DNA from: Terriglobia bacterium | Lineage (GTDB): Bacteria; Acidobacteriota; Terriglobia; JAIQFV01 | Length of the DNA stretch: 64,000 bases | Reading direction: 5' to 3' | Assembly (NCBI GenBank): GCA_020073085.1 | Contig: JAIQFV010000001.1 | Location: 434,001 to 498,000, forward strand | Shown here: positions 1 to 64,000 of the stretch, one piece after another | Layout: the number at the start of each line of letters is the position of its first letter | Position numbering within the stretch: position 1 is the first letter of the stretch | Position numbers and translations under genes: made by a program | Notes under the pieces: generated by a model | The model's database searches: none | What the model saw: only the letters and a program-made list of their open reading frames with translations | What the model was told of the DNA's origin: nothing

Positions 1-1
1 C

Positions 2-967
2 GATGAAGAATCGCGGCAGCCATTCATTGAAGGGCTGGTCGTGCGCGAGCACTCGCCGATTGCCTCCAACTGGAGGTCAGAGTGGGTGTTGGGAGATTAT
101 TTGAGGCAGCGTGGGGTTCCCGCCGTTTCCGAGATTGATACTCGCGCCCTGGTTCGACATCTGCGGGACCGCGGTTCCATGCGCGCGGTGATTTCATCCC
201 TTGACACTGATGAGCAAAGCTTGGTGAAGAAAGCCTGCCAGGCTCCCTCCATGGTTGGCCTGGATCTGGCGCAGAGGGTGACCTGCGGGGAAAAATACGG
301 CTGGAAGCAGCAAAGCATTGACATCTTCGCAGGCAAGACGGGTAGTTCTCCTTCCTGTGGCATCCATGGCCCACAAATCTCTTCATCAACGGGGCCATCG
401 CGACGATTCCAGGTCGTCGCTTACGATTTCGGGATTAAGTACAACATCCTCCGAAGGCTGACCGATGCAGGATGCGATGTCACGGTCGTCCCCGCGCAAA
501 CTTCGGCTGAAGAGGCGTTGGCGCTTCAACCGGATGGCATCTTTCTATCCAATGGGCCGGGCGACCCGGAGCCAGTCACCTATGCCGTCAGCGCCATCCG
601 GGGATTGATGGGCCGGAAGCCCATCTTTGGCATCTGCCTGGGACACCAACTGCTGGGCCTCGCCCTGGGCGGAAAAACTTACAAACTGAAGTTCGGCCAT
701 CATGGCGGCAATCAGCCCGTAAAGAATCTTAGGACGGGCAAGGTGGAAATAACGGCGCAGAACCACGGCTTTGCAGTGAGTCCGGATTCTTTGAAAGACA
801 GCGAGGTGGAGGTCACCCATTTAAACTTGAACGATCATACCTGCGAGGGATTACGGCACCGATCCCTGCCTGCTTTCTCGGTTCAGTATCATCCCGAGGC
901 CTCGCCGGGTCCCCATGACGCCGGTTATCTCTTCAGTGATTTCATCAGGCTTATGTCCGAACACTGA
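2..967 (+). CDS. carA: Carbamoyl-phosphate synthase small subunit (5' end outside window)
   Basis: This is the glutaminase subunit of carbamoyl-phosphate synthase. It hydrolyses glutamine and passes ammonia to CarB for pyrimidine and arginine synthesis. The frame is open from base 2 with no start in view; about 321 residues are visible of a usual 360-380. The N-terminal part keeps the CarA segments ASNWRSE and [12 protein letters not shown]. The class I amidotransferase half shows the nucleophilic Cys in [10 protein letters not shown] (codon 635-637), then HGGNQPV, AQNHGF and the His/Glu pair in QYHPEAS. carB is on the same strand but starts 2.1 kb further on, after four unrelated genes, so the two subunits are unlikely to share a simple transcript. 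Confidence 0.97.
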
Positions 968-980
968 ACAAGGCTCCCGC

Positions 981-1649
981 ATGAATGCTCCGGCCATTCC
1001 CTCCCCCGTCGCCCAGTTCAGGGCCGAATACCGCACGGCCGAGATTTCCCCTTATTACTCCGGCATCCTCCATTTCCTCTTCACGAGCGTTACCTCACTG
1101 GTCGTCATTGGTTTTTCGATCAAGGAACTCCACGGCATAACCCCTTTCGAATGGTCTACAGTCCTGCTGACCTTTCTTTATGCCAACCTCGTGGAGTACC
1201 TGGGCCACAAGGGCCCGATGCACCACCCCGTGCGTCTTCTGAGGACCCTGTTCGTGCGGCATACATTGCAGCACCATCGCTTTTTCACGCACGAGGCCAT
1301 GGCCTATGAGGGCACGCAAGACTACAAAATGGTCCTCTTCCCACCGGTCATGATCCTCTTCTTCGTGGGACTGCACGCCGTGCCGGTTGGTGTCCTGCTT
1401 TATTACCTGACCAGCCGAAATGTTGCATACCTTTTTGTGGCGACGGCCATCGGATATTTTCTCACGTACGAATGGCTGCATTTTATGTACCACCTTCGTG
1501 CAGACTCCCTACCCGGTCGATTCCCTTTCATGAAAACCCTTCGTCGGCTCCACACCGAACATCACGACCCCGCCTTGATGTCGAACTACAACTTCAACAT
1601 CACGTTTCCGATCTGCGATTACTTGTTCGGAACCCGCTACAAGACCTAG
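981..1649 (+). CDS. Fatty acid hydroxylase / sterol desaturase superfamily membrane protein
   Basis: This is a 222-residue integral membrane protein of the di-iron fatty-acid-hydroxylase superfamily. Three histidine clusters are visible: HTLQHHRFFTHE, then EWLHFMYH, then LHTEHHD near the C-terminus, the usual ligand pattern for a di-iron site on the cytoplasmic face. About four hydrophobic segments surround them (roughly residues 25-45, 55-75, 115-140 and 145-165). The ATG at 981 is preferred over an upstream in-frame ATG at 915 that lies inside carA; an AAGG stretch precedes it. It starts 13 bases after carA and may be read from the same transcript. The substrate (fatty acid, sterol, hopanoid or carotenoid) cannot be told from sequence. 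Confidence 0.8.
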   Translation: MNAPAIPSPVAQFRAEYRTAEISPYYSGILHFLFTSVTSLVVIGFSIKELHGITPFEWSTVLLTFLYANLVEYLGHKGPMHHPVRLLRTLFVRHTLQHHRFFTHEAMAYEGTQDYKMVLFPPVMILFFVGLHAVPVGVLLYYLTSRNVAYLFVATAIGYFLTYEWLHFMYHLRADSLPGRFPFMKTLRRLHTEHHDPALMSNYNFNITFPICDYLFGTRYKT

Positions 1650-1860
1650 ATAGGGCCGGATCCCGCTCCTCCCATTCTGAATTTCTAATGGCGATCTTCG
1701 CGTCTCAGCGGTGATACTCGATCGTTATCATGCAAACACTCTTCCCTCCAAAAATCCCTCTTTGCAAAGATGGCCTTCGCAATTATGATGGAACGCGATC
1801 CATTGACCTTGAAATCGCAACCTCATCTCTTTGCACGCTGCATAAGGGGTCCTTCAAAAA

Positions 1861-2325
1861 ATGCACAGCAGCTCATCGGAAATGGCCGGGAACTCGATCC
1901 GACCCATGGAAGTATCGATTCCCGTCATTGTCCGCTCGTATGACATCGACTTCGCGGGGATCGTCAGCAACATTGTTTACGTGCGATGGATGGAAGACCT
2001 CCGCATGAAATTCCTCGAGGTCCATTCCCCGCTTGACGCGCAGATGGCGGCCGGTTTTGCCCCCGCGTTGACCCACACAGAAATCTTCTACCGCAGGATT
2101 ACGAAGCTGTTTGATCCGGTGATTGGCAAATGTTGGGTGGAGGATCTGACCCGCGCCACCTGGACACTGGCGGGGGAGTTTACGGTGAAGGGTGAGGTCG
2201 TCGCCACGGCTCGCCAGTCGGGGGCTTTTATCCGCCTGGATACCGGCAGGCCGGTGCGAACCCCGCTCGAGTTACGGGAGAAGTACGCGCGGGCCCTGGC
2301 TGAAGCCAGGGCACTCGATGGTTAG
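1861..2325 (+). CDS. Acyl-CoA thioesterase, 4-hydroxybenzoyl-CoA thioesterase/YbgC-like hotdog fold
   Basis: This is a single hotdog-domain protein of about 154 residues, probably hydrolysing an acyl-CoA. The stretch VRSYDIDFAGIVSNIVYVRWME matches the YbgC/4HBT signature, in which the Asp before the Phe/Gly is the catalytic acid. An internal ATG at 1906 gives a start closer to the usual family N-terminus, so the first 15 residues are uncertain. A weak AAGGGG lies before 1861, and no ribosome site precedes 1906. Its stop overlaps the stop of the convergent higA gene by three bases. The substrate is unknown. Confidence 0.75.
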   Translation: MHSSSSEMAGNSIRPMEVSIPVIVRSYDIDFAGIVSNIVYVRWMEDLRMKFLEVHSPLDAQMAAGFAPALTHTEIFYRRITKLFDPVIGKCWVEDLTRATWTLAGEFTVKGEVVATARQSGAFIRLDTGRPVRTPLELREKYARALAEARALDG

Positions 2326-2594
2326 GCAGCGCGTTCCAAGCTCTTGGAGGCTTTGAAAAGGTCGAGCGCGACCTGAAGGTTCATCCAAAATTCCGATGAG
2401 GTCTTCAAAGTGCGCGCCAGCAGAATGGCGGTCTCCGCAGTCATGTCGCGCTTGCCCTTAATCAGGGTATTGACCCGCTGGACAGGCACACCCATGCGCC
2501 TTGCCAGCTCGACCTGGCTCAAACCCATGGGGGTGAGAAACTCATGGAGGAGCACCTCACCGGGATGGGTAGGCATACGGTTTTTAGGGATCAT
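2322..2594 (-). CDS. higA: HigA-family antitoxin, XRE helix-turn-helix
   Basis: This is the 90-residue antitoxin of a HigBA type II toxin-antitoxin pair. The protein begins with the HigA hallmark HPGEVLLHEF, followed by a helix-turn-helix (LSQVELARRMGVPVQRVN, then LIKGKRDMTAETAILLARTL). Antitoxins of this family bind both the toxin and their own promoter. It lies 13 bases downstream of the toxin gene on the minus strand. Toxin first and antitoxin second is the order typical of higBA and opposite to most other systems. Confidence 0.93.
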   Translation of the reverse strand: MIPKNRMPTHPGEVLLHEFLTPMGLSQVELARRMGVPVQRVNTLIKGKRDMTAETAILLARTLKTSSEFWMNLQVALDLFKASKSLERAA

Positions 2595-2607
2595 CGCTTA
2601 GCTCCAT

Positions 2608-2898
2608 TTAATGATAGTCCACGATCACAACATCGTTCGCGTTGCCAGCGACCCATTTGAACACAATTCGATACTGGTTGTTAATCCGAATGCTGTGGTG
2701 TCCAGCCCAGGACTCTTTCAGCAACTCCAAATGGTTTCCAGGAGCCGCCTGCAAATCGTGAAGATCCTTCGCCGCATTGAGCATATCAAGTTTGCGTCCA
2801 GCCGTCTTCCAGATCGAGCGGGGGATGGTCCGGGCATATCTGGAATTCACCCCGTTGTAGACATCCTCACTGGCCCGATCTCGAAAGTTCAGGATCAT
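2608..2898 (-). CDS. higB: HigB/RelE-family toxin (ribosome-dependent mRNA interferase)
   Basis: This is a 96-residue RelE-superfamily toxin that would cleave mRNA on the ribosome unless neutralised by HigA. The family features are visible: a basic middle region, ELLKESWAGHHSIRINNQYRIVFKW in the central sheet (the RINNQYRIVF strand is diagnostic), and the terminal VVIVDYH. It is full length and intact and sits directly upstream of higA. The pair occupies the gap between the thioesterase gene and carB. Confidence 0.93.
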   Translation of the reverse strand: MILNFRDRASEDVYNGVNSRYARTIPRSIWKTAGRKLDMLNAAKDLHDLQAAPGNHLELLKESWAGHHSIRINNQYRIVFKWVAGNANDVVIVDYH

Positions 2899-2998
2899 GT
2901 CAGAACTTAACAGTTTAACGGATTATATGCAAGCGGGAAAGTCCGGTCACTGACCCGACCTTCACGCCAATAAAGCCTCCTCTTGATTTCCTTTTCGA

Positions 2999-3027
2999 TT
3001 TACGAAATCATCTGCGCCTCTTATACT
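2999..3027 (+). promoter_or_regulatory. Possible sigma-70 promoter of carB
   Basis: TTTACG (2999-3004) and TATACT (3022-3027) are spaced by 17 bases, about 50 bases before the carB start. The -10 box is good and the -35 box only fair. It fits the idea that carB is transcribed independently of carA. Confidence 0.4.
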
Positions 3028-3080
3028 CCTCCCCAACGCGCCAGCAGACGCGATTCAAACGTGAATAAGCAAACTTCTTG

Positions 3081-6338
<3,258 letters not shown>

Positions 6339-6412
6339 GAGCCTCTGGGCACTTGCTCGTAGGTCAGGGTGTCCACGCAATGGATGGATGAGAATTTCTG
6401 CGCCATCTCATC

Positions 6413-7258
6413 TCACTTCATTTCCTTCCGTTTGAAAAAATACAATGTGGCCAGATAAAACGCCACGCTGACAAGCAACAAAGCGAGGAGGGGAAGGGGC
6501 TTCACCAAGAGATTCGGCTGTTCCATTGCCCAAGCCGCCGAAGCGACCTTCCTCTGTTCCAGGCTGAGGTCTTTCCAGTGGCCGAACTTCCTTTCGACTT
6601 CAACAAAACGGAGGACCCATTCGAGAAGGCGGTAACCGGTGAATTTAAAAAATAGGGCCAAGGCGATCCAGCTCGCGGCCACCGTCACCCACCATTTCTC
6701 AAACACAACCGAAAGAAGGAAAGTAAAGGAGAAGACCACCAACCCCGCACCGCCGGTGATGAGGGTCGCTCGAAAAGCCTCACCCAGCAAATGGAAATAC
6801 GGCCGCCAGGAAAGGCTCCAGGTGACGTCGTCCGACAGCAGAAGGACCGCGGCATAAGCAAAACTAATCGTTATAAGCAGAGAAAGGCCCAGGGCGATGA
6901 TTGTTTCGAATCCCCCGGCGCAGAATTTGAGCAAGAGTAGGTGAGAGCGCTGCACCGGCCGTTCGAAGAGAAGAAACATCCGGCGACTTTCCAGTTCGGG
7001 AACGGAGATGGCTGAGGCGAAGAAGGCGACCAGGAACAACCCTCCAGTGAGAATAAACCCCGCTTGACCCGCAAAATGGGAATCCACGATTTCACGAAAG
7101 AGGAAGTAGTTGGCGCCTCTGAACGACATCCAGGGCCCCTTTAGAGCGCCCCAAAAGAACAAGATCGGAATATGAAGGGAAAACAGCAAGACCGCCCACT
7201 TCCAGCGGGTTTCTCGCCATTCCTTCCATAGCAGTGCGGTGATAATTTTCCATTTCAT
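6413..7258 (-). CDS. ABC-2 type transporter permease
   Basis: This is a 281-residue membrane permease, the last gene of a three-gene minus-strand operon with an ATPase and a GntR regulator. About six hydrophobic segments are visible, beginning with WAVLLFSLHIPILFFWG near the N-terminus and ending with LLALLLVSVAFYLATLYFF just before a short basic tail (KRKEMK). Its start overlaps the end of the ATPase gene by four bases, which indicates translational coupling. The cargo is unknown; homologous operons in Gram-positive bacteria respond to cell-wall-active compounds. Confidence 0.85.
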   Translation of the reverse strand: MKWKIITALLWKEWRETRWKWAVLLFSLHIPILFFWGALKGPWMSFRGANYFLFREIVDSHFAGQAGFILTGGLFLVAFFASAISVPELESRRMFLLFERPVQRSHLLLLKFCAGGFETIIALGLSLLITISFAYAAVLLLSDDVTWSLSWRPYFHLLGEAFRATLITGGAGLVVFSFTFLLSVVFEKWWVTVAASWIALALFFKFTGYRLLEWVLRFVEVERKFGHWKDLSLEQRKVASAAWAMEQPNLLVKPLPLLALLLVSVAFYLATLYFFKRKEMK

Positions 7259-8184
7259 GCGCTCACCTTCCTCTCTCTCGTACCTCCTGCCAGTTCGACA
7301 AAGATCTCTTCCAGCGACATCGGCAAAACCTCTGGATCAACAACGCCACGTTGGCGGAGCCAATGAAGGGTCTCCTCACTCCAGCCCTGCAGCGTCGCAA
7401 TTTGGTCATGGTCAGCATTGTCAACCCGAAGAACCCCAGGAATCCCCGTGAGATCAGGACGGGAGGCGTTAGTCGCAAATCGAATGCGCTTAAGTGATGA
7501 TTTCAGCGCGTCGATTTCCGAGGAGACAATCAAACGGCCTTCATGGATGATCCCGACGTGATCGGCAATCCGCTCGATTTCCTCGACAATATGGGAAGAG
7601 AACAGGACGGTTCTCTCCCGGCTCGCAATCTCGGAAATAATGTTTTCGATAAAGTCGCGGCGGACGATGGGGTCTAACCCGGAGGTCGGCTCGTCGAGAA
7701 GAATGAGTTCCGGGTTATATGAGAGCGCCAAAACCAGAGAGAGTCGGGCGCGATTTCCACGGGACAATTGTTTAACCCGCTGGTTCAGGGTTAAATCGAA
7801 TCGCTCAATCAAGGCCGCGGCCTTCTGCTCATCCCAATTCTCATAAAAGGCCCGGGTAAACCGAAGACTTTCCGCCACTGTCATCCAATCGTAGAGGTAA
7901 CGGTCTTCGGAAACGTATCCCACGCGCTTGCGGATTTCCACCAACTCCTGCTTCAGCGAGCGGCCCAGGATCGTGAACTTCCCGGCGGTCGGGCGCAAAT
8001 GCCCCATTAACATTTTAATCAGGGTGGTCTTGCCGGCGCCGTTGACCCCCAGCAGTCCGAAGATGGAGCCTCTTTCCACCTTCAGATCGATCGCGTCCAC
8101 GGTGAGTAGTTTCCCGAATCGCCGTGACAGATGCTCCGTTTCGATCGCCCAATCGCCCTTTTCGAGATAATTGTCTAACTTCAT
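7255..8184 (-). CDS. ABC transporter ATP-binding protein
   Basis: This is the nucleotide-binding subunit for the adjacent ABC-2 permease, 309 residues. The Walker A motif GVNGAGKTT lies at about residues 46-54, the Q-loop region follows, and then the signature LSRGNRARLSL (a variant of LSGGQ), Walker B LILLDEP and SGLDP. The C-terminal 80 residues form the extension often seen in ABC-2 exporters. The gene sits 34 bases after the GntR regulator and overlaps the permease gene. Confidence 0.95.
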   Translation of the reverse strand: MKLDNYLEKGDWAIETEHLSRRFGKLLTVDAIDLKVERGSIFGLLGVNGAGKTTLIKMLMGHLRPTAGKFTILGRSLKQELVEIRKRVGYVSEDRYLYDWMTVAESLRFTRAFYENWDEQKAAALIERFDLTLNQRVKQLSRGNRARLSLVLALSYNPELILLDEPTSGLDPIVRRDFIENIISEIASRERTVLFSSHIVEEIERIADHVGIIHEGRLIVSSEIDALKSSLKRIRFATNASRPDLTGIPGVLRVDNADHDQIATLQGWSEETLHWLRQRGVVDPEVLPMSLEEIFVELAGGTRERKVSA

Positions 8185-8218
8185 AAAGAAACCTCATCAA
8201 CCCCTGCTGAATTCCGGT

Positions 8219-8620
8219 TCAGAGCTTCTCGGCGCCCCTTGCAAGCAAGATCTTCCCGAGACGCTGGTTAACGATCTCCCTCAATTCTGCTTCTTTCATC
8301 CCCAGCTGAATCCCCTCCACAATCGCTTTTTCCACCAATTCGCTGAAGATTCTTCGTCTTTCCCTCTTCGACATCTCCACGCCCTGGTGCGACACAAAGG
8401 TCCCTTGCCCCTGCCTTTTATAAATGACCCCCTCGTGTTCCAGATCCAGGTAGGCCCGGGCGACGGTGTTGGGATTGATCGACAGGTCCACGGCCAGCTT
8501 GCGGACTGAGGGCAATGGATCCTCGGGCAGCAGACGTCCCATCGCAATATGGGTTTTCATCTGTTGGACGATTTGCAGGTAGATGGGGACACCGTTGGAA
8601 GGATCGATTTTAAAATACAT
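8219..8620 (-). CDS. GntR-family transcriptional regulator, YtrA type
   Basis: This is a 133-residue regulator. Residues 10-75 form the GntR winged helix-turn-helix (GVPIYLQIVQQMKTHIAMG, SVRKLAVDLSINPNTVARAYLDLE, GVIYKRQGQGTFVS). Only a short helical C-terminal part follows, as in the YtrA subfamily, which typically controls neighbouring ABC exporter genes. It is the first gene of the operon. An inverted repeat overlapping its promoter (8634-8659) suggests autorepression, probably relieved by an unknown ligand or stress. Confidence 0.92.
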   Translation of the reverse strand: MYFKIDPSNGVPIYLQIVQQMKTHIAMGRLLPEDPLPSVRKLAVDLSINPNTVARAYLDLEHEGVIYKRQGQGTFVSHQGVEMSKRERRRIFSELVEKAIVEGIQLGMKEAELREIVNQRLGKILLARGAEKL

Positions 8621-8633
8621 AACCTATGCGTCC

Positions 8634-8682
8634 TACTGTACTAAGTAACTGATACAGTACAACCCGAGACCGGGAATGTCAA
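8634..8682 (-). promoter_or_regulatory. Promoter with overlapping GntR (YtrA-type) operator
   Basis: Read on the minus strand, TTGACA (8682-8677), a 17-base spacer and TACTGT (8659-8654) form a good promoter ending about 35 bases before the GntR start. A perfect 7-base inverted repeat, TACTGTA-N12-TACAGTA (8634-8640 and 8653-8659), covers the -10 box and the predicted start of transcription. A repressor bound there would block polymerase directly. Confidence 0.7.
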
Positions 8683-8688
8683 GAGAAA

Positions 8689-8880
8689 TCAGCTATCAGC
8701 GGTCAGCCGTCGGCTATCAACTTTCAGCAAGCTACCATTTATATTCGCTGTGGATGGGTCAGCTCGTAATTCGCATTCTTCTTTGTCTGCCCCTCTCTCT
8801 CCTCGCCCTGAACCCGTTTGCCTTTCAAGGTTAATCCAAACTGAAAACTGACGACTGATCGCTGACGGCTGATCGCTGTT
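8689..8880. repeat. Inverted pair of degenerate 7-base repeat arrays (TCAGCNG type)
   Basis: The left arm (8689-8728) consists of imperfect TCAGCxG/ATCAGC units. The right arm (8838-8880) holds the reverse complement of such units (GCTGACGGCTGATCGCTG). About 110 bases without coding signs separate them. Transcribed, the arms could pair imperfectly. The same architecture with other unit sequences is found at 11401-11655, 59782-59912 and 61197-61304. Confidence 0.65.
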
Positions 8881-8894
8881 CCCCACAGTTCTCT

Positions 8895-8923
8895 TTGACA
8901 ATTTCCCCTTCCTCGATTAGATT
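8895..8923 (+). promoter_or_regulatory. Possible promoter of the zinc-ribbon/YIP1 gene
   Basis: TTGACA (8895-8900) and TAGATT (8918-8923) have a 17-base spacing. The -35 box is perfect and the -10 box matches four of six positions. The leader to the start at 9109 would be about 180 bases, and no other structure was seen in it. Confidence 0.4.
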
Positions 8924-9108
8924 ACGGGCATATTTTCTGCTACGGGAATCCGCTGGGGCCGGGGTTGCGGGTCGCATTCTCTCGGCAAGCGGATAGAGAT
9001 TCACGCTCTCAAATTGACCTCCAGGATTTAGTAGTCAAGCGAGTAAAAGGCTAGCGCAGATCCAGAAGGGATACACACTATCCGATCTGAACTCTAAAGG
9101 AGGGCTTC

Positions 9109-10038
9109 ATGGCAAGGTATTGCACCAACTGCGGAGCAGCATTAGACGACACAGCGAGATTCTGCACGAATTGCGGGGCCACCATCGCTCCCCCACAACC
9201 CCCTCAAGCAGCTCCGCCACCCCCGCCACCACCCCAATATCAGCCGCCTCCACCCCAGTACCAGGCGCCGCCGCCCCAGTATCCACAACCTCCACAGCCA
9301 CAATATCAACAGCCGCCGTACCAGCAACCCCCATCTCAGCCTCAACAACCGCAATACCAGCAGCCGTATCAACAACAACCCGGATATCAGCAGCCCCCTT
9401 ACCAGGCGCCTCCCCAATATCAGCCGCAGGCTGCAGGGAGCGTCAACCTTGTTGAACGCGCCAAATCGATATTGCTGTCACCGAAGACCGAATGGGTCCG
9501 GATCCGAGATGAAGGCGCCACGACGCAGAGTCTGATCACGGGATATGCGGCGGTGTTGGCTGCCATCCCGGCTGTCTGCAACTTTATCGGGGGCAGCCTG
9601 ATCGGGCATACGATTCTCGGGATATCCTGGCGTGTTCCGCTGGCTGCGGGCATTGTGGGAATGGTGCTTCAGTATGTCCTGGCGCTTGTGGGTGTCTTCG
9701 TCCTCGGGATAATTATCAATGCCCTGGCTCCCACCTTCAATTCCACCCCGAATTCCATCCAGGCACTCAAGGTGGCGGTCTATGCCGCAACTCCCTCATG
9801 GATCGCGGGCGTGTTAGGGATCATACCCACCCTGGCTCTCCTGGCGATTCTGGGCGGACTCTATGGAATTTACTTGTTTTACCTCGGCTTGCCCGTTCTC
9901 ATGAACACCCCGGAGAACCAAGCCGTTGCGTACACCGTCGTTGTGATTATCATCGCGATTGTCGTGTTCGCAGTCGTGGGGTTGATCTCCGCAGGCATTA
10001 TCGGCGCGATCGGCGGGTTCGGGCCCCGGATGTTTTGA
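9109..10038 (+). CDS. Zinc-ribbon, proline/glutamine-rich, YIP1-type membrane protein
   Basis: This 309-residue protein has three parts. Residues 1-27 form a zinc ribbon with two CxxC pairs (CTNCGAALDD and CTNCGATI). Residues 28-105 are a low-complexity tract of Pro, Gln and Tyr (repeats such as QYQQPPYQQPP). Residues 110-309 are hydrophobic with about five membrane segments, resembling the YIP1 domain; NLVERAKSILLSPKTEWVRI just before the first segment is typical of bacterial YIP1 proteins. A strong ribosome site, AAAGGAGG (9097-9104), fixes the start. Function is unknown; the cytoplasmic tail may bind partners through the Pro/Gln-rich stretch. Confidence 0.82.
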   Translation: MARYCTNCGAALDDTARFCTNCGATIAPPQPPQAAPPPPPPPQYQPPPPQYQAPPPQYPQPPQPQYQQPPYQQPPSQPQQPQYQQPYQQQPGYQQPPYQAPPQYQPQAAGSVNLVERAKSILLSPKTEWVRIRDEGATTQSLITGYAAVLAAIPAVCNFIGGSLIGHTILGISWRVPLAAGIVGMVLQYVLALVGVFVLGIIINALAPTFNSTPNSIQALKVAVYAATPSWIAGVLGIIPTLALLAILGGLYGIYLFYLGLPVLMNTPENQAVAYTVVVIIIAIVVFAVVGLISAGIIGAIGGFGPRMF

Positions 10039-10150
10039 TTGCCCGATTAAAACTCTCGAACACGCAAGGGCCGAGGAGTCGTCTCGCTCCCTGAGATTAT
10101 TTTTTGGGAGGAGGATTTCCTCAGGACAAACTCATCCCGGGAAGCCTTCC

Positions 10151-10179
10151 TTGAATCGCGTCCCCGGTGCCGCTATAAT
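10151..10179 (+). promoter_or_regulatory. Sigma-70-like promoter of fbaB
   Basis: TTGAAT (10151-10156) and a perfect TATAAT (10174-10179) are 17 bases apart. The predicted leader to the fbaB start is about 100 bases. Confidence 0.6.
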
Positions 10180-10288
10180 GACGCGTGCGATGGGGCGTTC
10201 CGCTTCAAAGGAGTCCCGTCACATCATCCAAATCGGCCTGCACTTCTATTAAAAATTTACAGGCTCATATTTTTGAGGAGTGTTATTT

Positions 10289-11386
<1,098 letters not shown>

Positions 11387-11400
11387 GGGAACCCGAAAAG

Positions 11401-11655
11401 GCAATAGGTGATAGGTAATAGGTGGTAGGGGGCCGGCGGTAGATGGAAGGTCAGGGGTTTCCGCACTGCACTTCATGGCAAAGGAATCTCGACGATATGT
11501 AAGTCCTCAAAATCCTCGTCCCCTATCTGCCTCTCTGACGATGGATTTACAATTCTGAAAAATGCACGTATTCGAGAGCGTGGAATGACCACAAAGACCA
11601 CAACCCATCGCCTAGCCCCTACCGCCTATTACCTATCACCTACCACCTCCTCCCC
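11401..11655. repeat. Inverted pair of degenerate GATAGGTAATAGGTG-type arrays
   Basis: The left arm (11401-11440) holds imperfect AATAGGTG/ATAGGTA units of about 7 bases. The right arm (11604-11655) holds the complement (CCTATTACCTATCACCTACCACC). They fill most of the convergent gap between fbaB and the phosphofructokinase gene. The roughly 160 bases between them show no coding signs. A long imperfect hairpin could form and might end transcription from both sides. Confidence 0.65.
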
Positions 11656-12792
11656 TCAAATCACCCTCCATCCCATTGCCGTATCCCGTCGCGCATTGAG
11701 GCGCTCTTTGTCGTACATCAAATCAACATCGACAGAGCGGACCGTGCCGCTGACTGCAGAGAGCGGTTTCGAGGTGATCTTGCCGTTTTCAACGGCGACC
11801 ATCTGACCGAACTGCTGGTTGACCAGAAGGTTGACCGCCGTGATCCCGAACATGAAACCCATCTTCACATCAAACGCCGAGGGTGCGCCGCCGCGCTGCA
11901 GGTAGCCGAGCTTTTCGCTAAAGCTGTCGAGCCCGGTGCGCTTCTTGATTTCGTCCGCCAGGTGCTCCCCAATCCCACCGAGATGGACGTGACCGAAGTT
12001 ATCAACTTCCTGCCGCCGTGCCACAATCTGACCGCCACTTTCCTTGGCGCCCTCCGCCACGACGACCAGCGTGTAGCGGGATTTCAGGTTCTTGCGCCGG
12101 TTGATCAAATCACTGAGGAGGTTCACGTCAAACTCGTATTCCGGGATCAGAATAAAATGCGCACTGGAGACGATGCCGCCCGAGAGCGCAAGGAATCCGG
12201 CATGCCGTCCCATCACCTCGATAACCGCGACCTTACGGTGGGAGCCCGCCACACTCCGCGCATGATCGATCAGCGACTTGATATTGTTCACCGCGCTGTC
12301 AAACCCCAGCGAGTAGTCGGTCCCGGGGAGATCCAAGTCAATCGTTTTGGGAATCCCGACGCAGGGGACTCCTTTCTGCGACAGACGATTTGCCACCCCG
12401 AGCGTGTCTTCGCCGCCCATGGCGACCAAGGCATCCAGCCCCAGGGCTTGAAAATTCTTCACGGCAATATCCGAGCGATCCACTTTCTCACCCTTTTCAT
12501 TCTTCATCGAAAAGGGATTCGTGCGGGAGGTGCCGATGTAAGTCCCGCCGTCGCGATCGATCCTCCGGACCACCGGGGCGGTCAGCAGGGCCACGTAACG
12601 GTCATCCTGCAGTCCCTTCTGAGCATCGAGGGACATCAAGCTCTCCCATCCTTCCTTTAGACCGTAGACCTCCAGTTCCGCGCCGAACCTCGCGCGCACA
12701 TAGCGCGAGATGGCCCCATACACGACCCATTTGATGGCAGCATTCAGACCGGCGGCGTCCCCACCCCCGGTAACCACTCCAATTCGCTTCAT
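11656..12792 (-). CDS. pfkA: 6-phosphofructokinase, residues predict pyrophosphate dependence
   Basis: This protein phosphorylates fructose 6-phosphate to the 1,6-bisphosphate, or runs the reverse if pyrophosphate-linked. It has 378 residues. Motifs are GVVTGGGDAAGLNAAIK at the N-terminus, MGGEDTLG (residues 125-132), GIPKTIDLDLPGTD (147-160), EVMGRHAGFLAL and VVAEGAK. At the positions equivalent to E. coli 104 and 124 it has Asp129 and Lys149; ATP enzymes have Gly there and PPi enzymes have Asp and Lys. ATG 12792 is preferred over an upstream TTG-type extension because GGAAGGAGC precedes it. A TATAAT on the minus strand (12828-12823) may be its -10 box, but the -35 is poor. Confidence 0.93.
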   Translation of the reverse strand: MKRIGVVTGGGDAAGLNAAIKWVVYGAISRYVRARFGAELEVYGLKEGWESLMSLDAQKGLQDDRYVALLTAPVVRRIDRDGGTYIGTSRTNPFSMKNEKGEKVDRSDIAVKNFQALGLDALVAMGGEDTLGVANRLSQKGVPCVGIPKTIDLDLPGTDYSLGFDSAVNNIKSLIDHARSVAGSHRKVAVIEVMGRHAGFLALSGGIVSSAHFILIPEYEFDVNLLSDLINRRKNLKSRYTLVVVAEGAKESGGQIVARRQEVDNFGHVHLGGIGEHLADEIKKRTGLDSFSEKLGYLQRGGAPSAFDVKMGFMFGITAVNLLVNQQFGQMVAVENGKITSKPLSAVSGTVRSVDVDLMYDKERLNARRDTAMGWRVI

Positions 12793-12908
12793 ACGAGCTC
12801 CTTCCAGAAAATAATCACGCGGATTATAACGGGAGAACCTACGTGTAAGAAGCAAAAACAGTATCGCATTTTCGATCCCGCCGATCTGTGCTAATTTGTC
12901 ATTCCATC

Positions 12909-14135
12909 ATGGAACCCATCGGCGTGTATTTCCATATCCCCTTCTGTGCCGCCCATTGCTCCTACTGCCACTTTGTCATTGACCTGGCGCGCGGCGAAGT
13001 GCAAGGGCGTTATGTGGACGCCTTGGAGATGGAAATTGAACATTGGGGGAGCCGCCTGTCTCATCCTGACCGTCAAAGAGTCGACACCCTCTATATCGGC
13101 GGCGGAACGCCTTCGTGGATTCCGGGTTCCGCCATCGAGAAGATCATTCAAACGGTACGCAATTGCTTTGCGGTCGATGAAGGATCCGAAATCACTGTTG
13201 AGGTGAATCCTGATTCCATCGATGCGGTGAAGATCCGGCATTATCAGCAGGCGGGGATCAACCGTGTCAGCTTGGGGGTTCAATCGTTCCACGACGACGA
13301 GTTAAAACGCTTGGGACGCACTCACCATGCCGCCCAGGCCGAATCGGCCATTCGGCAGCTGCGCCAGGGGGGATTTGACAATATCTCGGTCGATCTCCTT
13401 GCAGGCCTTCCGGGACAAACCGTGTCCCATTGGAAAAAGAACTTCGAGCATCTTGCCGCTCTCCGACCCGAACATGTGTCGCTTTACTTATTCGACGAGG
13501 ATGAGGAGAGCGCCTTGGGCCGCAAGGTCCTGCGACGGGCACCTGGGCCGGGGGGGACGATGACCCCGCATCCCGGCTGGGACCTTCCCGATGAAGAGGA
13601 ATTGAGACGGATCTATGATTTCGCGCTCGCCGAACTCGACCAACTGGGTTACGAACAGTACGAGATCTCGAATTTCGCGCGCCGGACCGACCAAACGATC
13701 ACCCCGCGAAGCTCCCTCCGCTCCCGACACAACCTGAAATACTGGAATATGCAGCCGTATCTGGGGCTGGGGTGCGCCGCGCATTCGTTCCTCTTCCCGC
13801 ACCGTTGGCACAATGAAAATTCCACGGAAGGATATATTCAGGCCCTGAATTCGGGAACGGATCCACGGTGCGAAATCGATGAGATCACCCCGGCGCGTCT
13901 CGCCGAGGATGCCTTCATTTTCGGTCTTCGGCAGACTGAAGGAATTCGATACCGGTCGCTCTCGAATCTCCTGGGCCTGCAGGCGGGCACGCTGTTTCGC
14001 GCGATCATCAATCCTCTTCTCGCGGAGGGCTGGCTGGTCGAACAGGGAGACACCCTGCATCTGGCTCCCAAGGCGGTCCTGGTCTCCAACGAAATTTTTG
14101 GACGTTTCCTTGATGCCGTGCCCTTGGAGATTTAG
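12909..14135 (+). CDS. hemW: HemW-type radical SAM protein (coproporphyrinogen III oxidase-like heme chaperone)
   Basis: This is a radical S-adenosylmethionine protein of the HemN/HemW group, 408 residues. The N-terminal FHIPFCAAHCSYCHF holds the CxxxCxxC cluster motif. LYIGGGTPSW, SLGVQSF, DLLAGLPGQT and SLYLFDEDE are typical of the barrel. The short N-terminus, with no extra residues before the cluster, favours HemW (heme insertion) over true HemN. The C-terminal HemN domain ends with a winged region (GLQAGTLFRAIINPLLAEGWL). The ATG at 12909 is preferred over an upstream start at 12888 because the family begins just before the IGVYFHIPF strand. Confidence 0.9.
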   Translation: MEPIGVYFHIPFCAAHCSYCHFVIDLARGEVQGRYVDALEMEIEHWGSRLSHPDRQRVDTLYIGGGTPSWIPGSAIEKIIQTVRNCFAVDEGSEITVEVNPDSIDAVKIRHYQQAGINRVSLGVQSFHDDELKRLGRTHHAAQAESAIRQLRQGGFDNISVDLLAGLPGQTVSHWKKNFEHLAALRPEHVSLYLFDEDEESALGRKVLRRAPGPGGTMTPHPGWDLPDEEELRRIYDFALAELDQLGYEQYEISNFARRTDQTITPRSSLRSRHNLKYWNMQPYLGLGCAAHSFLFPHRWHNENSTEGYIQALNSGTDPRCEIDEITPARLAEDAFIFGLRQTEGIRYRSLSNLLGLQAGTLFRAIINPLLAEGWLVEQGDTLHLAPKAVLVSNEIFGRFLDAVPLEI

Positions 14136-14253
14136 GCCCTCGACGTCTCCCGGCCCAGTATCAATTTCCTCGTCTTCTCTTGAATTCCCTTTGCCTTTTT
14201 GTCAGAATGCAACCTTCTCCTCCTGGCCAAAATTCTCGTGGCGGTGAACCCTT

Positions 14254-15291
14254 ATGAATCCTTGGATTGATTTGAGAAGTGATACGGTCACCCGGCCGAC
14301 CCGCGAGATGCGGGAGGCCATGCTGAACGCCGAAGTGGGCGATGATGTCTACATGGAAGACCCCACGGTGAACCGTCTCCAGGCAAGGGCCGCGGAGATA
14401 TTCGAACGGGAGGCTGCCCTGTTCGTGCCTACAGGAACCATGGGGAACCAGATTGCCGTGAAGATTCACAGCCAACCCGGCAGTGAGGTCATCGTCGAGG
14501 AATCCAGCCACATTTTTAATTATGAGATGGCGACCATGTCCTCTTTCTCGGGTTCACTCGCCCGGCCCATCCACGGTGAGGATGGCGCCATTACCTGGAA
14601 CCAGATCAAAAAACATATCCGCCCGAATATTTATTATGTGGCCCCCACCAGCCTGATCACCCTGGAAAATACACACAACATGGCGGGAGGAACGATTTAT
14701 CCGCAAGCCGAGGCAGAGGACATCTGTGACCATGCCCACGAGGCGCGCCTGCCGGTTCATCTCGATGGGGCGCGAATCTTTAACGCCTCCGTGGCCACTG
14801 GAAAGTCCGTTGCCGACCTCAGCCGGAAATTCGACAGCATCATGTTCTGCCTGTCCAAGGGATTGGGCTCGCCGGTCGGTTCGATGCTGGTGGGCAGCCA
14901 GACCTTCATTGAGAAGGCCCGGGTCTATCGCAAGGCGCTGGGAGGGGGGATGCGACAAGTCGGGGTTCTCGCGGCAGCAGGTCTGATCTCCCTGGAAAAG
15001 CATCCTGCGAAACTTGCTGAAGATCACGCCAATGCCAAACGATTGGCGGCAGCGCTTGCGGCGTTTCCCTGGGTCAAGATCAATCCCGCCAAGGTCCAAA
15101 CCAATATTCTGGTGTTTGATATCTCCTCCACCGGCCTGGACACCTCCGAATTCTCAAGACGACTGAAGGACCAGGGTGTCCTGGCGAATGGCATCAACCC
15201 CACTCACATGCGAATGGTGACACACTACGATGTCTCGAGGGACGACATCGAAAAAACAATTCAGACCGTTGGATCCATACTTGGCCAATAG
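14254..15291 (+). CDS. ltaE: Low-specificity L-threonine aldolase
   Basis: This is a PLP-dependent, fold-type-I enzyme that cleaves L-threonine or allo-threonine to glycine and acetaldehyde. It has 345 residues. It starts with the family motif [16 protein letters not shown] and continues with [15 protein letters not shown]. The PLP lysine is in [16 protein letters not shown], and [12 protein letters not shown] gives the PLP-binding Asp. The length and all core motifs are intact. It stands alone between hemW and the XRE-led operon. Confidence 0.94.
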
Positions 15292-15390
15292 ACGCCGGCG
15301 TGAATTCCCATCGCCCGGATCCTCCTGCCCCACTCCCTCCTGATTCCAGGAAGACCCCGTCCAAACACTGAACGTTCACAAGGTCAGCTG

Positions 15391-15428
15391 AGAAGGCTCG
15401 CCAAGATCAGTCCCCCCGGCCTTCTTTT
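15391..15428 (+). terminator. Possible terminator after the threonine aldolase gene
   Basis: AGAAGGC (15391-15397) and GCCTTCT (15419-15425) can pair across a 21-base loop and are followed by a short T run. The loop is long, so this is tentative. Confidence 0.3.
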
Positions 15429-15457
15429 CACAACGACCTCCCGCCCTCCGATTTTAC

Positions 15458-15510
15458 TTGACAAATAATATAGCTTAATGCTATATATAAATCGCAATTA
15501 GTTATATAAC
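15458..15510 (+). promoter_or_regulatory. Promoter with two palindromic operator candidates for the XRE operon
   Basis: TTGACA (15458-15463) and TATATA (15482-15487) form a promoter with an 18-base spacer. An inverted repeat, ATATAGC-TTAAT-GCTATAT (15468-15474 and 15480-15486), fills the spacer and overlaps the -10 box. A second perfect palindrome, GTTATATAAC (15501-15510), lies 10 bases before the start codon. This AT-rich island in GC-rich DNA is the likely binding region for the XRE protein encoded next. Confidence 0.65.
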
Positions 15511-15520
15511 CAACACTACT

Positions 15521-16003
15521 ATGAAACTGGGAAACAAAATTCGCTATCTGCGGTCGGTTGAGGGGACGCTCCGGGGGCTGGGAAGGCCGATGACCCAGAT
15601 GGAGACGGTGCGGGCCATCAAGAAGCAACAGGGCAGGACGCTTAGCCAGGCCTACCTCTCTCAGATTGAAGGAGGGGTTCGTCCGCATTTGACCAACAAG
15701 ACCCGCATGTTGCTGGCGCAATTCTTCAAGGTTCATCCCGGCTACCTGGTGGATGACCCGGCCGGCTATCACACCGAGCTCACCTCCGACTTGAGAGTCG
15801 AGGAGGATCAGTTGGATCTTTGGCTCATTGATGGGGCGGAGCGGTTTCACGAAGATGGGGATTTGAGCCAGGTGCTGCTCCAAATTGCCCAACGGGATGA
15901 CTCGCGCAGGCTGTTGCTCCTGCTGGGTGCCATCATGGAGACACCCCAACTTCCCGACCGGCTTCTGGAGGTCTTGAAGCCCCGGGCAGAGGGAAAACGA
16001 TAA
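15521..16003 (+). CDS. XRE-family transcriptional regulator of the flotillin/PspA operon
   Basis: This is a 160-residue DNA-binding protein. Residues 3-75 form an XRE-type helix-turn-helix in which MTQMETVRAIKKQQGRTLSQAYLSQIEGGVRPHLTNKTRMLLAQFF carries the recognition helix and the conserved AYLSQIEGG. The C-terminal half has no recognisable ligand domain. It heads an apparent operon with a 24-residue membrane peptide, an NfeD-like protein, a flotillin and PspA, suggesting control of a membrane-stress response. Palindromes in its own promoter suggest autoregulation. The signal it senses is unknown. Confidence 0.85.
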   Translation: MKLGNKIRYLRSVEGTLRGLGRPMTQMETVRAIKKQQGRTLSQAYLSQIEGGVRPHLTNKTRMLLAQFFKVHPGYLVDDPAGYHTELTSDLRVEEDQLDLWLIDGAERFHEDGDLSQVLLQIAQRDDSRRLLLLLGAIMETPQLPDRLLEVLKPRAEGKR

Positions 16004-16031
16004 CCGAAGGATCGGAAGTCAGGGAGGATTT

Positions 16032-16106
16032 ATGCTGCACCGCCTTTGGATTCTTATCCTGGTGATTTTCTATTTGCTTGCCCAGCTGGTCCGGCTGCTG
16101 GCTTGA
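16032..16106 (+). CDS. 24-residue single-pass membrane peptide (small ORF)
   Basis: ATG at 16032 opens a 24-codon frame ending in TGA at 16104. The product is MLHRLWILILVIFYLLAQLV plus four residues, a basic start followed by one continuous hydrophobic helix. AGGGAGG (16021-16027) lies five bases before the ATG, a strong ribosome site that would have no other use here. It sits between the XRE regulator and the NfeD-like gene of a membrane-stress operon, where a small membrane regulator would fit. No homologue is claimed. Confidence 0.5.
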   Translation: MLHRLWILILVIFYLLAQLVRLLA

Positions 16107-16248
16107 TCCGGCGGCCGCATCCCCGGCCCTCGTCGAAGATCGAAAGGATGGATCTGCATGGTCCGGACGAACAGAGGATGCAGGCCGAGGAAACGCGGTC
16201 TGGAGGGAACGAGAGGAAAATTCTTTCTCTCATGATGGGGGGATTTTC

Positions 16249-16839
16249 ATGACAACGTTTTATCTGATTTGTTTTGTGGTGGGATTTGCGCTGACGATTG
16301 TCTCGCTGGTGATGGGCCACCTGAACCTTCACCTGCATCTCCATTCTTTCGATGCCTCGGCCCACGGGCTGAATCATGGCCTGGGTCATTTGCATCACGG
16401 GTTGTCCACGGGGGGCGAATTTGATATCTCGCCGGTCAATTTTTCAACCGTCATGGCCTTTCTGACCTGGTTTGGCGGGATGGGATACCTGCTGAGTCAC
16501 TATTACCGCTTCTGGCTCCTGTTGGGACTCACGGTCGCGACGCTCAGCGGGCTGGCGGGAGGGGCGGTGGTGTTTGTGTTTATGGCGAAATTTCTGGCGC
16601 CTCGTCAGACTCAACTCGATCCGGCTGACTTTGACTTGATCGGCACCCTTGCCCGGATCTCGAGCCCCATCCGTCCCCAGGGTACGGGAGAGATTATTTT
16701 TTCGCAGGCAGGGGCGCGGAAGACCTCCGGGGCTCGAAGCGTGGACGGGACCGGCCTCGAGAAAGGCACGGAGGTGGTGATCACCCGGTACGAAAAAGGG
16801 ATCGCCTATGTTCAGCGCTGGGAGGAGTTCACGAAGTGA
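16249..16839 (+). CDS. NfeD-like membrane protein with histidine-rich loop
   Basis: This is a 196-residue protein of the NfeD-like (YuaF) type, which partners with flotillins in membrane microdomains. Segment one (residues 5-25) is followed by a striking loop (about 26-52) with nine histidines in HLNLHLHLHSF, GLNHGL and GHLHHG. Two more membrane segments (about 63-85 and 88-110) follow, and then a C-terminal OB-fold (residues 125-195, LIGTLARISSPIRPQGTGEI to AYVQRWEEF). The start at 16249 has a GGGGGGA ribosome site; a longer in-frame extension upstream is not family-like. The flotillin gene follows. The His-rich loop might bind a metal; that is inference. Confidence 0.82.
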   Translation: MTTFYLICFVVGFALTIVSLVMGHLNLHLHLHSFDASAHGLNHGLGHLHHGLSTGGEFDISPVNFSTVMAFLTWFGGMGYLLSHYYRFWLLLGLTVATLSGLAGGAVVFVFMAKFLAPRQTQLDPADFDLIGTLARISSPIRPQGTGEIIFSQAGARKTSGARSVDGTGLEKGTEVVITRYEKGIAYVQRWEEFTK

Positions 16840-17011
16840 AAGGAGGCCAAAGGCAACGACGCGGCTCCCTGAGGCTCAGGCCGGGAGAGGCGGCGGGGGT
16901 TGAAGTCAAAGGATGTTTCCGGGCGTCCCGGCGGGCGGTTCAGCGCGGCGGGGGGCCGACCGTGAAACATGAATCTCAACGGTTCTCAAAAAGTCCAAAG
17001 GAGGAAAGTTT

Positions 17012-18433
17012 ATGGACGGCTCAGTAGGGATGTGGGTCATGGTGGGGATGATGATCATGGGTCTGGTCATCCTCATGGGACTCCTGGCATCCATGTTTCG
17101 AAAGGTAGGACCCAACCAAGCGCTCATCGTCTATGGCTTTCGGGGAACGAGGATCGTGCAGGGCGGCGGCACCATCATCTTCCCGATGGTGGAGAATTGC
17201 CGGGATCTTTCGCTGGAGCTGATGTCCTTCGACGTGGCGCCGCAGCAGGACCTTTATACGAGGCAGGGGGTGGCGGTGACCGTCGAAGCGGTGGCGCAGA
17301 TCAAGGTCAAATCCGACCCCGAATCCGTGCGCACGGCAGCCGAACAATTTCTGACGAAAACCCCCACCGAGCGAGAGAGCCTTATTCGGCTCGTCATGGA
17401 AGGCCATCTGCGGGGCATCATCGGCCAGCTTACCGTTGAGGAAATCGTCAAGCAACCCGAGATGGTGGCCGACCGCATGCGATCCACGTGCGCGGACGAC
17501 ATGAACAAAATGGGATTGGAAGTCATCTCCTTCACGATCAAGGAAGTGCGCGACAAGAACGAGTACATCGCCAACATGGGAAAGCCGGATGTGGCGCGGA
17601 TTCGCCGGGATGCGGACGTGGCCGCTGCAGAGGCCGATCGCGACACCACCATCCGGCGGGCCCTGGCACAAAGGGAAGCGGCCATTGCGCGCGCCCAGGC
17701 CGACCAGGAACGGGTGCTGGCGGAGACCCTATCGCTCGCCAAACAGGCTGAAGCTCAGCGCGATCTCGAGGTGAAGAAGGCCTCGTATCTGGAATCGGTC
17801 AAGAAACAGCAGGCGCAGGCGGACAAGGCGTACGAGATTCAAACCAACGTCATGCAACAACAGGTGACGACCGAGTCGGTCAAGATTCAACAGGTGGAAA
17901 AAGAACAACAGATCAAGGTCCAGGAAGCCGAAATCCTGCGCATGGAGAAGCAACTGATCGCCACGGTACTGAAGCAGGCGGAAGTCGATCGTCAACGCAT
18001 CGAGACCCTCGCGGCCGCGGAAAGGCAGAAGCTTATTTCCGAAGCCGATGGTCATGCCAATGCCATCCGGGCCCAGGGTGAAGCCGAGGCCGACATCATT
18101 TTCAAGAAGGGCGAAGCCGAGGCAAAGGCCATGAACGTCAAGGCCGAGGCGTTCCAGGAGTATAACCAGGCCGCGGTGTTCGACAAATTGCTGACAGGCC
18201 TGCCGGATGTCGTCCGGGCGCTGGCAGAGCCGCTCTCCAAGGTTGACAGGATCACCATCGTCTCGACCGGTAATGGCGACACGGCAGGAATCAATAAGGT
18301 AACCGGCGACATGACAAAAATGGTCGCCCAGGTGCCTGCCCTCTTTGAAACCCTCACGGGGATGAAGCTCTCTGAATTGATGTCGAAGGTACGCACGATT
18401 GGCGAGAAGAGCGAAAAGCCCGAGCGCTCCTGA
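17012..18433 (+). CDS. Flotillin-family SPFH protein
   Basis: This is a 473-residue membrane scaffold protein of the flotillin (FloT/YuaG) family. It has a short N-terminal membrane segment (residues 6-28), an SPFH domain (about 30-200, starting VGPNQALIVYGFRGTRIVQGG), and then a long Ala/Glu/Lys-rich coiled coil (about 200-390) with the flotillin EA-type repeats and AEADIIFKKGEAEAKAMN. The C-terminus (GLPDVVRALAEPLSKVDRITIVSTG) is the conserved flotillin oligomerisation region. GGAGG precedes the ATG. It lies between NfeD-like and PspA genes, which supports a role in organising stressed inner membrane. Confidence 0.93.
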   Translation: MDGSVGMWVMVGMMIMGLVILMGLLASMFRKVGPNQALIVYGFRGTRIVQGGGTIIFPMVENCRDLSLELMSFDVAPQQDLYTRQGVAVTVEAVAQIKVKSDPESVRTAAEQFLTKTPTERESLIRLVMEGHLRGIIGQLTVEEIVKQPEMVADRMRSTCADDMNKMGLEVISFTIKEVRDKNEYIANMGKPDVARIRRDADVAAAEADRDTTIRRALAQREAAIARAQADQERVLAETLSLAKQAEAQRDLEVKKASYLESVKKQQAQADKAYEIQTNVMQQQVTTESVKIQQVEKEQQIKVQEAEILRMEKQLIATVLKQAEVDRQRIETLAAAERQKLISEADGHANAIRAQGEAEADIIFKKGEAEAKAMNVKAEAFQEYNQAAVFDKLLTGLPDVVRALAEPLSKVDRITIVSTGNGDTAGINKVTGDMTKMVAQVPALFETLTGMKLSELMSKVRTIGEKSEKPERS

Positions 18434-18600
18434 ATTGTGCTAAAGGGAGCTTGAGATTTGGAACTCAGCATTTCGGATGGATGGAGGCAGACCGGCGGAA
18501 GAAGGATCTTTAAGAAGAGCCGATCTGCTTCCCTCCCGTCCGAGGCGGGACCGAGGCAGGATTTGGATTCTTTAGTTTTGACGAAGAAAGGAGCAAGACC

Positions 18601-19269
18601 ATGGCATTACTGGACCGTGTTTCAACATTGATTCGTGCGAATCTGAACGACCTGATTGACAAGGCCGAAGATCCCGAAAAGATGATCAAGCAAGTGATCC
18701 TCGACATGCAAAACCAACTGATCCAGGTGAAGACGCAGGTGGCCGTGTCTATCGCTGATCTGCACCTGCTCGAGAAGAAGCAGCTCGAGCACGAGGAGAA
18801 AATCGGGGAGTGGATGCGCAAGGCCGAGCTGGCTGTGGACAAGAATCAAGACGACCTGGCGCGGGCGGCGCTCGCCCGGCACCAAAGCTTTCAGGAATTA
18901 TCCGAGAGCTTCAAGCTGCAGGTGGCGAACCAGAAAAGTCAGGTGGAAAACCTCAAGAGCGCCTTCCACAAGCTGGAGCAGAAGCTTTCCGAGGCGGAAT
19001 CAAAGAAAGATCTCCTGATCGCGCGTCATCGTCGCGCTCGGGCGGCCTCCAAGGCCATGGATGCTCAGGCGTCGATGGGAGACCAGTCCAAAGGGGCCAC
19101 CTTTGAACGGATGAAGGACAAGGTGGCCCATGGCGAGGCGGTCAGCGAGGCGAAGGCGGAACTGCTCGGAGATAACATCGACGATCAGTTTGCCAAATTG
19201 GAGAAGGAGAACGAGATTGAGCGTCTGCTGCAGGACCTCAAGGATCGCCGCAAACTCAAGACCGCTTAA
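18601..19269 (+). CDS. pspA: PspA/IM30-family membrane stress protein
   Basis: This is a 222-residue phage-shock-protein A homologue, predicted to be almost wholly coiled coil. MALLDRVSTLIRANLNDLIDKAEDPEKMIKQ contains the amphipathic first helix and the conserved DPEKM. Helices run to about residue 180, and ERLLQDLKDRRKL ends the protein. PspA proteins coat and stabilise damaged inner membrane and can regulate their own operon. It is the last gene of the XRE-led group, 167 bases after the flotillin. GAAAGGAGC precedes the start. Confidence 0.93.
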   Translation: MALLDRVSTLIRANLNDLIDKAEDPEKMIKQVILDMQNQLIQVKTQVAVSIADLHLLEKKQLEHEEKIGEWMRKAELAVDKNQDDLARAALARHQSFQELSESFKLQVANQKSQVENLKSAFHKLEQKLSEAESKKDLLIARHRRARAASKAMDAQASMGDQSKGATFERMKDKVAHGEAVSEAKAELLGDNIDDQFAKLEKENEIERLLQDLKDRRKLKTA

Positions 19270-19324
19270 GCCAATCTTGGGCCGGCATTCATTGGGGTAG
19301 GTTCAGGGGAAGATCTGAGGCCGC

Positions 19325-20050
19325 TCACTTGGGAGGGGGTCCATCGACGGCATCTTCGCCGTTGACGACCGGGACCCTGACACATTCAGGAATGAATTTT
19401 TCCTTGATGGCCGTGAGGACTTCTCCCGGGGTGTCCACAACCTTGAAGAGTTCAAGGTCATGGGGCGAGATTTTCCCCTCGGCGACCATGGTGCTTCGCA
19501 GCCACTCCATGAGTCCTTTCCAATAGACGCGCCCTACCAGGATGACCGGGAATGGTTTAATCTTCTTCGTCTGGATCAAAGTGAGGGATTCAAACAGCTC
19601 ATCCATGGTTCCGAACCCGCCCGGAAGGATCACGAAGGCCTGGGAGTATTTCACGAACATCACCTTGCGGACGAAGAAGTAACGGAAATTCAGCAACGTG
19701 GTGATAAAGAAATTCGATTTCTGCTCGAACGGCAGCTCAATGTTCAATCCGATCGACTCCCCTTTCGCCTCGAAGGCGCCGCGGTTTGCTCCCTCCATGA
19801 CCCCGGGCCCCCCGCCTGTAATCACCGCGTACCCGTTCTGGGCCAGCAGGGAGGCGATGGCGCGTGCGGTCTCGTACTCATGCGACCCGGGCTTCGCTCG
19901 CGCGGATCCAAACATCGTGACCGCCTGGCTGACCTGCGCCAGGGTTTCAAACCCTTCAACGAATTCAGCCATGATGCGGAACAGCCGCCAGGATTCCTTG
20001 GGCGCAAAATCGTCAATCAGATACTGCCTTTCGAGAATTTTCTTGGTCAT
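19325..20050 (-). CDS. LOG-family protein (nucleoside 5'-monophosphate phosphoribohydrolase type)
   Basis: This is a 241-residue protein of the LOG/TIGR00730 group, which releases the base from (often cytokinin-type) nucleoside monophosphates. The two hallmark motifs are clear: GGGPGVMEGANRGAFEAKG and PGGFGTMDELFESLTLIQT. ITGGGPGVM together with a TMFGSARAKPGSHEY strand indicates the Rossmann-like fold. It is transcribed alone, pointing away from lpxC. LOG proteins are often mis-annotated as lysine decarboxylases; nothing here supports that activity. Confidence 0.9.
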   Translation of the reverse strand: MTKKILERQYLIDDFAPKESWRLFRIMAEFVEGFETLAQVSQAVTMFGSARAKPGSHEYETARAIASLLAQNGYAVITGGGPGVMEGANRGAFEAKGESIGLNIELPFEQKSNFFITTLLNFRYFFVRKVMFVKYSQAFVILPGGFGTMDELFESLTLIQTKKIKPFPVILVGRVYWKGLMEWLRSTMVAEGKISPHDLELFKVVDTPGEVLTAIKEKFIPECVRVPVVNGEDAVDGPPPK

Positions 20051-20521
20051 CGTCTTCTAACATCCTCTTCGTGAAATGATCAATCCACCCTGACAGCTCG
20101 CTCAGGCATGTTGAAAACCCATCGTGAGCCGTAGTTGGTGACTAACAGGCCTCCCCCAATCCGAGGTTCATAATCACATGCGTGCCCGGGCAAAAGCGCG
20201 TCAAAGTCTAAATTTGCATTGTTTCACAATTGTTGCTGCTCCAAAAATACCATATCTCGCATTCATTTAAGCAAATAAGTCGTCATCGGGAGATCGTTCA
20301 TTCGTCCCGTTTTAGCCTCGCCACGTTGTGAAAACGTGTTCAGTTAACAACAGCCTCAATCTGCTCTCTCGCCCCGAGAATCGACAACCGACTTTAAATC
20401 AAAAGGATAGACGTTCTGCGATCGGATGGCCAGAGAGTTGCTCTCCCTTTACATGATTGGGAGTGTCACCACCAGACAAGGGCACGGCCCATCTCATATC
20501 TGAACGTCAGGAGAATTCGTT
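20051..20521. other. Intergenic region between LOG gene and lpxC
   Basis: No convincing gene is seen in these 470 bases. A short inverted repeat (CACGTT-N5-AACGTG, 20322-20338) and the lpxC ribosome site AGGAG (20509-20513) are the only features noted. Promoters for both divergent genes must lie here, but no clear box pair was found. Confidence 0.5.
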
Positions 20522-21454
20522 TTGTTGCAGTTACAAACGACGTTGCGTTCTTCTTCAGAGCTTTCAGGGATAGGCTTACATACCGGTCAAAAAGTTACCC
20601 TTCGCCTTCTGCCGGCTCCGGTGGACACGGGTATTGTCTTCCAGCGTACCGATCTTGACAATTTTATTATAGAGGCCTCAGCGACCAATGTGGCTAAGGT
20701 GAGCTATGCGACCACCCTCATGAAGAAAGGTGTATTGATTTACACGGTCGAGCATGTGCTCTCCGCTTTGCATGGTTGCGGCGTTACAAACGCCATAGTG
20801 GCGATTGACAACCTGGAAACCCCGATCCTGGACGGGAGCGCGCGCCTGTATATGGAAGCGATCGATTCCGCCGGGATCACATTTCAAGACCGGCCACAGC
20901 GGTTTCTTAAGATCAGGCGGGAATTTCAATTAAGAGACGGCCAGAAGATGATTTCGATCGCTCCCGCCAACGAATTTCACCTCTGCTATGACATCGATTT
21001 CACTCATCCCCTGATTGGCCGGCAGCACTTTGAGTGTACGATGAACCCTCGGAGCTACCGCACTGAGGTCGGCATTGCGCGGACCTTTGGTTTCTATGAT
21101 GAGGTGGAAATGCTGCGACGCAATGGATTGATCCGCGGAGGGTCTCTCGAGAATGCGATCGTGCTGACGCGCGACGGGATGATGAACGAAGCGATTCTGC
21201 AGTTTAAGGACGAATTTGTCCGGCACAAGGTACTCGACCTGATTGGCGACCTGGCTCTGCTGGGTTCCCCCATGCTGGCTCGCGTAAACGCCCAACGGGC
21301 GGGCCACGCCCTGCACACCGCCCTGGTGTCAAGGATCCTTAAAGATCGCGCCCTGTGGGAGCTGGTAGAGCGCGGAGCCAGCGACGTAGCCGCTGCTGCC
21401 GGCACAATGTGGAAGAACCGGGATCAAGGCGACCCAGCCCCTGCTCTTTTCTGA
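20522..21454 (+). CDS. lpxC: UDP-3-O-acyl-N-acetylglucosamine deacetylase (lipid A synthesis)
   Basis: This is the zinc deacetylase that makes the first committed step of lipid A synthesis, showing the cell has an LPS outer membrane. It has 310 residues. The family start is LQTTLRSSSELSGIGLHTG. Zinc and catalytic residues lie in YTVEHVLSALHGCG, FVRHKVLDLIGDLALLG and GHALHTALV. The start is TTG at 20522 because AGGAG lies eight bases upstream and no ATG is near. It is not grouped with the other lipid A gene in the window (lpxD at 35.2 kb). Confidence 0.97.
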   Translation: MLQLQTTLRSSSELSGIGLHTGQKVTLRLLPAPVDTGIVFQRTDLDNFIIEASATNVAKVSYATTLMKKGVLIYTVEHVLSALHGCGVTNAIVAIDNLETPILDGSARLYMEAIDSAGITFQDRPQRFLKIRREFQLRDGQKMISIAPANEFHLCYDIDFTHPLIGRQHFECTMNPRSYRTEVGIARTFGFYDEVEMLRRNGLIRGGSLENAIVLTRDGMMNEAILQFKDEFVRHKVLDLIGDLALLGSPMLARVNAQRAGHALHTALVSRILKDRALWELVERGASDVAAAAGTMWKNRDQGDPAPALF

Positions 21455-21552
21455 AACGAACGTATTCCACCCTCCCTTTTCCCTTCCTGTTGGGAATTGT
21501 GTCACCCCCCGCGTGGAGGTGGGACATTGGTCCCGCCCAGGGCCGATTCCCC

Positions 21553-21581
21553 TTGATAACGCAGGTGCATTTCAATATACT
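21553..21581 (+). promoter_or_regulatory. Sigma-70-like promoter of the glutamate dehydrogenase gene
   Basis: TTGATA (21553-21558) and TATACT (21576-21581) are 17 bases apart, about 40 bases before the start codon. Both boxes match the consensus at five of six positions. Confidence 0.6.
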
Positions 21582-21623
21582 TTTTGAACACTTAATGTCT
21601 CAAATTTCATGGTGGGGGCTGAA

Positions 21624-22889
21624 ATGACAGCAATCCTGCAAGATAAAGAGACGAACCCGTTTGAATCCATGATGTCGCGGTTCGACATCGCCGCTGAAAA
21701 ACTGCAATTGGATCCGGGCCTTTATCAGATTCTCCGAACTCCCGACCGGGAGATCACGGTGTCCATTCCCATTATGATGGACAATGGCAAATTAAAGGTA
21801 TTTACGGGGTATCGCGTGCAGCACAACATTGCGCGCGGGCCGTGCAAGGGAGGCATCCGGTACGCCCCGAACGTTTCGCTGGATGAAGTTCGGGCCCTGG
21901 CCGCCTGGATGACTTGGAAGTGTGCTGTGGTGAACATTCCCTTTGGTGGAGCCAAGGGAGGCATTATCTGCGATCCTGCGCACATGAGCATGGGCGAGAA
22001 GGAAAAGATGACCCGCCGGTATACGGCCATGTTGATTGATGTCCTCGGTCCCGAGCGCGACGTCCCGGCACCGGATATGAATACCAACGAACAAGTCATG
22101 GCTTGGGTGATGGATACCTATTCCATGCATCAACGCCACACCGTCACGGGTGTCGTCACCGGCAAACCCATTGAATTGGGAGGATCCCAGGGCCGCCACG
22201 ACGCGACAGGGCGCGGCGTCATGATCTGTTGCGACCAGGCCATCAAGCGGATCGGGATGAAGCGCGAAGACACCCGCGTGGCAGTTCAGGGATTTGGAAA
22301 TGTGGGTTCCATTGGGGCCCGACTCCTGTTTGAGGCAGGATATCGAATCGTCGGTCTGTCCGATATCAATGGCGGGATTTTGAATGATAAAGGGATCGAT
22401 GTACATGAGGCCATAAGGCACTACAAGGAAAGGCGGACGCTCGAGGCCCTGCCTGGAACGACCCCATGCACGAACGAGGCCCTGCTGGAAGCCAAGTGCG
22501 ACATCCTGGTTCCGGCAGCCACCGAAAACCAAATCACCAGCCAGAACGCCGAAAAGCTCCATTGCAAGATCATCTGTGAGGGCGCCAATGGTCCAACCAC
22601 GGCAGCCGCCGATGACATCCTCGAATCCAAGAAGATCTTTGTAATCCCCGACATCCTCGCGAACGCCGGGGGAGTCACCGTTTCCTATTTTGAGTGGGTG
22701 CAGGACCGGCAGGGCTACTTCTGGACCGAGGCAGTGGTGAATTCCGAATTAGAGCGGATCATGGTGGACAGCTTCAATGCGGTGGCCGCTTACGCAGACA
22801 AGCACAGGGTGAACATGCGGATTGCCTCTTATATGCTGGCAATCGACCGGGTTGCCTACACCACGAAGCTGCGCGGCATTTACGCATAG
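21624..22889 (+). CDS. Glu/Leu/Phe/Val dehydrogenase (glutamate dehydrogenase type)
   Basis: This enzyme reversibly deaminates glutamate to 2-oxoglutarate with NAD(P). It has 421 residues. The substrate domain shows [11 protein letters not shown] and the catalytic-lysine motif [13 protein letters not shown]. The Rossmann domain shows [17 protein letters not shown]. The end [20 protein letters not shown] is typical of hexameric GDH. The start at 21624 is preferred over an ATG at 21609 because GGTGGGGG (21611-21618) precedes it at the right distance. A good terminator follows. Activity on leucine or phenylalanine is not excluded by the family, though length and motifs favour glutamate. Confidence 0.94.
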
Positions 22890-22920
22890 CCCCGGCTGCC
22901 CAGGGACATCCGAAGATTCA

Positions 22921-22969
22921 AAAAAAGGCGCTCCGTGAGACCAGCCTGATCTCACGGGGCGCCTTTATT
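22921..22969 (+). terminator. Rho-independent terminator after glutamate dehydrogenase
   Basis: A 14-base stem with one mismatch (GGCGCTCCGTGAGA, 22927-22940, pairing with 22950-22963) and a 9-base loop is followed by TTTATT and preceded by six A. It may serve both directions. Confidence 0.85.
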
Positions 22970-23170
22970 ATGCCGAGGGAAATGCTCCAAATGAAAGCCG
23001 GTGCCGCTTCCCTTTCAACCTTATAATTGAGCCCGTGAACAGCCCCGGGACGGTTGTTCAAATTTCTTCGTCCCCTGTAGCGAAGGCTCGAAGACCCGCT
23101 TGAATCTAAACCGCGACGTCGTGGCTCTCCTCCGCAATCCCGTTCGAGCAGACCGACTTTGAACAAGAAC

Positions 23171-23872
23171 CTACACGGTGCTCCGAAGCAGCCGGACTTC
23201 AACGCGGCGATTGCGGGCGCGTCCTTCTTTCGTCTTATTGTCGTCCGCCGGCTTGGCTTCACCAATCCCAATAACGGATATCCGGAACAGTGGGATGTTG
23301 TGTTGGGTTGCCAGGTAACGCTTGACGTTCTCGGCGCGCTTTTCACTCAATTGCAGGTTGAATGAGTCACTCCCGCGGTCGTCGGTGAACCCTTCAATTT
23401 CGAGGATGTAACCCTTTTGGTCCTTGACCTTGGCGGCCATTGAATCCAATTTCTCTCTTGCTTCGTCGCTGAGCTCGAATTGACCGCTCTTGAAGGTGAC
23501 CTCGGTTGATTCGGCAAGCTTGTAAGAGTCGATGTTGCCCAGTTTTGACTCGACATCTTTCACATTCTTTGCAATCTGGTCTGTTGCTGACTGGGCTGCC
23601 TCCGCCTTCTGGTTCGCCGTCGCTGCCTTGGAATCGGCGGCATCGGCTTTTGCAGTGGCTGCCTGAATGCCCGCTTGGGCACGGCTATCGACGTCGCGAA
23701 TATCCTCAGTATTCTTCTTGGTGATGGATTCAATCTCTGCCACCTTGCCTGTCAACGGATCAATTTGTTGCTTAACGTATTTCTTGGTGGCACATCCGGT
23801 GACCGCCAAAACACCGACAGATGTGAGCAGCAGGATCGTGACACATCGCAACACCAACTTTGCACTCGACAT
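23171..23872 (-). CDS. OmpA-family peptidoglycan-associated lipoprotein
   Basis: This is a 233-residue outer-membrane lipoprotein. A signal peptide (about residues 1-26) ends in the lipobox VTGC, with Cys27 the lipidation site. Residues 30-115 are an Ala/Lys/Asp-rich coiled coil. Residues 120-233 are an OmpA C-terminal domain that binds peptidoglycan (LEIEGFTDDRGSDSFNLQLS, EKRAENVKRYL, RISVIGIGEAKP and the final NRRVEVRLL). The start at 23872 has GAAGGAGAC upstream; a longer frame to 24028 lacks a signal peptide. It probably tethers the outer membrane to the wall. Confidence 0.92.
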   Translation of the reverse strand: MSSAKLVLRCVTILLLTSVGVLAVTGCATKKYVKQQIDPLTGKVAEIESITKKNTEDIRDVDSRAQAGIQAATAKADAADSKAATANQKAEAAQSATDQIAKNVKDVESKLGNIDSYKLAESTEVTFKSGQFELSDEAREKLDSMAAKVKDQKGYILEIEGFTDDRGSDSFNLQLSEKRAENVKRYLATQHNIPLFRISVIGIGEAKPADDNKTKEGRARNRRVEVRLLRSTV

Positions 23873-24205
23873 AGAGTCTCCTTCTTCGTCCCTCTCAAGG
23901 TGATGATAAATAAGCACACAAAGGCTAACACAGGCCTCATGCGAATTGCAATAGGCATGGCTCCCCACGCGGGTTGCCGGCTTATCCTTCGTGGCGTAAA
24001 TGCCCCCGTACCTTCCATCGAGAATCATTCCGGTACGACACTTGGTTTATGGAGGCGGGGTTCGAAACGGAAAACTCAAGCGAAGGATTGACGGCGAGCC
24101 ATCCGATTTCCTCACCCACGGTGCTTTTCCCTTATAATAGCTCTCGTCCAGTCACGAGAAACACATATCCAGATCTGAAACCCGGATAGTTCAGGTATTC
24201 AAGCG
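23873..24205. other. Intergenic region upstream of uvrC
   Basis: No gene is seen here. A TATAAT (24133-24138) lies 67 bases before uvrC but has no recognisable -35 at normal spacing. The promoter of the divergent lipoprotein gene must also be here. Confidence 0.45.
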
Positions 24206-26008
24206 ATGATCCTCTCAGAAGAAATTCTCAGCAGTCTTCCCACGGAGCCGGGCGTGTACCTGTTTTTGAGCACAGCCGGTGAAATCATCTATGTGGGGAA
24301 GGCGAAATCGTTGCGCCAACGTGTCCGAAGTTACTTTCAGGAGTCGCGGGGCCGCGACGACAAGATCAGCCGTCTGGTCCAGGAGATTGCTGACCTTCGT
24401 ACAGTTGTGGTCGACAACGAACATGAGGCCCTCGCCCTGGAGAACAACTTCATCAAGCAGAACAAGCCGCGCTACAACATTCTCCTGAGAGACGACAAGA
24501 CCTATCCTTATCTTAAGCTGACGGTCCAAGAAAAATTCCCCCGGCTCATTTACACCCGCCGCCTCCGCCAGGATGGGGCTCAATATTTCGGGCCCTATTT
24601 CCCGGCCAGTCTGGGCATCCGTTCCAAGAGACTGGCCCATCAGTACTTCGGAATGCGATCCTGTTCCATCAACATCGACGAGGGCCTGCCGCGTCCCTGC
24701 CTTCAATACCACATCAAACGTTGTCTCGGCCCTTGTGTCGCCGAGCTCTGCTCCAAAGAGCGTTACGATGTTGCAGTCAATGACGTCAAAATGCTCCTGG
24801 AGGGACGCACTTCCAATCTCACGGAGCAGCTTCAATTGCGCATGGAGGAGGCGGCCCAGGAGGAGCGATTCGAGGCGGCGGCCAAGTACCGGGACCTGGC
24901 AGGGACGGTGGCGGAATTAGGGGAACGACAGAAGCTGGCCTCCACGCGGAGTGACGATCTTGATATTGTCGCCGTCCACGCGGAGCCGCCGCTGGCTGCG
25001 CTGAATCTTTTTCATATGCGGAGCGGGCGGGTCGTTGAACGACGCGAGTATTTTTGGGAAGAAGTCAGCCTCTATGACCCGGCCGAATTTCTAGGGGCGT
25101 TTCTCAAGCAGTTCTACCTGAACGAATCGTTCACGCCCGCCCAGATCTTTGTTCCCCTCGATTTTGAGGACCGCCCCGTACTTGAGGAGATCCTGAGCGA
25201 GAAACGCGGACGGAGGGTCGAAATCATCACCCCGCAGCGGGGCGCCAAGCGACAGTTCGTGGAGCTGGTCGAGCGCAATGCCAAGATCTCATTTGACCAG
25301 CGCTTTCGAACCCTGACGCCCTCCTCAAAAACCATCAGCACGGCATTGCAGGATGCCCTGGATTTGGAGACTTCCCCCCGGCGCATCGAGTGCTTTGACA
25401 TTTCCAATATTCAAGGGACCGACAGTGTGGCTTCCTGCGTAGTCTGGGAAGATGGCCGGATGAAGAAAAGCGACTACCGGAAATTTCTCATCAAGACCGT
25501 CGTCGGCGCCGATGACTTCGCCTCCATGCGGGAAGTGGTGATGCGGCGTTACCGGCGCCTGCTGGATGAAAAGAAGAAACTGCCCGACCTGGTCCTTGTC
25601 GACGGCGGGCTGGGCCAGCTTCATGCCGCGGCAGCCGCATTGGATTCGCTGGACCTGGTCGCCCAGCCGCTGGCGGCCCTTGCCAAACGCGAGGAAATCA
25701 TTTTCATTCGTGGCCGCGAGAACGAACCCGTGGCCCTGGAGAAAAGCAGTCCCGTCCTGCACCTGATCCAGCATATCCGGGACGAATCGCACCGGTTCGC
25801 CGTGTCGTTCCACCGGAAACGCCGGGCCGGGCGGACATTGTCGACGGAGCTGGTTGCCATCCCGGGAGTGGGGGCGAAGACCGCACAGCGGCTCTTGCGT
25901 GATTTCGGGAGTGTGGCCGAGATCAAGCAGTCGTCCTTTGAGGCGCTGAGCGGAGCGGTTGGACCCAAGCTCGCGAAGAAAGTTGTTGAGCATTTCCGGG
26001 GCCGGTGA
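24206..26008 (+). CDS. uvrC: UvrABC excinuclease subunit C
   Basis: This is the nuclease subunit of nucleotide-excision repair, making both incisions around a UvrB-bound lesion. It has 600 residues. The GIY-YIG nuclease domain is at residues 10-95 (PGVYLFLSTAGEIIYVGKAK). The UVR motif that contacts UvrB is at about 205-240 (ERFEAAAKYRDLA). The RNase H-like second nuclease is at about 385-530 (IECFDISNIQGT, LVDGGLGQLHAA). The C-terminal tandem helix-hairpin-helix is LVAIPGVGAKTAQRLLRDFG. All domains are intact. Confidence 0.97.
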   Translation: MILSEEILSSLPTEPGVYLFLSTAGEIIYVGKAKSLRQRVRSYFQESRGRDDKISRLVQEIADLRTVVVDNEHEALALENNFIKQNKPRYNILLRDDKTYPYLKLTVQEKFPRLIYTRRLRQDGAQYFGPYFPASLGIRSKRLAHQYFGMRSCSINIDEGLPRPCLQYHIKRCLGPCVAELCSKERYDVAVNDVKMLLEGRTSNLTEQLQLRMEEAAQEERFEAAAKYRDLAGTVAELGERQKLASTRSDDLDIVAVHAEPPLAALNLFHMRSGRVVERREYFWEEVSLYDPAEFLGAFLKQFYLNESFTPAQIFVPLDFEDRPVLEEILSEKRGRRVEIITPQRGAKRQFVELVERNAKISFDQRFRTLTPSSKTISTALQDALDLETSPRRIECFDISNIQGTDSVASCVVWEDGRMKKSDYRKFLIKTVVGADDFASMREVVMRRYRRLLDEKKKLPDLVLVDGGLGQLHAAAAALDSLDLVAQPLAALAKREEIIFIRGRENEPVALEKSSPVLHLIQHIRDESHRFAVSFHRKRRAGRTLSTELVAIPGVGAKTAQRLLRDFGSVAEIKQSSFEALSGAVGPKLAKKVVEHFRGR

Positions 26009-26084
26009 GATTATTCCCCGAAATTCAGAAGGCCCAATCGCGCGGACTCGTGCGAGAACCTCGAAGGAGAGTTCAATTCATCCT

Positions 26085-26447
26085 ATGGACATTCAGATCA
26101 AAAAGTGGACAGATATCGAAGTCGAGCAGCTGACTCCCCTGCTTACCCGGCAGATGATTTCGAGTGAACATCAGACCGTGGCCATCGTCCGACTCAGGAA
26201 GGGGTGCGTCGTGCCGCCGCATTCCCACGAGAGCGAACAAATCACGTCAATTCTCGAAGGAGCGCTGGAATTTGAGATCAACAACCAGACCATTGTGCTC
26301 CGGAAAGGGGAGTCGATGGTCATCCCTTCCAATGTCCCGCATGCCGCCAAGGCCCTGGAGGATACCGTTGACCTCGATATCTTCAGCCCGGTTCGATGGG
26401 ACTGGGTGAACGGCACGGATGACTACATCCGGTCGGGAAACCGGTAA
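26085..26447 (+). CDS. Cupin-domain protein
   Basis: This is a small single-cupin protein of 120 residues. The two conserved cupin motifs are PPHSHESEQITSILEGALEF (metal-binding His/His/Glu) and MVIPSNVPHAAKAL (second His). It lies 76 bases after uvrC on the same strand. GAAGGAGA is upstream, though somewhat far from the ATG. Proteins of this type include isomerases, dioxygenases and sugar-binding regulators; the function here is not known. Confidence 0.85.
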   Translation: MDIQIKKWTDIEVEQLTPLLTRQMISSEHQTVAIVRLRKGCVVPPHSHESEQITSILEGALEFEINNQTIVLRKGESMVIPSNVPHAAKALEDTVDLDIFSPVRWDWVNGTDDYIRSGNR

Positions 26448-27008
26448 ACCCGTCATCCGGAGCCGTTTTCTTTCTCCTGGATTGCCCATCCAGACAGACC
26501 AGGAATGAATGACCGGCCCGTGGACAAGATCATCTCCCATCCACTTTCGTTGGATGAATCAACGATTTCCTTCTGGCGAATTAGAGTTTTAGGTTTATGT
26601 TCAGGCAAGAAATTTGATATAGTTCACAGCCTTGATTTTCGAGGTTCGCCGTCTGAAATGCCAGAGAGGAAACTCCGGACGAAACGATTAACTGATCACC
26701 GACAACACGTCACCCTGGACAGAGCATTTGCCGACGAGTCATAAATCTGCCAGGGCCGCATTCCTCGCGTCTTTCATCGAACCGTAGCGCACAAGTCGGC
26801 ATACCCTACGATCAGCAGTTAATCCGAACGGCAATCTCCTTCAATTTTCGCCCCTGCCCTGCGTTTGTCCAGGGGGCGAATGCTTTGAGCTCGGCGATCG
26901 TGCTCACCGGTAAGCAGCCGCTGCCTTGGATGGCACGGGGGCCGGGCGAATGAAGGTGTGAAAATGATAGTACCATTCTAATAGATAAATTCATCTTGGA
27001 GACTACCT
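26448..27008. other. Intergenic region before the carbamoyltransferase cluster
   Basis: These 561 bases show no convincing coding frame or strong promoter pair. The last 100 bases are AT-rich and end in GGAG just before the PLP-enzyme gene, so transcription of the cluster probably starts nearby. Confidence 0.45.
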
Positions 27009-28466
27009 ATGTCGCAGATCATCCACAAACTCAATCCATCCGTCATTAAGAAAACAGCCGCCCGGTGCCGGGAGCGGAATGTCGTCATTCCCACCTTCGC
27101 GCAGATGAGAGATCCAAGCCTGATCCCCCAGGCGGTGCTGAAGAAACTTTCGAAAGTCGGACTGTGGGATGTCAATCCCCTCAACCTCTTCCGCATCACT
27201 TGGAAGAATGACATCAAATCCGGATTGTACGGCGGTGTAAATTCTCTTGAGATACCACGGGCGATCACAGGGGTGAAGGCGCGCATCATCGGACTGGTCG
27301 GCAAGTACTTTCCGACCGGTGCACACAAAGTGGGCGCGTCCTTTGGATGCCTGGTGCCGCGGCTGGTGAGCGGCGAATTCGACCCGGACAAAAACAAGGC
27401 CGTCTGGCCCTCGACGGGCAACTTTTGCCGAGGTGGTGCGTTCAACTCTGTGCTTCTTGGATGTACGGGAGTTGCCATTCTGCCGGAAGAAATGTCGAAG
27501 GAGCGCTTCACGTGGCTGAGGGAGATCGGCGCTGAGGTGATCGCCACACCGGGCTGCGAATCGAACGTGAAGGAGATCTACGACAAGTGCTGGGAATTGA
27601 AAAAGGATCCGTCAAACTTCATCTTCAACCAGTTCGAGGAGTTTGGCAACCCGATCTGGCATTATAATGTGACTGGTCCTGCAATCGAGGAAGTCTTCAA
27701 CCGGTTGAAGCTCAAAGGGAAGCGCGCGGCAGCGTTCATCTCCGCGACCGGATCTGCCGGAACGATCGCTGCCGGCGACCACCTGAAGAAGCAGTTTCCC
27801 CACCTCAAGGTGGTTGCCACCGAAGCTCTTCAGTGCCCGACCCTGCTGATGAACGGATTCGGCGGACATCGCATCGAGGGGATTGGTGACAAGCACGTGC
27901 CGTGGGTGCACAACGTTCGAAATACCGATGCCGTAGCGGCGATCGACGATGAGGACTGCATGCGGGTTTTGCGCCTCTTCAATGAAGCCGCCGGCCGGAA
28001 ATACCTGGAGGGCGAGGGGATCTCCGACGCCGAGGGGGGCATGCTGCCTCTGCTGGGCATCTCGTCGATCGGAAACCTGCTCGCGTCCATCAAAACGGCG
28101 AAATATTTCGAGCTCGATGAGCAGGATGTTGTCTTTACGATCTTTACCGACTCGGTCGAGCTGTATGGTTCCCGTCTCAAGGAGCTCGAACACGAACGCG
28201 GAAAGTATTCGACGATGGATGCGGCAAAGGACCACACCGCCTCCATTCTGCACCAGGGCATCGATCACTACAAGGAACTGACACACTACGAACGAAAGGC
28301 GATCCACAACCTCAAGTACTTCACCTGGGTCGAACAGCAGGGGAAAACCGTGGAGGAGCTGGATGCGCAGTGGAATCCGGACTACTGGCGGAAGCTGCTG
28401 GAAGACGAAGTGGTGGAGTTTGACAAGCTGATCAATGAGTTCAACGTCACGGTCGGCCGTGCGTGA
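27009..28466 (+). CDS. Fold-type-II PLP-dependent lyase (cysteine synthase/threonine synthase superfamily)
   Basis: This is a 485-residue PLP enzyme of the tryptophan-synthase-beta superfamily. The likely Schiff-base lysine is in PTGAHKVGASFG (about residue 102). The phosphate/substrate loop appears as WPSTGNFCRGGAFNS, and a Gly-rich cofactor loop as ISATGSAGTIAAGDHL. It is longer than cysteine synthase or diaminopropionate ammonia-lyase and does not closely resemble E. coli YgeX. It leads a same-strand group with two carbamoyltransferases, a carbamate kinase and another PLP enzyme. From context it may deaminate an amino acid freed by decarbamoylation; the substrate is unknown. Confidence 0.8.
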   Translation: MSQIIHKLNPSVIKKTAARCRERNVVIPTFAQMRDPSLIPQAVLKKLSKVGLWDVNPLNLFRITWKNDIKSGLYGGVNSLEIPRAITGVKARIIGLVGKYFPTGAHKVGASFGCLVPRLVSGEFDPDKNKAVWPSTGNFCRGGAFNSVLLGCTGVAILPEEMSKERFTWLREIGAEVIATPGCESNVKEIYDKCWELKKDPSNFIFNQFEEFGNPIWHYNVTGPAIEEVFNRLKLKGKRAAAFISATGSAGTIAAGDHLKKQFPHLKVVATEALQCPTLLMNGFGGHRIEGIGDKHVPWVHNVRNTDAVAAIDDEDCMRVLRLFNEAAGRKYLEGEGISDAEGGMLPLLGISSIGNLLASIKTAKYFELDEQDVVFTIFTDSVELYGSRLKELEHERGKYSTMDAAKDHTASILHQGIDHYKELTHYERKAIHNLKYFTWVEQQGKTVEELDAQWNPDYWRKLLEDEVVEFDKLINEFNVTVGRA

Positions 28467-28561
28467 TGGCAGGGCTGCCTTCGTTTCACGGGCTGGATCG
28501 GTGAAAGGAAGGGCGGCTCAGCTGAAAGCGAGATTCACTCAAACACAAGGAGACATTCACC

Positions 28562-29542
28562 ATGCGTAGTTTTATCGGTCGCGATATCCTGTCGCTGAAG
28601 GAATTCGAGCGGAGCGAGTTCTTGCGCATCTTTGAAATCGCGGAACGTCTGGAGCCCATCGCGCGCGATCGCCGCAACAGCGACCTGCTCAAGAACAAAA
28701 CGCTCGTGACGGCGTTCTACCAGCCCAGCACGCGCACCCGTCTTTCCCACGAAGCCGCCATGCACCGCCTCGGCGGGCACGTGACCGGCTTTTCAGACGC
28801 GAAGATGACTCGGGCCGGCGATTATTATCAGGAGAGCATCAAGGACACCGTTAAGATGCTTGAGTTCTACGGCGATGTGATCGCCATGCGCCATTTCCAG
28901 AAAGGGGCGCCCCAGGAAGCTGCCAAATGGTCCTCTGTACCGGTCATCAATGGAGGCGATGGCTGGGGCGAACACCCCACCCAGATTCTCACCGACCTCT
29001 ACACCGTTCTGCGCGAACGCGGCCGGATCGACGGCTTGCGGTGGCTCGCCCTGGGGGATATGCGAATGCGCACGATGCACTCGCTCGGATATGCGCTGAC
29101 CCAGTTCGATTGCCCGGTCACCTTCGTCGGCCCCCCCGCGAATGCGCTCTTCCCCACCTCTCCCGATATGCGAATGCCGGAGGAATACAAGGCGGATTTT
29201 CGACAGTACGGTCTGAACTTCAGCGAAGCCGAGCACGTCGAGCAAGCCATTGCGAATGCCGATGTGATTCTGGTCGAGCCGGTGATTCAGGCCGATTATT
29301 CACAGTCGCGACAGGAGGCCCCCAAGGAAAGGCCGCTCACGCCGTCGAATTTCAAGATCACCCGCGAACTGTTGGTGAGCAAGGCGAAGAGCGATATGGT
29401 GTTGCTCCACTCGCTCCCCCGCATGGACGAGATTCCGCCGGATGTGGACATCACCCGCTGGTCGCGTTACTGGCAGGAGGCATTCTACGGCGTCGTCCTG
29501 AAAATGGGGTTGTTCGCGCTCGTCCTGGGCGCTGTCGAATAA
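28562..29542 (+). CDS. Aspartate-carbamoyltransferase-like protein, substrate site altered
   Basis: This is a 326-residue member of the aspartate/ornithine carbamoyltransferase family. The carbamoyl-phosphate site is intact: YQPSTRTRLSHEAAM, GEHPTQILTDLYT and LHSLPRMDEIPPDVD, all ATCase-like. The two segments that bind aspartate in PyrB are different. The 80s loop reads DAKMTRAGDYYQESI instead of a GKKGETL type, and the R-x-Q of the 230s loop is replaced in LVEPVIQADYSQSR. It therefore probably acts on another amino or ureido compound. No regulatory subunit is nearby. AAGGAGAC precedes the ATG. It follows the PLP enzyme by 95 bases. Confidence 0.82.
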   Translation: MRSFIGRDILSLKEFERSEFLRIFEIAERLEPIARDRRNSDLLKNKTLVTAFYQPSTRTRLSHEAAMHRLGGHVTGFSDAKMTRAGDYYQESIKDTVKMLEFYGDVIAMRHFQKGAPQEAAKWSSVPVINGGDGWGEHPTQILTDLYTVLRERGRIDGLRWLALGDMRMRTMHSLGYALTQFDCPVTFVGPPANALFPTSPDMRMPEEYKADFRQYGLNFSEAEHVEQAIANADVILVEPVIQADYSQSRQEAPKERPLTPSNFKITRELLVSKAKSDMVLLHSLPRMDEIPPDVDITRWSRYWQEAFYGVVLKMGLFALVLGAVE

Positions 29543-29594
29543 TCCCCAGCTGGTTTGTTGAATAGTTGAATAGTTGCAAAGACGGGGCGCTTCC

Positions 29595-29756
29595 ATGGCA
29601 AAGATCCAACGATTTGAAGATTTGAAGAGTTGGCGAAAGGCCCGTCAGTGGGCTCATGCAATCTACGATCTTACCGAACCAGCTCGCTTCGCCAAGGACT
29701 TCCGTTTACGGGATTAGATTCAGGCTGCGGCGGGTTCCGTGATGCATAACATCGCA
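29595..29756 (+). pseudogene. Remnant of a four-helix-bundle (23S rRNA intervening-sequence type) protein gene
   Basis: From ATG 29595 the frame reads MAKIQRFEDLKSWRKARQWA and continues to RLRD, then a TAG at 29715, then IQAAAGSVMHNIA, after which similarity stops. This matches the start of the small four-helix-bundle family (normally FEDL..W..AR.L, then RDQI.RA..S...NIAEG). The TAG stands where the family usually has Gln, so one C-to-T change would explain it. About 54 of a usual 120 or so codons remain. Two TTGAATAG repeats lie just upstream (29560-29577). It sits between two carbamoyltransferase genes. Confidence 0.75.
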
Positions 29757-29790
29757 CCATCAAACCAAACAGGAAAGGGAAACAGCAATC

Positions 29791-30771
29791 ATGCAGACAT
29801 ACTTACACGGTCGCGATCTGATCGGAGATCTTGATTTCAGCCGGGAAGAGGTTGAAACGGTGCTTGAGGTCGCCTTCGACCTGAAACGCAAACGCGCCCT
29901 GAATGAACCGCACGCACTTCTCCGCGACAAAGTGCTTGCCATGATGTTCTTTTTCTCCAGTACTCGCACGCGCGGATCGTTCGAAGCCGGGATGGCGCAA
30001 CTCGGAGGGCATGGCGCCTTCATTGAATCGCGCTCGACGCAGATTGCGCACGGTGACACCCCCAAGGAAATCGGCGAGATTTTCGGCCGCTACTTCGACG
30101 GGATCGCGATTCGCCACGTCGATTGGAAGCTCGGCAACAAGTATATCAACGAGGTGGCGAAGCATTCCCGCGTCCCGGTACTGAACATGCAGTGCGACAT
30201 CTACCACCCGTTCCAAATTCTGGCTGACCTGATGACGGTCATCGAGAAGAAGGGACGCGATTTGCGCCGGAGAAAGATGGTGGTCTCGTGGGCGTTTGCC
30301 TCGTCGTACCAGAAGCCGATGTCAGTCCCGCAGTCGCTCATCCTGCAAATGCCGCGTTTCGGACTGGATGTCGTTCTGGCGCATCCCCCGGAGTTCAAGC
30401 TGATGCCCGAGATCATGGACCAGGCCCGAGAGCAGGCCAGGAAGTTCGGGTCGGGATTCGAGGTCGTCGACGATATGGATGCGGCGTTCAAAGACGCTGA
30501 TGTCGTGTATGCCAAGTCCTGGGGCGCCATGGTGCACACGTCGGACGAGAAGGAAGGCGCCCGGATTATCAGCAAGTACTCGTCGTGGATTACGGATGAA
30601 CGGCGATTGAAGCTGGCGAAACCGGACGCGATCTACATGCACCCCCTTCCCGCCGACCGCAACATTGAAGTGACGGACGGGGTCATGGATGGGCCCAACT
30701 CGGTGGTGTACGACGAAGCCGAAAACCGCATGCACGTTCAAAAAGCGGCGATGGCGCTGACCATGAGCTAG
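29791..30771 (+). CDS. ygeW: YgeW-like knotted carbamoyltransferase
   Basis: This is a 326-residue transcarbamoylase of the knotted group (YgeW, N-acetylornithine carbamoyltransferase). The carbamoyl-phosphate site is FFSSTRTRGSFEAGM. STQIAHGDTPKEI, NMQCDIYHPFQILADLMTV and WAFASSYQKPMSVPQSLI follow E. coli YgeW closely. The end (ITDERRLKL, NIEVTDGVMDGPNSVV, AENRMHVQKAAMAL) is more like N-acetylornithine carbamoyltransferase. The usual HCLP is MHPLPAD. It is shorter than YgeW (about 396). With a carbamate kinase 70 bases downstream it most likely works in the breakdown direction, giving carbamoyl phosphate. The natural substrate is not known. Confidence 0.83.
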   Translation: MQTYLHGRDLIGDLDFSREEVETVLEVAFDLKRKRALNEPHALLRDKVLAMMFFFSSTRTRGSFEAGMAQLGGHGAFIESRSTQIAHGDTPKEIGEIFGRYFDGIAIRHVDWKLGNKYINEVAKHSRVPVLNMQCDIYHPFQILADLMTVIEKKGRDLRRRKMVVSWAFASSYQKPMSVPQSLILQMPRFGLDVVLAHPPEFKLMPEIMDQAREQARKFGSGFEVVDDMDAAFKDADVVYAKSWGAMVHTSDEKEGARIISKYSSWITDERRLKLAKPDAIYMHPLPADRNIEVTDGVMDGPNSVVYDEAENRMHVQKAAMALTMS

Positions 30772-30840
30772 ACGGTCCGAGCGTCGCGGGATTCAGGGGT
30801 TCGATTTTTCAACCACGACCCCTGCGACAGAAGGAGGCCA

Positions 30841-31869
30841 ATGAGAGCGATGAAAAAGAGAATCGTCAGGAAGATCAGCCGGCCAGCCGCGAAAAAACCG
30901 GCCCGGAGTGCACTGAAACGCAAGCTCGCGGTCATCGCGATCGGCGGCAACTCACTGATCAAGGATTCGCATCATCAGACGGTGGAGGATCAGGAAAGCG
31001 CGCTACGGGAAACCGCACGTCACATCGCCGATATGATCGAACAGGGTTGGGATGTTGCGATCGGCCATGGCAACGGACCGCAGGTCGGCTTCATTCTCCG
31101 CCGTTCCGAAATCGCAGCCAAAGTCGAGGGGATGCACGAGGTTCCGTTGGATGTGTGTGGCGCCGATACGCAGGGCGCGATCGGATACGAGCTCCAGCAG
31201 GCCCTGCAGAACGAGTTGCATCACCGGAGGATCAAAAAGAATTGTGCGACGATCATTACCCAGGTCCTGGTGAATCAACACGACGCCGCCTTCAGCCATC
31301 CCTCCAAGCCCATCGGCGGCTTTATGGATCAGCCCGAGGCGATGCGGCGGAAGGACACGATGGGGTGGAGCGTCGTCGAGGATGCAGGACGGGGCTGGCG
31401 GCGCGTCGTTCCTTCCCCTCTCCCGGAAGAAATTGTCGAGCTCGAGACCATCCAGGCCGTCCTCAACCAGGGGATCATCGTCATTACGGTCGGGGGCGGC
31501 GGCATACCCGTCGTTGATGTCGGGAGCGGCGAATATCGCGGCACGGCAGCAGTCATCGATAAGGATCTCGCGAGCAGTCTGCTGGCACGCGAGGTCAAAG
31601 CGGATTTGTTCCTGATTGCGACGGCTGTTGAAAAGGTGGCCATCCACTTCGGCAAACCGAATCAGCAGTGGCTTGACCGGATGACCATGGCCGAAGCGAA
31701 ACGGTACCTGGCCGAAGGGACGCATTTTGCCAAGGGCTCGATGGCGCCCAAGATTGAGGCAATCCTGTTGTTTCTTGAAGCGGGCGGCAAACACGCGATC
31801 ATCACGAATCCGGAAAATATCGGCCGCGCCCTGCGGGGTGAAACTGGCACGCACATTCTCCGCGGCTAG
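30841..31869 (+). CDS. arcC: Carbamate kinase
   Basis: This enzyme transfers phosphate from carbamoyl phosphate to ADP, giving ATP, ammonia and CO2. It has 342 residues, with a basic 25-residue N-terminal extension before the domain begins at KLAVIAIGGNSLIKD. The motifs GHGNGPQVGFILRR, VPLDVCGADTQGAIGY and TVGGGGIPVV, and the terminal HAIITNPENIGRAL, are those of ArcC/YqeA. GAAGGAGG lies directly before the ATG. It is clustered with two carbamoyltransferases and no arginine deiminase, so it is not an ordinary arginine fermentation set. Confidence 0.95.
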   Translation: MRAMKKRIVRKISRPAAKKPARSALKRKLAVIAIGGNSLIKDSHHQTVEDQESALRETARHIADMIEQGWDVAIGHGNGPQVGFILRRSEIAAKVEGMHEVPLDVCGADTQGAIGYELQQALQNELHHRRIKKNCATIITQVLVNQHDAAFSHPSKPIGGFMDQPEAMRRKDTMGWSVVEDAGRGWRRVVPSPLPEEIVELETIQAVLNQGIIVITVGGGGIPVVDVGSGEYRGTAAVIDKDLASSLLAREVKADLFLIATAVEKVAIHFGKPNQQWLDRMTMAEAKRYLAEGTHFAKGSMAPKIEAILLFLEAGGKHAIITNPENIGRALRGETGTHILRG

Positions 31870-32099
31870 GTTCTTTCTGTACGCATCCCGCATGACATAT
31901 TCAGGGTGCGGCGGGATCGATGGAACCCTGCCGGGGGACTCCGCGAATCCCCTCCTTTCTCTGAGATCCCATCGCCCTCGACCTCGCTTCTCACGAAGCG
32001 AAAGTTGGATCCCGGAATCAGGTGCCCGCCCCCCCTGGATCCGCACACCCAGGACTATGCTTTCCACCGGAAACCTGCAACCTGAATCAGGAGATTCTG

Positions 32100-33332
32100 A
32101 TGAACTATCATTTTAAATGCATCCTCTGCGGCTCCGAATACGACCCCGGGACCACGCGCTACGTGTGTCCGAAACACGGCGACGATGGCATACTCGATAC
32201 GATTTTCGATTACCGTGAAATCAACCAATTGACTTCGCCTCGTGCGATCTCCAGTTCGGCCGATTTTTCGGTGTGGCGATACGCGCCGCTGCTGCCGCTC
32301 GACAACGCCCGGGAGTCTGCGCCCCCCGTTCACGTCGGTTGGACGCCCCTCTATCGTTCGACGACCCTGGGCCCGCACCTGGGATTGAGCCATTTGCATT
32401 TCAAGGACGACGGCCGCAATCCGACGGCCTCGTTCAAAGATCGGGCGAGTGCGGTCGTTGTCGCCAGGGCGCGTGAACTGGGGGTCTCCATGATGACGAC
32501 CGCGAGTACCGGAAACGCAGGGGCAGCACTCGCCGGTCTGGCCGCCGCAGCGAAGATGCCGTCAGTGATTTTTGTGCCCCAAACCGCTCCCCCGGCGAAA
32601 ATCGCGCAACTGCTGATTTTCGGAGCGCGGGTCCTCCTGGTCAAAGGAACTTACGACCAGGCCTTTGATCTCTGTCTGGAGGCGTCGAAAGAATTCGGGT
32701 GGTATTGCCGGAACACGGCGTTCAATCCGTATACGGTGGAAGGAAAGAAGACTGCGTCCCTCGAACTGTGCGAACAACTCGGATGGAAGGCCCCCGACGC
32801 TGTCCTGGTTTCAGTCGGCGACGGTAATGTCATCAGCGGCCTGTGGAAGGGACTGCGCGATTTGCTCATGCTCGGATGGATCGATACGATGCCGAGGCTG
32901 CTGGGCATCCAGGCGGAGGGCTCGGCGGCATGCTACAATGCCTGGAAAGCTGGAACGGAAACCATCACCCCGGTGAACGCGCAGACGGTCGCCGATTCCA
33001 TTAGTGCCGATCTGCCCCGCGATGGCGTGCGTGCCGTGCGTGCCGTGCGTGAGACCCGAGGCGCCTACCTTACCGTGACCGACGATGAAATTCTCGCGGC
33101 GATCCCGGAACTCGCGCGGGGCGAGGCTATCTTTTGCGAGCCGGCCGCGTCGGCCGTCTATGCCGGACTGAAAAAAGCAGTCCAGCAGGAACTTGTGAAA
33201 TCGGATGAGACGATCGTGTGCCTGTTGACCGGAAATGGCTTGAAAGATATCTCGAGCGCAATGAAGGTCGCAGGCGCTGGAACGATCATCGAGCCCACCC
33301 TCGGAGCGGTCAAGCAATTGGTCATCGGTTGA
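32100..33332 (+). CDS. Threonine-synthase-like PLP enzyme with N-terminal zinc ribbon
   Basis: This is a 410-residue fold-type-II PLP enzyme. The first 25 residues form a zinc-ribbon-like segment (CILCGSEYDPG, then CPKHGDDG). The PLP lysine is in NPTASFKDRASAVV; STGNAGAALAGLAAAA and the C-terminal CLLTGNGLKD are typical of threonine synthases. Threonine synthase itself is possible, but no other threonine genes are nearby, and its place after the carbamoyltransferases and carbamate kinase points to a catabolic lyase. The ATG at 32100 follows CAGGAG; a longer frame upstream is not family-like. A GTGCGTGCC triplication lies near 33030. Confidence 0.82.
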   Translation: MNYHFKCILCGSEYDPGTTRYVCPKHGDDGILDTIFDYREINQLTSPRAISSSADFSVWRYAPLLPLDNARESAPPVHVGWTPLYRSTTLGPHLGLSHLHFKDDGRNPTASFKDRASAVVVARARELGVSMMTTASTGNAGAALAGLAAAAKMPSVIFVPQTAPPAKIAQLLIFGARVLLVKGTYDQAFDLCLEASKEFGWYCRNTAFNPYTVEGKKTASLELCEQLGWKAPDAVLVSVGDGNVISGLWKGLRDLLMLGWIDTMPRLLGIQAEGSAACYNAWKAGTETITPVNAQTVADSISADLPRDGVRAVRAVRETRGAYLTVTDDEILAAIPELARGEAIFCEPAASAVYAGLKKAVQQELVKSDETIVCLLTGNGLKDISSAMKVAGAGTIIEPTLGAVKQLVIG

Positions 33333-33400
33333 TCGAGATTCCGGAATGGGCGATCGACCCGGGTGAGGACGACTCGTGGGCCAATGAGGCGTCGAAGTGA

Positions 33401-33547
33401 TCAGTTCCTATTCATCACCTGGCTGCGCAATGCAATCAGCGAGTTGGACTTCGCAAAGATCCACACGAGGGCGACTGCAAGGGCCGCCAGGAGAATCCAT
33501 TCCCCCACCGGTATCCGTCGAACTTCCAGTTTACAGAAACAATGCAC
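33401..33547 (-). pseudogene. Possible N-terminal fragment of a LemA-like membrane protein
   Basis: A 48-codon minus-strand frame (GTG at 33547, TGA at 33401) reads a short polar start, then GEWILLAALAVALVWIFAKS, then NSLIALRSQV. A membrane helix followed by N-x-L-I-x-L-R-x-x-V resembles the beginning of LemA proteins, which run about 130 residues further. No ATG or ribosome site is present. It could also be a real small membrane protein or chance. Confidence 0.25.
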
Positions 33548-33621
33548 TTCAGTATTCTAAAGGGGGCCAAAAATCCATTGCCTGGTGATGTAACCCTTTC
33601 GCAACCGTCCGACACACCCTG

Positions 33622-34119
33622 ATGCTTGCTTACCTGTCCGGCTCAATTGAAAACTCACCCGATGGTGGCCGTGCCTGGCGTGCTGCACTAAAGCCGTTTC
33701 TCGCCGGGACGCTCCGGCACGAGGTGTATGATCCCGCCGAGGCGATTCCACAGCTGCTGGGCGCAGAGACCTATGAATCGTTTCGTGCGTGGAAGACCAG
33801 CGATCCCGATCGGTTTCGGGCCACGGTGCGTCGAATCATCGCACATGACCTGGAGGTTTTGACCAACCGGGCGAGCTATGTTATCTGCAATTGGGATGAG
33901 CACGTCCACAAAGGAGGAGGCACCCAGGGAGAACTGACGGTGGCGTTCCACCGGGCCATTCCGGTCTATCTGGTCAGCCACCTCCCGTTGGAGGGTATCA
34001 GTGGTTGGATCCTCGGTTGTGCAGAGTTGATCCTCCCGAATTTTTCTGAATTGCGGAGGTTTTTGCAGAAGAAGTACGGGGAGCCCGCTCTTGATCTGAA
34101 AGAGTTTTCCAATCCATGA
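33622..34119 (+). CDS. Nucleoside 2-deoxyribosyltransferase-like protein
   Basis: This is a 165-residue protein that begins MLAYLSGSIENSPDGGRAWR, the strand and loop typical of the nucleoside 2-deoxyribosyltransferase fold. YVICNWDEHVHKGGGTQGEL carries the conserved Asp/Gly-rich middle and the G-T-x-G-E element with a possible nucleophilic Glu. True members swap bases on deoxyribose; distant relatives have other or unknown roles. It lies with a nucleotidase fragment and thymidine kinase, which supports a link to nucleotides. Confidence 0.6.
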   Translation: MLAYLSGSIENSPDGGRAWRAALKPFLAGTLRHEVYDPAEAIPQLLGAETYESFRAWKTSDPDRFRATVRRIIAHDLEVLTNRASYVICNWDEHVHKGGGTQGELTVAFHRAIPVYLVSHLPLEGISGWILGCAELILPNFSELRRFLQKKYGEPALDLKEFSNP

Positions 34120-34437
34120 AGAGGCTTTCTGATCATCCGGGGAAATGAAGGCCGGCATTGCTTTCTCCAAAACTGGGCTTACGTGAGCGACGGCACCCGC
34201 GGAGCGTTCGGCGCCAGTGGAATGATTGTCCTTCCCACCCCCATCGCCCGTGAAGTGGTTGACGCACGACGCGAGCTGGGGGAGGTGATCGACGAATTTT
34301 CGAACCGTCGCGATGTCCGCAGCAATGAAGGGACCTGGGGGATCCTGACCCGCGATTTGATCTCACGCAAAGACGCCTTCAAAATAGCATTGCTGAATGC
34401 ATTTGCGCCGTTTTATAATCCGCGCGCCTATCCATGA
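34120..34437 (+). pseudogene. C-terminal half of a DUF84/YjjX-type inosine/xanthosine triphosphatase
   Basis: The frame after the TGA at 34117 reads about 105 codons: a short unlike start, then HCFLQNWAYVSDGTRGAFGA, MIVLPTPIAREVVDARRELGE, EGTWGILTRDLISRKDAFK and ALLNAFAPFYNP. This is the C-terminal half of the DUF84 family, which hydrolyses deaminated purine triphosphates and is normally about 170 residues with an N-terminal nucleotide-binding domain. That half is absent. The first usable start is GTG 34183, without a ribosome site. It is probably a remnant. Confidence 0.65.
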
Positions 34438-34449
34438 GAGGCTTCCTCA

Positions 34450-35022
34450 ATGAACGTCACCAAAGGAAATATCGGCTGGATTGAAGTCATTTGCGGGTGC
34501 ATGTTTTCAGGCAAGAGCGAGGAATTGATTCGAAGGCTTCGCCGCGCTGAGATTGCCCAGCAACGCGTCCAAATTTTCAAGCCGAAGATCGATGCGCGTT
34601 ACAGCGAAGAGCATATTTACTCCCACAGTGACGTGAGGATCCGGGCCGAACTCGTGAGCGATGCCAAGGAGATTCTTCAAAGGACGGATGCCAGAACTGA
34701 AGTCGTGGGAATCGACGAAGGACAGTTCCTGGGCGATGACCTGCCCCGCGCCGCCGATACGCTGGCCGATATGGGCAAACGAGTCATCGTGGCGGGGCTG
34801 GATACCGACTATCTCGGCAAACCGTTCGAGCCGATGCCGGTTTTGATGGCCATCGCCGAGGAGGTCACCAAGACGCTGGCCATTTGCATGCGGTGCGGAA
34901 ACCCCGCGATGCACACGCAGCGGTTGATTGAGAGCGATGAGCGCGTGGTGGTGGGCGCCAAGGGGATGTACGAGGCCCGATGCCGGCGGTGTTTCGAACC
35001 CGGTGTCGCCAAGAAGAAATAG
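34450..35022 (+). CDS. tdk: Thymidine kinase
   Basis: This enzyme phosphorylates thymidine for salvage into dTTP. It has 190 residues. The P-loop is [15 protein letters not shown] (residues 16-30). The Walker B/catalytic region is [15 protein letters not shown]. The structural zinc site has CMRCGNPA and CRRCFEPG, and the lasso loop includes YEARC. It starts 12 bases after the nucleotidase remnant with GAGG upstream. Confidence 0.96.
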
Positions 35023-35230
35023 CACGTTCCAGGAAGGCCCGCTCCAAGAGGCGGGCAGGATTCACAAACGCGATGGGTTTGGGAGTCTTTGAACGATTCT
35101 TCTGTTTCTGTGTATTGCCGTGCGGCGGCATGACTTTTCCTCCCGATCCACTCTCTCATCCCATCGATCCTGCGTGGGCGTGACCTTCATCAGTTCTCAA
35201 TCGAATCTCCAACGAATTTGAGAGGTCCCG

Positions 35231-36349
35231 GTGAGAATGACAGTCAGAGAGCTCGCGGTGCGATTGGCTGGAAAACTTCTGGGGCCGGCCTCCCTTACGG
35301 TGGATGGCGTTTCGTCGCTGGAGAATCCCAAACCCGGCACTGTGGTGTGGGCCGATTCAGACAAGAATCTGGCCCGAGCCCTCAAAGGAACGGCGGGGGC
35401 GATCATCCTGGCCGAATCTTTGACGGACAAGGTTCCCCCTTCTTCGAAATCGGACCAAATGCCGAAGGCCCTCATCCTGGTTCCCAATCCCCGGCTGGCC
35501 TTTGCACAGACCGTCGCTTTGTTTCATCCCCGCCGGATGATTTGTCATGGAATTGATGCAACGGCTCGCATTGCCTCGACGGCCCGACTGGGGCCCGACG
35601 TGGCGATCGGCGCCCACGTGGTCATTGATGAGGCGGCCTCCATTGGCCCGCGATGTGAGATAGGGGCAGGAACCTTCGTGGGAGCAGACGTGCGCATTGG
35701 AGAAGAGTGCCGGATCTTCCCCGGCGTGATCCTTTACCACGACGTCACCCTCGGCGCGCGATGCATGGTGCATGCCGGCGCGGTCATCGGCAGCGATGGG
35801 TTCGGATTCGTTCCGAATGAAGGACGGTACGAAAAATTTCCCCAAGTGGGGACTGTGATGATTGGCGATGACGTGGAAATTGGCGCGAACACGACGATCG
35901 ACCGCGGGGCGCTCGATGCCACTCGCATCGGCCGCGGGACCAAAATCGATAATCTGGTCCAGATCGCCCACAACGTGGAAATCGGCGAAGATGTGGTGAT
36001 CGCCGCGCAGACCGGGATTTCAGGTGGAACCGTGATTGAAGATCACTGTGTCATCGGCGGCCAGGTCGGCATGGGGGACCATGCCCGGGTCAAACGCGGG
36101 GCCGTGGTGGGAAGCAAAGGCGGCATCCTGCCCGGCAAGATCATCCGTGAAGGACAGGTCGTCTGGGGAATTCCAGCCATCCCGCTCGACGAGTACAAGG
36201 TGATCAACGCCCTCTGGCGAGGACTGCCAAAACTCAAGAAAGACGTTGACGCGCTGAAGGCGGCCCGGACCGCGACCTCGAAGCCGAAGAAAGTCAGGAA
36301 GTCTTCCTCCCGTCCCCGATCCGGGCTTTCCGATTCCCGGAAACGTTAG
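35231..36349 (+). CDS. lpxD: UDP-3-O-(3-hydroxyacyl)glucosamine N-acyltransferase
   Basis: This is the third enzyme of lipid A synthesis, adding the N-linked hydroxyacyl chain. It has 372 residues. The uridine-binding N-terminal domain is at residues 1-110. A left-handed beta-helix of hexapeptide repeats follows from about 115 to 320 ([40 protein letters not shown]). The catalytic His lies in [10 protein letters not shown] Lys/Arg/Ser-rich tail of about 25 residues ([16 protein letters not shown]) is longer than usual. GTG 35231 has AGAGG five bases before it; ATG 35237 is an alternative. Confidence 0.96.
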
Positions 36350-36361
36350 ACCTCATTTCAA

Positions 36362-38185
36362 CTAACGAACCTTCGAGAATGCACTTCCCACCTTGTCGCT
36401 GTCGTAGTTGTAGACCACAATCCGGAGGTTCTGGTTGGGCGCCTGCAACGGAAGGCGCATCGAGAACGGGATGCCTTCCTTCAACACCCGTTGGTAGGTT
36501 TCTTCGCGCAGATTCATCTCCATGGTTTCCCACTGATCGCCCAGGGTTCTCCCCTTTGAGTCCCCGTAAAAAACGGTGATGTAAAGCTTCCCTTGGTGGA
36601 GTCCGTTCACCGTCCGGAATGGAACCCTTGACGCATCGACTTTCATATCGATCACGACCACCGGGTTATCCGGCATAGACCTGTCTTCCCGCGACTCCGC
36701 CTTGAAGGGAAGGTCCTTGACGTCCTGGGTGTATCCGGCGGCGGCTGTGATGCGGCTGTAGGAAAGAAAGGCCTCACGGTCAAACGGCTCCAGGGTCTCG
36801 CGGGCATAGTACCCGTGCCGGAAGGAGACTTTGACATCGGGACGGTTGACCCGAACCGTGATGCGACGATATTGTCCGTTCCAGTCGGTGTTCTTGGGAT
36901 AGTATCCCAACAGGTATTCCCCCCGGGTCACTTCATTCACTCGTGCCAGGGCGTTAGAAATGTTTTCATGAATGGAGGCGAGTCCGCCAGTCATTTGGGA
37001 AATGTTGCGCAGGCTGGAAAGCGCAAAGGTTCGGCTGAAACTCCCCAGGTTCATCTGCGGTGAATTCGGGTTGCCTGGACCCTGGATTCGGCGAGGTAGC
37101 GCTCCGGTACTCGCACCAAAACTCGGATTGAGGTACACCCCGCCGGTTTGGAAGGTGTCGATCGACACCCGAGCATCGTTCGCCATGGCGGCGATACTCT
37201 TGTCATTTTCCAGCCGGGGGAGGAACAGGCCGTTTTCAGAGAAAAACAATAAGTGTTTTTCTCCCTCAAGGTACCGGAGGTACTCGATCGAGGTGTAGAT
37301 GTTCTGGAGATCCTGCATGGTCATGGCGTTCGTACTTACGTATTCCTCAAAGGGCAGATCAGTGAGCGCATTGGCCTGAAGCTGGTCGAAGGACGACACG
37401 GAGGAAACGGAGGTTCCAAGGGCGTTGTCGGCTTCCATCCGCTGCAGGGTGGTGCTCACCTCGTTCGTATCTCTCGCCAGCTGGCCGGAATCGGTGATAC
37501 GTCCCGGAGGGACCTGGCGGGACGCGAGGGCCCCGGGAGCTTCAAAGATCTTGTCGATGTCGGGTTGGAAGGACTTCGGGATCTCCTTGCTTCCGTAAAT
37601 GGCGGCGAGTCCGCTGAAACGAAGTTCCATGTGTGATTCGATCTTCTCATGAATCTTCTTGTACCGCTCGAGCACCAGGGCGATCTGTTCATGATCAGTG
37701 GCGAAATCGGTCGCACGATTATAAGCGAACACCGCCACACGATCCTGAGGCAGAAGGTCATTTCGCACAAACTGGATCAGGGCATCGACACCCTTGAAAG
37801 GCCGTTCCAGTCGACCCCGCCCAAGCAGAATCAAGAAGGTTCGAGCCGTCTGCGGCACCAGCTCCAGCCGGGGAACTTTTCGAAGAAGAGGCTTCTCCGG
37901 GGCCTGGGACGCAGTCGCGGTAAATGTTTCCAAGGAGAAATGCCGGATGTCCTGACGCGCCCCGTTTTCCAGCACGATGAAATCCTCCTTTTTCAGATCG
38001 AGGACAGGATGGTCATCCTTGTCGGTGACCCGGACGTTGACCGGAATCAGCGTCACACGGATGCGAATGGTTCCCGGAGGGGCCGGCTGCTGGGGTCCGC
38101 CCCCGAAGAGGGAGAAAACGGCAATTAATAGACTGCAGAATGCGGTCACGACCAGAATTTGTTTATATAAGAAGGTGTTTTTCAC
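36362..38185 (-). CDS. VWFA-related secreted protein of the acidobacterial type
   Basis: This is a 607-residue exported protein. It has a signal peptide (about residues 1-28), then the segment IRVTLIPVNVRVTDKDDHPV / LDLKKEDFIVLENGARQDI that defines the acidobacterial VWFA-related family, then a von Willebrand A-like domain (about 110-420). The usual DxSxS metal motif is absent: the first strand reads FLILLGRGRLERP. The C-terminal 170 residues are beta-rich (YYPKNTDWNGQYRRITVRVN). The start is GTG 38185 with AGGAGG six bases upstream. Its role is unknown; relatives are found in many copies in Acidobacteria and are presumed surface or periplasmic binding proteins. Confidence 0.85.
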   Translation of the reverse strand: MKNTFLYKQILVVTAFCSLLIAVFSLFGGGPQQPAPPGTIRIRVTLIPVNVRVTDKDDHPVLDLKKEDFIVLENGARQDIRHFSLETFTATASQAPEKPLLRKVPRLELVPQTARTFLILLGRGRLERPFKGVDALIQFVRNDLLPQDRVAVFAYNRATDFATDHEQIALVLERYKKIHEKIESHMELRFSGLAAIYGSKEIPKSFQPDIDKIFEAPGALASRQVPPGRITDSGQLARDTNEVSTTLQRMEADNALGTSVSSVSSFDQLQANALTDLPFEEYVSTNAMTMQDLQNIYTSIEYLRYLEGEKHLLFFSENGLFLPRLENDKSIAAMANDARVSIDTFQTGGVYLNPSFGASTGALPRRIQGPGNPNSPQMNLGSFSRTFALSSLRNISQMTGGLASIHENISNALARVNEVTRGEYLLGYYPKNTDWNGQYRRITVRVNRPDVKVSFRHGYYARETLEPFDREAFLSYSRITAAAGYTQDVKDLPFKAESREDRSMPDNPVVVIDMKVDASRVPFRTVNGLHQGKLYITVFYGDSKGRTLGDQWETMEMNLREETYQRVLKEGIPFSMRLPLQAPNQNLRIVVYNYDSDKVGSAFSKVR

Positions 38186-38370
38186 TGCTGGCCTCCTTGG
38201 CGATGTTCGACCGAAGCGAGGAACAAGAAAGACTCCACCTCGAAAAAGGAATCATTCCACATCTCTTTATACAGGAAATCCGGGGAATAGATTAATCAGG
38301 AGCGGGAAATTCATCGGTCTCGATCCGATTCGTCTTCTGAGTCAATCCATCCGCTCCCCATCCAATTTGA

Positions 38371-38399
38371 TTGACTCCCTTTGTTAATTTAATCACAAT
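38371..38399 (+). promoter_or_regulatory. Possible promoter of the SpoIIE-type phosphatase gene
   Basis: TTGACT (38371-38376) and CACAAT (38394-38399) are 17 bases apart and about 50 bases before the start. Confidence 0.4.
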
Positions 38400-38447
38400 T
38401 GGGCGAACAGTTCAAGATCGGTCCTCTTCCCGTGTCTGAGGCAGAAA

Positions 38448-39680
38448 ATGACCTTCAAAGATGAATTTGCGGACATGCGCCAACGCCTTTCGGATTTTGC
38501 CGGACAATTCAAGCAGACGGCAAAGGCTCCGAAGGAAGAGCGAAGGGGCCCGACCGGGCATCGCCGCGTGGACACGGTGTACTGGAATCTGCGGGAGCTC
38601 TTCACCAAGGACGTCACTGGCCAGGACCTCCGCAAACTGGTCCAACACGACACGCGCGAGACGTTTAACTATTTTACCCGGGAGATCGACTTTGATTCCC
38701 TGCGGCGTCTTCACTGGTACAAACGATACCCAACGGCTTTTTGGAGAATCTTCCAGGCGCTGGCTTACCGGCTCAGCCCGCCGCGGCGCATTGCCTTTGC
38801 CGTCGCAATCCTCGGTTTACTGCTGGGTTTTATCGAGGTCTTAGGTCAGGGCAAAATGGGTATTCTTTTGCCCGATACGTCGGGGAGGGTCTGGTGGTTC
38901 ATCTCGATCGTGCTTCTGATCGTTCTCCTGTGCATGGAATTACGGGACAAGCTGGACCTCAAAGGTGACCTCGAGATTGCCCGGCAGATCCAGCTGGGCC
39001 TTGTCCCGTCGAAGCCCTTTGTACAGGAGGGCATCACCATCCATTGCCACATGCGGCCTGCGAACACCGTGGGGGGAGATTACTTTGATATTATCGAGTT
39101 GGATGAAAGCAGCGTCGGGTTTGTCATTGGCGATGTGGCGGGCAAGGGAATGCCGGCGGCATTACTCATGGCCCTACTGCAAGGCAGTCTTCGCACGCTC
39201 ATTACGGCAGGGTTCCGCGGCTCCGAGCTGATCGCAAAGCTCAACGAATATCTCTGCACGAATATCCCCTCCAATAGCCTGGTGACTTTTTTCTATGGGG
39301 AATTGACCACAGCGACCGGCGAATTTCGATACGTCAACGCGGGCCATAACCCGCCGTTTGTGATCCGCCATGACCAGTCCATGGAACGCCTTCCCGCCAC
39401 TTCCATCCCCCTGGGAATCAATCGTGAGGCCCGCTTCTCTGACAACGCCGCCCAGCTGGCACCCGGAGACCGCCTGTTTCTCTTCACCGATGGTGTCACT
39501 GAGGCATTCAATACGGAGGAAGTGGAGTACGGCGAGACAAGACTGACGGCGTTCCTCAAAGCGCGGAGCAATTTGTCAGATGATCAACTCATTCAAGCTC
39601 TCATTGCCGACGTGCTTTCCTTTTGCGGAAATGCAAAACCTCATGACGACATGACGCTGATGAACATCAAGCGCTCCTAG
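38448..39680 (+). CDS. Membrane-bound PP2C/SpoIIE-family serine phosphatase (RsbU-like)
   Basis: This is a 410-residue protein phosphatase. The first 105 residues are soluble and charged. Two membrane segments follow (about 110-130 and 144-164), then a linker helix with LEIARQIQLGLVPS. The SpoIIE-type PP2C domain fills residues 195-410: GGDYFDIIELDESS and VIGDVAGKGMPAALLM hold the metal-binding Asp and Gly, with LFLFTDGVTEAFN and HDDMTLM. Such proteins usually dephosphorylate an anti-sigma-antagonist, but no partner gene is present here. Its stop overlaps that of the convergent acetyltransferase gene. Confidence 0.9.
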   Translation: MTFKDEFADMRQRLSDFAGQFKQTAKAPKEERRGPTGHRRVDTVYWNLRELFTKDVTGQDLRKLVQHDTRETFNYFTREIDFDSLRRLHWYKRYPTAFWRIFQALAYRLSPPRRIAFAVAILGLLLGFIEVLGQGKMGILLPDTSGRVWWFISIVLLIVLLCMELRDKLDLKGDLEIARQIQLGLVPSKPFVQEGITIHCHMRPANTVGGDYFDIIELDESSVGFVIGDVAGKGMPAALLMALLQGSLRTLITAGFRGSELIAKLNEYLCTNIPSNSLVTFFYGELTTATGEFRYVNAGHNPPFVIRHDQSMERLPATSIPLGINREARFSDNAAQLAPGDRLFLFTDGVTEAFNTEEVEYGETRLTAFLKARSNLSDDQLIQALIADVLSFCGNAKPHDDMTLMNIKRS

Positions 39681-40198
39681 TGACGACCCCGGGCATCGGA
39701 GCTTTCCCGCTGAAAGCCGCCAGCGATGGCCGCAATGTCGTCCCGCGTGAGCCGATAGACCTTCCAATCATTCAGCCACCGTGCCCCCAGCCGTTCATAA
39801 AAACGGAGGGCGCCTGTATTCCAATCAAGCACCGCCCATTCCATGCGACCGCAGCCGCGGCGTTGCGCCTCCCCAACGAGATGCGTGAAAAGGGCGAGCC
39901 CGACTTTTCTCTTCCGGTACTCCGGCAGAACAAAAAGATCCTCCAGGTAGAAGGTGGGCAGGGCCAGGAAGGAGGAGTAGGTTTCGAACGCCAGGGCGTA
40001 GCCGACCGCTTTACCCTCCACCCGGGCCAGCCAGGTTTCGAACCGGGGCCGCTCGCCAAAGCCGTGCTCCAACAATCGCGCGCGGGCTTCCCCTACGGGT
40101 TTTTGGAGCTTTTCAAAATCGGCCAAGGCGTCAATGAGCGCGAGCAGGATTGAGCCCTCCTCGCGGGTGGCACGGGTGATTTCGATGGAGTCGGACAA
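39677..40198 (-). CDS. GNAT-family N-acetyltransferase
   Basis: This is an acetyl-CoA-dependent acetyltransferase of about 174 residues. YLEDLFVLPEYRKRKVGLAL contains the beta-4 strand and the acetyl-CoA loop, and WNTGALRFYERLGA is the usual C-terminal motif; the order resembles diamine acetyltransferases. The frame is open to an ATG at 40294, but TTG 40198 has GGAG seven bases upstream and starts just before the first family strand (IEITRATREEG), so it is preferred. The substrate is unknown. Confidence 0.85.
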   Translation of the reverse strand: MSDSIEITRATREEGSILLALIDALADFEKLQKPVGEARARLLEHGFGERPRFETWLARVEGKAVGYALAFETYSSFLALPTFYLEDLFVLPEYRKRKVGLALFTHLVGEAQRRGCGRMEWAVLDWNTGALRFYERLGARWLNDWKVYRLTRDDIAAIAGGFQRESSDARGRH

Positions 40199-40358
40199 GG
40201 GGTTTCTCCGGAGATGCTGAACTCTGTAATCCTGAAATCGCGCCGGTTGCGGTGACCGGATGAGGGAGAGTTCGCTGCGCAATGGCGTGATCAAGACGGG
40301 CTCAGCCCTCTGTCTACTTCCTCTTCCATGACAGTGGTCTCCCGGTGCCGGGTGTCCC

Positions 40359-41837
40359 TCAGGTCCCCGCCTTGGCGAGCTTCTTGGCGCGATCGGTCCA
40401 GGATTCGAACGGTTGACCCGTCCGCACCTCCTTCATGGTAATGCAGCTTTCCACAGGGCAGACCAGCCAGCACAAGTTGCACCCAACGCATTCCTCCTCG
40501 TCCACGTGAGGGACACGGTTCGACCGGGCGGCTGCCGGGGCCTCCTCGGTCGAGGAACGCAGCGTCGTGGCCGGTGGGGGGGCCTGACCCTGTCTCCCAT
40601 TGCCGCTCAGTCCGACATACCGGGTCGTGATTCCGCGGCCGTGAAGAACGGGCTCGTGCACATGGAGGGGATGATGGGCCGGCGGCGCGAGGAAATTCAT
40701 TGCCGCTTCCTTTTCATCCCGTGTGGGCGCCTCCCTCCCTGCACCTTCAATGTGAATACACTGGTGGGCCGCATCCCAGCATGCGATATGACAGAGATCG
40801 CAACCGATGCATTTCTCCGGATCGATCGACGCGATGATTTTGTAGTTGAGATCGAGATGGCCCCAATCCTTCATTTTCGCAATCGAAGCCCCTCGAAAAT
40901 CATTGAGGACCTTGAACCCCTTGTCATCCATCCAGTTGGAAAGCCCGTCAATCATGTCCTCGACGATTCGGAACCCGTAATGCATCACCGCTGTACACAC
41001 CTGGATGGAGGTACAGCCGAGGAGGATGAATTCCGCGGCGTCCTGCCACGTCGCAATCCCGCCAATCCCGCTGACCGGAATCCCGATTTCGGGGTCCGCG
41101 TTGAGGGTGTGCACCATGTTCAGGGCGATCGGTTTGACTGCAGGGCCGCAATAGCCGCCATGGGCGCTCATCCCCGACACCTTGGGGCGCGGGGTTAGAT
41201 CGTCGAGATCGATGGAGGTGATCGAGTTGAGGGTGTTGATGGCGGAGAGGCCATCGGCTCCTCCCTTGCGGGCGGCGCGCCCGATCTGAGCGATGTTGGT
41301 CACATTAGGCGTGAGTTTGATAAGCACCGGCGTCCGGGCTACCTCCTTGACCCAACCGGTGATCATCTCGCAGTATTCCGGCACCTGTCCCACGGCACTT
41401 CCCATGCCGCGCTCGCTCATCCCATGGGGACACCCGAAATTGAGTTCCAGTCCGTCGGCCCCGGCGTCTTCGGTGCGCTTGACAATGTCGTGCCAGGTTT
41501 CCCGTTTCGAGTCCACCATCAACGACGCAATCACCGCATGATGGGGAAATCGTTTCTTGACTTCGTAGATCTCGCGCAGATTGTCTTCAATCGGTCGGTC
41601 GGTGATGAGTTCAATGTTATTCAATCCCATCATGCGCACGCCGTTGTAGTCGATCGAGGAATAGCGGGAGGTGGTGTTAACAATCGGTTCCCCGATCGTC
41701 TTCCAGACGGCGCCCCCCCAGCCGGCATCAAAAGCGCGCATCACCTGGAACCCGGAGTTGGTCGGCGGCGCCGACGCTAGCCAGAAAGGGTTGGGCGATT
41801 TGATGGTTTTCGCAAAAGTGACCGATAAATCTGCCAT
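40359..41837 (-). CDS. preA: NAD-dependent dihydropyrimidine dehydrogenase, catalytic subunit PreA
   Basis: This subunit reduces uracil and thymine to the dihydro forms (or reverses this) together with PreT. It has 492 residues. An FMN-binding barrel of the dihydroorotate-dehydrogenase type (residues 1-310) contains NFGCPHGMSERGMGSAVGQ, LIKLTPNVTNI and PVSGIGGIATWQDAAEF. Two [4Fe-4S] motifs follow: CIGCDLCHIAC (about 340) and CVGCNLCWLVCP (about 455). Between the clusters is an unusual linker of about 70 residues rich in Ala, Pro and His. The human active-site Cys is replaced by Val in SAVGQ. The start directly abuts the preT stop. Confidence 0.95.
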   Translation of the reverse strand: MADLSVTFAKTIKSPNPFWLASAPPTNSGFQVMRAFDAGWGGAVWKTIGEPIVNTTSRYSSIDYNGVRMMGLNNIELITDRPIEDNLREIYEVKKRFPHHAVIASLMVDSKRETWHDIVKRTEDAGADGLELNFGCPHGMSERGMGSAVGQVPEYCEMITGWVKEVARTPVLIKLTPNVTNIAQIGRAARKGGADGLSAINTLNSITSIDLDDLTPRPKVSGMSAHGGYCGPAVKPIALNMVHTLNADPEIGIPVSGIGGIATWQDAAEFILLGCTSIQVCTAVMHYGFRIVEDMIDGLSNWMDDKGFKVLNDFRGASIAKMKDWGHLDLNYKIIASIDPEKCIGCDLCHIACWDAAHQCIHIEGAGREAPTRDEKEAAMNFLAPPAHHPLHVHEPVLHGRGITTRYVGLSGNGRQGQAPPPATTLRSSTEEAPAAARSNRVPHVDEEECVGCNLCWLVCPVESCITMKEVRTGQPFESWTDRAKKLAKAGT

Positions 41838-43283
41838 TTATCTCACCTCTCCACGGTGTAGAGACCCCCCGTCGGATCGCTTCGACACCTTCGTTTGAAT
41901 CCACGCCTCAATCCCATGGGCCGCTTTCTTCCCATCGGCGACGGCATCCACGACCTCCTGGCCTCCATTAATACAATCCCCGCCCGCAAAAAACCTCGGA
42001 TTCGAGGTCTGGTAGGTGATCTCATCCACGACGACACGGCCGTCTCGGGATCGCTCCAGACGCGGGATAGCCTTTAAGAAGTCCTCGTGTTGGGTCTGGC
42101 CCAGTGATTTGATGACCATGTCGCAATCGATGAAGAACTTTGATCGCGGCACCGGCTCGGGACGACGACGCCCCGTCTTGTCCGGCCTTCCCAGGTGCAT
42201 GGTCACACACTCGAGTTTTTCAACAGTTCTATTTCCATGAATCTTGACGGGCTGTGTCTGCCAACTAAAAATAATGCCATCCCTTTTGGCAAGCTCGTAT
42301 TCGTAAGCGAAAGCCGGCATCTCCTTCTCGCTGCGGCGGTACACCATGCGCACTTCCGGGGCGCCCAGGCGGACGGCCGCCGTGGCCGCATCAATAGCCG
42401 TGTTTCCCGCGCCAATGACGCTCACGCGCTTCCCCACCTTGCACCTCGTCCGATTTGTTTTGTAATCCTCGATGAAGGTCAACGCGTCCACCACCCCATC
42501 GAGATGCTCTCCAGGGATTTCCAAATCATGGGTGTCGCCCAGTCCGATCCCGACAAAAATAGCGTCAAAATCCTGCTCAAGTGATTGCAGGGAAACCCGG
42601 CGGAGAACCGAAGGTGAGATCGAATCCCGCTTCGCCCCGCTGCTGTGCCCTCCGATCTCGACCCCGCATTCGAATTTCACACCCAGCTTCCGGACGAACT
42701 CGACTTCCCGGAGTGAATCCGTCGGGGTAAGCTTGTACTCGGCTATCCCATAGGTATTCAATCCCCCCGCGAGGGGCTTGCGCTCAAAAATGGTCACCGC
42801 ATAACCCAATTGGGCGAGCTCGGCAGCGCAGGCCAGGGAAGCAGGACCACCGCCAATGCAGGCGACCTTCCTTCCATTTGCCCTTCCGGGCACGAAGGGG
42901 TGAAACTGGTGATCATTCGCCCAATCCATCGCGTGACGCTGCAGGAGCGCGATTTGGATCGGCTTCTCGTTGTGATGATTCATCACACACGCCCCTTCGC
43001 ACAACACTTCGACGGGGCACACCCTCGAGCAGCTTGCCCCCAAAATGTTGGCCTCCAGTACGGTCCGCGCGCTGCCCCGGAGATTTCCTGTGGCTATCTT
43101 CTTAATGAACTTGGGAACGTCGATGTGCGTGGGACAGGCGATGGTACAGGGGGCATCGAAGCAGAACAGACAGCGCGAGGCCTCAATGACGGCCGAATTC
43201 GCGGTGAGCGGAGGATGGATATCGGCAAAATTCCGATTGAAATCTTCCGGTGAAATCTTCACGAACTTGTTCTTGTTTGCCAT
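41838..43283 (-). CDS. preT: NAD-dependent dihydropyrimidine dehydrogenase, electron-transfer subunit PreT
   Basis: This is the FAD/NAD(H) and Fe-S subunit that feeds electrons to PreA; its layout matches glutamate synthase small subunits. It has 481 residues. N-terminal cluster cysteines lie in CLFCFDAPCTIACPTHID and CSRVCPVEVLCEGAC. The FAD site is CIGGGPASLACAAELAQLGY. The NAD(P) site is VSVIGAGNTAIDAATAAVRL, and a second FAD contact is FFAGGDCINGGQEVVDAVAD. It stands directly upstream of preA, the natural order for this heterodimer. Confidence 0.95.
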   Translation of the reverse strand: MANKNKFVKISPEDFNRNFADIHPPLTANSAVIEASRCLFCFDAPCTIACPTHIDVPKFIKKIATGNLRGSARTVLEANILGASCSRVCPVEVLCEGACVMNHHNEKPIQIALLQRHAMDWANDHQFHPFVPGRANGRKVACIGGGPASLACAAELAQLGYAVTIFERKPLAGGLNTYGIAEYKLTPTDSLREVEFVRKLGVKFECGVEIGGHSSGAKRDSISPSVLRRVSLQSLEQDFDAIFVGIGLGDTHDLEIPGEHLDGVVDALTFIEDYKTNRTRCKVGKRVSVIGAGNTAIDAATAAVRLGAPEVRMVYRRSEKEMPAFAYEYELAKRDGIIFSWQTQPVKIHGNRTVEKLECVTMHLGRPDKTGRRRPEPVPRSKFFIDCDMVIKSLGQTQHEDFLKAIPRLERSRDGRVVVDEITYQTSNPRFFAGGDCINGGQEVVDAVADGKKAAHGIEAWIQTKVSKRSDGGSLHRGEVR

Positions 43284-43357
43284 GATTGAATCTTCTGCTG
43301 ACCGATGAGGTCCAGGAATTCTCAGCGTTGTCAGCGAGCTCTGCAGTCAATGCGGTC

Positions 43358-43804
43358 TTAGGTGAACCACCACCCCCACAGATTCTTCCAGAAAGGTGCG
43401 ATGAAATCCGGAAACAGGTAGCCGGCGGCAAGAAAGGTCAATAAGAAGTATCGCATGCGAGCCGTCGAGTCCCCGGTCTGCTTCTCGTGAGGCAGCGAAC
43501 TGATCCCCAAAAGAAAAGCAAACGAAAGCAAATAATAGATCCATGGCCGGCCCATAGGCCGGGCCGCCAGGCTCGCCCGCGTGAGAGCCGCCACACAGGT
43601 CGCGTAGAGATAACTGTTGATCACCAAGAGAACCGGTTCGCTCCGCCTGATCAGTTGTTGTTTTCTTTCTTCCGAGCTCTTCTTGGCGCTATAGCCGATG
43701 ACGGCTTGGAAAACGCCCAGCACGACGAACGTGATCAAGTAAATGAGCCCGACAAACAGGATTCCCACAGTGACCAGCGTGAGGAGATACTTAAACAGGG
43801 CCAT
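43358..43804 (-). CDS. Conserved-type membrane protein of unknown function
   Basis: This is a 148-residue hydrophobic protein with about four membrane segments (roughly residues 5-38, 58-76, 87-104 and 118-140) and a charged patch (SAKKSSEERKQQLIRR) in the first loop. It has no motif that I recognise. It lies in the pyrimidine-breakdown operon, between the aldehyde dehydrogenase and preT, with gaps of under 80 bases on both sides. A role in uptake or membrane attachment is possible but unsupported. Confidence 0.65.
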   Translation of the reverse strand: MALFKYLLTLVTVGILFVGLIYLITFVVLGVFQAVIGYSAKKSSEERKQQLIRRSEPVLLVINSYLYATCVAALTRASLAARPMGRPWIYYLLSFAFLLGISSLPHEKQTGDSTARMRYFLLTFLAAGYLFPDFIAPFWKNLWGWWFT

Positions 43805-43881
43805 GGTCCATCGGGCAGATCAAGACGGTATCAGTGCGAGGGAGGAATTCTCTTTTCTCCCCGACTGGCCGCGACTGTGGG

Positions 43882-45381
43882 TTAATACAGGTTTCCCTCG
43901 CGCTTCGTGCCGGTAAAGTCAATATAAACGGTCTTTAATTCACTCCAAAACTCAATGGCGGTAGAGCCCATTTCGCGAGCGCCCACGCCAGTAGCCTTGA
44001 TTCCACCAAAGGGGAGTTGGGCTTCTCCCCCGGGCGTCCCCGAGTTAACGTGCGTAATTCCTGATTCAATGCGTTCAATAAACTTGAAGATCCTGGAAGC
44101 GTCGTTGCTGTATAGGGCGGAAGACAGTCCGTATTTCACTCCGTTGGCCACAACCAGGGCCTCCTCGAAGTCTTTCACCCGAATGACGCTCAGAACCGGG
44201 CCGAAAATCTCCTCCTGGGCGATCCGCATCTCCGGTTTCACATGATCGAAAATCGTTGGCTCCATGAAATATCCCCTGGAGTATTTTTCGCCCTCACATC
44301 GTTTTCCCCCAATTCTCAGCCCGGCCCCTTCGCGCTTCCCGATGTCAAGATACTTGAGGACCGTCTCCATCTGGCCTTTATCGACAGAAGGCCCCATGGC
44401 AATTCCGGACTCCAATCCATTTCCGACCGTCACCCTCTTGGTTCGCTCCACCAACCGCTCCACGAAGGTGTCGGCAATCTTCTCGACGACGATGGCACGG
44501 GAGGTAGCGGTGCAACGTTGTCCCGTCGAACCAAAAGCCCCGGTCACGGTCGACTCCACGGCCAGCGGCAGATCAGCATCCTCAAGAATCACAATGGGAT
44601 TTTTTCCTCCCATCTCACACTGGCACTTAATCCCGCGCGCCGCCCCCTGATTATAAAGCCGGCTGCCAATGTCGTTCGATCCCGTGAAGGAAATGGCGCG
44701 GACCTTGTTGTTATTGACCAGTTCTTCGCCCACGTCCCCGCCGCTGCCCAACACCAGATTCAAAACACCGGCGGGGAGGCCTGCTTCGGCAAAAATTCCG
44801 GTCACCAGGGTAGCGGTCCATGGGGTCAGAGTCGCCGGCTTGAAGACGATGGTGTTGCCACACACCAACGCCGGCGCTATCTTCCAGGCGGGGATGCACA
44901 CGGGAAAGTTCCAGGGTGTGATGCAAGCCACCACCCCAATCGGCTGACGCAAGGTGTAACAAAAATTGCTGGGAAGCTCCGAAGGTATGGTCTCACCCTT
45001 GAGACGCCGCCCCTCGGCCGCCGCGAATTCCACGCAGTTGATCCCCCGCGCCAGCTCGCCCAATGACTCGGAGAGCGTCTTGCCCTCTTCCAGAGTGAGC
45101 GCCCGGGCGAGCTCGTCCCTGCGAGCCGACATAAGTTGGGCCGCCTTCATCACCAGATTCCCCCGCACCGGCGCCGGGGTATTCCGCCATCCCTCCAACG
45201 CCTTCTCGGCGGACTCCACCGCCTGCCGCGCTTCCTCCCGCGTCGAAAGGATCACTTCGCCGAGAATTTCCTCGGTGTTCGCGGGATTGATGTTGGGGAC
45301 GCGGTGCGATGACCGGGATTCAACCCATTGTCCGTTGATATAGTTCTTGTAAGTGGTGAGCGCAACCGTTGATTTAGTCAT
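43882..45381 (-). CDS. NAD(P)-dependent aldehyde dehydrogenase (semialdehyde type)
   Basis: This is a 499-residue aldehyde dehydrogenase. [18 protein letters not shown] is the cofactor-binding region. [17 protein letters not shown] has the general-base Glu, and [15 protein letters not shown] has the nucleophilic Cys. The sequence resembles 2-oxoglutarate-semialdehyde dehydrogenases more than CoA-acylating methylmalonate-semialdehyde dehydrogenases, whose Cys motif differs. In this operon it most plausibly oxidises the semialdehyde formed by the aminotransferase from beta-alanine or 3-aminoisobutyrate. Confidence 0.9.
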
Positions 45382-45495
45382 GGGATACCGTCAATAGCAA
45401 AGATCCAAAGGCACGGTGGAACGGTAAACATTGACGACCATCCGCTCTCCCAATTCTCTCTCCATGCCTCTGTGTCCCCGCGGTGTAAGTTTTTT

Positions 45496-46791
45496 TCAGT
45501 TTCTCTGAATTTCCGAGAAACTCTTATCCAGTGCCTTGATGAAGTCGTCCACGTCCGATTTCCCGATATTCATGGGTGGAGAAATCCGGAGGGCATTTCC
45601 ATACAGGCCGCCCTTGCCCACCAGGATTCCATTCTCCCGTGTCCGTTCCATCAACGCACCGATCTCTTTTGTGGCCGGTTCTTTCGTTTTGGGATCGCGC
45701 ACCAACTCCAGCCCCTGAAGGAGTCCCATCCCCCGCACTTCCCCGATCATCGGGTATTTCTTCTGCAGCTCAAGCAAACGGTCGCGGAGATGCGCACCGA
45801 CCACCGTGCAGTTTTCCTTGAGCTTGTTTTCCTCGATGAAATCCAACACCGCCTTGGCTTGAGTCATGGTGATCGGGTTCCCCCCGAAGGTCGAAATGGT
45901 CAGGCCCTTAAGCGAGTCTGCAATCTGCGGCTTCGCGATAGTCACGCCCACAGGGGCCCCATTGCCCAGGCCTTTGGCGCTGGTGATCAGGTCAGGCTCG
46001 ACCCCCCAGTGCTCAATGCCAAACCATTTGCCCCCGGTACGACCCCAGGCGGTCTGGACTTCGTCACTGATGAACAGGCCGCCGTACTTCCGAACAATAT
46101 CGGTAGCAATTTTGAAGTACTCTTTGGGGGGAGTGATGAACCCTCCCACCCCCTGGATGGGCTCCGCGATGAAAGCAGCAATTTTCCCTGACGTCGTCGT
46201 CCGGATCGTCTCTTCCATGTCTTGGGCGCACTTCACCTCACAACTGGGATAAGTCAACCCGAATGGACATCGATAGCAATAGGCATTTACCGCGTGAACG
46301 ATGCCCGGGTTCGTGACCCCGCCAAGTTTCCAGGACGCATGAGCCGTCAGCGTCATGGCCAAGGCCGACCGCCCGTGATAGGAGTGTCGCAGGGCGATCA
46401 CTTCCGAGTTCCCGGTGGCGCAGCGAGCCGTCACGATGGCGGTTTCATTGGCCTCGGTCCCGCTGTTGGTAAAGAACGTCTTGGTGAGCTTCCGGTTGGG
46501 GGTAATCTCCGACAGCCGTTTCGCCAAAGCCACCTGAGGCTCATTGGCAAACACCGTGGAAACATGTTGCAGCTTGTCGATCTGGCGGTGCACCTTGGCG
46601 TTCACCTGTTCGTTGCAGTGTCCCACGCTCACGGTAACGATACCGCCAAAGAAATCGAGATACTGTTTGCCGTCGATGTCGTAAACAAACTGACCTTTGG
46701 CGTGATCGACGACGAGGGGCTTTTGGTAATAGGTAAAGACCGCAGGGAAAATGAACTCTTTCTGGGCAAGAATGATTTCGTCCTTGTTCAT
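45496..46791 (-). CDS. Class III aminotransferase (AGXT2/beta-alanine-pyruvate type)
   Basis: This is a 431-residue PLP aminotransferase, fold type I, class III. The motifs are FFGGIVTVSVGHCN, FFTNSGTEANETAI, AAFIAEPIQGVGGFI, LFISDEVQTAWGRTG and LITSAKGLGNGAPVGV, the last with the PLP lysine. The overall pattern matches the AGXT2-like group, which handles beta-alanine, 3-aminoisobutyrate and glyoxylate. AAGGAGC lies five bases before the ATG. It is the first gene of the minus-strand pyrimidine-breakdown operon and would convert the beta-amino acid end product to a semialdehyde. Confidence 0.93.
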   Translation of the reverse strand: MNKDEIILAQKEFIFPAVFTYYQKPLVVDHAKGQFVYDIDGKQYLDFFGGIVTVSVGHCNEQVNAKVHRQIDKLQHVSTVFANEPQVALAKRLSEITPNRKLTKTFFTNSGTEANETAIVTARCATGNSEVIALRHSYHGRSALAMTLTAHASWKLGGVTNPGIVHAVNAYCYRCPFGLTYPSCEVKCAQDMEETIRTTTSGKIAAFIAEPIQGVGGFITPPKEYFKIATDIVRKYGGLFISDEVQTAWGRTGGKWFGIEHWGVEPDLITSAKGLGNGAPVGVTIAKPQIADSLKGLTISTFGGNPITMTQAKAVLDFIEENKLKENCTVVGAHLRDRLLELQKKYPMIGEVRGMGLLQGLELVRDPKTKEPATKEIGALMERTRENGILVGKGGLYGNALRISPPMNIGKSDVDDFIKALDKSFSEIQRN

Positions 46792-46965
46792 CAGGGCTCC
46801 TTGGTCAAAGTGGGATTGAGATTACGACCTGGCATCCAGGTCCGCTAGACGCTGCCGCGGGAAAACGCTATTTTGCCCCTTATGCATCCAATTATCAAGA
46901 TGTGTTCGCGCCAGGGCTCCGCGCGGGGGAAGATCACGCTCGCGAAAGAACAGCCAGCCGGAGAG

Positions 46966-48348
46966 TCACCCCGCAGATCGATACACAATGACTTCCGGGT
47001 CGTATGCGATGAGCTGCTTCAGTTGTCTCGTGATGGTCCAGGCCAGGGCCGAACCGTCAAAACATTCCGGAGGGGCGAAATCTTTCACAACACGGTCAAT
47101 GACTGCCGTTCGAACGAAGAGGTTGTTCCCCATGCCATCCCCTCCTTTCCGTGGCGCCTTGGAGATGTAGCGGTAGCGGAGCGAGTCGTTGCCCAGCAGC
47201 GTCCCGATCCAGCGCCAGGCAGGCTGACGGGGCAAGTCCAGCTGGGGTGGAATCAGACGCGGTCCACTGACCGCAGCAATCTGAGGATCACCGAAGTTTC
47301 GCACGGCGCGAGCCATCCAGTTTCGCACCGGTAATTCTGAGGCATCGAGGAATGCGATGATCTCATAGCGAGCGAGCTTTCTGCCTGAATCTCGCTTCGC
47401 ACACGGCCGTCGATCTCCCGTTTCAATCACCTTCAGCAAGGGATGGATCTCAAGGCCCTCCTTGTGATTTGACACAAGGATCACCTCGAATGCTGCAGGA
47501 TATTGTTGATTCAAACATCGCTCCACACATCCCTTCAGCGATTTCTCGTCTCCCCTGGCTGCAATGACGATCGAGATTGCCGGAAATTGCGAGGGAGTGA
47601 GATGAGACCGGTCATAGTACCTTAAGACATGCATCCGATAGAAGATTGCCAGGGTGTCCCATCCCGTTCTCCACAGATCACCCAGGGTGATTCGCCCGAA
47701 ACGAAGGATTCGGCTGAAACTGAGCTCGACCGGCGCCTCCACAATTCGATACCCCAGCCGGTGCACGTTGGCGAGCAGTTCCACATCGAAGGCAAAACGC
47801 TTGCACACGATCTTGGAAAAAACGTTTTCCAGTACATGGTATTTGAAGAGCTTCAATCCGGTTTGGGTATCTTGCAAGGGCAGGTTGAAGAGGAGACGGT
47901 GAAAAAAACTATAAACATGGCTAATCAATACCCGCTTCCAGGGGTAATCGATCTTTGACTGGGGGTGTCTCTTGCTGCCGATGACGACATCCGCCGTCTC
48001 TTTTTGGAGTTTCTCAAAGAAAAAGGCAATCTGGCGGGGGTGAAGATCCAGATCCGCGTCCAGGAAGACGACATATCGCCCGGTTGCGAGCCCGAAGCCT
48101 TCTCGGAGCGCGTATCCTTTACCGACGTTTTCATCGTAATGGAGCGGCCGGATGGCGGGATATGCCTTTGACGCCGATTGAATCTCAGCGTAGGTGTTAT
48201 CAGAACTCCCGTCATCGACAGCAATCAGCTCGAAATCCGGAGCAAAGGTGGACAGAAATTCACAGATCTCACAGAGATTCTTTCTGATCCGGTCCCCCTC
48301 ATTAAAACAAGGGACAATCACAGATACCTTGCCTGCAACTTGCTCCAT
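46966..48348 (-). CDS. Two fused family-2 glycosyltransferase domains
   Basis: This is a 460-residue protein. Residues 5-235 form a GT2 domain of the dolichol-phosphate/undecaprenyl-phosphate glycosyltransferase type: VSVIVPCFNEGDRIRKNL, ELIAVDDGSSDNTYA, VGKGYALREGFGLATGRY, FLDADLDLHP and QDTQTGLKLF. Residues about 255-460 form a second, more divergent GT2-like domain: ISIVIAARGDEKSLKGCVER, VILVSNHKEG, IIAFLDASELPVRNWM. No membrane helix is obvious. The first domain probably makes a lipid-linked sugar; the second may be another transferase or inactive. The gene is isolated. Confidence 0.8.
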   Translation of the reverse strand: MEQVAGKVSVIVPCFNEGDRIRKNLCEICEFLSTFAPDFELIAVDDGSSDNTYAEIQSASKAYPAIRPLHYDENVGKGYALREGFGLATGRYVVFLDADLDLHPRQIAFFFEKLQKETADVVIGSKRHPQSKIDYPWKRVLISHVYSFFHRLLFNLPLQDTQTGLKLFKYHVLENVFSKIVCKRFAFDVELLANVHRLGYRIVEAPVELSFSRILRFGRITLGDLWRTGWDTLAIFYRMHVLRYYDRSHLTPSQFPAISIVIAARGDEKSLKGCVERCLNQQYPAAFEVILVSNHKEGLEIHPLLKVIETGDRRPCAKRDSGRKLARYEIIAFLDASELPVRNWMARAVRNFGDPQIAAVSGPRLIPPQLDLPRQPAWRWIGTLLGNDSLRYRYISKAPRKGGDGMGNNLFVRTAVIDRVVKDFAPPECFDGSALAWTITRQLKQLIAYDPEVIVYRSAG

Positions 48349-48539
48349 TCAACGCCTTTTGATGAGGAGATGCGGTCGGTCGAACGCCGCCAAGAATATC
48401 ACACAAAAGAACCGGCGGTATATCGGAGGGTGGATCCCGGAACGATCAATTTGAGAAGTCGCCGGCAATACCCCCCTTTTTAAGACCCCTTCAACCCTTA
48501 AAGAAGAACCTCTCCAAAACCTGGAAGGAGTGTTCTTCT

Positions 48540-48567
48540 GTAGGGGTGCATAGCTATGCACCCCTAC
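48540..48567. repeat. 28-base perfect palindrome, GTAGGGGTGCATAG type
   Basis: GTAGGGGTGCATAG is followed immediately by its exact reverse complement. A close relative (GTAGGGGCGCAT-TGCT-ATGCGCCCCTAC) occurs at 58774-58801, so this is a dispersed palindromic element. Confidence 0.85.
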
Positions 48568-48616
48568 CCCAATCCGAAACCAGCCCCAAAACCTGAAATA
48601 AGCGGATCCAAAGCAC

Positions 48617-48649
48617 AAAAAAAGGCCTGGAGATCAAACTCTCCAGGCC
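48617..48649 (-). terminator. Rho-independent terminator of the first receptor gene
   Basis: On the minus strand a perfect 10-base stem (GGCCTGGAGA, 48624-48633, with 48640-48649) and a 6-base loop are followed by seven T. An almost identical hairpin ends the second receptor gene (52835-52866). Confidence 0.9.
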
Positions 48650-48681
48650 CCGAAATGTTCTCCAGGTACGCCGACGCTAAT

Positions 48682-51600
48682 TCAGAAGTTAAACTTCAAA
48701 CCAAACTGGATGATACGCGCGTCACGGGCTGCGGTGACCAGCCCATAAGTGGAAGATCCCAAGGTGGCCCCAATGCTCGACCAGTTTGTGTGGTTGAAGG
48801 TATTAAAGGACTCTGCACGAAACTGTATCTTCATCTTCTCTTTAATGTTGAAGTTCTTAAATACTGACATGTCCCATTTCTGATAGCCGGGGCCCCGGAT
48901 GGTGTTCCGGCCGGCGTTGCCCGGTCGGATCTGGCCCACGGGCACGTCCGCGAAGCATGCGGTGTTGAACCATTGCGTGAAGCCATGGGACGCATTTGCA
49001 TTCGGGTCGCAGATCTGATCCCCGCGCGGTCCAGCACCGCTTGTTCCCAGGATTCCGAGTCCGCCGGGATCCGTGCCCAGCGAGCTGTCGGAGGCGTTAA
49101 ACGGCAACCCGCTGGCGGCCGAGAAAATACCCGAGATCTGCCACCCCCCCAACGTATGACCGATAAGACCTTCCTGGTTCTTCAACCACGGCAACTCGTA
49201 GCTCCACGAAGCAGTAAATACGTGGGTGCGATCCAGCGGCGAGAGTCCGTAGTCAGCCGCGCGATTGTAGGTATTCATTGACGTCGCAACGTCCGAGCCC
49301 GCATCCGTCAGTGACTTCGACCAGGTGTAGCTCATGGTCAGGAAGCCATTGCTGCTGAATTGTTTCTTCATTGACGCCTGCAAGGAGTTGTACCTTGATT
49401 TGAATGCCGTTTCGATGGCGTTGATGGGCCCGTAGCCACGAAAAGGACGAACGGAATTCAGCTTTGGGTCAGTCGTGCGGTTGAAGGGTGTGCTCGCGGA
49501 GGTGAGCCCCGCCGCAACCCCCACTCCCACAGGCACCTCATTGATGTCCACACCCCCGATCAGGTGCACGCCCCGGGACCCAAAGTATCCGACATCGAGA
49601 ATGATCTGGCGGGCGATTTCGCGCTGAATATCGAAGCTCCACTGCTGCACATAGGGTGTCTTATACCCCAGAGGCGCTGCGCTGAGCGTCGGGGGAGCGA
49701 CCGAATTCACGACAGTCCCGCTTGCCACGCTCTGAGTCGTCGTGTTGTTGATGGTAATGGTTTGCACGGAAGCCGGGTTGTTAAACACCAGGTTCTCGTA
49801 AACATTCCCGACCTGCACGGTTTCATAGGCGATGCCGTATCCCGCACGGATCGACGTCTTGCCGTTCCCGAACGGATCCCAGGCAAACCCGATCCGCGGT
49901 GCAAAGTCGTGATTGTTCTCGTTCGTTATCTTGCTTCCGAACGGCGAATTCTTGTCGTTGACGATGATGCCGTTCAACGGGTCGCCCGTGCCTGGCACCA
50001 GGTTGCCACTTGAATCCACCTGCGGGGCCTTAGCAGGATCCCACAACGCAGGGTCGAAGTTGTTCAAGAACCCGTTCCCGTCGATGGGCTGACGAAAGAG
50101 AGAATATCGTAACCCGAGGTTCAGCGTGAAATTCCGCCGCACGCGGAAATCATCCTGCACATACATTTCCCATTGGTTCTCATGGATGTCGGGAGTCAGG
50201 TCTCTTGCTGTTTGAGTAAAAGAGGTCACATTGCCAAGCAGGAAATTTGCCCATGACTGCGCCAGCGTGGTAGTGCCCTTCGGAGTCAGCGTACTGGAGG
50301 TAGTGAAACTGAAGGTCCCGACGTTGTTGCCTGCCTGGTTCTCCTGCTTGTTGTACTTAAAATAGGTTACCCCGGCCTTGAGGGTATGCTTGCCCAGGGT
50401 CTTTGTTATGTTATCGAAAAAGTTGTGGTTCCGGTTGTAGTCGCGGTACGGTCCGAAACCGTTGATCCCCGAAAGTGTTGTGAAGCTCACGGAGGGTATT
50501 CGACCCAGCGTCACCGGGAACGGCAGAGTTGCTTTGATGTCAGGCGAATTCGCGGATGCATTCAGCCCCACCGGGTCACTGAGCACTGCCCCGTAAGAAT
50601 ACGCGTAGCCAGCCTCATTGATCAGGGTGGGTGACAGGCTCCCTGTGACGCGGATGACCAACCCTTTACCCGGCGAGTTGGTATCCGTGGTGGAAACACC
50701 GGGGAGCGCCGCGCCCGTGAACAGGCCACGAGGCTCTTCTGTCGGAATGGAGTCCTGGAGGTAGCGTCCCGAGACCGACCAATTGTTGGAGAAGATGTGA
50801 TCGATCCGAATCAGCTCCTGGCGGGCGTTAAAGATGTTTCTCAGGTTCAGATTGATGTTGTTGTTGGCCGCTGCATCGGGGACTTGTGAGAAGATGTCCT
50901 TAATGTATGCCGCAGCCAAAGGGTCAATGTTGGTGATCTGAGTGGACGTTTGGAGGCATGTATTCCCGGAGTACTTCACGCAGACGGGAGTCGGAAAGAT
51001 CCCCTGTTTTTCCGCAGCCGTTGGAGCAGTGCCCTGGACTGAGGTGTAGTTGATCACCCGACGAAATTCTTCCGAGAAAAAGAAAAACGTCTTGTCCTTG
51101 CCGTTGTACACCTTGGGTATAAACACCGGTCCCCCGAAGGTGTACCCAAAGTTGTTATAGCGCAACGGTGGCACCTTGGGATTGCCGTTGGCATCGAAGG
51201 GAGCCACCTTGTTGGCGTTGTTAAAAAAATTGTTGGCGGCCAAAACGTTGTTGCGGAAGAACTCATAGGCGTCGCCATGGTATTGGTTGGTTCCGCTCTT
51301 GGTAATCACGTTGATCATCCCACCGGCGTCCCGGCCGAACTCGGCGCTGTATTGTCCGCGGAGGACCCGGAACTCGGCAATCGCGTCCACACTGGGATAA
51401 TTGAGCAAGGTCAGGTTGGCCCCGCGGTCCACGTTATCCGCGCCGTCGACGGTCCAGGAGTTCTGGCTGGTGCGGCCGCCATTGATGGCAAAATTCACGG
51501 CATTGGACACGCCGGAAAGGGGGTTCGATACCCCGATGTAGATCTGGTCGCTGGTGCCTGTGTACACAACGCCCGGCATCAGACTGACCAGTTGCTCGTA

Positions 51601-52059
51601 ATTGCGGGCGTTGAGCGAGAGCTCCCGGACCTGGCTTCCGGTAATGAGCGTCTGCGACGTGGTCGATTGAAGGTCCACCTGCGCAGGGTTCGCTTCAACG
51701 GTCACCTCCTGCTGGACGTCGCCTATCTCCAGGTTCAAGGTCACGGTCAGCTTGTCGTTGACATTCAACTCGATATTCTTCTGGGTGGACTTCTTGAAGC
51801 CTTGCGCCTCGACAGTGAGCGAGTAGCGCCCGATTGGGAGCAGGGGGGCACTAAAGTTGCCTTCACTGTCCGTTTCGATAGTGCGCATCACCGCGTTGCG
51901 GTCAGTGTTGGTGAACGTAACCTTTGCTCCGGGCACAACCGCGCCTGACGAGTCCAAGACCGTACCCACGATGGATCCGGTGACATCCTGGGATACGGAA
52001 GGACTGGCACAGAGAATCATGCCCAAACATAGGAAGAATGTGAGGGTCGGCCTTAACAT
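48682..52059 (-). CDS. TonB-dependent-receptor-like outer-membrane protein with carboxypeptidase-regulatory domain (copy 1)
   Basis: This is a 1125-residue exported barrel protein of the Oar/acidobacterial type. A signal peptide (1-24, cleaved near SVSQ) is followed by a carboxypeptidase-regulatory-like Ig domain (about 25-110, GSIVGTVLDSSGAVVPGAKV), a plug-like domain (about 115-260, SLNARNYEQLVSLMPGV; FRVLRGQYSAEFGRDAGG) and a long beta-barrel ending in the aromatic RIIQFGLKFNF. No SusD partner is present. GGAGGTA precedes the start. It probably takes up a complex organic substrate; which one is unknown. It is a paralogue of the 52900-56247 gene. Confidence 0.9.
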   Translation of the reverse strand: MLRPTLTFFLCLGMILCASPSVSQDVTGSIVGTVLDSSGAVVPGAKVTFTNTDRNAVMRTIETDSEGNFSAPLLPIGRYSLTVEAQGFKKSTQKNIELNVNDKLTVTLNLEIGDVQQEVTVEANPAQVDLQSTTSQTLITGSQVRELSLNARNYEQLVSLMPGVVYTGTSDQIYIGVSNPLSGVSNAVNFAINGGRTSQNSWTVDGADNVDRGANLTLLNYPSVDAIAEFRVLRGQYSAEFGRDAGGMINVITKSGTNQYHGDAYEFFRNNVLAANNFFNNANKVAPFDANGNPKVPPLRYNNFGYTFGGPVFIPKVYNGKDKTFFFFSEEFRRVINYTSVQGTAPTAAEKQGIFPTPVCVKYSGNTCLQTSTQITNIDPLAAAYIKDIFSQVPDAAANNNINLNLRNIFNARQELIRIDHIFSNNWSVSGRYLQDSIPTEEPRGLFTGAALPGVSTTDTNSPGKGLVIRVTGSLSPTLINEAGYAYSYGAVLSDPVGLNASANSPDIKATLPFPVTLGRIPSVSFTTLSGINGFGPYRDYNRNHNFFDNITKTLGKHTLKAGVTYFKYNKQENQAGNNVGTFSFTTSSTLTPKGTTTLAQSWANFLLGNVTSFTQTARDLTPDIHENQWEMYVQDDFRVRRNFTLNLGLRYSLFRQPIDGNGFLNNFDPALWDPAKAPQVDSSGNLVPGTGDPLNGIIVNDKNSPFGSKITNENNHDFAPRIGFAWDPFGNGKTSIRAGYGIAYETVQVGNVYENLVFNNPASVQTITINNTTTQSVASGTVVNSVAPPTLSAAPLGYKTPYVQQWSFDIQREIARQIILDVGYFGSRGVHLIGGVDINEVPVGVGVAAGLTSASTPFNRTTDPKLNSVRPFRGYGPINAIETAFKSRYNSLQASMKKQFSSNGFLTMSYTWSKSLTDAGSDVATSMNTYNRAADYGLSPLDRTHVFTASWSYELPWLKNQEGLIGHTLGGWQISGIFSAASGLPFNASDSSLGTDPGGLGILGTSGAGPRGDQICDPNANASHGFTQWFNTACFADVPVGQIRPGNAGRNTIRGPGYQKWDMSVFKNFNIKEKMKIQFRAESFNTFNHTNWSSIGATLGSSTYGLVTAARDARIIQFGLKFNF

Positions 52060-52834
52060 TGTGCTACCTCCATAGCGGCAAATTGTGGTTTTAATTGAGT
52101 TGTCTCGTGTCCCGCCTGGCTAAACCAAGCTCGCAAGAGAATACAAGGGTGAGGGAGCGAGAGAAACGGGAACTTCCATGCCGTCTCTTGCCTCTGAGAT
52201 CGCCTCAATAACTTCATCCTCTAGGCCTAAGACACTAGAGCAACATGAGCTTTTGTCTTTGATTTCGGAGTTCCTGCATTTGATTGTCCAAACAGCCAGC
52301 GGGGTCACTTGTGGTAATAACTTTCTCGTAAAACCTGGACGTTCGGTTATAAGCCATTTATTTTCTGCATATTAATACAGTTCCTTTGTTCGACGTTGCA
52401 GACTGCAAAGTGATTCCTACTGAACTCCTATCTAAGGATTTCTCACAAAATCCCAGACTAATTCAAAAATTAAGATTGGGACTATGAGATTTTGGAATTG
52501 TCATTCCCAAGGTGATACGGTTTGGCGCCATGGCATCACTATCATCTGGATCACCTGGCGAGGAAGGAAATGCCGTTTTGCGGAACAGAAACCCAGGTGC
52601 TTCCCTTGGCCGGGCCAATCGGGGGAGCAAACTACATCCTGACCCTGTAGCCCTTCTCCAATACGAAGATGGGATTTGCCGTTGATGATCCCTTGTCAAA
52701 CTCTCCAGAGGAGGAGAGGCTCACCTCGTTAATCAATGAGTTGCCAGTTAATGCGGGGAGTCTGACCAAGAAAATAATCATCCATGCTCTGAAGTTGCGG
52801 GTGAAAATTTTCTTCTAAAATACCCCTCAAAACG
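52060..52834. other. Intergenic region between the two receptor genes
   Basis: No convincing gene is seen in these 775 bases. Base composition is more AT-rich than in the flanking genes, and short random frames show no family resemblance. The promoter of copy 1 must lie near its right-hand... lower-coordinate end, but no clear box pair was found. Confidence 0.4.
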
Positions 52835-52866
52835 AAAAAAGGCCTGGAGATCAAGCTCTCCAGGCC
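52835..52866 (-). terminator. Rho-independent terminator of the second receptor gene
   Basis: On the minus strand the 10-base stem (GGCCTGGAGA, 52841-52850, with 52857-52866) and a 6-base loop are followed by six T. It differs from the copy at 48617 by a single loop base. Confidence 0.9.
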
Positions 52867-52899
52867 TCGAAGCGCATTTGCAATATTCCTGTGAAAAAA

Positions 52900-55800
52900 C
52901 TAGAAACTAAACTTCAACCCGAACTGGATGATCCGAGGATCACGCGTGCTGGTAATCTGTCCGAAGTTACTTGCCGTGACGTTGGTACTCACGGCGAGTG
53001 GGTTTGTGTGGTTGAAGACATTGAACATCTCAGCCCGGAACTGAATGTTGAGAGGTTCACGGACTTTGATGTTCTTGAAGATGGAAAAATCCCAGCGACC
53101 ATAACCGGGCCCGAGGATCGTTCCACGACCCGCATTTCCCGGCCGTGTCACTTTCGAAGGCACATTGGCAAATGCGGTGGTATTGAACCACTGCCCGATG
53201 GTATTCGGCGCGCCATTGTTGGGATCTCCAACCATGTCCGGACGAGGGCCTGCCGCGCTGGTGCCAAGGAATCCGATACCGGCCGGATCGACACTCGAAG
53301 TGGTTGCCGTCAAAGGATTCCCGGAGGCATACGTTGTAATCCCCGAAACCTCCCAACCTCCAAAAACGTGCCCTATTGCACCTTGCTGATTCTTGAACCA
53401 GGGAAAGGCATACACGTAATTGGCGGTTAGCACATTCGTTCTATTCAGCGATGCCAGACCATACTCCCCGCCGTGGCGATTGAAGAAGTCCTGCGGAGCA
53501 TTGCTGCGGTCAGACTGATTGTCCGTCAGGTTCTTCGACCACGTGTATGAGAGATTGAACAATGAGCTGCCACTGAACCGCTTCTGCACACTCACTTGAA
53601 GGGAGTGGTAGTTCGAGTTAAACCACGTCTCCAGAGAGTTTATTGCCGCGTATCCCAAAAACGGGCGGAGAGCGTTGAGTTGGGCTTCCGACGCGGTGGT
53701 GAACTGGGTTCCCGCAGGAACGATGCCTGCAGCAATGGCTGCGCCCGGACGCACTAGGTCAAGATCCACGATTCCCAGTAGATGTGTGCCCTTGCTCCCG
53801 AAGTATCCCACATCAACCACCAACCCTCGAGAGATCTCCCGCTGGACATCCAAACTCCACTGTTGAACATAAGGCGTGCTTGCATCCACCGGTGTTCCGT
53901 GCACCGTCTTCGGCGCCAACGACACATTCGGGGTTCCTGCGGTCGGGTTTTCAAAACGCGTGTTGCTAATGTTTACGCTTTGTACGAAGGGAGGATTCGC
54001 AAAAATATTCTGTTCGTAAACCCCAAACAGGATCGAATCATAGAAGATTCCATACCCGGTCCGAATTGCGGTCTTGCCATCTCCAAAGGGATCCCAAACC
54101 AAGCCGATGCGGGGAGCAAAATTCTTATTGCTCTCGCTCCCAACTTTGCTGCCAAAGGAAGAATTCTTGTCGGCGATAATGATCCCGTTGTTAGGATCAA
54201 AGCTTCCCGGAAGGATATTGCCTGACACGGGATCAATCTTGGGTGCGTTCGCAGGGTTGTATGTCGACGGGTCGAAATTGGTCATGAAACCCGCTTTGTC
54301 AATGGGCTGCCGGAACTGTGAATACCGGACGCCATAACTCAAGGTCAGGTTCGGCCGGAGGCGGAATTCATCTTGAGCATAGATCTCATACTGGTGAGTT
54401 CGGATATCCGGGGTCAGATCCAAGGAGGCTTGGGTGAAGGAGGAAACATTCCCCAGAAGGAAGTTCGCCCAGCTCTGCTCAAAGTTAGTCGCTGCGGTGG
54501 GCTTCCCAGTGTTGGCAAAATTAAAGACACCCTGGTTGCCGCTTCCAGCATTCTCTGTCTTCTGATAGTGGTAGTAAGTGAATCCAAACTTAGTGGTATG
54601 TCGTCCCCAGATCTTCGTCATATTGTCCCAGATATTGTGGTTCCGGTTGTAGTCCTGGTAGGGGCCGAAACCTGAGAGCCCGGAGCCGCCCGTGAAAGTC
54701 AGGTTTGGAACCCGCCCCAGTGTCACTGGGAAGGGCAATGGGATTTTGACATCCGGAGACGCGCTGGACGAATTCGATCCAATGTCGTTGCTGATGATGG
54801 CGCCGTAAGAGAAGGCATATCCGCCCTCATTCAGCCATGTCGGTGATAACGTCGAGGTCAACCGGAATGTCAAGCTCCGCCCCGGCGAATTGGTGCTGGT
54901 CGTGGCCACCCCTGGCAGAGCGCTGCCTGTAAAGAGGCCTCCGGGTTCTTCGGTGGGTATCTTATCCTGAAGGTAGCGACCCGAGAGGGAGAGTCTTGGA
55001 CCAAAGATATGATCGATTCGGATCAGCTCCTGGCGAGCATTAAAGATATTCCGAAGCGGAACAAACAGGTTATTGGTCACAGCGTTCTGGGGGTCCGGAA
55101 CACCTGAGAATATATCCTTGATGTAAGCAGCCGCCACGGGGTTGATGTTGGTGATCTGTGTGGCGGTCTGAGTGCACGTACTACCCGAAAAAGCCACGCA
55201 CACCGGATGCGGAAAAACCCCGCTCTTCTCCGCGGTCGTTGGCACGGTGCCATTGATCGTTCCATAGGTGATTACTCTTCGAAATTCCTGCGAGAAAAAG
55301 AAGAAGGTCTTGTCCTTGCTGGTGTTGTAATGGTTGGGAATGTAAACGGGTCCGCCGATCGTATATCCAAAGTTGTTGTAACGCAGTGGCGGCCGCTTAA
55401 CATTATTGGCATTGTTGAAGAAGGTGTTGGCGGAGATCACATCATTGCGGAAGAACTCGTAAACGTCGCCATGAAACTGGCTCCCACCGGACTTGGTGAT
55501 GACGGTGACCTGTCCGCCCGCAGCTCTTCCGAACTCCGGATTGTATCCCCCGCGCAGAACTTTGAATTCCGCGATCGCATCGATGCTGGGGTAATTCAGC
55601 AGTGTCAGATTCGAACCACGGTCCACATTATCAGCTCCATCGACCGTCCAGTTGTTCGCGCTATTGCGGTTCCCATTGATCGCGAAGCTGACGACATTGG
55701 TCTGCCCGGAGGGGTTGGTAGTCCCGATGTAAAGCTGATCCGCAGCGCCCGAGGAGACACCGGGCATCAGCGCCACCAATTGCTCGTAATTGCGATTATT

Positions 55801-56247
55801 CAAGGAGAGTTGGCGCACCTGGGTACCCGAGATCAAGCCCGCAGCGACCGGGCTCAACAATTCAACCTGGACCGGCGAAGCTTCCACCGTTACCTCTTGA
55901 GAGATCGCCCCCACTTCTAAAGCCAAATTAATTGTCAGCTTGTCATTGACGTGGAGTTCAATCCCGGTCTGCACAGTTTTCTTAAAACCTGGAGCTTCTG
56001 CCGACATGGAATAGTGGCCAATTTCCAGTTGTGTGGCTACGTAACTTCCGTCGGCATCCGTCGTCAAGGTTCGCACTACAATGTTCTTGTCTAAGTTTGT
56101 GATGGTGACCGTGGCGCCAGGAATCATGCTGCCACTAGGATCCTTCACAGAGCCGGTAATATTGGCTGTAACTGTCTGTCCGAACGCGGTTGCCGCCCAA
56201 AGAAAGACGAACAGGCATGCAACAAGCATTACGAGTCGCTTTTGCAT
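52900..56247 (-). CDS. TonB-dependent-receptor-like outer-membrane protein with carboxypeptidase-regulatory domain (copy 2)
   Basis: This is a 1115-residue paralogue of the preceding receptor with the same order of parts: signal peptide (1-24, ending AFGQ), regulatory Ig domain (GSVKDPSGSMIPGATVTI), plug (SLNNRNYEQLVALMPGV; FKVLRGGYNPEFGRAAGG) and a barrel ending RIIQFGLKFSF. The start at 56247 has AGGAGG upstream; an upstream extension to 56343 lacks a signal peptide at its own N-terminus. The two copies are similar along their full length but differ most in the central barrel, suggesting that they take related but different substrates. Confidence 0.9.
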   Translation of the reverse strand: MQKRLVMLVACLFVFLWAATAFGQTVTANITGSVKDPSGSMIPGATVTITNLDKNIVVRTLTTDADGSYVATQLEIGHYSMSAEAPGFKKTVQTGIELHVNDKLTINLALEVGAISQEVTVEASPVQVELLSPVAAGLISGTQVRQLSLNNRNYEQLVALMPGVSSGAADQLYIGTTNPSGQTNVVSFAINGNRNSANNWTVDGADNVDRGSNLTLLNYPSIDAIAEFKVLRGGYNPEFGRAAGGQVTVITKSGGSQFHGDVYEFFRNDVISANTFFNNANNVKRPPLRYNNFGYTIGGPVYIPNHYNTSKDKTFFFFSQEFRRVITYGTINGTVPTTAEKSGVFPHPVCVAFSGSTCTQTATQITNINPVAAAYIKDIFSGVPDPQNAVTNNLFVPLRNIFNARQELIRIDHIFGPRLSLSGRYLQDKIPTEEPGGLFTGSALPGVATTSTNSPGRSLTFRLTSTLSPTWLNEGGYAFSYGAIISNDIGSNSSSASPDVKIPLPFPVTLGRVPNLTFTGGSGLSGFGPYQDYNRNHNIWDNMTKIWGRHTTKFGFTYYHYQKTENAGSGNQGVFNFANTGKPTAATNFEQSWANFLLGNVSSFTQASLDLTPDIRTHQYEIYAQDEFRLRPNLTLSYGVRYSQFRQPIDKAGFMTNFDPSTYNPANAPKIDPVSGNILPGSFDPNNGIIIADKNSSFGSKVGSESNKNFAPRIGLVWDPFGDGKTAIRTGYGIFYDSILFGVYEQNIFANPPFVQSVNISNTRFENPTAGTPNVSLAPKTVHGTPVDASTPYVQQWSLDVQREISRGLVVDVGYFGSKGTHLLGIVDLDLVRPGAAIAAGIVPAGTQFTTASEAQLNALRPFLGYAAINSLETWFNSNYHSLQVSVQKRFSGSSLFNLSYTWSKNLTDNQSDRSNAPQDFFNRHGGEYGLASLNRTNVLTANYVYAFPWFKNQQGAIGHVFGGWEVSGITTYASGNPLTATTSSVDPAGIGFLGTSAAGPRPDMVGDPNNGAPNTIGQWFNTTAFANVPSKVTRPGNAGRGTILGPGYGRWDFSIFKNIKVREPLNIQFRAEMFNVFNHTNPLAVSTNVTASNFGQITSTRDPRIIQFGLKFSF

Positions 56248-57603
56248 AGAACTACCTCCTAAGTGTGGGAAATGCTTTAGTTGAATGATTTGATAAATTG
56301 CAGTGGTCAAGACTGAACCACAAAATGGGAAGAATTGCCACAAAACCCCAATGGAGCTTGCTTTGATGAATTGATCAATTCAGCGGAGAAGTCGAGTCTA
56401 AGGGTATCGCAACCATTGCCCTTAGTGCTTAAGGTAAGTCCGTGGCTGACTTTTTCAATCCAACCACCCCTTGAACCCTGCAGTTATGAGGCCAAAGCAT
56501 TCACTGATCGTTGCCCGCGGAAAACGCAGTTCTAGCAAACTCGTTCTGCTCTGAATAAACTCCGTCAACTCATTTATTATCAAAATGTTCATTGGACCTC
56601 ACGGATAATTTAGCGAGCACACAAACCCGAGCCTTTGGCCCTATTTTCCAATTCAGCAGCGAAAGTTCCAGTGTGAGTTCGACCCTGATATTCATAAATC
56701 TGGAGGTGATCTACAGTTTTTGGTAGGCCACCAATTGGTATGTGGTCCAGTGGTTCAAAGACCATGTTCAGTAAACCGGTTCTCTCAGTAGTCTTCCTTG
56801 GTTCCCCAGAGCCGGATCCATGAATTCCTCAGAACCAAGGTTTCCTCTGTCTTTGACCCGCAAGGCAATTCTCCACATCAGGTAGTCGTTCCCCTGTTTC
56901 TTCTTGCAGGGTCAAAGGATCCCAACATAGAAAATCCACAACCATGACCATTTCAACCCGTTGTGATTTCTCCCTCATTGGAATCGTGGGTGCTAACGTC
57001 TGCGGCGTGGATCGTGATGGCGACGAGGGGGAAAAATCTCACGTGAATGTCAGACTCAGAATTCAAAATGATCGAAGCGTGGTCTAACTCCTCGGTGTGA
57101 CCACTCTATGGGAACAACACCCTATCCGCACCATGAAGGGAGGTGCGACGTTCAAGTAACTTCCTGACCTTGTCTTTTGACTGGGGCGAGTCCTCTCGCC
57201 CCAACCATCTGGTCCTGAACACCCCATTGCATCATTCAGACATGACATTCATTCCTAGCGGGCGATTGCTGTGTTTTTCTCAACAAAAGTGCAGCCCCGA
57301 GATAGGATTTGAATTCAACCGTCTGTTAGTGGTAAGATTTGTGTGAATTCTTGCACAAGGCGAGCATTCGTTGAGTGGAGGAAGTGAGATTTGCATTGGC
57401 TTGAGGCTTTATACGGAGGCAGTTTTTAGGTTTGGCAGGATTGGAGCGGCTGAAAAGGCCGTTTAAGCCCTGATTTTTAAACTATCCCCGAATTGATACC
57501 GTCCTCTGAAAAGTGAAGTCGGTCTTTGTCCCGTATCTTCAAAACCAGGAACTGGACATCATTTCTGACCAAGCCAAACTTCCGTGTTGAATAAGGAGTC
57601 GTT
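56248..57603. other. Long intergenic region, 1.36 kb
   Basis: No convincing gene on either strand. Frames of 60-80 codons exist but lack ribosome sites and family resemblance. A perfect 8-base hairpin, GGGGCGAG-TCCT-CTCGCCCC (57183-57202), is the only structure noted. AAGGAG before 57604 belongs to the next gene. The length is unusual for this compact window and could hide an untranslated RNA or a decayed gene. Confidence 0.4.
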
Positions 57604-58749
57604 ATGTCCAAATACAAAATCGCATGGTTGCCGGGAGATGGAATCGGCGTCGAAGTTCTGGAAGCGGCAAAGATTGTCCTGGACGGATTGGCACTGGATG
57701 CGGAGTACATTCACGGCGACATCGGATGGGAGTTCTGGTGCAAGGAGGGAGACGCTTTCCCGCTACGCACCATTGACCTGCTTAAGAATGTCGATGCCGC
57801 CATGTTCGGGGCAATTACCTCTAAGCCGGTGAAAGCAGCGGAAGCCGAACTCGCCCCGGAGCTCAAGGGCAAAGGCCTGGTCTATCGCTCCCCCATCGTC
57901 CGGATGCGGCAATTGTTCGATCTCTATATCTGCCTGCGGCCGTGTATTGCCTATCCGGGGAATCCCCTGAATTTCAGGGAAGGGATCAACCTGGTGGTGT
58001 TTCGAGAAAACACCGAGGATCTGTATTCCGGCGTAGAGTTCAACCCGGTTCCGAAGGAATTGTCTGACACCTTAACGAAGCTCTCCAAGCCCTTTGCGGC
58101 CTTCAAAGATCTCCCCGCGGATCAGTATGCAGTTTCCTGCAAGATTAACACCCGCAAGAGTTCGGAACGGATCGTGCGGTCGGCCTTCGAATTTGCGCGA
58201 CGATTCAAGCGCAAGAAAGTCACGGTTGTCCACAAGGCGAATGTGGTGCGTGCGACCGATGGACTGTTCTTCGAGATTGCCAAGGAAGTTGCCAAAAACT
58301 ACCCCGAGATCAGGATGGATGATGCCAATATTGATGCCATGACCATGTGGTTACTCAAAAATCCATTCAACTACGACGTGCTCGTTGCTCCGAATCTTTA
58401 CGGGGACATTATCTCCGATTTGTGCGCACAGATGGTGGGCGGCCTCGGGTTTGGATGCTCTGGAAACATCGGAGACAAGCTTGCCGTGTTCGAGCCGACC
58501 CACGGCTCAGCCCCCAAATACGCGGGCCAATACAAAGTGAATCCCATCGCTACGATTTTGGCCGCTAAGATGATGCTCGATTGGCTTGGAGAAACGGAGA
58601 AAGCCAGAAATTTGGAAACGGCCGTTGCTCAAGTGATTCAGGAAGGTCAAGTGCGGACTTATGACATGGGGGGGACCAGTAAGACCCTCGAAATGGCGGA
58701 AGCCATCGCTGAAAAGTTGGAAGTAGGAGCACTGACAGGGACGCATTAA
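57604..58749 (+). CDS. Isocitrate/isopropylmalate dehydrogenase family protein
   Basis: This is a 381-residue NAD(P)-linked beta-decarboxylating dehydrogenase. It begins YKIAWLPGDGIGVEVLEAA. The substrate region has SPIVRMRQLFDLYICLRP and FRENTEDLYSGVEF; the E in RENTE favours isocitrate- or homoisocitrate-like substrates over isopropylmalate. HKANVVRATDGLFFEIA carries the catalytic Lys, and NLYGDIISDLCAQMVGG the metal Asp. FEPTHGSAPKYAGQ is the cofactor loop. AAGGAG precedes the start. It leads a five-gene group with a lyase, a CoA-transferase and a hydro-lyase. The exact substrate is not known. Confidence 0.9.
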   Translation: MSKYKIAWLPGDGIGVEVLEAAKIVLDGLALDAEYIHGDIGWEFWCKEGDAFPLRTIDLLKNVDAAMFGAITSKPVKAAEAELAPELKGKGLVYRSPIVRMRQLFDLYICLRPCIAYPGNPLNFREGINLVVFRENTEDLYSGVEFNPVPKELSDTLTKLSKPFAAFKDLPADQYAVSCKINTRKSSERIVRSAFEFARRFKRKKVTVVHKANVVRATDGLFFEIAKEVAKNYPEIRMDDANIDAMTMWLLKNPFNYDVLVAPNLYGDIISDLCAQMVGGLGFGCSGNIGDKLAVFEPTHGSAPKYAGQYKVNPIATILAAKMMLDWLGETEKARNLETAVAQVIQEGQVRTYDMGGTSKTLEMAEAIAEKLEVGALTGTH

Positions 58750-58773
58750 GGCATGAGACAGCATGACCCAGTC

Positions 58774-58801
58774 GTAGGGGCGCATTGCTATGCGCCCCTA
58801 C
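58774..58801. repeat. Palindromic element GTAGGGGCGCAT-TGCT-ATGCGCCCCTAC
   Basis: Two perfect 12-base arms (58774-58785 and 58790-58801) are separated by four bases. It is related to the palindrome at 48540-48567. It lies just before the ribosome site of the lyase gene, so it could affect that gene's translation or end part of the upstream transcript. Confidence 0.85.
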
Positions 58802-58814
58802 ACAGGAACACATT

Positions 58815-59750
58815 ATGAACCCGATCATCATTCACGAAGTCGGTCTACGCGACGGACTCCAAGTGGAAAAACAGATCGTTCCCACGGAAGAGAAGATCAA
58901 ATGGAGTGAAGGCCTCATCGAATCGGGGGTCGATATCCTTCAACTCGGGTCATTTGTTCATCCCGAGAAAGTCCCTCAAATGGCCGACACCGACAAGCTT
59001 TTCACCCACTTCAGCCAGCCCGGCAAGAGATCGCGGGCCGTTATTCTTTCGGGGCTCGTCTTGAATGAGAAAGGCCTCGATCGCGGGTTGGCCTGCGGGG
59101 TCGAGCAGTTCTGTATGGGAGTCTCTGCGAGCGACACGCACAGCAGGAAGAACACCGGGATGGGGACAGATGAGGCGGTCCCACGCATCATTGCCATGGG
59201 CAGGAAAGCCATCGAACAGAGGAAGCTCGTCCAGGTGTCGGTTCAGTCAGCTTTTGGATGTGGCTATGAAGGGATCGTCCCTGAAGAGAGAGTCCTCAAC
59301 ATCGTCAAACAGTTTCTAGATGCGGGCCTGAGGACGATCAGCCTGGCGGACACGGCGGGCCATGCCAATCCCCTGCAGGTGGAACGACTCTTTGGCGCGA
59401 TTCGTACCCTCGATCCCGCGATTGATTGCGCGTGTCACTTTCATGATACCTACGGACTGGCGATGGCCAACTGTTATGCCGCTTTGAAAGCCGGCGTGAA
59501 GTACTTTGAATCGGCCGTGGCTGGACTGGGTGGCTGCCCTTTCACCGCGGTTGCCGGAGGCAACGTATGCACCGAGGACCTGGTTCATTTATTCCATTTG
59601 TTAGGACTCCGTCAGGATGTCCATTTGGACCGCCTCATTGAAACGGCCAAACGAGTCAGCCAATTCTTCAAACGAGATCTTCCCGGGACGATTTATAAGA
59701 CAGGGGCCATTCCTGCTTGTAAGCCTGAGGAACTGGCCACGACAAGGTAA
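58815..59750 (+). CDS. Hydroxymethylglutaryl-CoA-lyase-family protein
   Basis: This is a 311-residue DRE-TIM metallolyase that cleaves a 3-hydroxyacyl-CoA to acetyl-CoA plus an oxo acid. IHEVGLRDGLQVEK has the metal-binding Asp and catalytic Arg. LGSFVHPEKVPQMAD follows. HFHDTYGLAMAN gives metal His ligands, and SAVAGLGGCPFTAVAGGNV holds the active-site Cys loop of HMG-CoA lyases. CAGGA lies seven bases before the ATG. The next gene is a CoA-transferase that could supply the CoA ester. True HMG-CoA or a relative such as citramalyl-CoA could be the substrate. Confidence 0.88.
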   Translation: MNPIIIHEVGLRDGLQVEKQIVPTEEKIKWSEGLIESGVDILQLGSFVHPEKVPQMADTDKLFTHFSQPGKRSRAVILSGLVLNEKGLDRGLACGVEQFCMGVSASDTHSRKNTGMGTDEAVPRIIAMGRKAIEQRKLVQVSVQSAFGCGYEGIVPEERVLNIVKQFLDAGLRTISLADTAGHANPLQVERLFGAIRTLDPAIDCACHFHDTYGLAMANCYAALKAGVKYFESAVAGLGGCPFTAVAGGNVCTEDLVHLFHLLGLRQDVHLDRLIETAKRVSQFFKRDLPGTIYKTGAIPACKPEELATTR

Positions 59751-59781
59751 ATTCAGTTCGGTCCTTGATGACCATGCTACC

Positions 59782-59912
59782 GAAGTCAGAAGTCGGAGGT
59801 CAGATGTCAGAAATCAGAAGGAGGGCATGTGCTTTGCGCCCAGATCTTCAAACGGCGGAATCAGGAATTGAATTCCGACATCCGACTTCTGACTTCTGAA
59901 TTCAATATCCAG
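59782..59912. repeat. Inverted pair of degenerate GTCAGAA/TTCTGAC arrays
   Basis: The left arm (59782-59820) has units such as AAGTCAG, AAGTCGG and AGGTCAG; the right arm (59866-59912) has the complement (TCCGACTTCTGACTTCTG). About 45 bases lie between. It is immediately upstream of the CoA-transferase gene. Confidence 0.65.
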
Positions 59913-59992
59913 AAGGAAAGCCATTCGACTAAGCCAGAGGCCACAACAATTTCACGTCTCCTTAGATTGATTTACACACGGAGTCTGCAATC

Positions 59993-61186
59993 ATGAAGCT
60001 TTTGTCCGGCGTACGGGTCCTGGATATGACCAATGTTCTTGCGGGACCTTTTGCAACCATGCATCTCGCTCTGCTGGGGGCCGAGGTCATCAAGATCGAA
60101 AACCCGGTGGGCGGCGATCTGGCGCGGAAACTGGGTAATGTCCCCAAACTCAACCAGCAGTTGATGGGAACCAGTTTCCTTGCTCAGAATGCCAACAAGA
60201 AATCGCTCACCTTGAACCTCAAGGGAGACAAGGCGAAGGAGATTTTCAGGAAGTTGGCAGGGACGGCGGATGTCCTGGTCGAAAATTTCAGACCCGGGGT
60301 CATGGATCGCCTAGGCCTTTCTTATGACAGCTTGCGGACACTTAATCCAAGGTTGATTTACTGTGCCATTTCGGGATTCGGTCAAACCGGCCCGGATGCC
60401 TCTAAACCCGCTTATGATCAGATCATTCAAGGGCTGAGCGGGGTTATGGCGATCAATGGGGACGAGCGTTCGAACCCCTTGAGGTGCGGGTTTCCGGTGT
60501 GTGACACGGTCGGCGGCCTCAACGCGGCGTTCGCGATCATGGCCGCGCTCTACCACCGGGAACGGACTGACGAAGGCCAGTTCATCGATGTGGCGTTGCT
60601 CGACTCCATCATGCCGCTGATGGGATGGGTTGCTGCCAATCTCTTGATCGGAAACCAGCATCCAGCCCTTCTGGGAAATGACAATTTTACTGCGGCGCCG
60701 TCGGGCACGTTTGTGACCGGAGATGGTTACATCAACATTGCCGCCAATCAACAGGACCAATGGGAGGCCCTCACCGAAGTCCTTGGCGTTCCCGAGTTGA
60801 AAACGGATCCCCGCTTTCAGGAACGCGACACGCGCAAGAAGAATCGCAAGGAGCTGACCCCGCTCGTCGAAGCCAAATTGAAGAGTCAAAGCACCCGTCA
60901 CTGGGTGGAAGAGCTGAACAAGCGGGGAGTTCCTTCGGGGGAGATCCTGAGTCTGGAAGCTTCACTCAACGCCCCCCAAATCAAGCACCGGCAGACGATC
61001 AAGAGTATTAAAGACGAGCACCTCGGAGAGCTTAAGCTCTTCAACTTGACGGCAAAGTTCGAAAGGACGCCGGGAGACATCTGTTGTCCGCCACCTCGGC
61101 TTTCAGCAAACACTGAGGAAATACTCAATCGATTGGGATACAGTCAGGAGGAAATTAAAGCGTTTAGGGAAGAGCAAATCATTTAG
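59993..61186 (+). CDS. CaiB/BaiF-type (class III) CoA-transferase
   Basis: This enzyme moves CoA between carboxylic acids through a mixed anhydride. It has 397 residues. The family start is LLSGVRVLDMTNVLAGPFAT; LGAEVIKIENPVGGD and NANKKSLTLNLKGDKAKEI follow. The nucleophilic Asp is in GFPVCDTVGGLNAAFAIMAA, and DEGQFIDVALLDS is typical. It lies between a lyase gene and hydro-lyase genes and would activate a dicarboxylic or hydroxy acid for cleavage. Donor and acceptor are not predictable from sequence. Confidence 0.92.
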   Translation: MKLLSGVRVLDMTNVLAGPFATMHLALLGAEVIKIENPVGGDLARKLGNVPKLNQQLMGTSFLAQNANKKSLTLNLKGDKAKEIFRKLAGTADVLVENFRPGVMDRLGLSYDSLRTLNPRLIYCAISGFGQTGPDASKPAYDQIIQGLSGVMAINGDERSNPLRCGFPVCDTVGGLNAAFAIMAALYHRERTDEGQFIDVALLDSIMPLMGWVAANLLIGNQHPALLGNDNFTAAPSGTFVTGDGYINIAANQQDQWEALTEVLGVPELKTDPRFQERDTRKKNRKELTPLVEAKLKSQSTRHWVEELNKRGVPSGEILSLEASLNAPQIKHRQTIKSIKDEHLGELKLFNLTAKFERTPGDICCPPPRLSANTEEILNRLGYSQEEIKAFREEQII

Positions 61187-61196
61187 CATGTGTATA

Positions 61197-61304
61197 AATT
61201 CCAAATCCCAATATCCAGATTCCAAATAAGTTCCAACTTCCAAAATCCAATGAGATTCAGCGCAAGCAAGACTAAGGTTGGCGATTTGGATTCTGGAATT
61301 TGGT
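61197..61304. repeat. Inverted pair of degenerate CCAAATC/GATTTGG arrays
   Basis: The left arm (61197-61250) holds units such as TTCCAAAT, CCCAATAT and CCAGATT; the right arm (61281-61303) reads GATTTGGATTCTGGAATTTGG, its complement. It lies just downstream of the CoA-transferase gene, which therefore has such an element on both sides. Confidence 0.65.
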
Positions 61305-61342
61305 TCTTCTACCTCAGTAGGTCTTAAGGAGAAATTAACATT

Positions 61343-62635
61343 ATGGATATGACAGTCGTTCAAAAAATACTCGCCCACGCCACGGGGCAAGCCTCGGTCA
61401 AAGTCGGGGACGTTGTAGAGCCCGCAGTCGACCTGGCGATGTCGCATGAGAATGGGGCGCTGGTCATCAATCAATTCACCGAAATTTACCAGGGCACGGG
61501 ACTGCCCTCTCGCGTTTGGGATCCATCCAGGATCGCCATTATTCTCGATCATCGTGTGCCGGCTGAGAGTTCCAAGACGGCGACGAACCAAAAGAAGGTG
61601 CGCGAGTTTGTCAAGGCGCAGGGCATCACTAAGTTTCACGACATCCGTGGGGACGAAGGCGGAATATGTCACCAGATCCTTCCCGAAAATGGCTATGTAC
61701 GTCCGGGCGCCGTGGTGGTCGGCACTGACAGCCACACCACCAGCCACGGGGCGCTCGGCGCCTTTGCGTTCGGGGTCGGCGCGACCGAGATGGCCAGCAT
61801 CTGGACACTTGGAACAGTTTTGAACGTCGAGGTCCCGGGAACAATCAAGGTAGTGGTAAACGGAGAATTTTCTCCCTATGTTTCGCCCAAGGATCTCATT
61901 CTCCATCTCATTGGGAAGCTTTCTGCCGAAGGCGCCAACTTCAAAGTCATCGAGTTTCACGGGGAGACGATCCGGAAGATGTCGACTTCCGGGCGGCTCG
62001 TGCTCTGCAATATGTCCGTGGAGGCAGGCGCCACCTCAGGGATTGTCCCGGCCGACGAAGAAACGCAACGATATTTGAGGGAGGAAGCTGGAGTCGGGGA
62101 AGCTCTAGATATGGTTTCGCCCGATCCTGAAGCGGAATACGAGCAGGTCATCGAGATTGATGCATCCCAGCTTGTCGTTACCGTGGCCTGTCCGCACACG
62201 GTTGATAATGTGAAACCGGTTCTCGCGGTGCAGGGTACCGAGGTCCATCAGATTGTTATCGGCTCTTGCACGAACGGCCGCCTCGATGACCTTGCCATTG
62301 CCGCCAAAATCCTCAAAGGTCGAGAAGTGGCGAAGGGCGTGCGTATGTTGATCTTCCCGGCCTCCTGGCGAATTTATAAAGAATCGCTGGCCAGGGGATA
62401 TCTGACCGACTTGATCGATGCCGGCGCAGTAGTGATGAACCCGGGCTGTGGTTGTTGCCTGGGCGTCCATCAGGGCGCGCTGGCCGACGGCGATGTGGCG
62501 CTTTCCACAACCAATCGCAATTTCCAGGGAAGAATGGGGAATCCGAAATCTGAAGTTTATCTCTGCTCTCCTGCCGTTGCTGCGGCGAGCGCCATCACCG
62601 GGGTCATCACTGATCCGGGCAAAGGAGCCAATTGA
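61343..62635 (+). CDS. LeuC/HacA-family hydro-lyase, large subunit
   Basis: This is the [4Fe-4S] subunit of an aconitase-superfamily hydro-lyase. It has 430 residues, the short form found in archaeal-type isopropylmalate isomerases and homoaconitases. Cluster and active-site motifs are VVGTDSHTTSHGALGAFAF, VIGSCTNGRLDDLAIAA and NPGCGCCLGVHQGAL, giving the three cluster Cys residues. AAGGAG is upstream. The small subunit follows after one base. No leuA is near, and the neighbours (lyase, CoA-transferase) suggest citraconate/mesaconate-type or homologous hydration rather than leucine synthesis. Confidence 0.93.
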   Translation: MDMTVVQKILAHATGQASVKVGDVVEPAVDLAMSHENGALVINQFTEIYQGTGLPSRVWDPSRIAIILDHRVPAESSKTATNQKKVREFVKAQGITKFHDIRGDEGGICHQILPENGYVRPGAVVVGTDSHTTSHGALGAFAFGVGATEMASIWTLGTVLNVEVPGTIKVVVNGEFSPYVSPKDLILHLIGKLSAEGANFKVIEFHGETIRKMSTSGRLVLCNMSVEAGATSGIVPADEETQRYLREEAGVGEALDMVSPDPEAEYEQVIEIDASQLVVTVACPHTVDNVKPVLAVQGTEVHQIVIGSCTNGRLDDLAIAAKILKGREVAKGVRMLIFPASWRIYKESLARGYLTDLIDAGAVVMNPGCGCCLGVHQGALADGDVALSTTNRNFQGRMGNPKSEVYLCSPAVAAASAITGVITDPGKGAN

Positions 62636-62636
62636 A

Positions 62637-63173
62637 ATGACGACTCAAATGAAAGCTCAACCCGCCACGATCGTAGGCAGAGTCATCCTCAAACTGGGCA
62701 ATGATATCTCAACCGACGTTATTTATCCCGGTCGCTTCATGGCTACTGTGTTGCCTGCGGAAACCCCGCAATATGCCTTCGCCGACCTTGCGGAATTCAA
62801 CACCCAATTGAAGAAGAAAGCGTTCCCACCCCACAGCATCCTTGTCGGCGGCAACAATTTTGGGTGCGGATCCTCCCGCGAACAGGCTGCCTCGACGCTC
62901 AAAGGGCATGAACTGGTGATTGTCGCGAAAGGCTTTGCGCGGATCTTCTTGCAGAACGCCATCAACCTCGGCCTGAGAACCATCGTGTGTCCGGAACTGG
63001 AAGCTTCGGAAGGGGACGATTTGGAAGTCTCGGAAGGACGAGTGGTGAACCGGACGACCCTGAAGAGCTATCCGACCGTGGCTCTACCGGCGGCCCGCCA
63101 GGCGATTATTAACGCCGGAGGATTGATTCCTTACACGCGAAAGAGATTGTTGGAAAAGGTGGGAAAGAACTGA
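62637..63173 (+). CDS. LeuD/HacB-family hydro-lyase, small subunit
   Basis: This is the swivel-domain subunit that completes the active site of the preceding large subunit. It has 178 residues. ISTDVIYPGRFMAT, VGGNNFGCGSSREQAA and GFARIFLQNAINLGL are the standard motifs. The residues that set specificity lie in the loop after YPGRFMAT (VLPAETPQY). ATG 62637 has AAAGGAG eight bases upstream, overlapping the end of the large-subunit gene, so the two are translated together. Confidence 0.93.
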   Translation: MTTQMKAQPATIVGRVILKLGNDISTDVIYPGRFMATVLPAETPQYAFADLAEFNTQLKKKAFPPHSILVGGNNFGCGSSREQAASTLKGHELVIVAKGFARIFLQNAINLGLRTIVCPELEASEGDDLEVSEGRVVNRTTLKSYPTVALPAARQAIINAGGLIPYTRKRLLEKVGKN

Positions 63174-63228
63174 TCGAGACGAACCGGGCGGTCCTCGCCT
63201 CTATAAGGCCGGATCGCCCTGTTCCTCC

Positions 63229-63459
63229 CTAGCCCCGGCCCCCGTTGTATCTTCGCAACTCTTCCTGATCATAATCACAAATAAGCTTCTCGGGATCCTT
63301 CGCCTCAAAAGCTTCCTGGTTCAGCCAGATCCTGACCCGCCCATTCTCTGATTCACACACGATTTGATCTGCGTGGACGTACTGCCCCGTCAACTGGCCA
63401 AAATCATTAAAAACATATCCCGGAATCAGCGGCTGAATATCCTTAAAGGCAATGATCAT
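63229..63459 (-). CDS. Small hypothetical protein, 76 residues
   Basis: This is a 76-residue acidic, soluble protein beginning MIIAFKDIQPLIPGYVFNDF and ending EELRRYNGGRG, with no known motif. GGGGA lies about 10 bases before the ATG. Its residue pattern looks like real coding sequence rather than a shadow, since no gene lies opposite. The function is unknown. Confidence 0.5.
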   Translation of the reverse strand: MIIAFKDIQPLIPGYVFNDFGQLTGQYVHADQIVCESENGRVRIWLNQEAFEAKDPEKLICDYDQEELRRYNGGRG

Positions 63460-63907
63460 TTCTATTCATTCCCCATTTTCTGTCCACAATAACAATCCGA
63501 TTGCATTTAGGAGTAGCGGGCAGATTCCATTCCTCCGCCGCAAGAAGGGGCCTCAATACTCACGACGCGCCAGCCACAAGGACTGCAAAATCTAAACCAT
63601 CCAAAGAAAAAGTACAACACCGATCCAGTGTTCATGACTGGAAAGGGCGTGGCTGAATCTCAGGCGGAAAGATGATCGGAACTGCGGACTCATCCATTCC
63701 CCTACAGTCCGTAGGCCGCAGGAGATCTCGTGCTCCCTCTCCTTCAGCCGAGGCGAACAATTATGGTAGAATGAAAATGTATTCCCATCGATTTTGTTTG
63801 TTCTCCATAACTGTCACTCAACGGCGTTTCGGTCCACCGAAGGCGAGAGCTCTGGCGGCTGATCTCCGGGGCTCGGCCTGACCAAAATCCACAACGGGAG
63901 GCTACAA
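63460..63907. other. Intergenic region before mscL
   Basis: No convincing gene is seen. TAGAAT (63767-63772) may be a -10 box for mscL, but no good -35 is at the right distance. GGGAGG before 63908 is the mscL ribosome site. Confidence 0.4.
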
Positions 63908-64000
63908 ATGTTGAAAGAATTCAAAGAATTTGCAATGCGCGGCAACGTGCTCGACATGGCTGTGGGCATCATCATTGGGGCGGCCTTTGGCAAGATCATC
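63908..64000 (+). CDS. mscL: Large-conductance mechanosensitive channel (3' end outside window)
   Basis: This is the pressure-relief channel that opens during osmotic downshock. Only the first 31 codons are present: [20 protein letters not shown] continuing [11 protein letters not shown], the conserved amphipathic first helix and the start of the pore-lining first membrane segment. GGGAGG (63896-63901) precedes the ATG. Confidence 0.95.

What the first reader, a model, noticed from the sequence alone, without database searches (positions are those of the whole stretch)
16032..16106. Unannotated 24-residue membrane peptide
A strong ribosome site precedes a short frame that encodes one hydrophobic helix, inside a membrane-stress operon. 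Such peptides are usually missed and often regulate a membrane partner.
Basis: seen in the sequence. Interest (0 to 1): 0.5.

Follow-up and report, generated by a model that had tools for sequence, protein, structure and literature searches.

The report
Conserved tiny membrane protein, flotillin operon
A 24-amino-acid membrane-spanning protein, too short for ordinary gene finding, looks like a real conserved gene inside a bacterial membrane-stress operon, and relatives seem to carry different tiny membrane proteins at other places in the same operon.

Summary
Window 16032-16106 (+) encodes MLHRLWILILVIFYLLAQLVRLLA* behind a GGAGG site, inside an EspR-like HTH - [24-mer] - NfeD2/YuaF-like - flotillin - PspA gene row of a Terriglobia (Acidobacteriota) genome. 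The frame is intact, gapless and hydrophobic in 3 of 3 held genomes of the order (92% and 58% identity), dN/dS about 0.26 (24 codons only). A comparable frame arose in 1 of 20,000 shuffles of the gap.

It is lineage-specific. The four large genes occur together in 111 of 114 operons read; the 24-mer was found only in those three. No Pfam or NCBIfam model matches it. Other lineages hold other small hydrophobic ORFs in the same operon, at other positions: on the recount 46 sense in all, against 3 antisense and a shuffle mean of 3.1.

New member of a known kind (small membrane proteins encoded beside larger ones); the repeated pattern across lineages is the more interesting part.

The parts
15458..15487 (+). 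promoter-like TTGACA (15458-15463) and TATATA (15482-15487), 18-nt spacer, upstream of the regulator
   Evidence: read from the sequence; the consensus scan does not list it, since it demands T at the last position of the second hexamer; a TTGA[CT]N hexamer lies within 120 nt upstream of the regulator in 93 of 114 operons, with no background counted for it
15468..15486 (.). perfect inverted repeat ATATAGC-TTAAT-GCTATAT overlapping the promoter: probable operator of the HTH protein (inferred)
   Evidence: same arms in the same-genus genome; operator-like patterns, chosen after looking at these sequences, upstream of the regulator in 88 of 114 operons against 34 of 2280 random 120-nt pieces of the loci
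15521..16003 (+). HTH regulator, EspR-like, 160 aa
   Evidence: profile match to EspR, E 2e-7; HTH_3 in 31 of 32 homologs at E up to 0.1, no Pfam match for the window's own protein; Foldseek best hit EspR 3r1f, E 3.5e-4; present in 130 of 399 class genomes
16023..16027 (+). Shine-Dalgarno GGAGG, 4 nt before the start codon
   Evidence: same site in G001 and a purine-rich site in G002
16032..16106 (+). 24-residue single-helix microprotein (the finding)
16249..16839 (+). NfeD2/YuaF/YqiJ-like membrane protein with His-rich loop and OB barrel, 196 aa
   Evidence: profile match to YuaF 2k14, E 4.1e-6; model with three long helices and an OB barrel of block pLDDT above 90; Foldseek 2k14 E 1.3e-6, QmcA-YbbJ complex 8z5g E 1.6e-4
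17012..18433 (+). flotillin, 473 aa
   Evidence: Pfam Band_7 and Flot
18601..19269 (+). PspA/IM30, 222 aa
   Evidence: Pfam PspA_IM30 7.8e-41

Best explanation
The frame is a real, translated gene (my probability about 0.93). It is probably co-transcribed with the NfeD2-like protein, flotillin and PspA from a promoter that the EspR-like HTH protein of the same operon controls. The product is a single hydrophobic helix. A chain of 24 residues would be finished while still inside the ribosome (recalled: the exit tunnel holds some 30-40 residues), so it should insert after release, as reported for the 27-residue YohP. In the inner membrane it most likely packs against the three-helix NfeD2-like protein (the next gene) or the membrane anchor of flotillin, and tunes assembly or stability of the NfeD2-flotillin-PspA platform: a small accessory subunit. 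Shown by sequence: frame, ribosome site, conservation, gene row. Inferred: co-transcription, translation, insertion, partner, effect. The confidence given is for the accessory-subunit function.
For: Intact, gapless frame in 3 of 3 order genomes, with start, length and stop position kept. dN/dS 0.26; only 1 of 21 window-to-G002 differences falls on a second codon position, so hydrophobicity is kept. A neutral simulation keeps frame, identity and hydrophobicity in 0.05% of runs. The following spacer decays faster: window to G002, 70 matches over a 161-column gapped alignment, against 54 of 75 without gaps in the ORF; window to G001, 99 matches over 143 columns against 67 of 75. Other small hydrophobic ORFs recur in the same operon: 46 sense, 3 antisense, shuffle mean 3.1 sd 1.3; 10.5 per 10 kb of gap, against 1.55 in ordinary co-directional gaps of the window's genome. 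YohP, a 27-residue single-helix protein, inserts after translation (PMC12719787, passages). In B. subtilis the membrane proteins YdjG and YdjH are needed to bring an SPFH protein and PspA to the membrane (PMC8581546, passages).
Against: Three genomes and 24 codons make the dN/dS a small sample. No expression data. Not found in the other 111 operons read, and no small hydrophobic ORF at all passed the scan in 72 of 114, including 23 of 23 of family f5, so the platform can do without one in the operon. Nothing in the sequence points to a particular partner. The ribosome-site spacer is short.
Confidence: 0.5

Rival explanations
1. Free membrane-active stress peptide, YohP-like or of the type I toxin kind: the helix acts on the lipid bilayer (rigidity, proton leak) rather than on a partner, and so feeds or damps the PspA response.
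For: Almost no residues outside the predicted helix. YohP (27 aa), when produced early in E. coli, stiffens the membrane, lowers the proton motive force and raises PspA and PspC (PMC12719787, passages).
Against: Kept at one place in a gene row with a ribosome site of its own, single copy. No Rfam match in 15200-19400, though Rfam does not cover all antitoxin RNAs.
Confidence: 0.2
2. Leader or coupling ORF: the act of translating it, not its product, sets expression of the NfeD2-like gene or protects the mRNA.
For: It lies in a 245-nt gap between the regulator and the next gene. A terminator-like hairpin is listed at 16225-16243, just before that gene, and a three-sequence consensus fold of the spacer has 6 of 22 pairs with both sides changed in some sequence.
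Against: Residue character is conserved, which a pure leader does not need. The gap RNA folds no better than shuffles (z 0.36); terminator-like sites are at chance level (4 found, 3.9 expected); the consensus fold is weak (-7.34 kcal/mol); no Rfam family. The next start codon is 142 nt away.
Confidence: 0.1
3. Chance or decaying ORF with no product.
For: Found in one order only (3 strong matches in 399 class genomes).
Against: 1 of 20,000 shuffles; signs of purifying selection; ribosome site retained.
Confidence: 0.05

Closest known systems
Small single-helix proteins encoded beside or acting on a membrane partner (KdpF, CydX, AcrZ, MgrB; names recalled, no call)
   Same: Length class, single helix, in KdpF and CydX also the operon of the partner (recalled).
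   Different: No sequence comparison with them was made; another operon and phylum; no partner shown here.
YohP of E. coli, 27 aa (PMC12719787, passages)
   Same: Size, single helix, link to the Psp response.
   Different: Here the peptide is encoded within the PspA operon itself; YohP as I recall is not. No sequence comparison made.
Acidobacteriota PspA - Band7/Flot - NfeD - HTH network (PMC9239133, passages and section 11) and PspA operons with flotillin and YqiJ/YuaF-type proteins (PMC11237479, passages)
   Same: The same large-gene set is already described there.
   Different: A small membrane ORF is not mentioned in what I read; the terms 'small protein' and 'small membrane' occur 0 times in the main texts. 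Supplements were not read.
pspA-ydjGHI of B. subtilis (PMC8581546, passages)
   Same: Membrane proteins encoded with an SPFH protein and PspA.
   Different: YdjG and YdjH were not compared in sequence; the 24-mer has almost nothing outside the helix with which to act as such an anchor.

Membership tests
small operon-encoded single-helix membrane protein (functional class) | ORF under 50 codons with its own ribosome site | tested here: met
   24 codons, GGAGG with 4-nt spacer
small operon-encoded single-helix membrane protein (functional class) | one hydrophobic helix-length stretch | tested here: met
   KD17 2.58, 2.72, 2.89 in the three genomes; no dedicated TM predictor was run
small operon-encoded single-helix membrane protein (functional class) | amino-acid-level conservation | tested here: met
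   3 of 3 order genomes, dN/dS 0.26, small sample
small operon-encoded single-helix membrane protein (functional class) | translated and located in the membrane | not testable with these tools
   needs profiling, a tag or fractionation
small operon-encoded single-helix membrane protein (functional class) | binds or regulates a membrane partner | not testable with these tools
   only single-chain structure prediction is offered; inferred from gene order
any named Pfam or NCBIfam family (for the 24-mer) | profile match | tested here: not met
   0 families in Pfam at E up to 0.1 (window) and 0.5 (G002 version), 0 in NCBIfam at E up to 0.5
type I toxin peptide | antisense RNA antitoxin | tested here: inconclusive
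   no Rfam match; unlisted RNAs cannot be excluded
NfeD2/YuaF (product of the next gene) | membrane helices plus cytosolic OB barrel, gene beside a flotillin gene | tested here: met
   Pfam NfeD weakly in 18 of 39 homologs (best E 0.00052), not in the window's own protein
EspR-like regulator (product of the first gene) | EspR-type HTH domain | tested here: met
   HTH domain only; over the full length the Foldseek superposition is poor (rmsd 12.6 for 3r1f_A)

The most novel reading that the evidence does not exclude
The NfeD2-flotillin-PspA platform of Terriglobia has a place for a small membrane-spanning subunit that different lineages fill with unrelated microproteins: a 24-mer after the regulator (the window's order), a 36-mer-type or a 33-mer protein between the NfeD2-like and flotillin genes, a glycine-rich protein with two hydrophobic stretches between flotillin and PspA. 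The small subunit would be a fast-changing tuner of an otherwise fixed machine.
Probability: 0.4. Interest if true: 0.65.

Novelty: new member of a known kind. Interest (0 to 1): 0.45.

Why it matters
Flotillin-NfeD and PspA systems are described through their large parts. If small membrane proteins are regular, replaceable parts of these platforms, the inventories of the Psp and flotillin networks miss a component that gene finders tend to hide. The candidates gathered here can be tested; one, of the 36-mer type, lies in a named strain, Occallatibacter savannae AB23 (L022).

Tried and rejected
Wider homologs of the 24-mer: a profile search found 3 strong matches in 399 class genomes (next best E 0.0115; 28 of 399 at E up to 1) and, in 396 phylum genomes, G000 plus two at 0.0154 and 0.0277. 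The weak ones cover part of the profile; I did not inspect them. More members of the order: only 3 genomes are held. Homology of the 24-mer to the other small proteins: shuffles scoring as well, of 2000: 598 for the 33-mer, 107 for a 36-mer, 614, 707 and 1592 for three others; none convincing. RNA leader, Rfam, terminators: nothing above chance. Literature: eight searches listed no paper that I could see reports a small membrane protein in this operon; I saw listings and passages (and one section) only, and the library lacks most subscription papers and preprints.

Limits of the counts: 16 of the 130 regulator-bearing genomes were not fetched (truncated regulator matches, matches near contig ends, or simply left out). 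The scan lists 47 candidates in 42 genomes; the recount, confined to gaps of 60 nt or more, gives 46. The 114 operons are related, not independent; by hand tally the 42 genomes fall in 17 of 45 genera. The control counts ORFs of 15-70 codons, those of 15-100, and its gene caller was crude. The glycine-rich group (20 rows, 17 genomes, median dN/dS 0.52 on 145 of 190 pairs) was chosen by eye and holds a row that does not belong (one of the two G385 rows) and second copies from the same genomes. One search read loci lying on the minus strand in the wrong direction; one search put that right.

Full report
What is there. Window 16032-16106 on the + strand reads MLHRLWILILVIFYLLAQLVRLLA*. GGAGG lies 4 nt before the ATG. 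The ORF starts 28 nt after the stop of a 160-residue regulator and ends 142 nt before the next gene. Downstream are an NfeD2/YuaF-like membrane protein, a flotillin and PspA. The genome is a Terriglobia member: the same-genus genome G001 holds the match on a contig of 323,853 bases, the length and place of a contig named Terriglobia bacterium SRVP_39 in genome contigs.

The neighbours. The regulator matches EspR by profile (E 2e-7) and by fold (E 3.5e-4); 31 of 32 homologs match HTH_3 at E up to 0.1, the window's own protein none. Upstream of it are a promoter-like pair and an inverted repeat, ATATAGC-TTAAT-GCTATAT. Operator-like patterns, which I wrote after looking at these sequences, occur upstream in 88 of 114 operons against 34 of 2280 random pieces, so autoregulation is likely but inferred. 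The NfeD2-like protein matches YuaF by profile (E 4.1e-6) and fold (E 1.3e-6). Its model has three long helices and a confident OB barrel, with a low-confidence loop and pTM 0.48. Alone it has no Pfam match; 18 of 39 homologs match NfeD weakly.

Is the ORF real? Three genomes of the order are held and all three have it: G001 at 92% and G002 at 58% identity, same length, no gaps, ribosome site kept. Between window and G002 the 21 nucleotide differences fall 8, 1 and 12 on codon positions 1, 2 and 3. Median dN/dS is 0.26 over three pairs. A neutral simulation with 21 substitutions and no indels keeps the frame in 8.9% of runs, and frame, identity and hydrophobicity together in 0.05%. Shuffles of the gap give a comparable ORF in 1 of 20,000. 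Of 95 co-directional gaps in 304 kb of the same genome, none reaches that threshold and 3 reach the loose one (crude gene calls, own gap not included). I take the ORF as a gene with probability about 0.93.

Where else? A profile of the three finds 3 strong matches in 399 class genomes, the same three, and G000 alone as a strong match in 396 phylum genomes. The regulator is in 130 of 399 class genomes. I read 114 of those 130 operons (window, L015, 12 regions, 100 regions). All four large genes are present in the same order in 111 of 114; two lack PspA in the stretch held, one lacks a detectable NfeD2-like gene. Outside the window's order the regulator and the NfeD2-like gene are 20 nt or less apart in 75 of 110 operons, 21-121 nt in 32 and more in 3, against 234-245 nt in the order.

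An unexpected pattern. Scanning the gaps of the 114 operons for ORFs with a ribosome site and a hydrophobic stretch gave 47 candidates in 42 genomes: 3 of 3 genomes of f1, 28 of 60 of f9, 9 of 20 of f6, 2 of 4 of f4, and none of the 23 of f5, 3 of f3 and 1 of f15. Recounted on gaps of 60 nt or more, sense gives 46, antisense 3, shuffles a mean of 3.1 (sd 1.3); with KD 2.0 and SD 5 the counts are 28, 2 and 0.2. Groups seen: the 24-mer (3 genomes); a 35-48-residue protein of '36-mer' type between the NfeD2-like and flotillin genes in 6 genomes of one genus (median dN/dS 0.24); a 33-residue one at the same place in 2 genomes of another genus (0.33); a glycine-rich 49-75-residue protein between flotillin and PspA in several f9 genera (0.52, a looser set); and others in f6 and f9. 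The 24-mer shows no convincing similarity to the five tested. Either unrelated small membrane proteins joined this operon several times, or they have diverged beyond recognition.

How it most likely works. The product is almost all hydrophobic helix, with no room for catalysis, and is encoded within the platform's gene row. The simplest role is packing against a membrane partner. The NfeD2-like protein is the next gene and has three helices; flotillin is the second choice. In S. aureus NfeD binds flotillin and stabilises its oligomers (PMC11222466, passages). In B. subtilis, YdjG and YdjH are required for membrane recruitment of PspA and its SPFH partner (PMC8581546, passages). The main rival is direct action on the bilayer, as reported for YohP when produced in E. 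coli, with rise of PspA and PspC (PMC12719787, passages). A leader role is less likely: residue character rather than just the frame is conserved, and the RNA shows no unusual fold (z 0.36), though a terminator-like hairpin, of a kind found here at chance frequency, lies at 16225-16243.

Known and new. The large-gene operon is in print: Acidobacteriota PspA with Band7/Flot, NfeD and HTH (PMC9239133, passages and section 11), PspA with flotillin and YqiJ/YuaF-type proteins (PMC11237479, passages), and the NfeD-SPFH operon logic (PMC2636767, passages). In what I read there is no mention of a small membrane ORF in it, and eight searches (listed under Tried and rejected) showed none; the library is limited. 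I file the 24-mer as a new member of a known kind.

Noticed in passing
16178-16252 (+): A second 24-residue frame, MQAEETRSGGNERKILSLMMGGFS*, ends in ATGA overlap with the start of the NfeD2-like gene; in the same-genus genome it aligns without gaps (L015 4656-4730, 18 of 24 identical), but it is absent from the G002 gap.
   Followed up: partly
L021 from 5298, L022 from 5291 (L152): Single-helix ORF of the 36-mer type with a ribosome site between the NfeD2-like and flotillin genes; in 6 genomes of one genus in the set of 114.
   Followed up: partly
L016 from 7217, L018 from 6740; flotillin-PspA gaps of several f9 loci: Glycine-rich small protein with two hydrophobic stretches between flotillin and PspA; no Pfam match at cut-off for the one tested.
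   Followed up: partly
L054 (G013): No detectable NfeD2-like gene, and only residues 316-471 of flotillin match; a different ORF of 144 aa follows the regulator.
   Followed up: no
15468-15486, and upstream of the regulator in other operons: Inverted repeats of ATTGC/GCAAT or ATAGC/GCTAT type near a TTGAC hexamer: a probable operator of this regulator family.
   Followed up: partly
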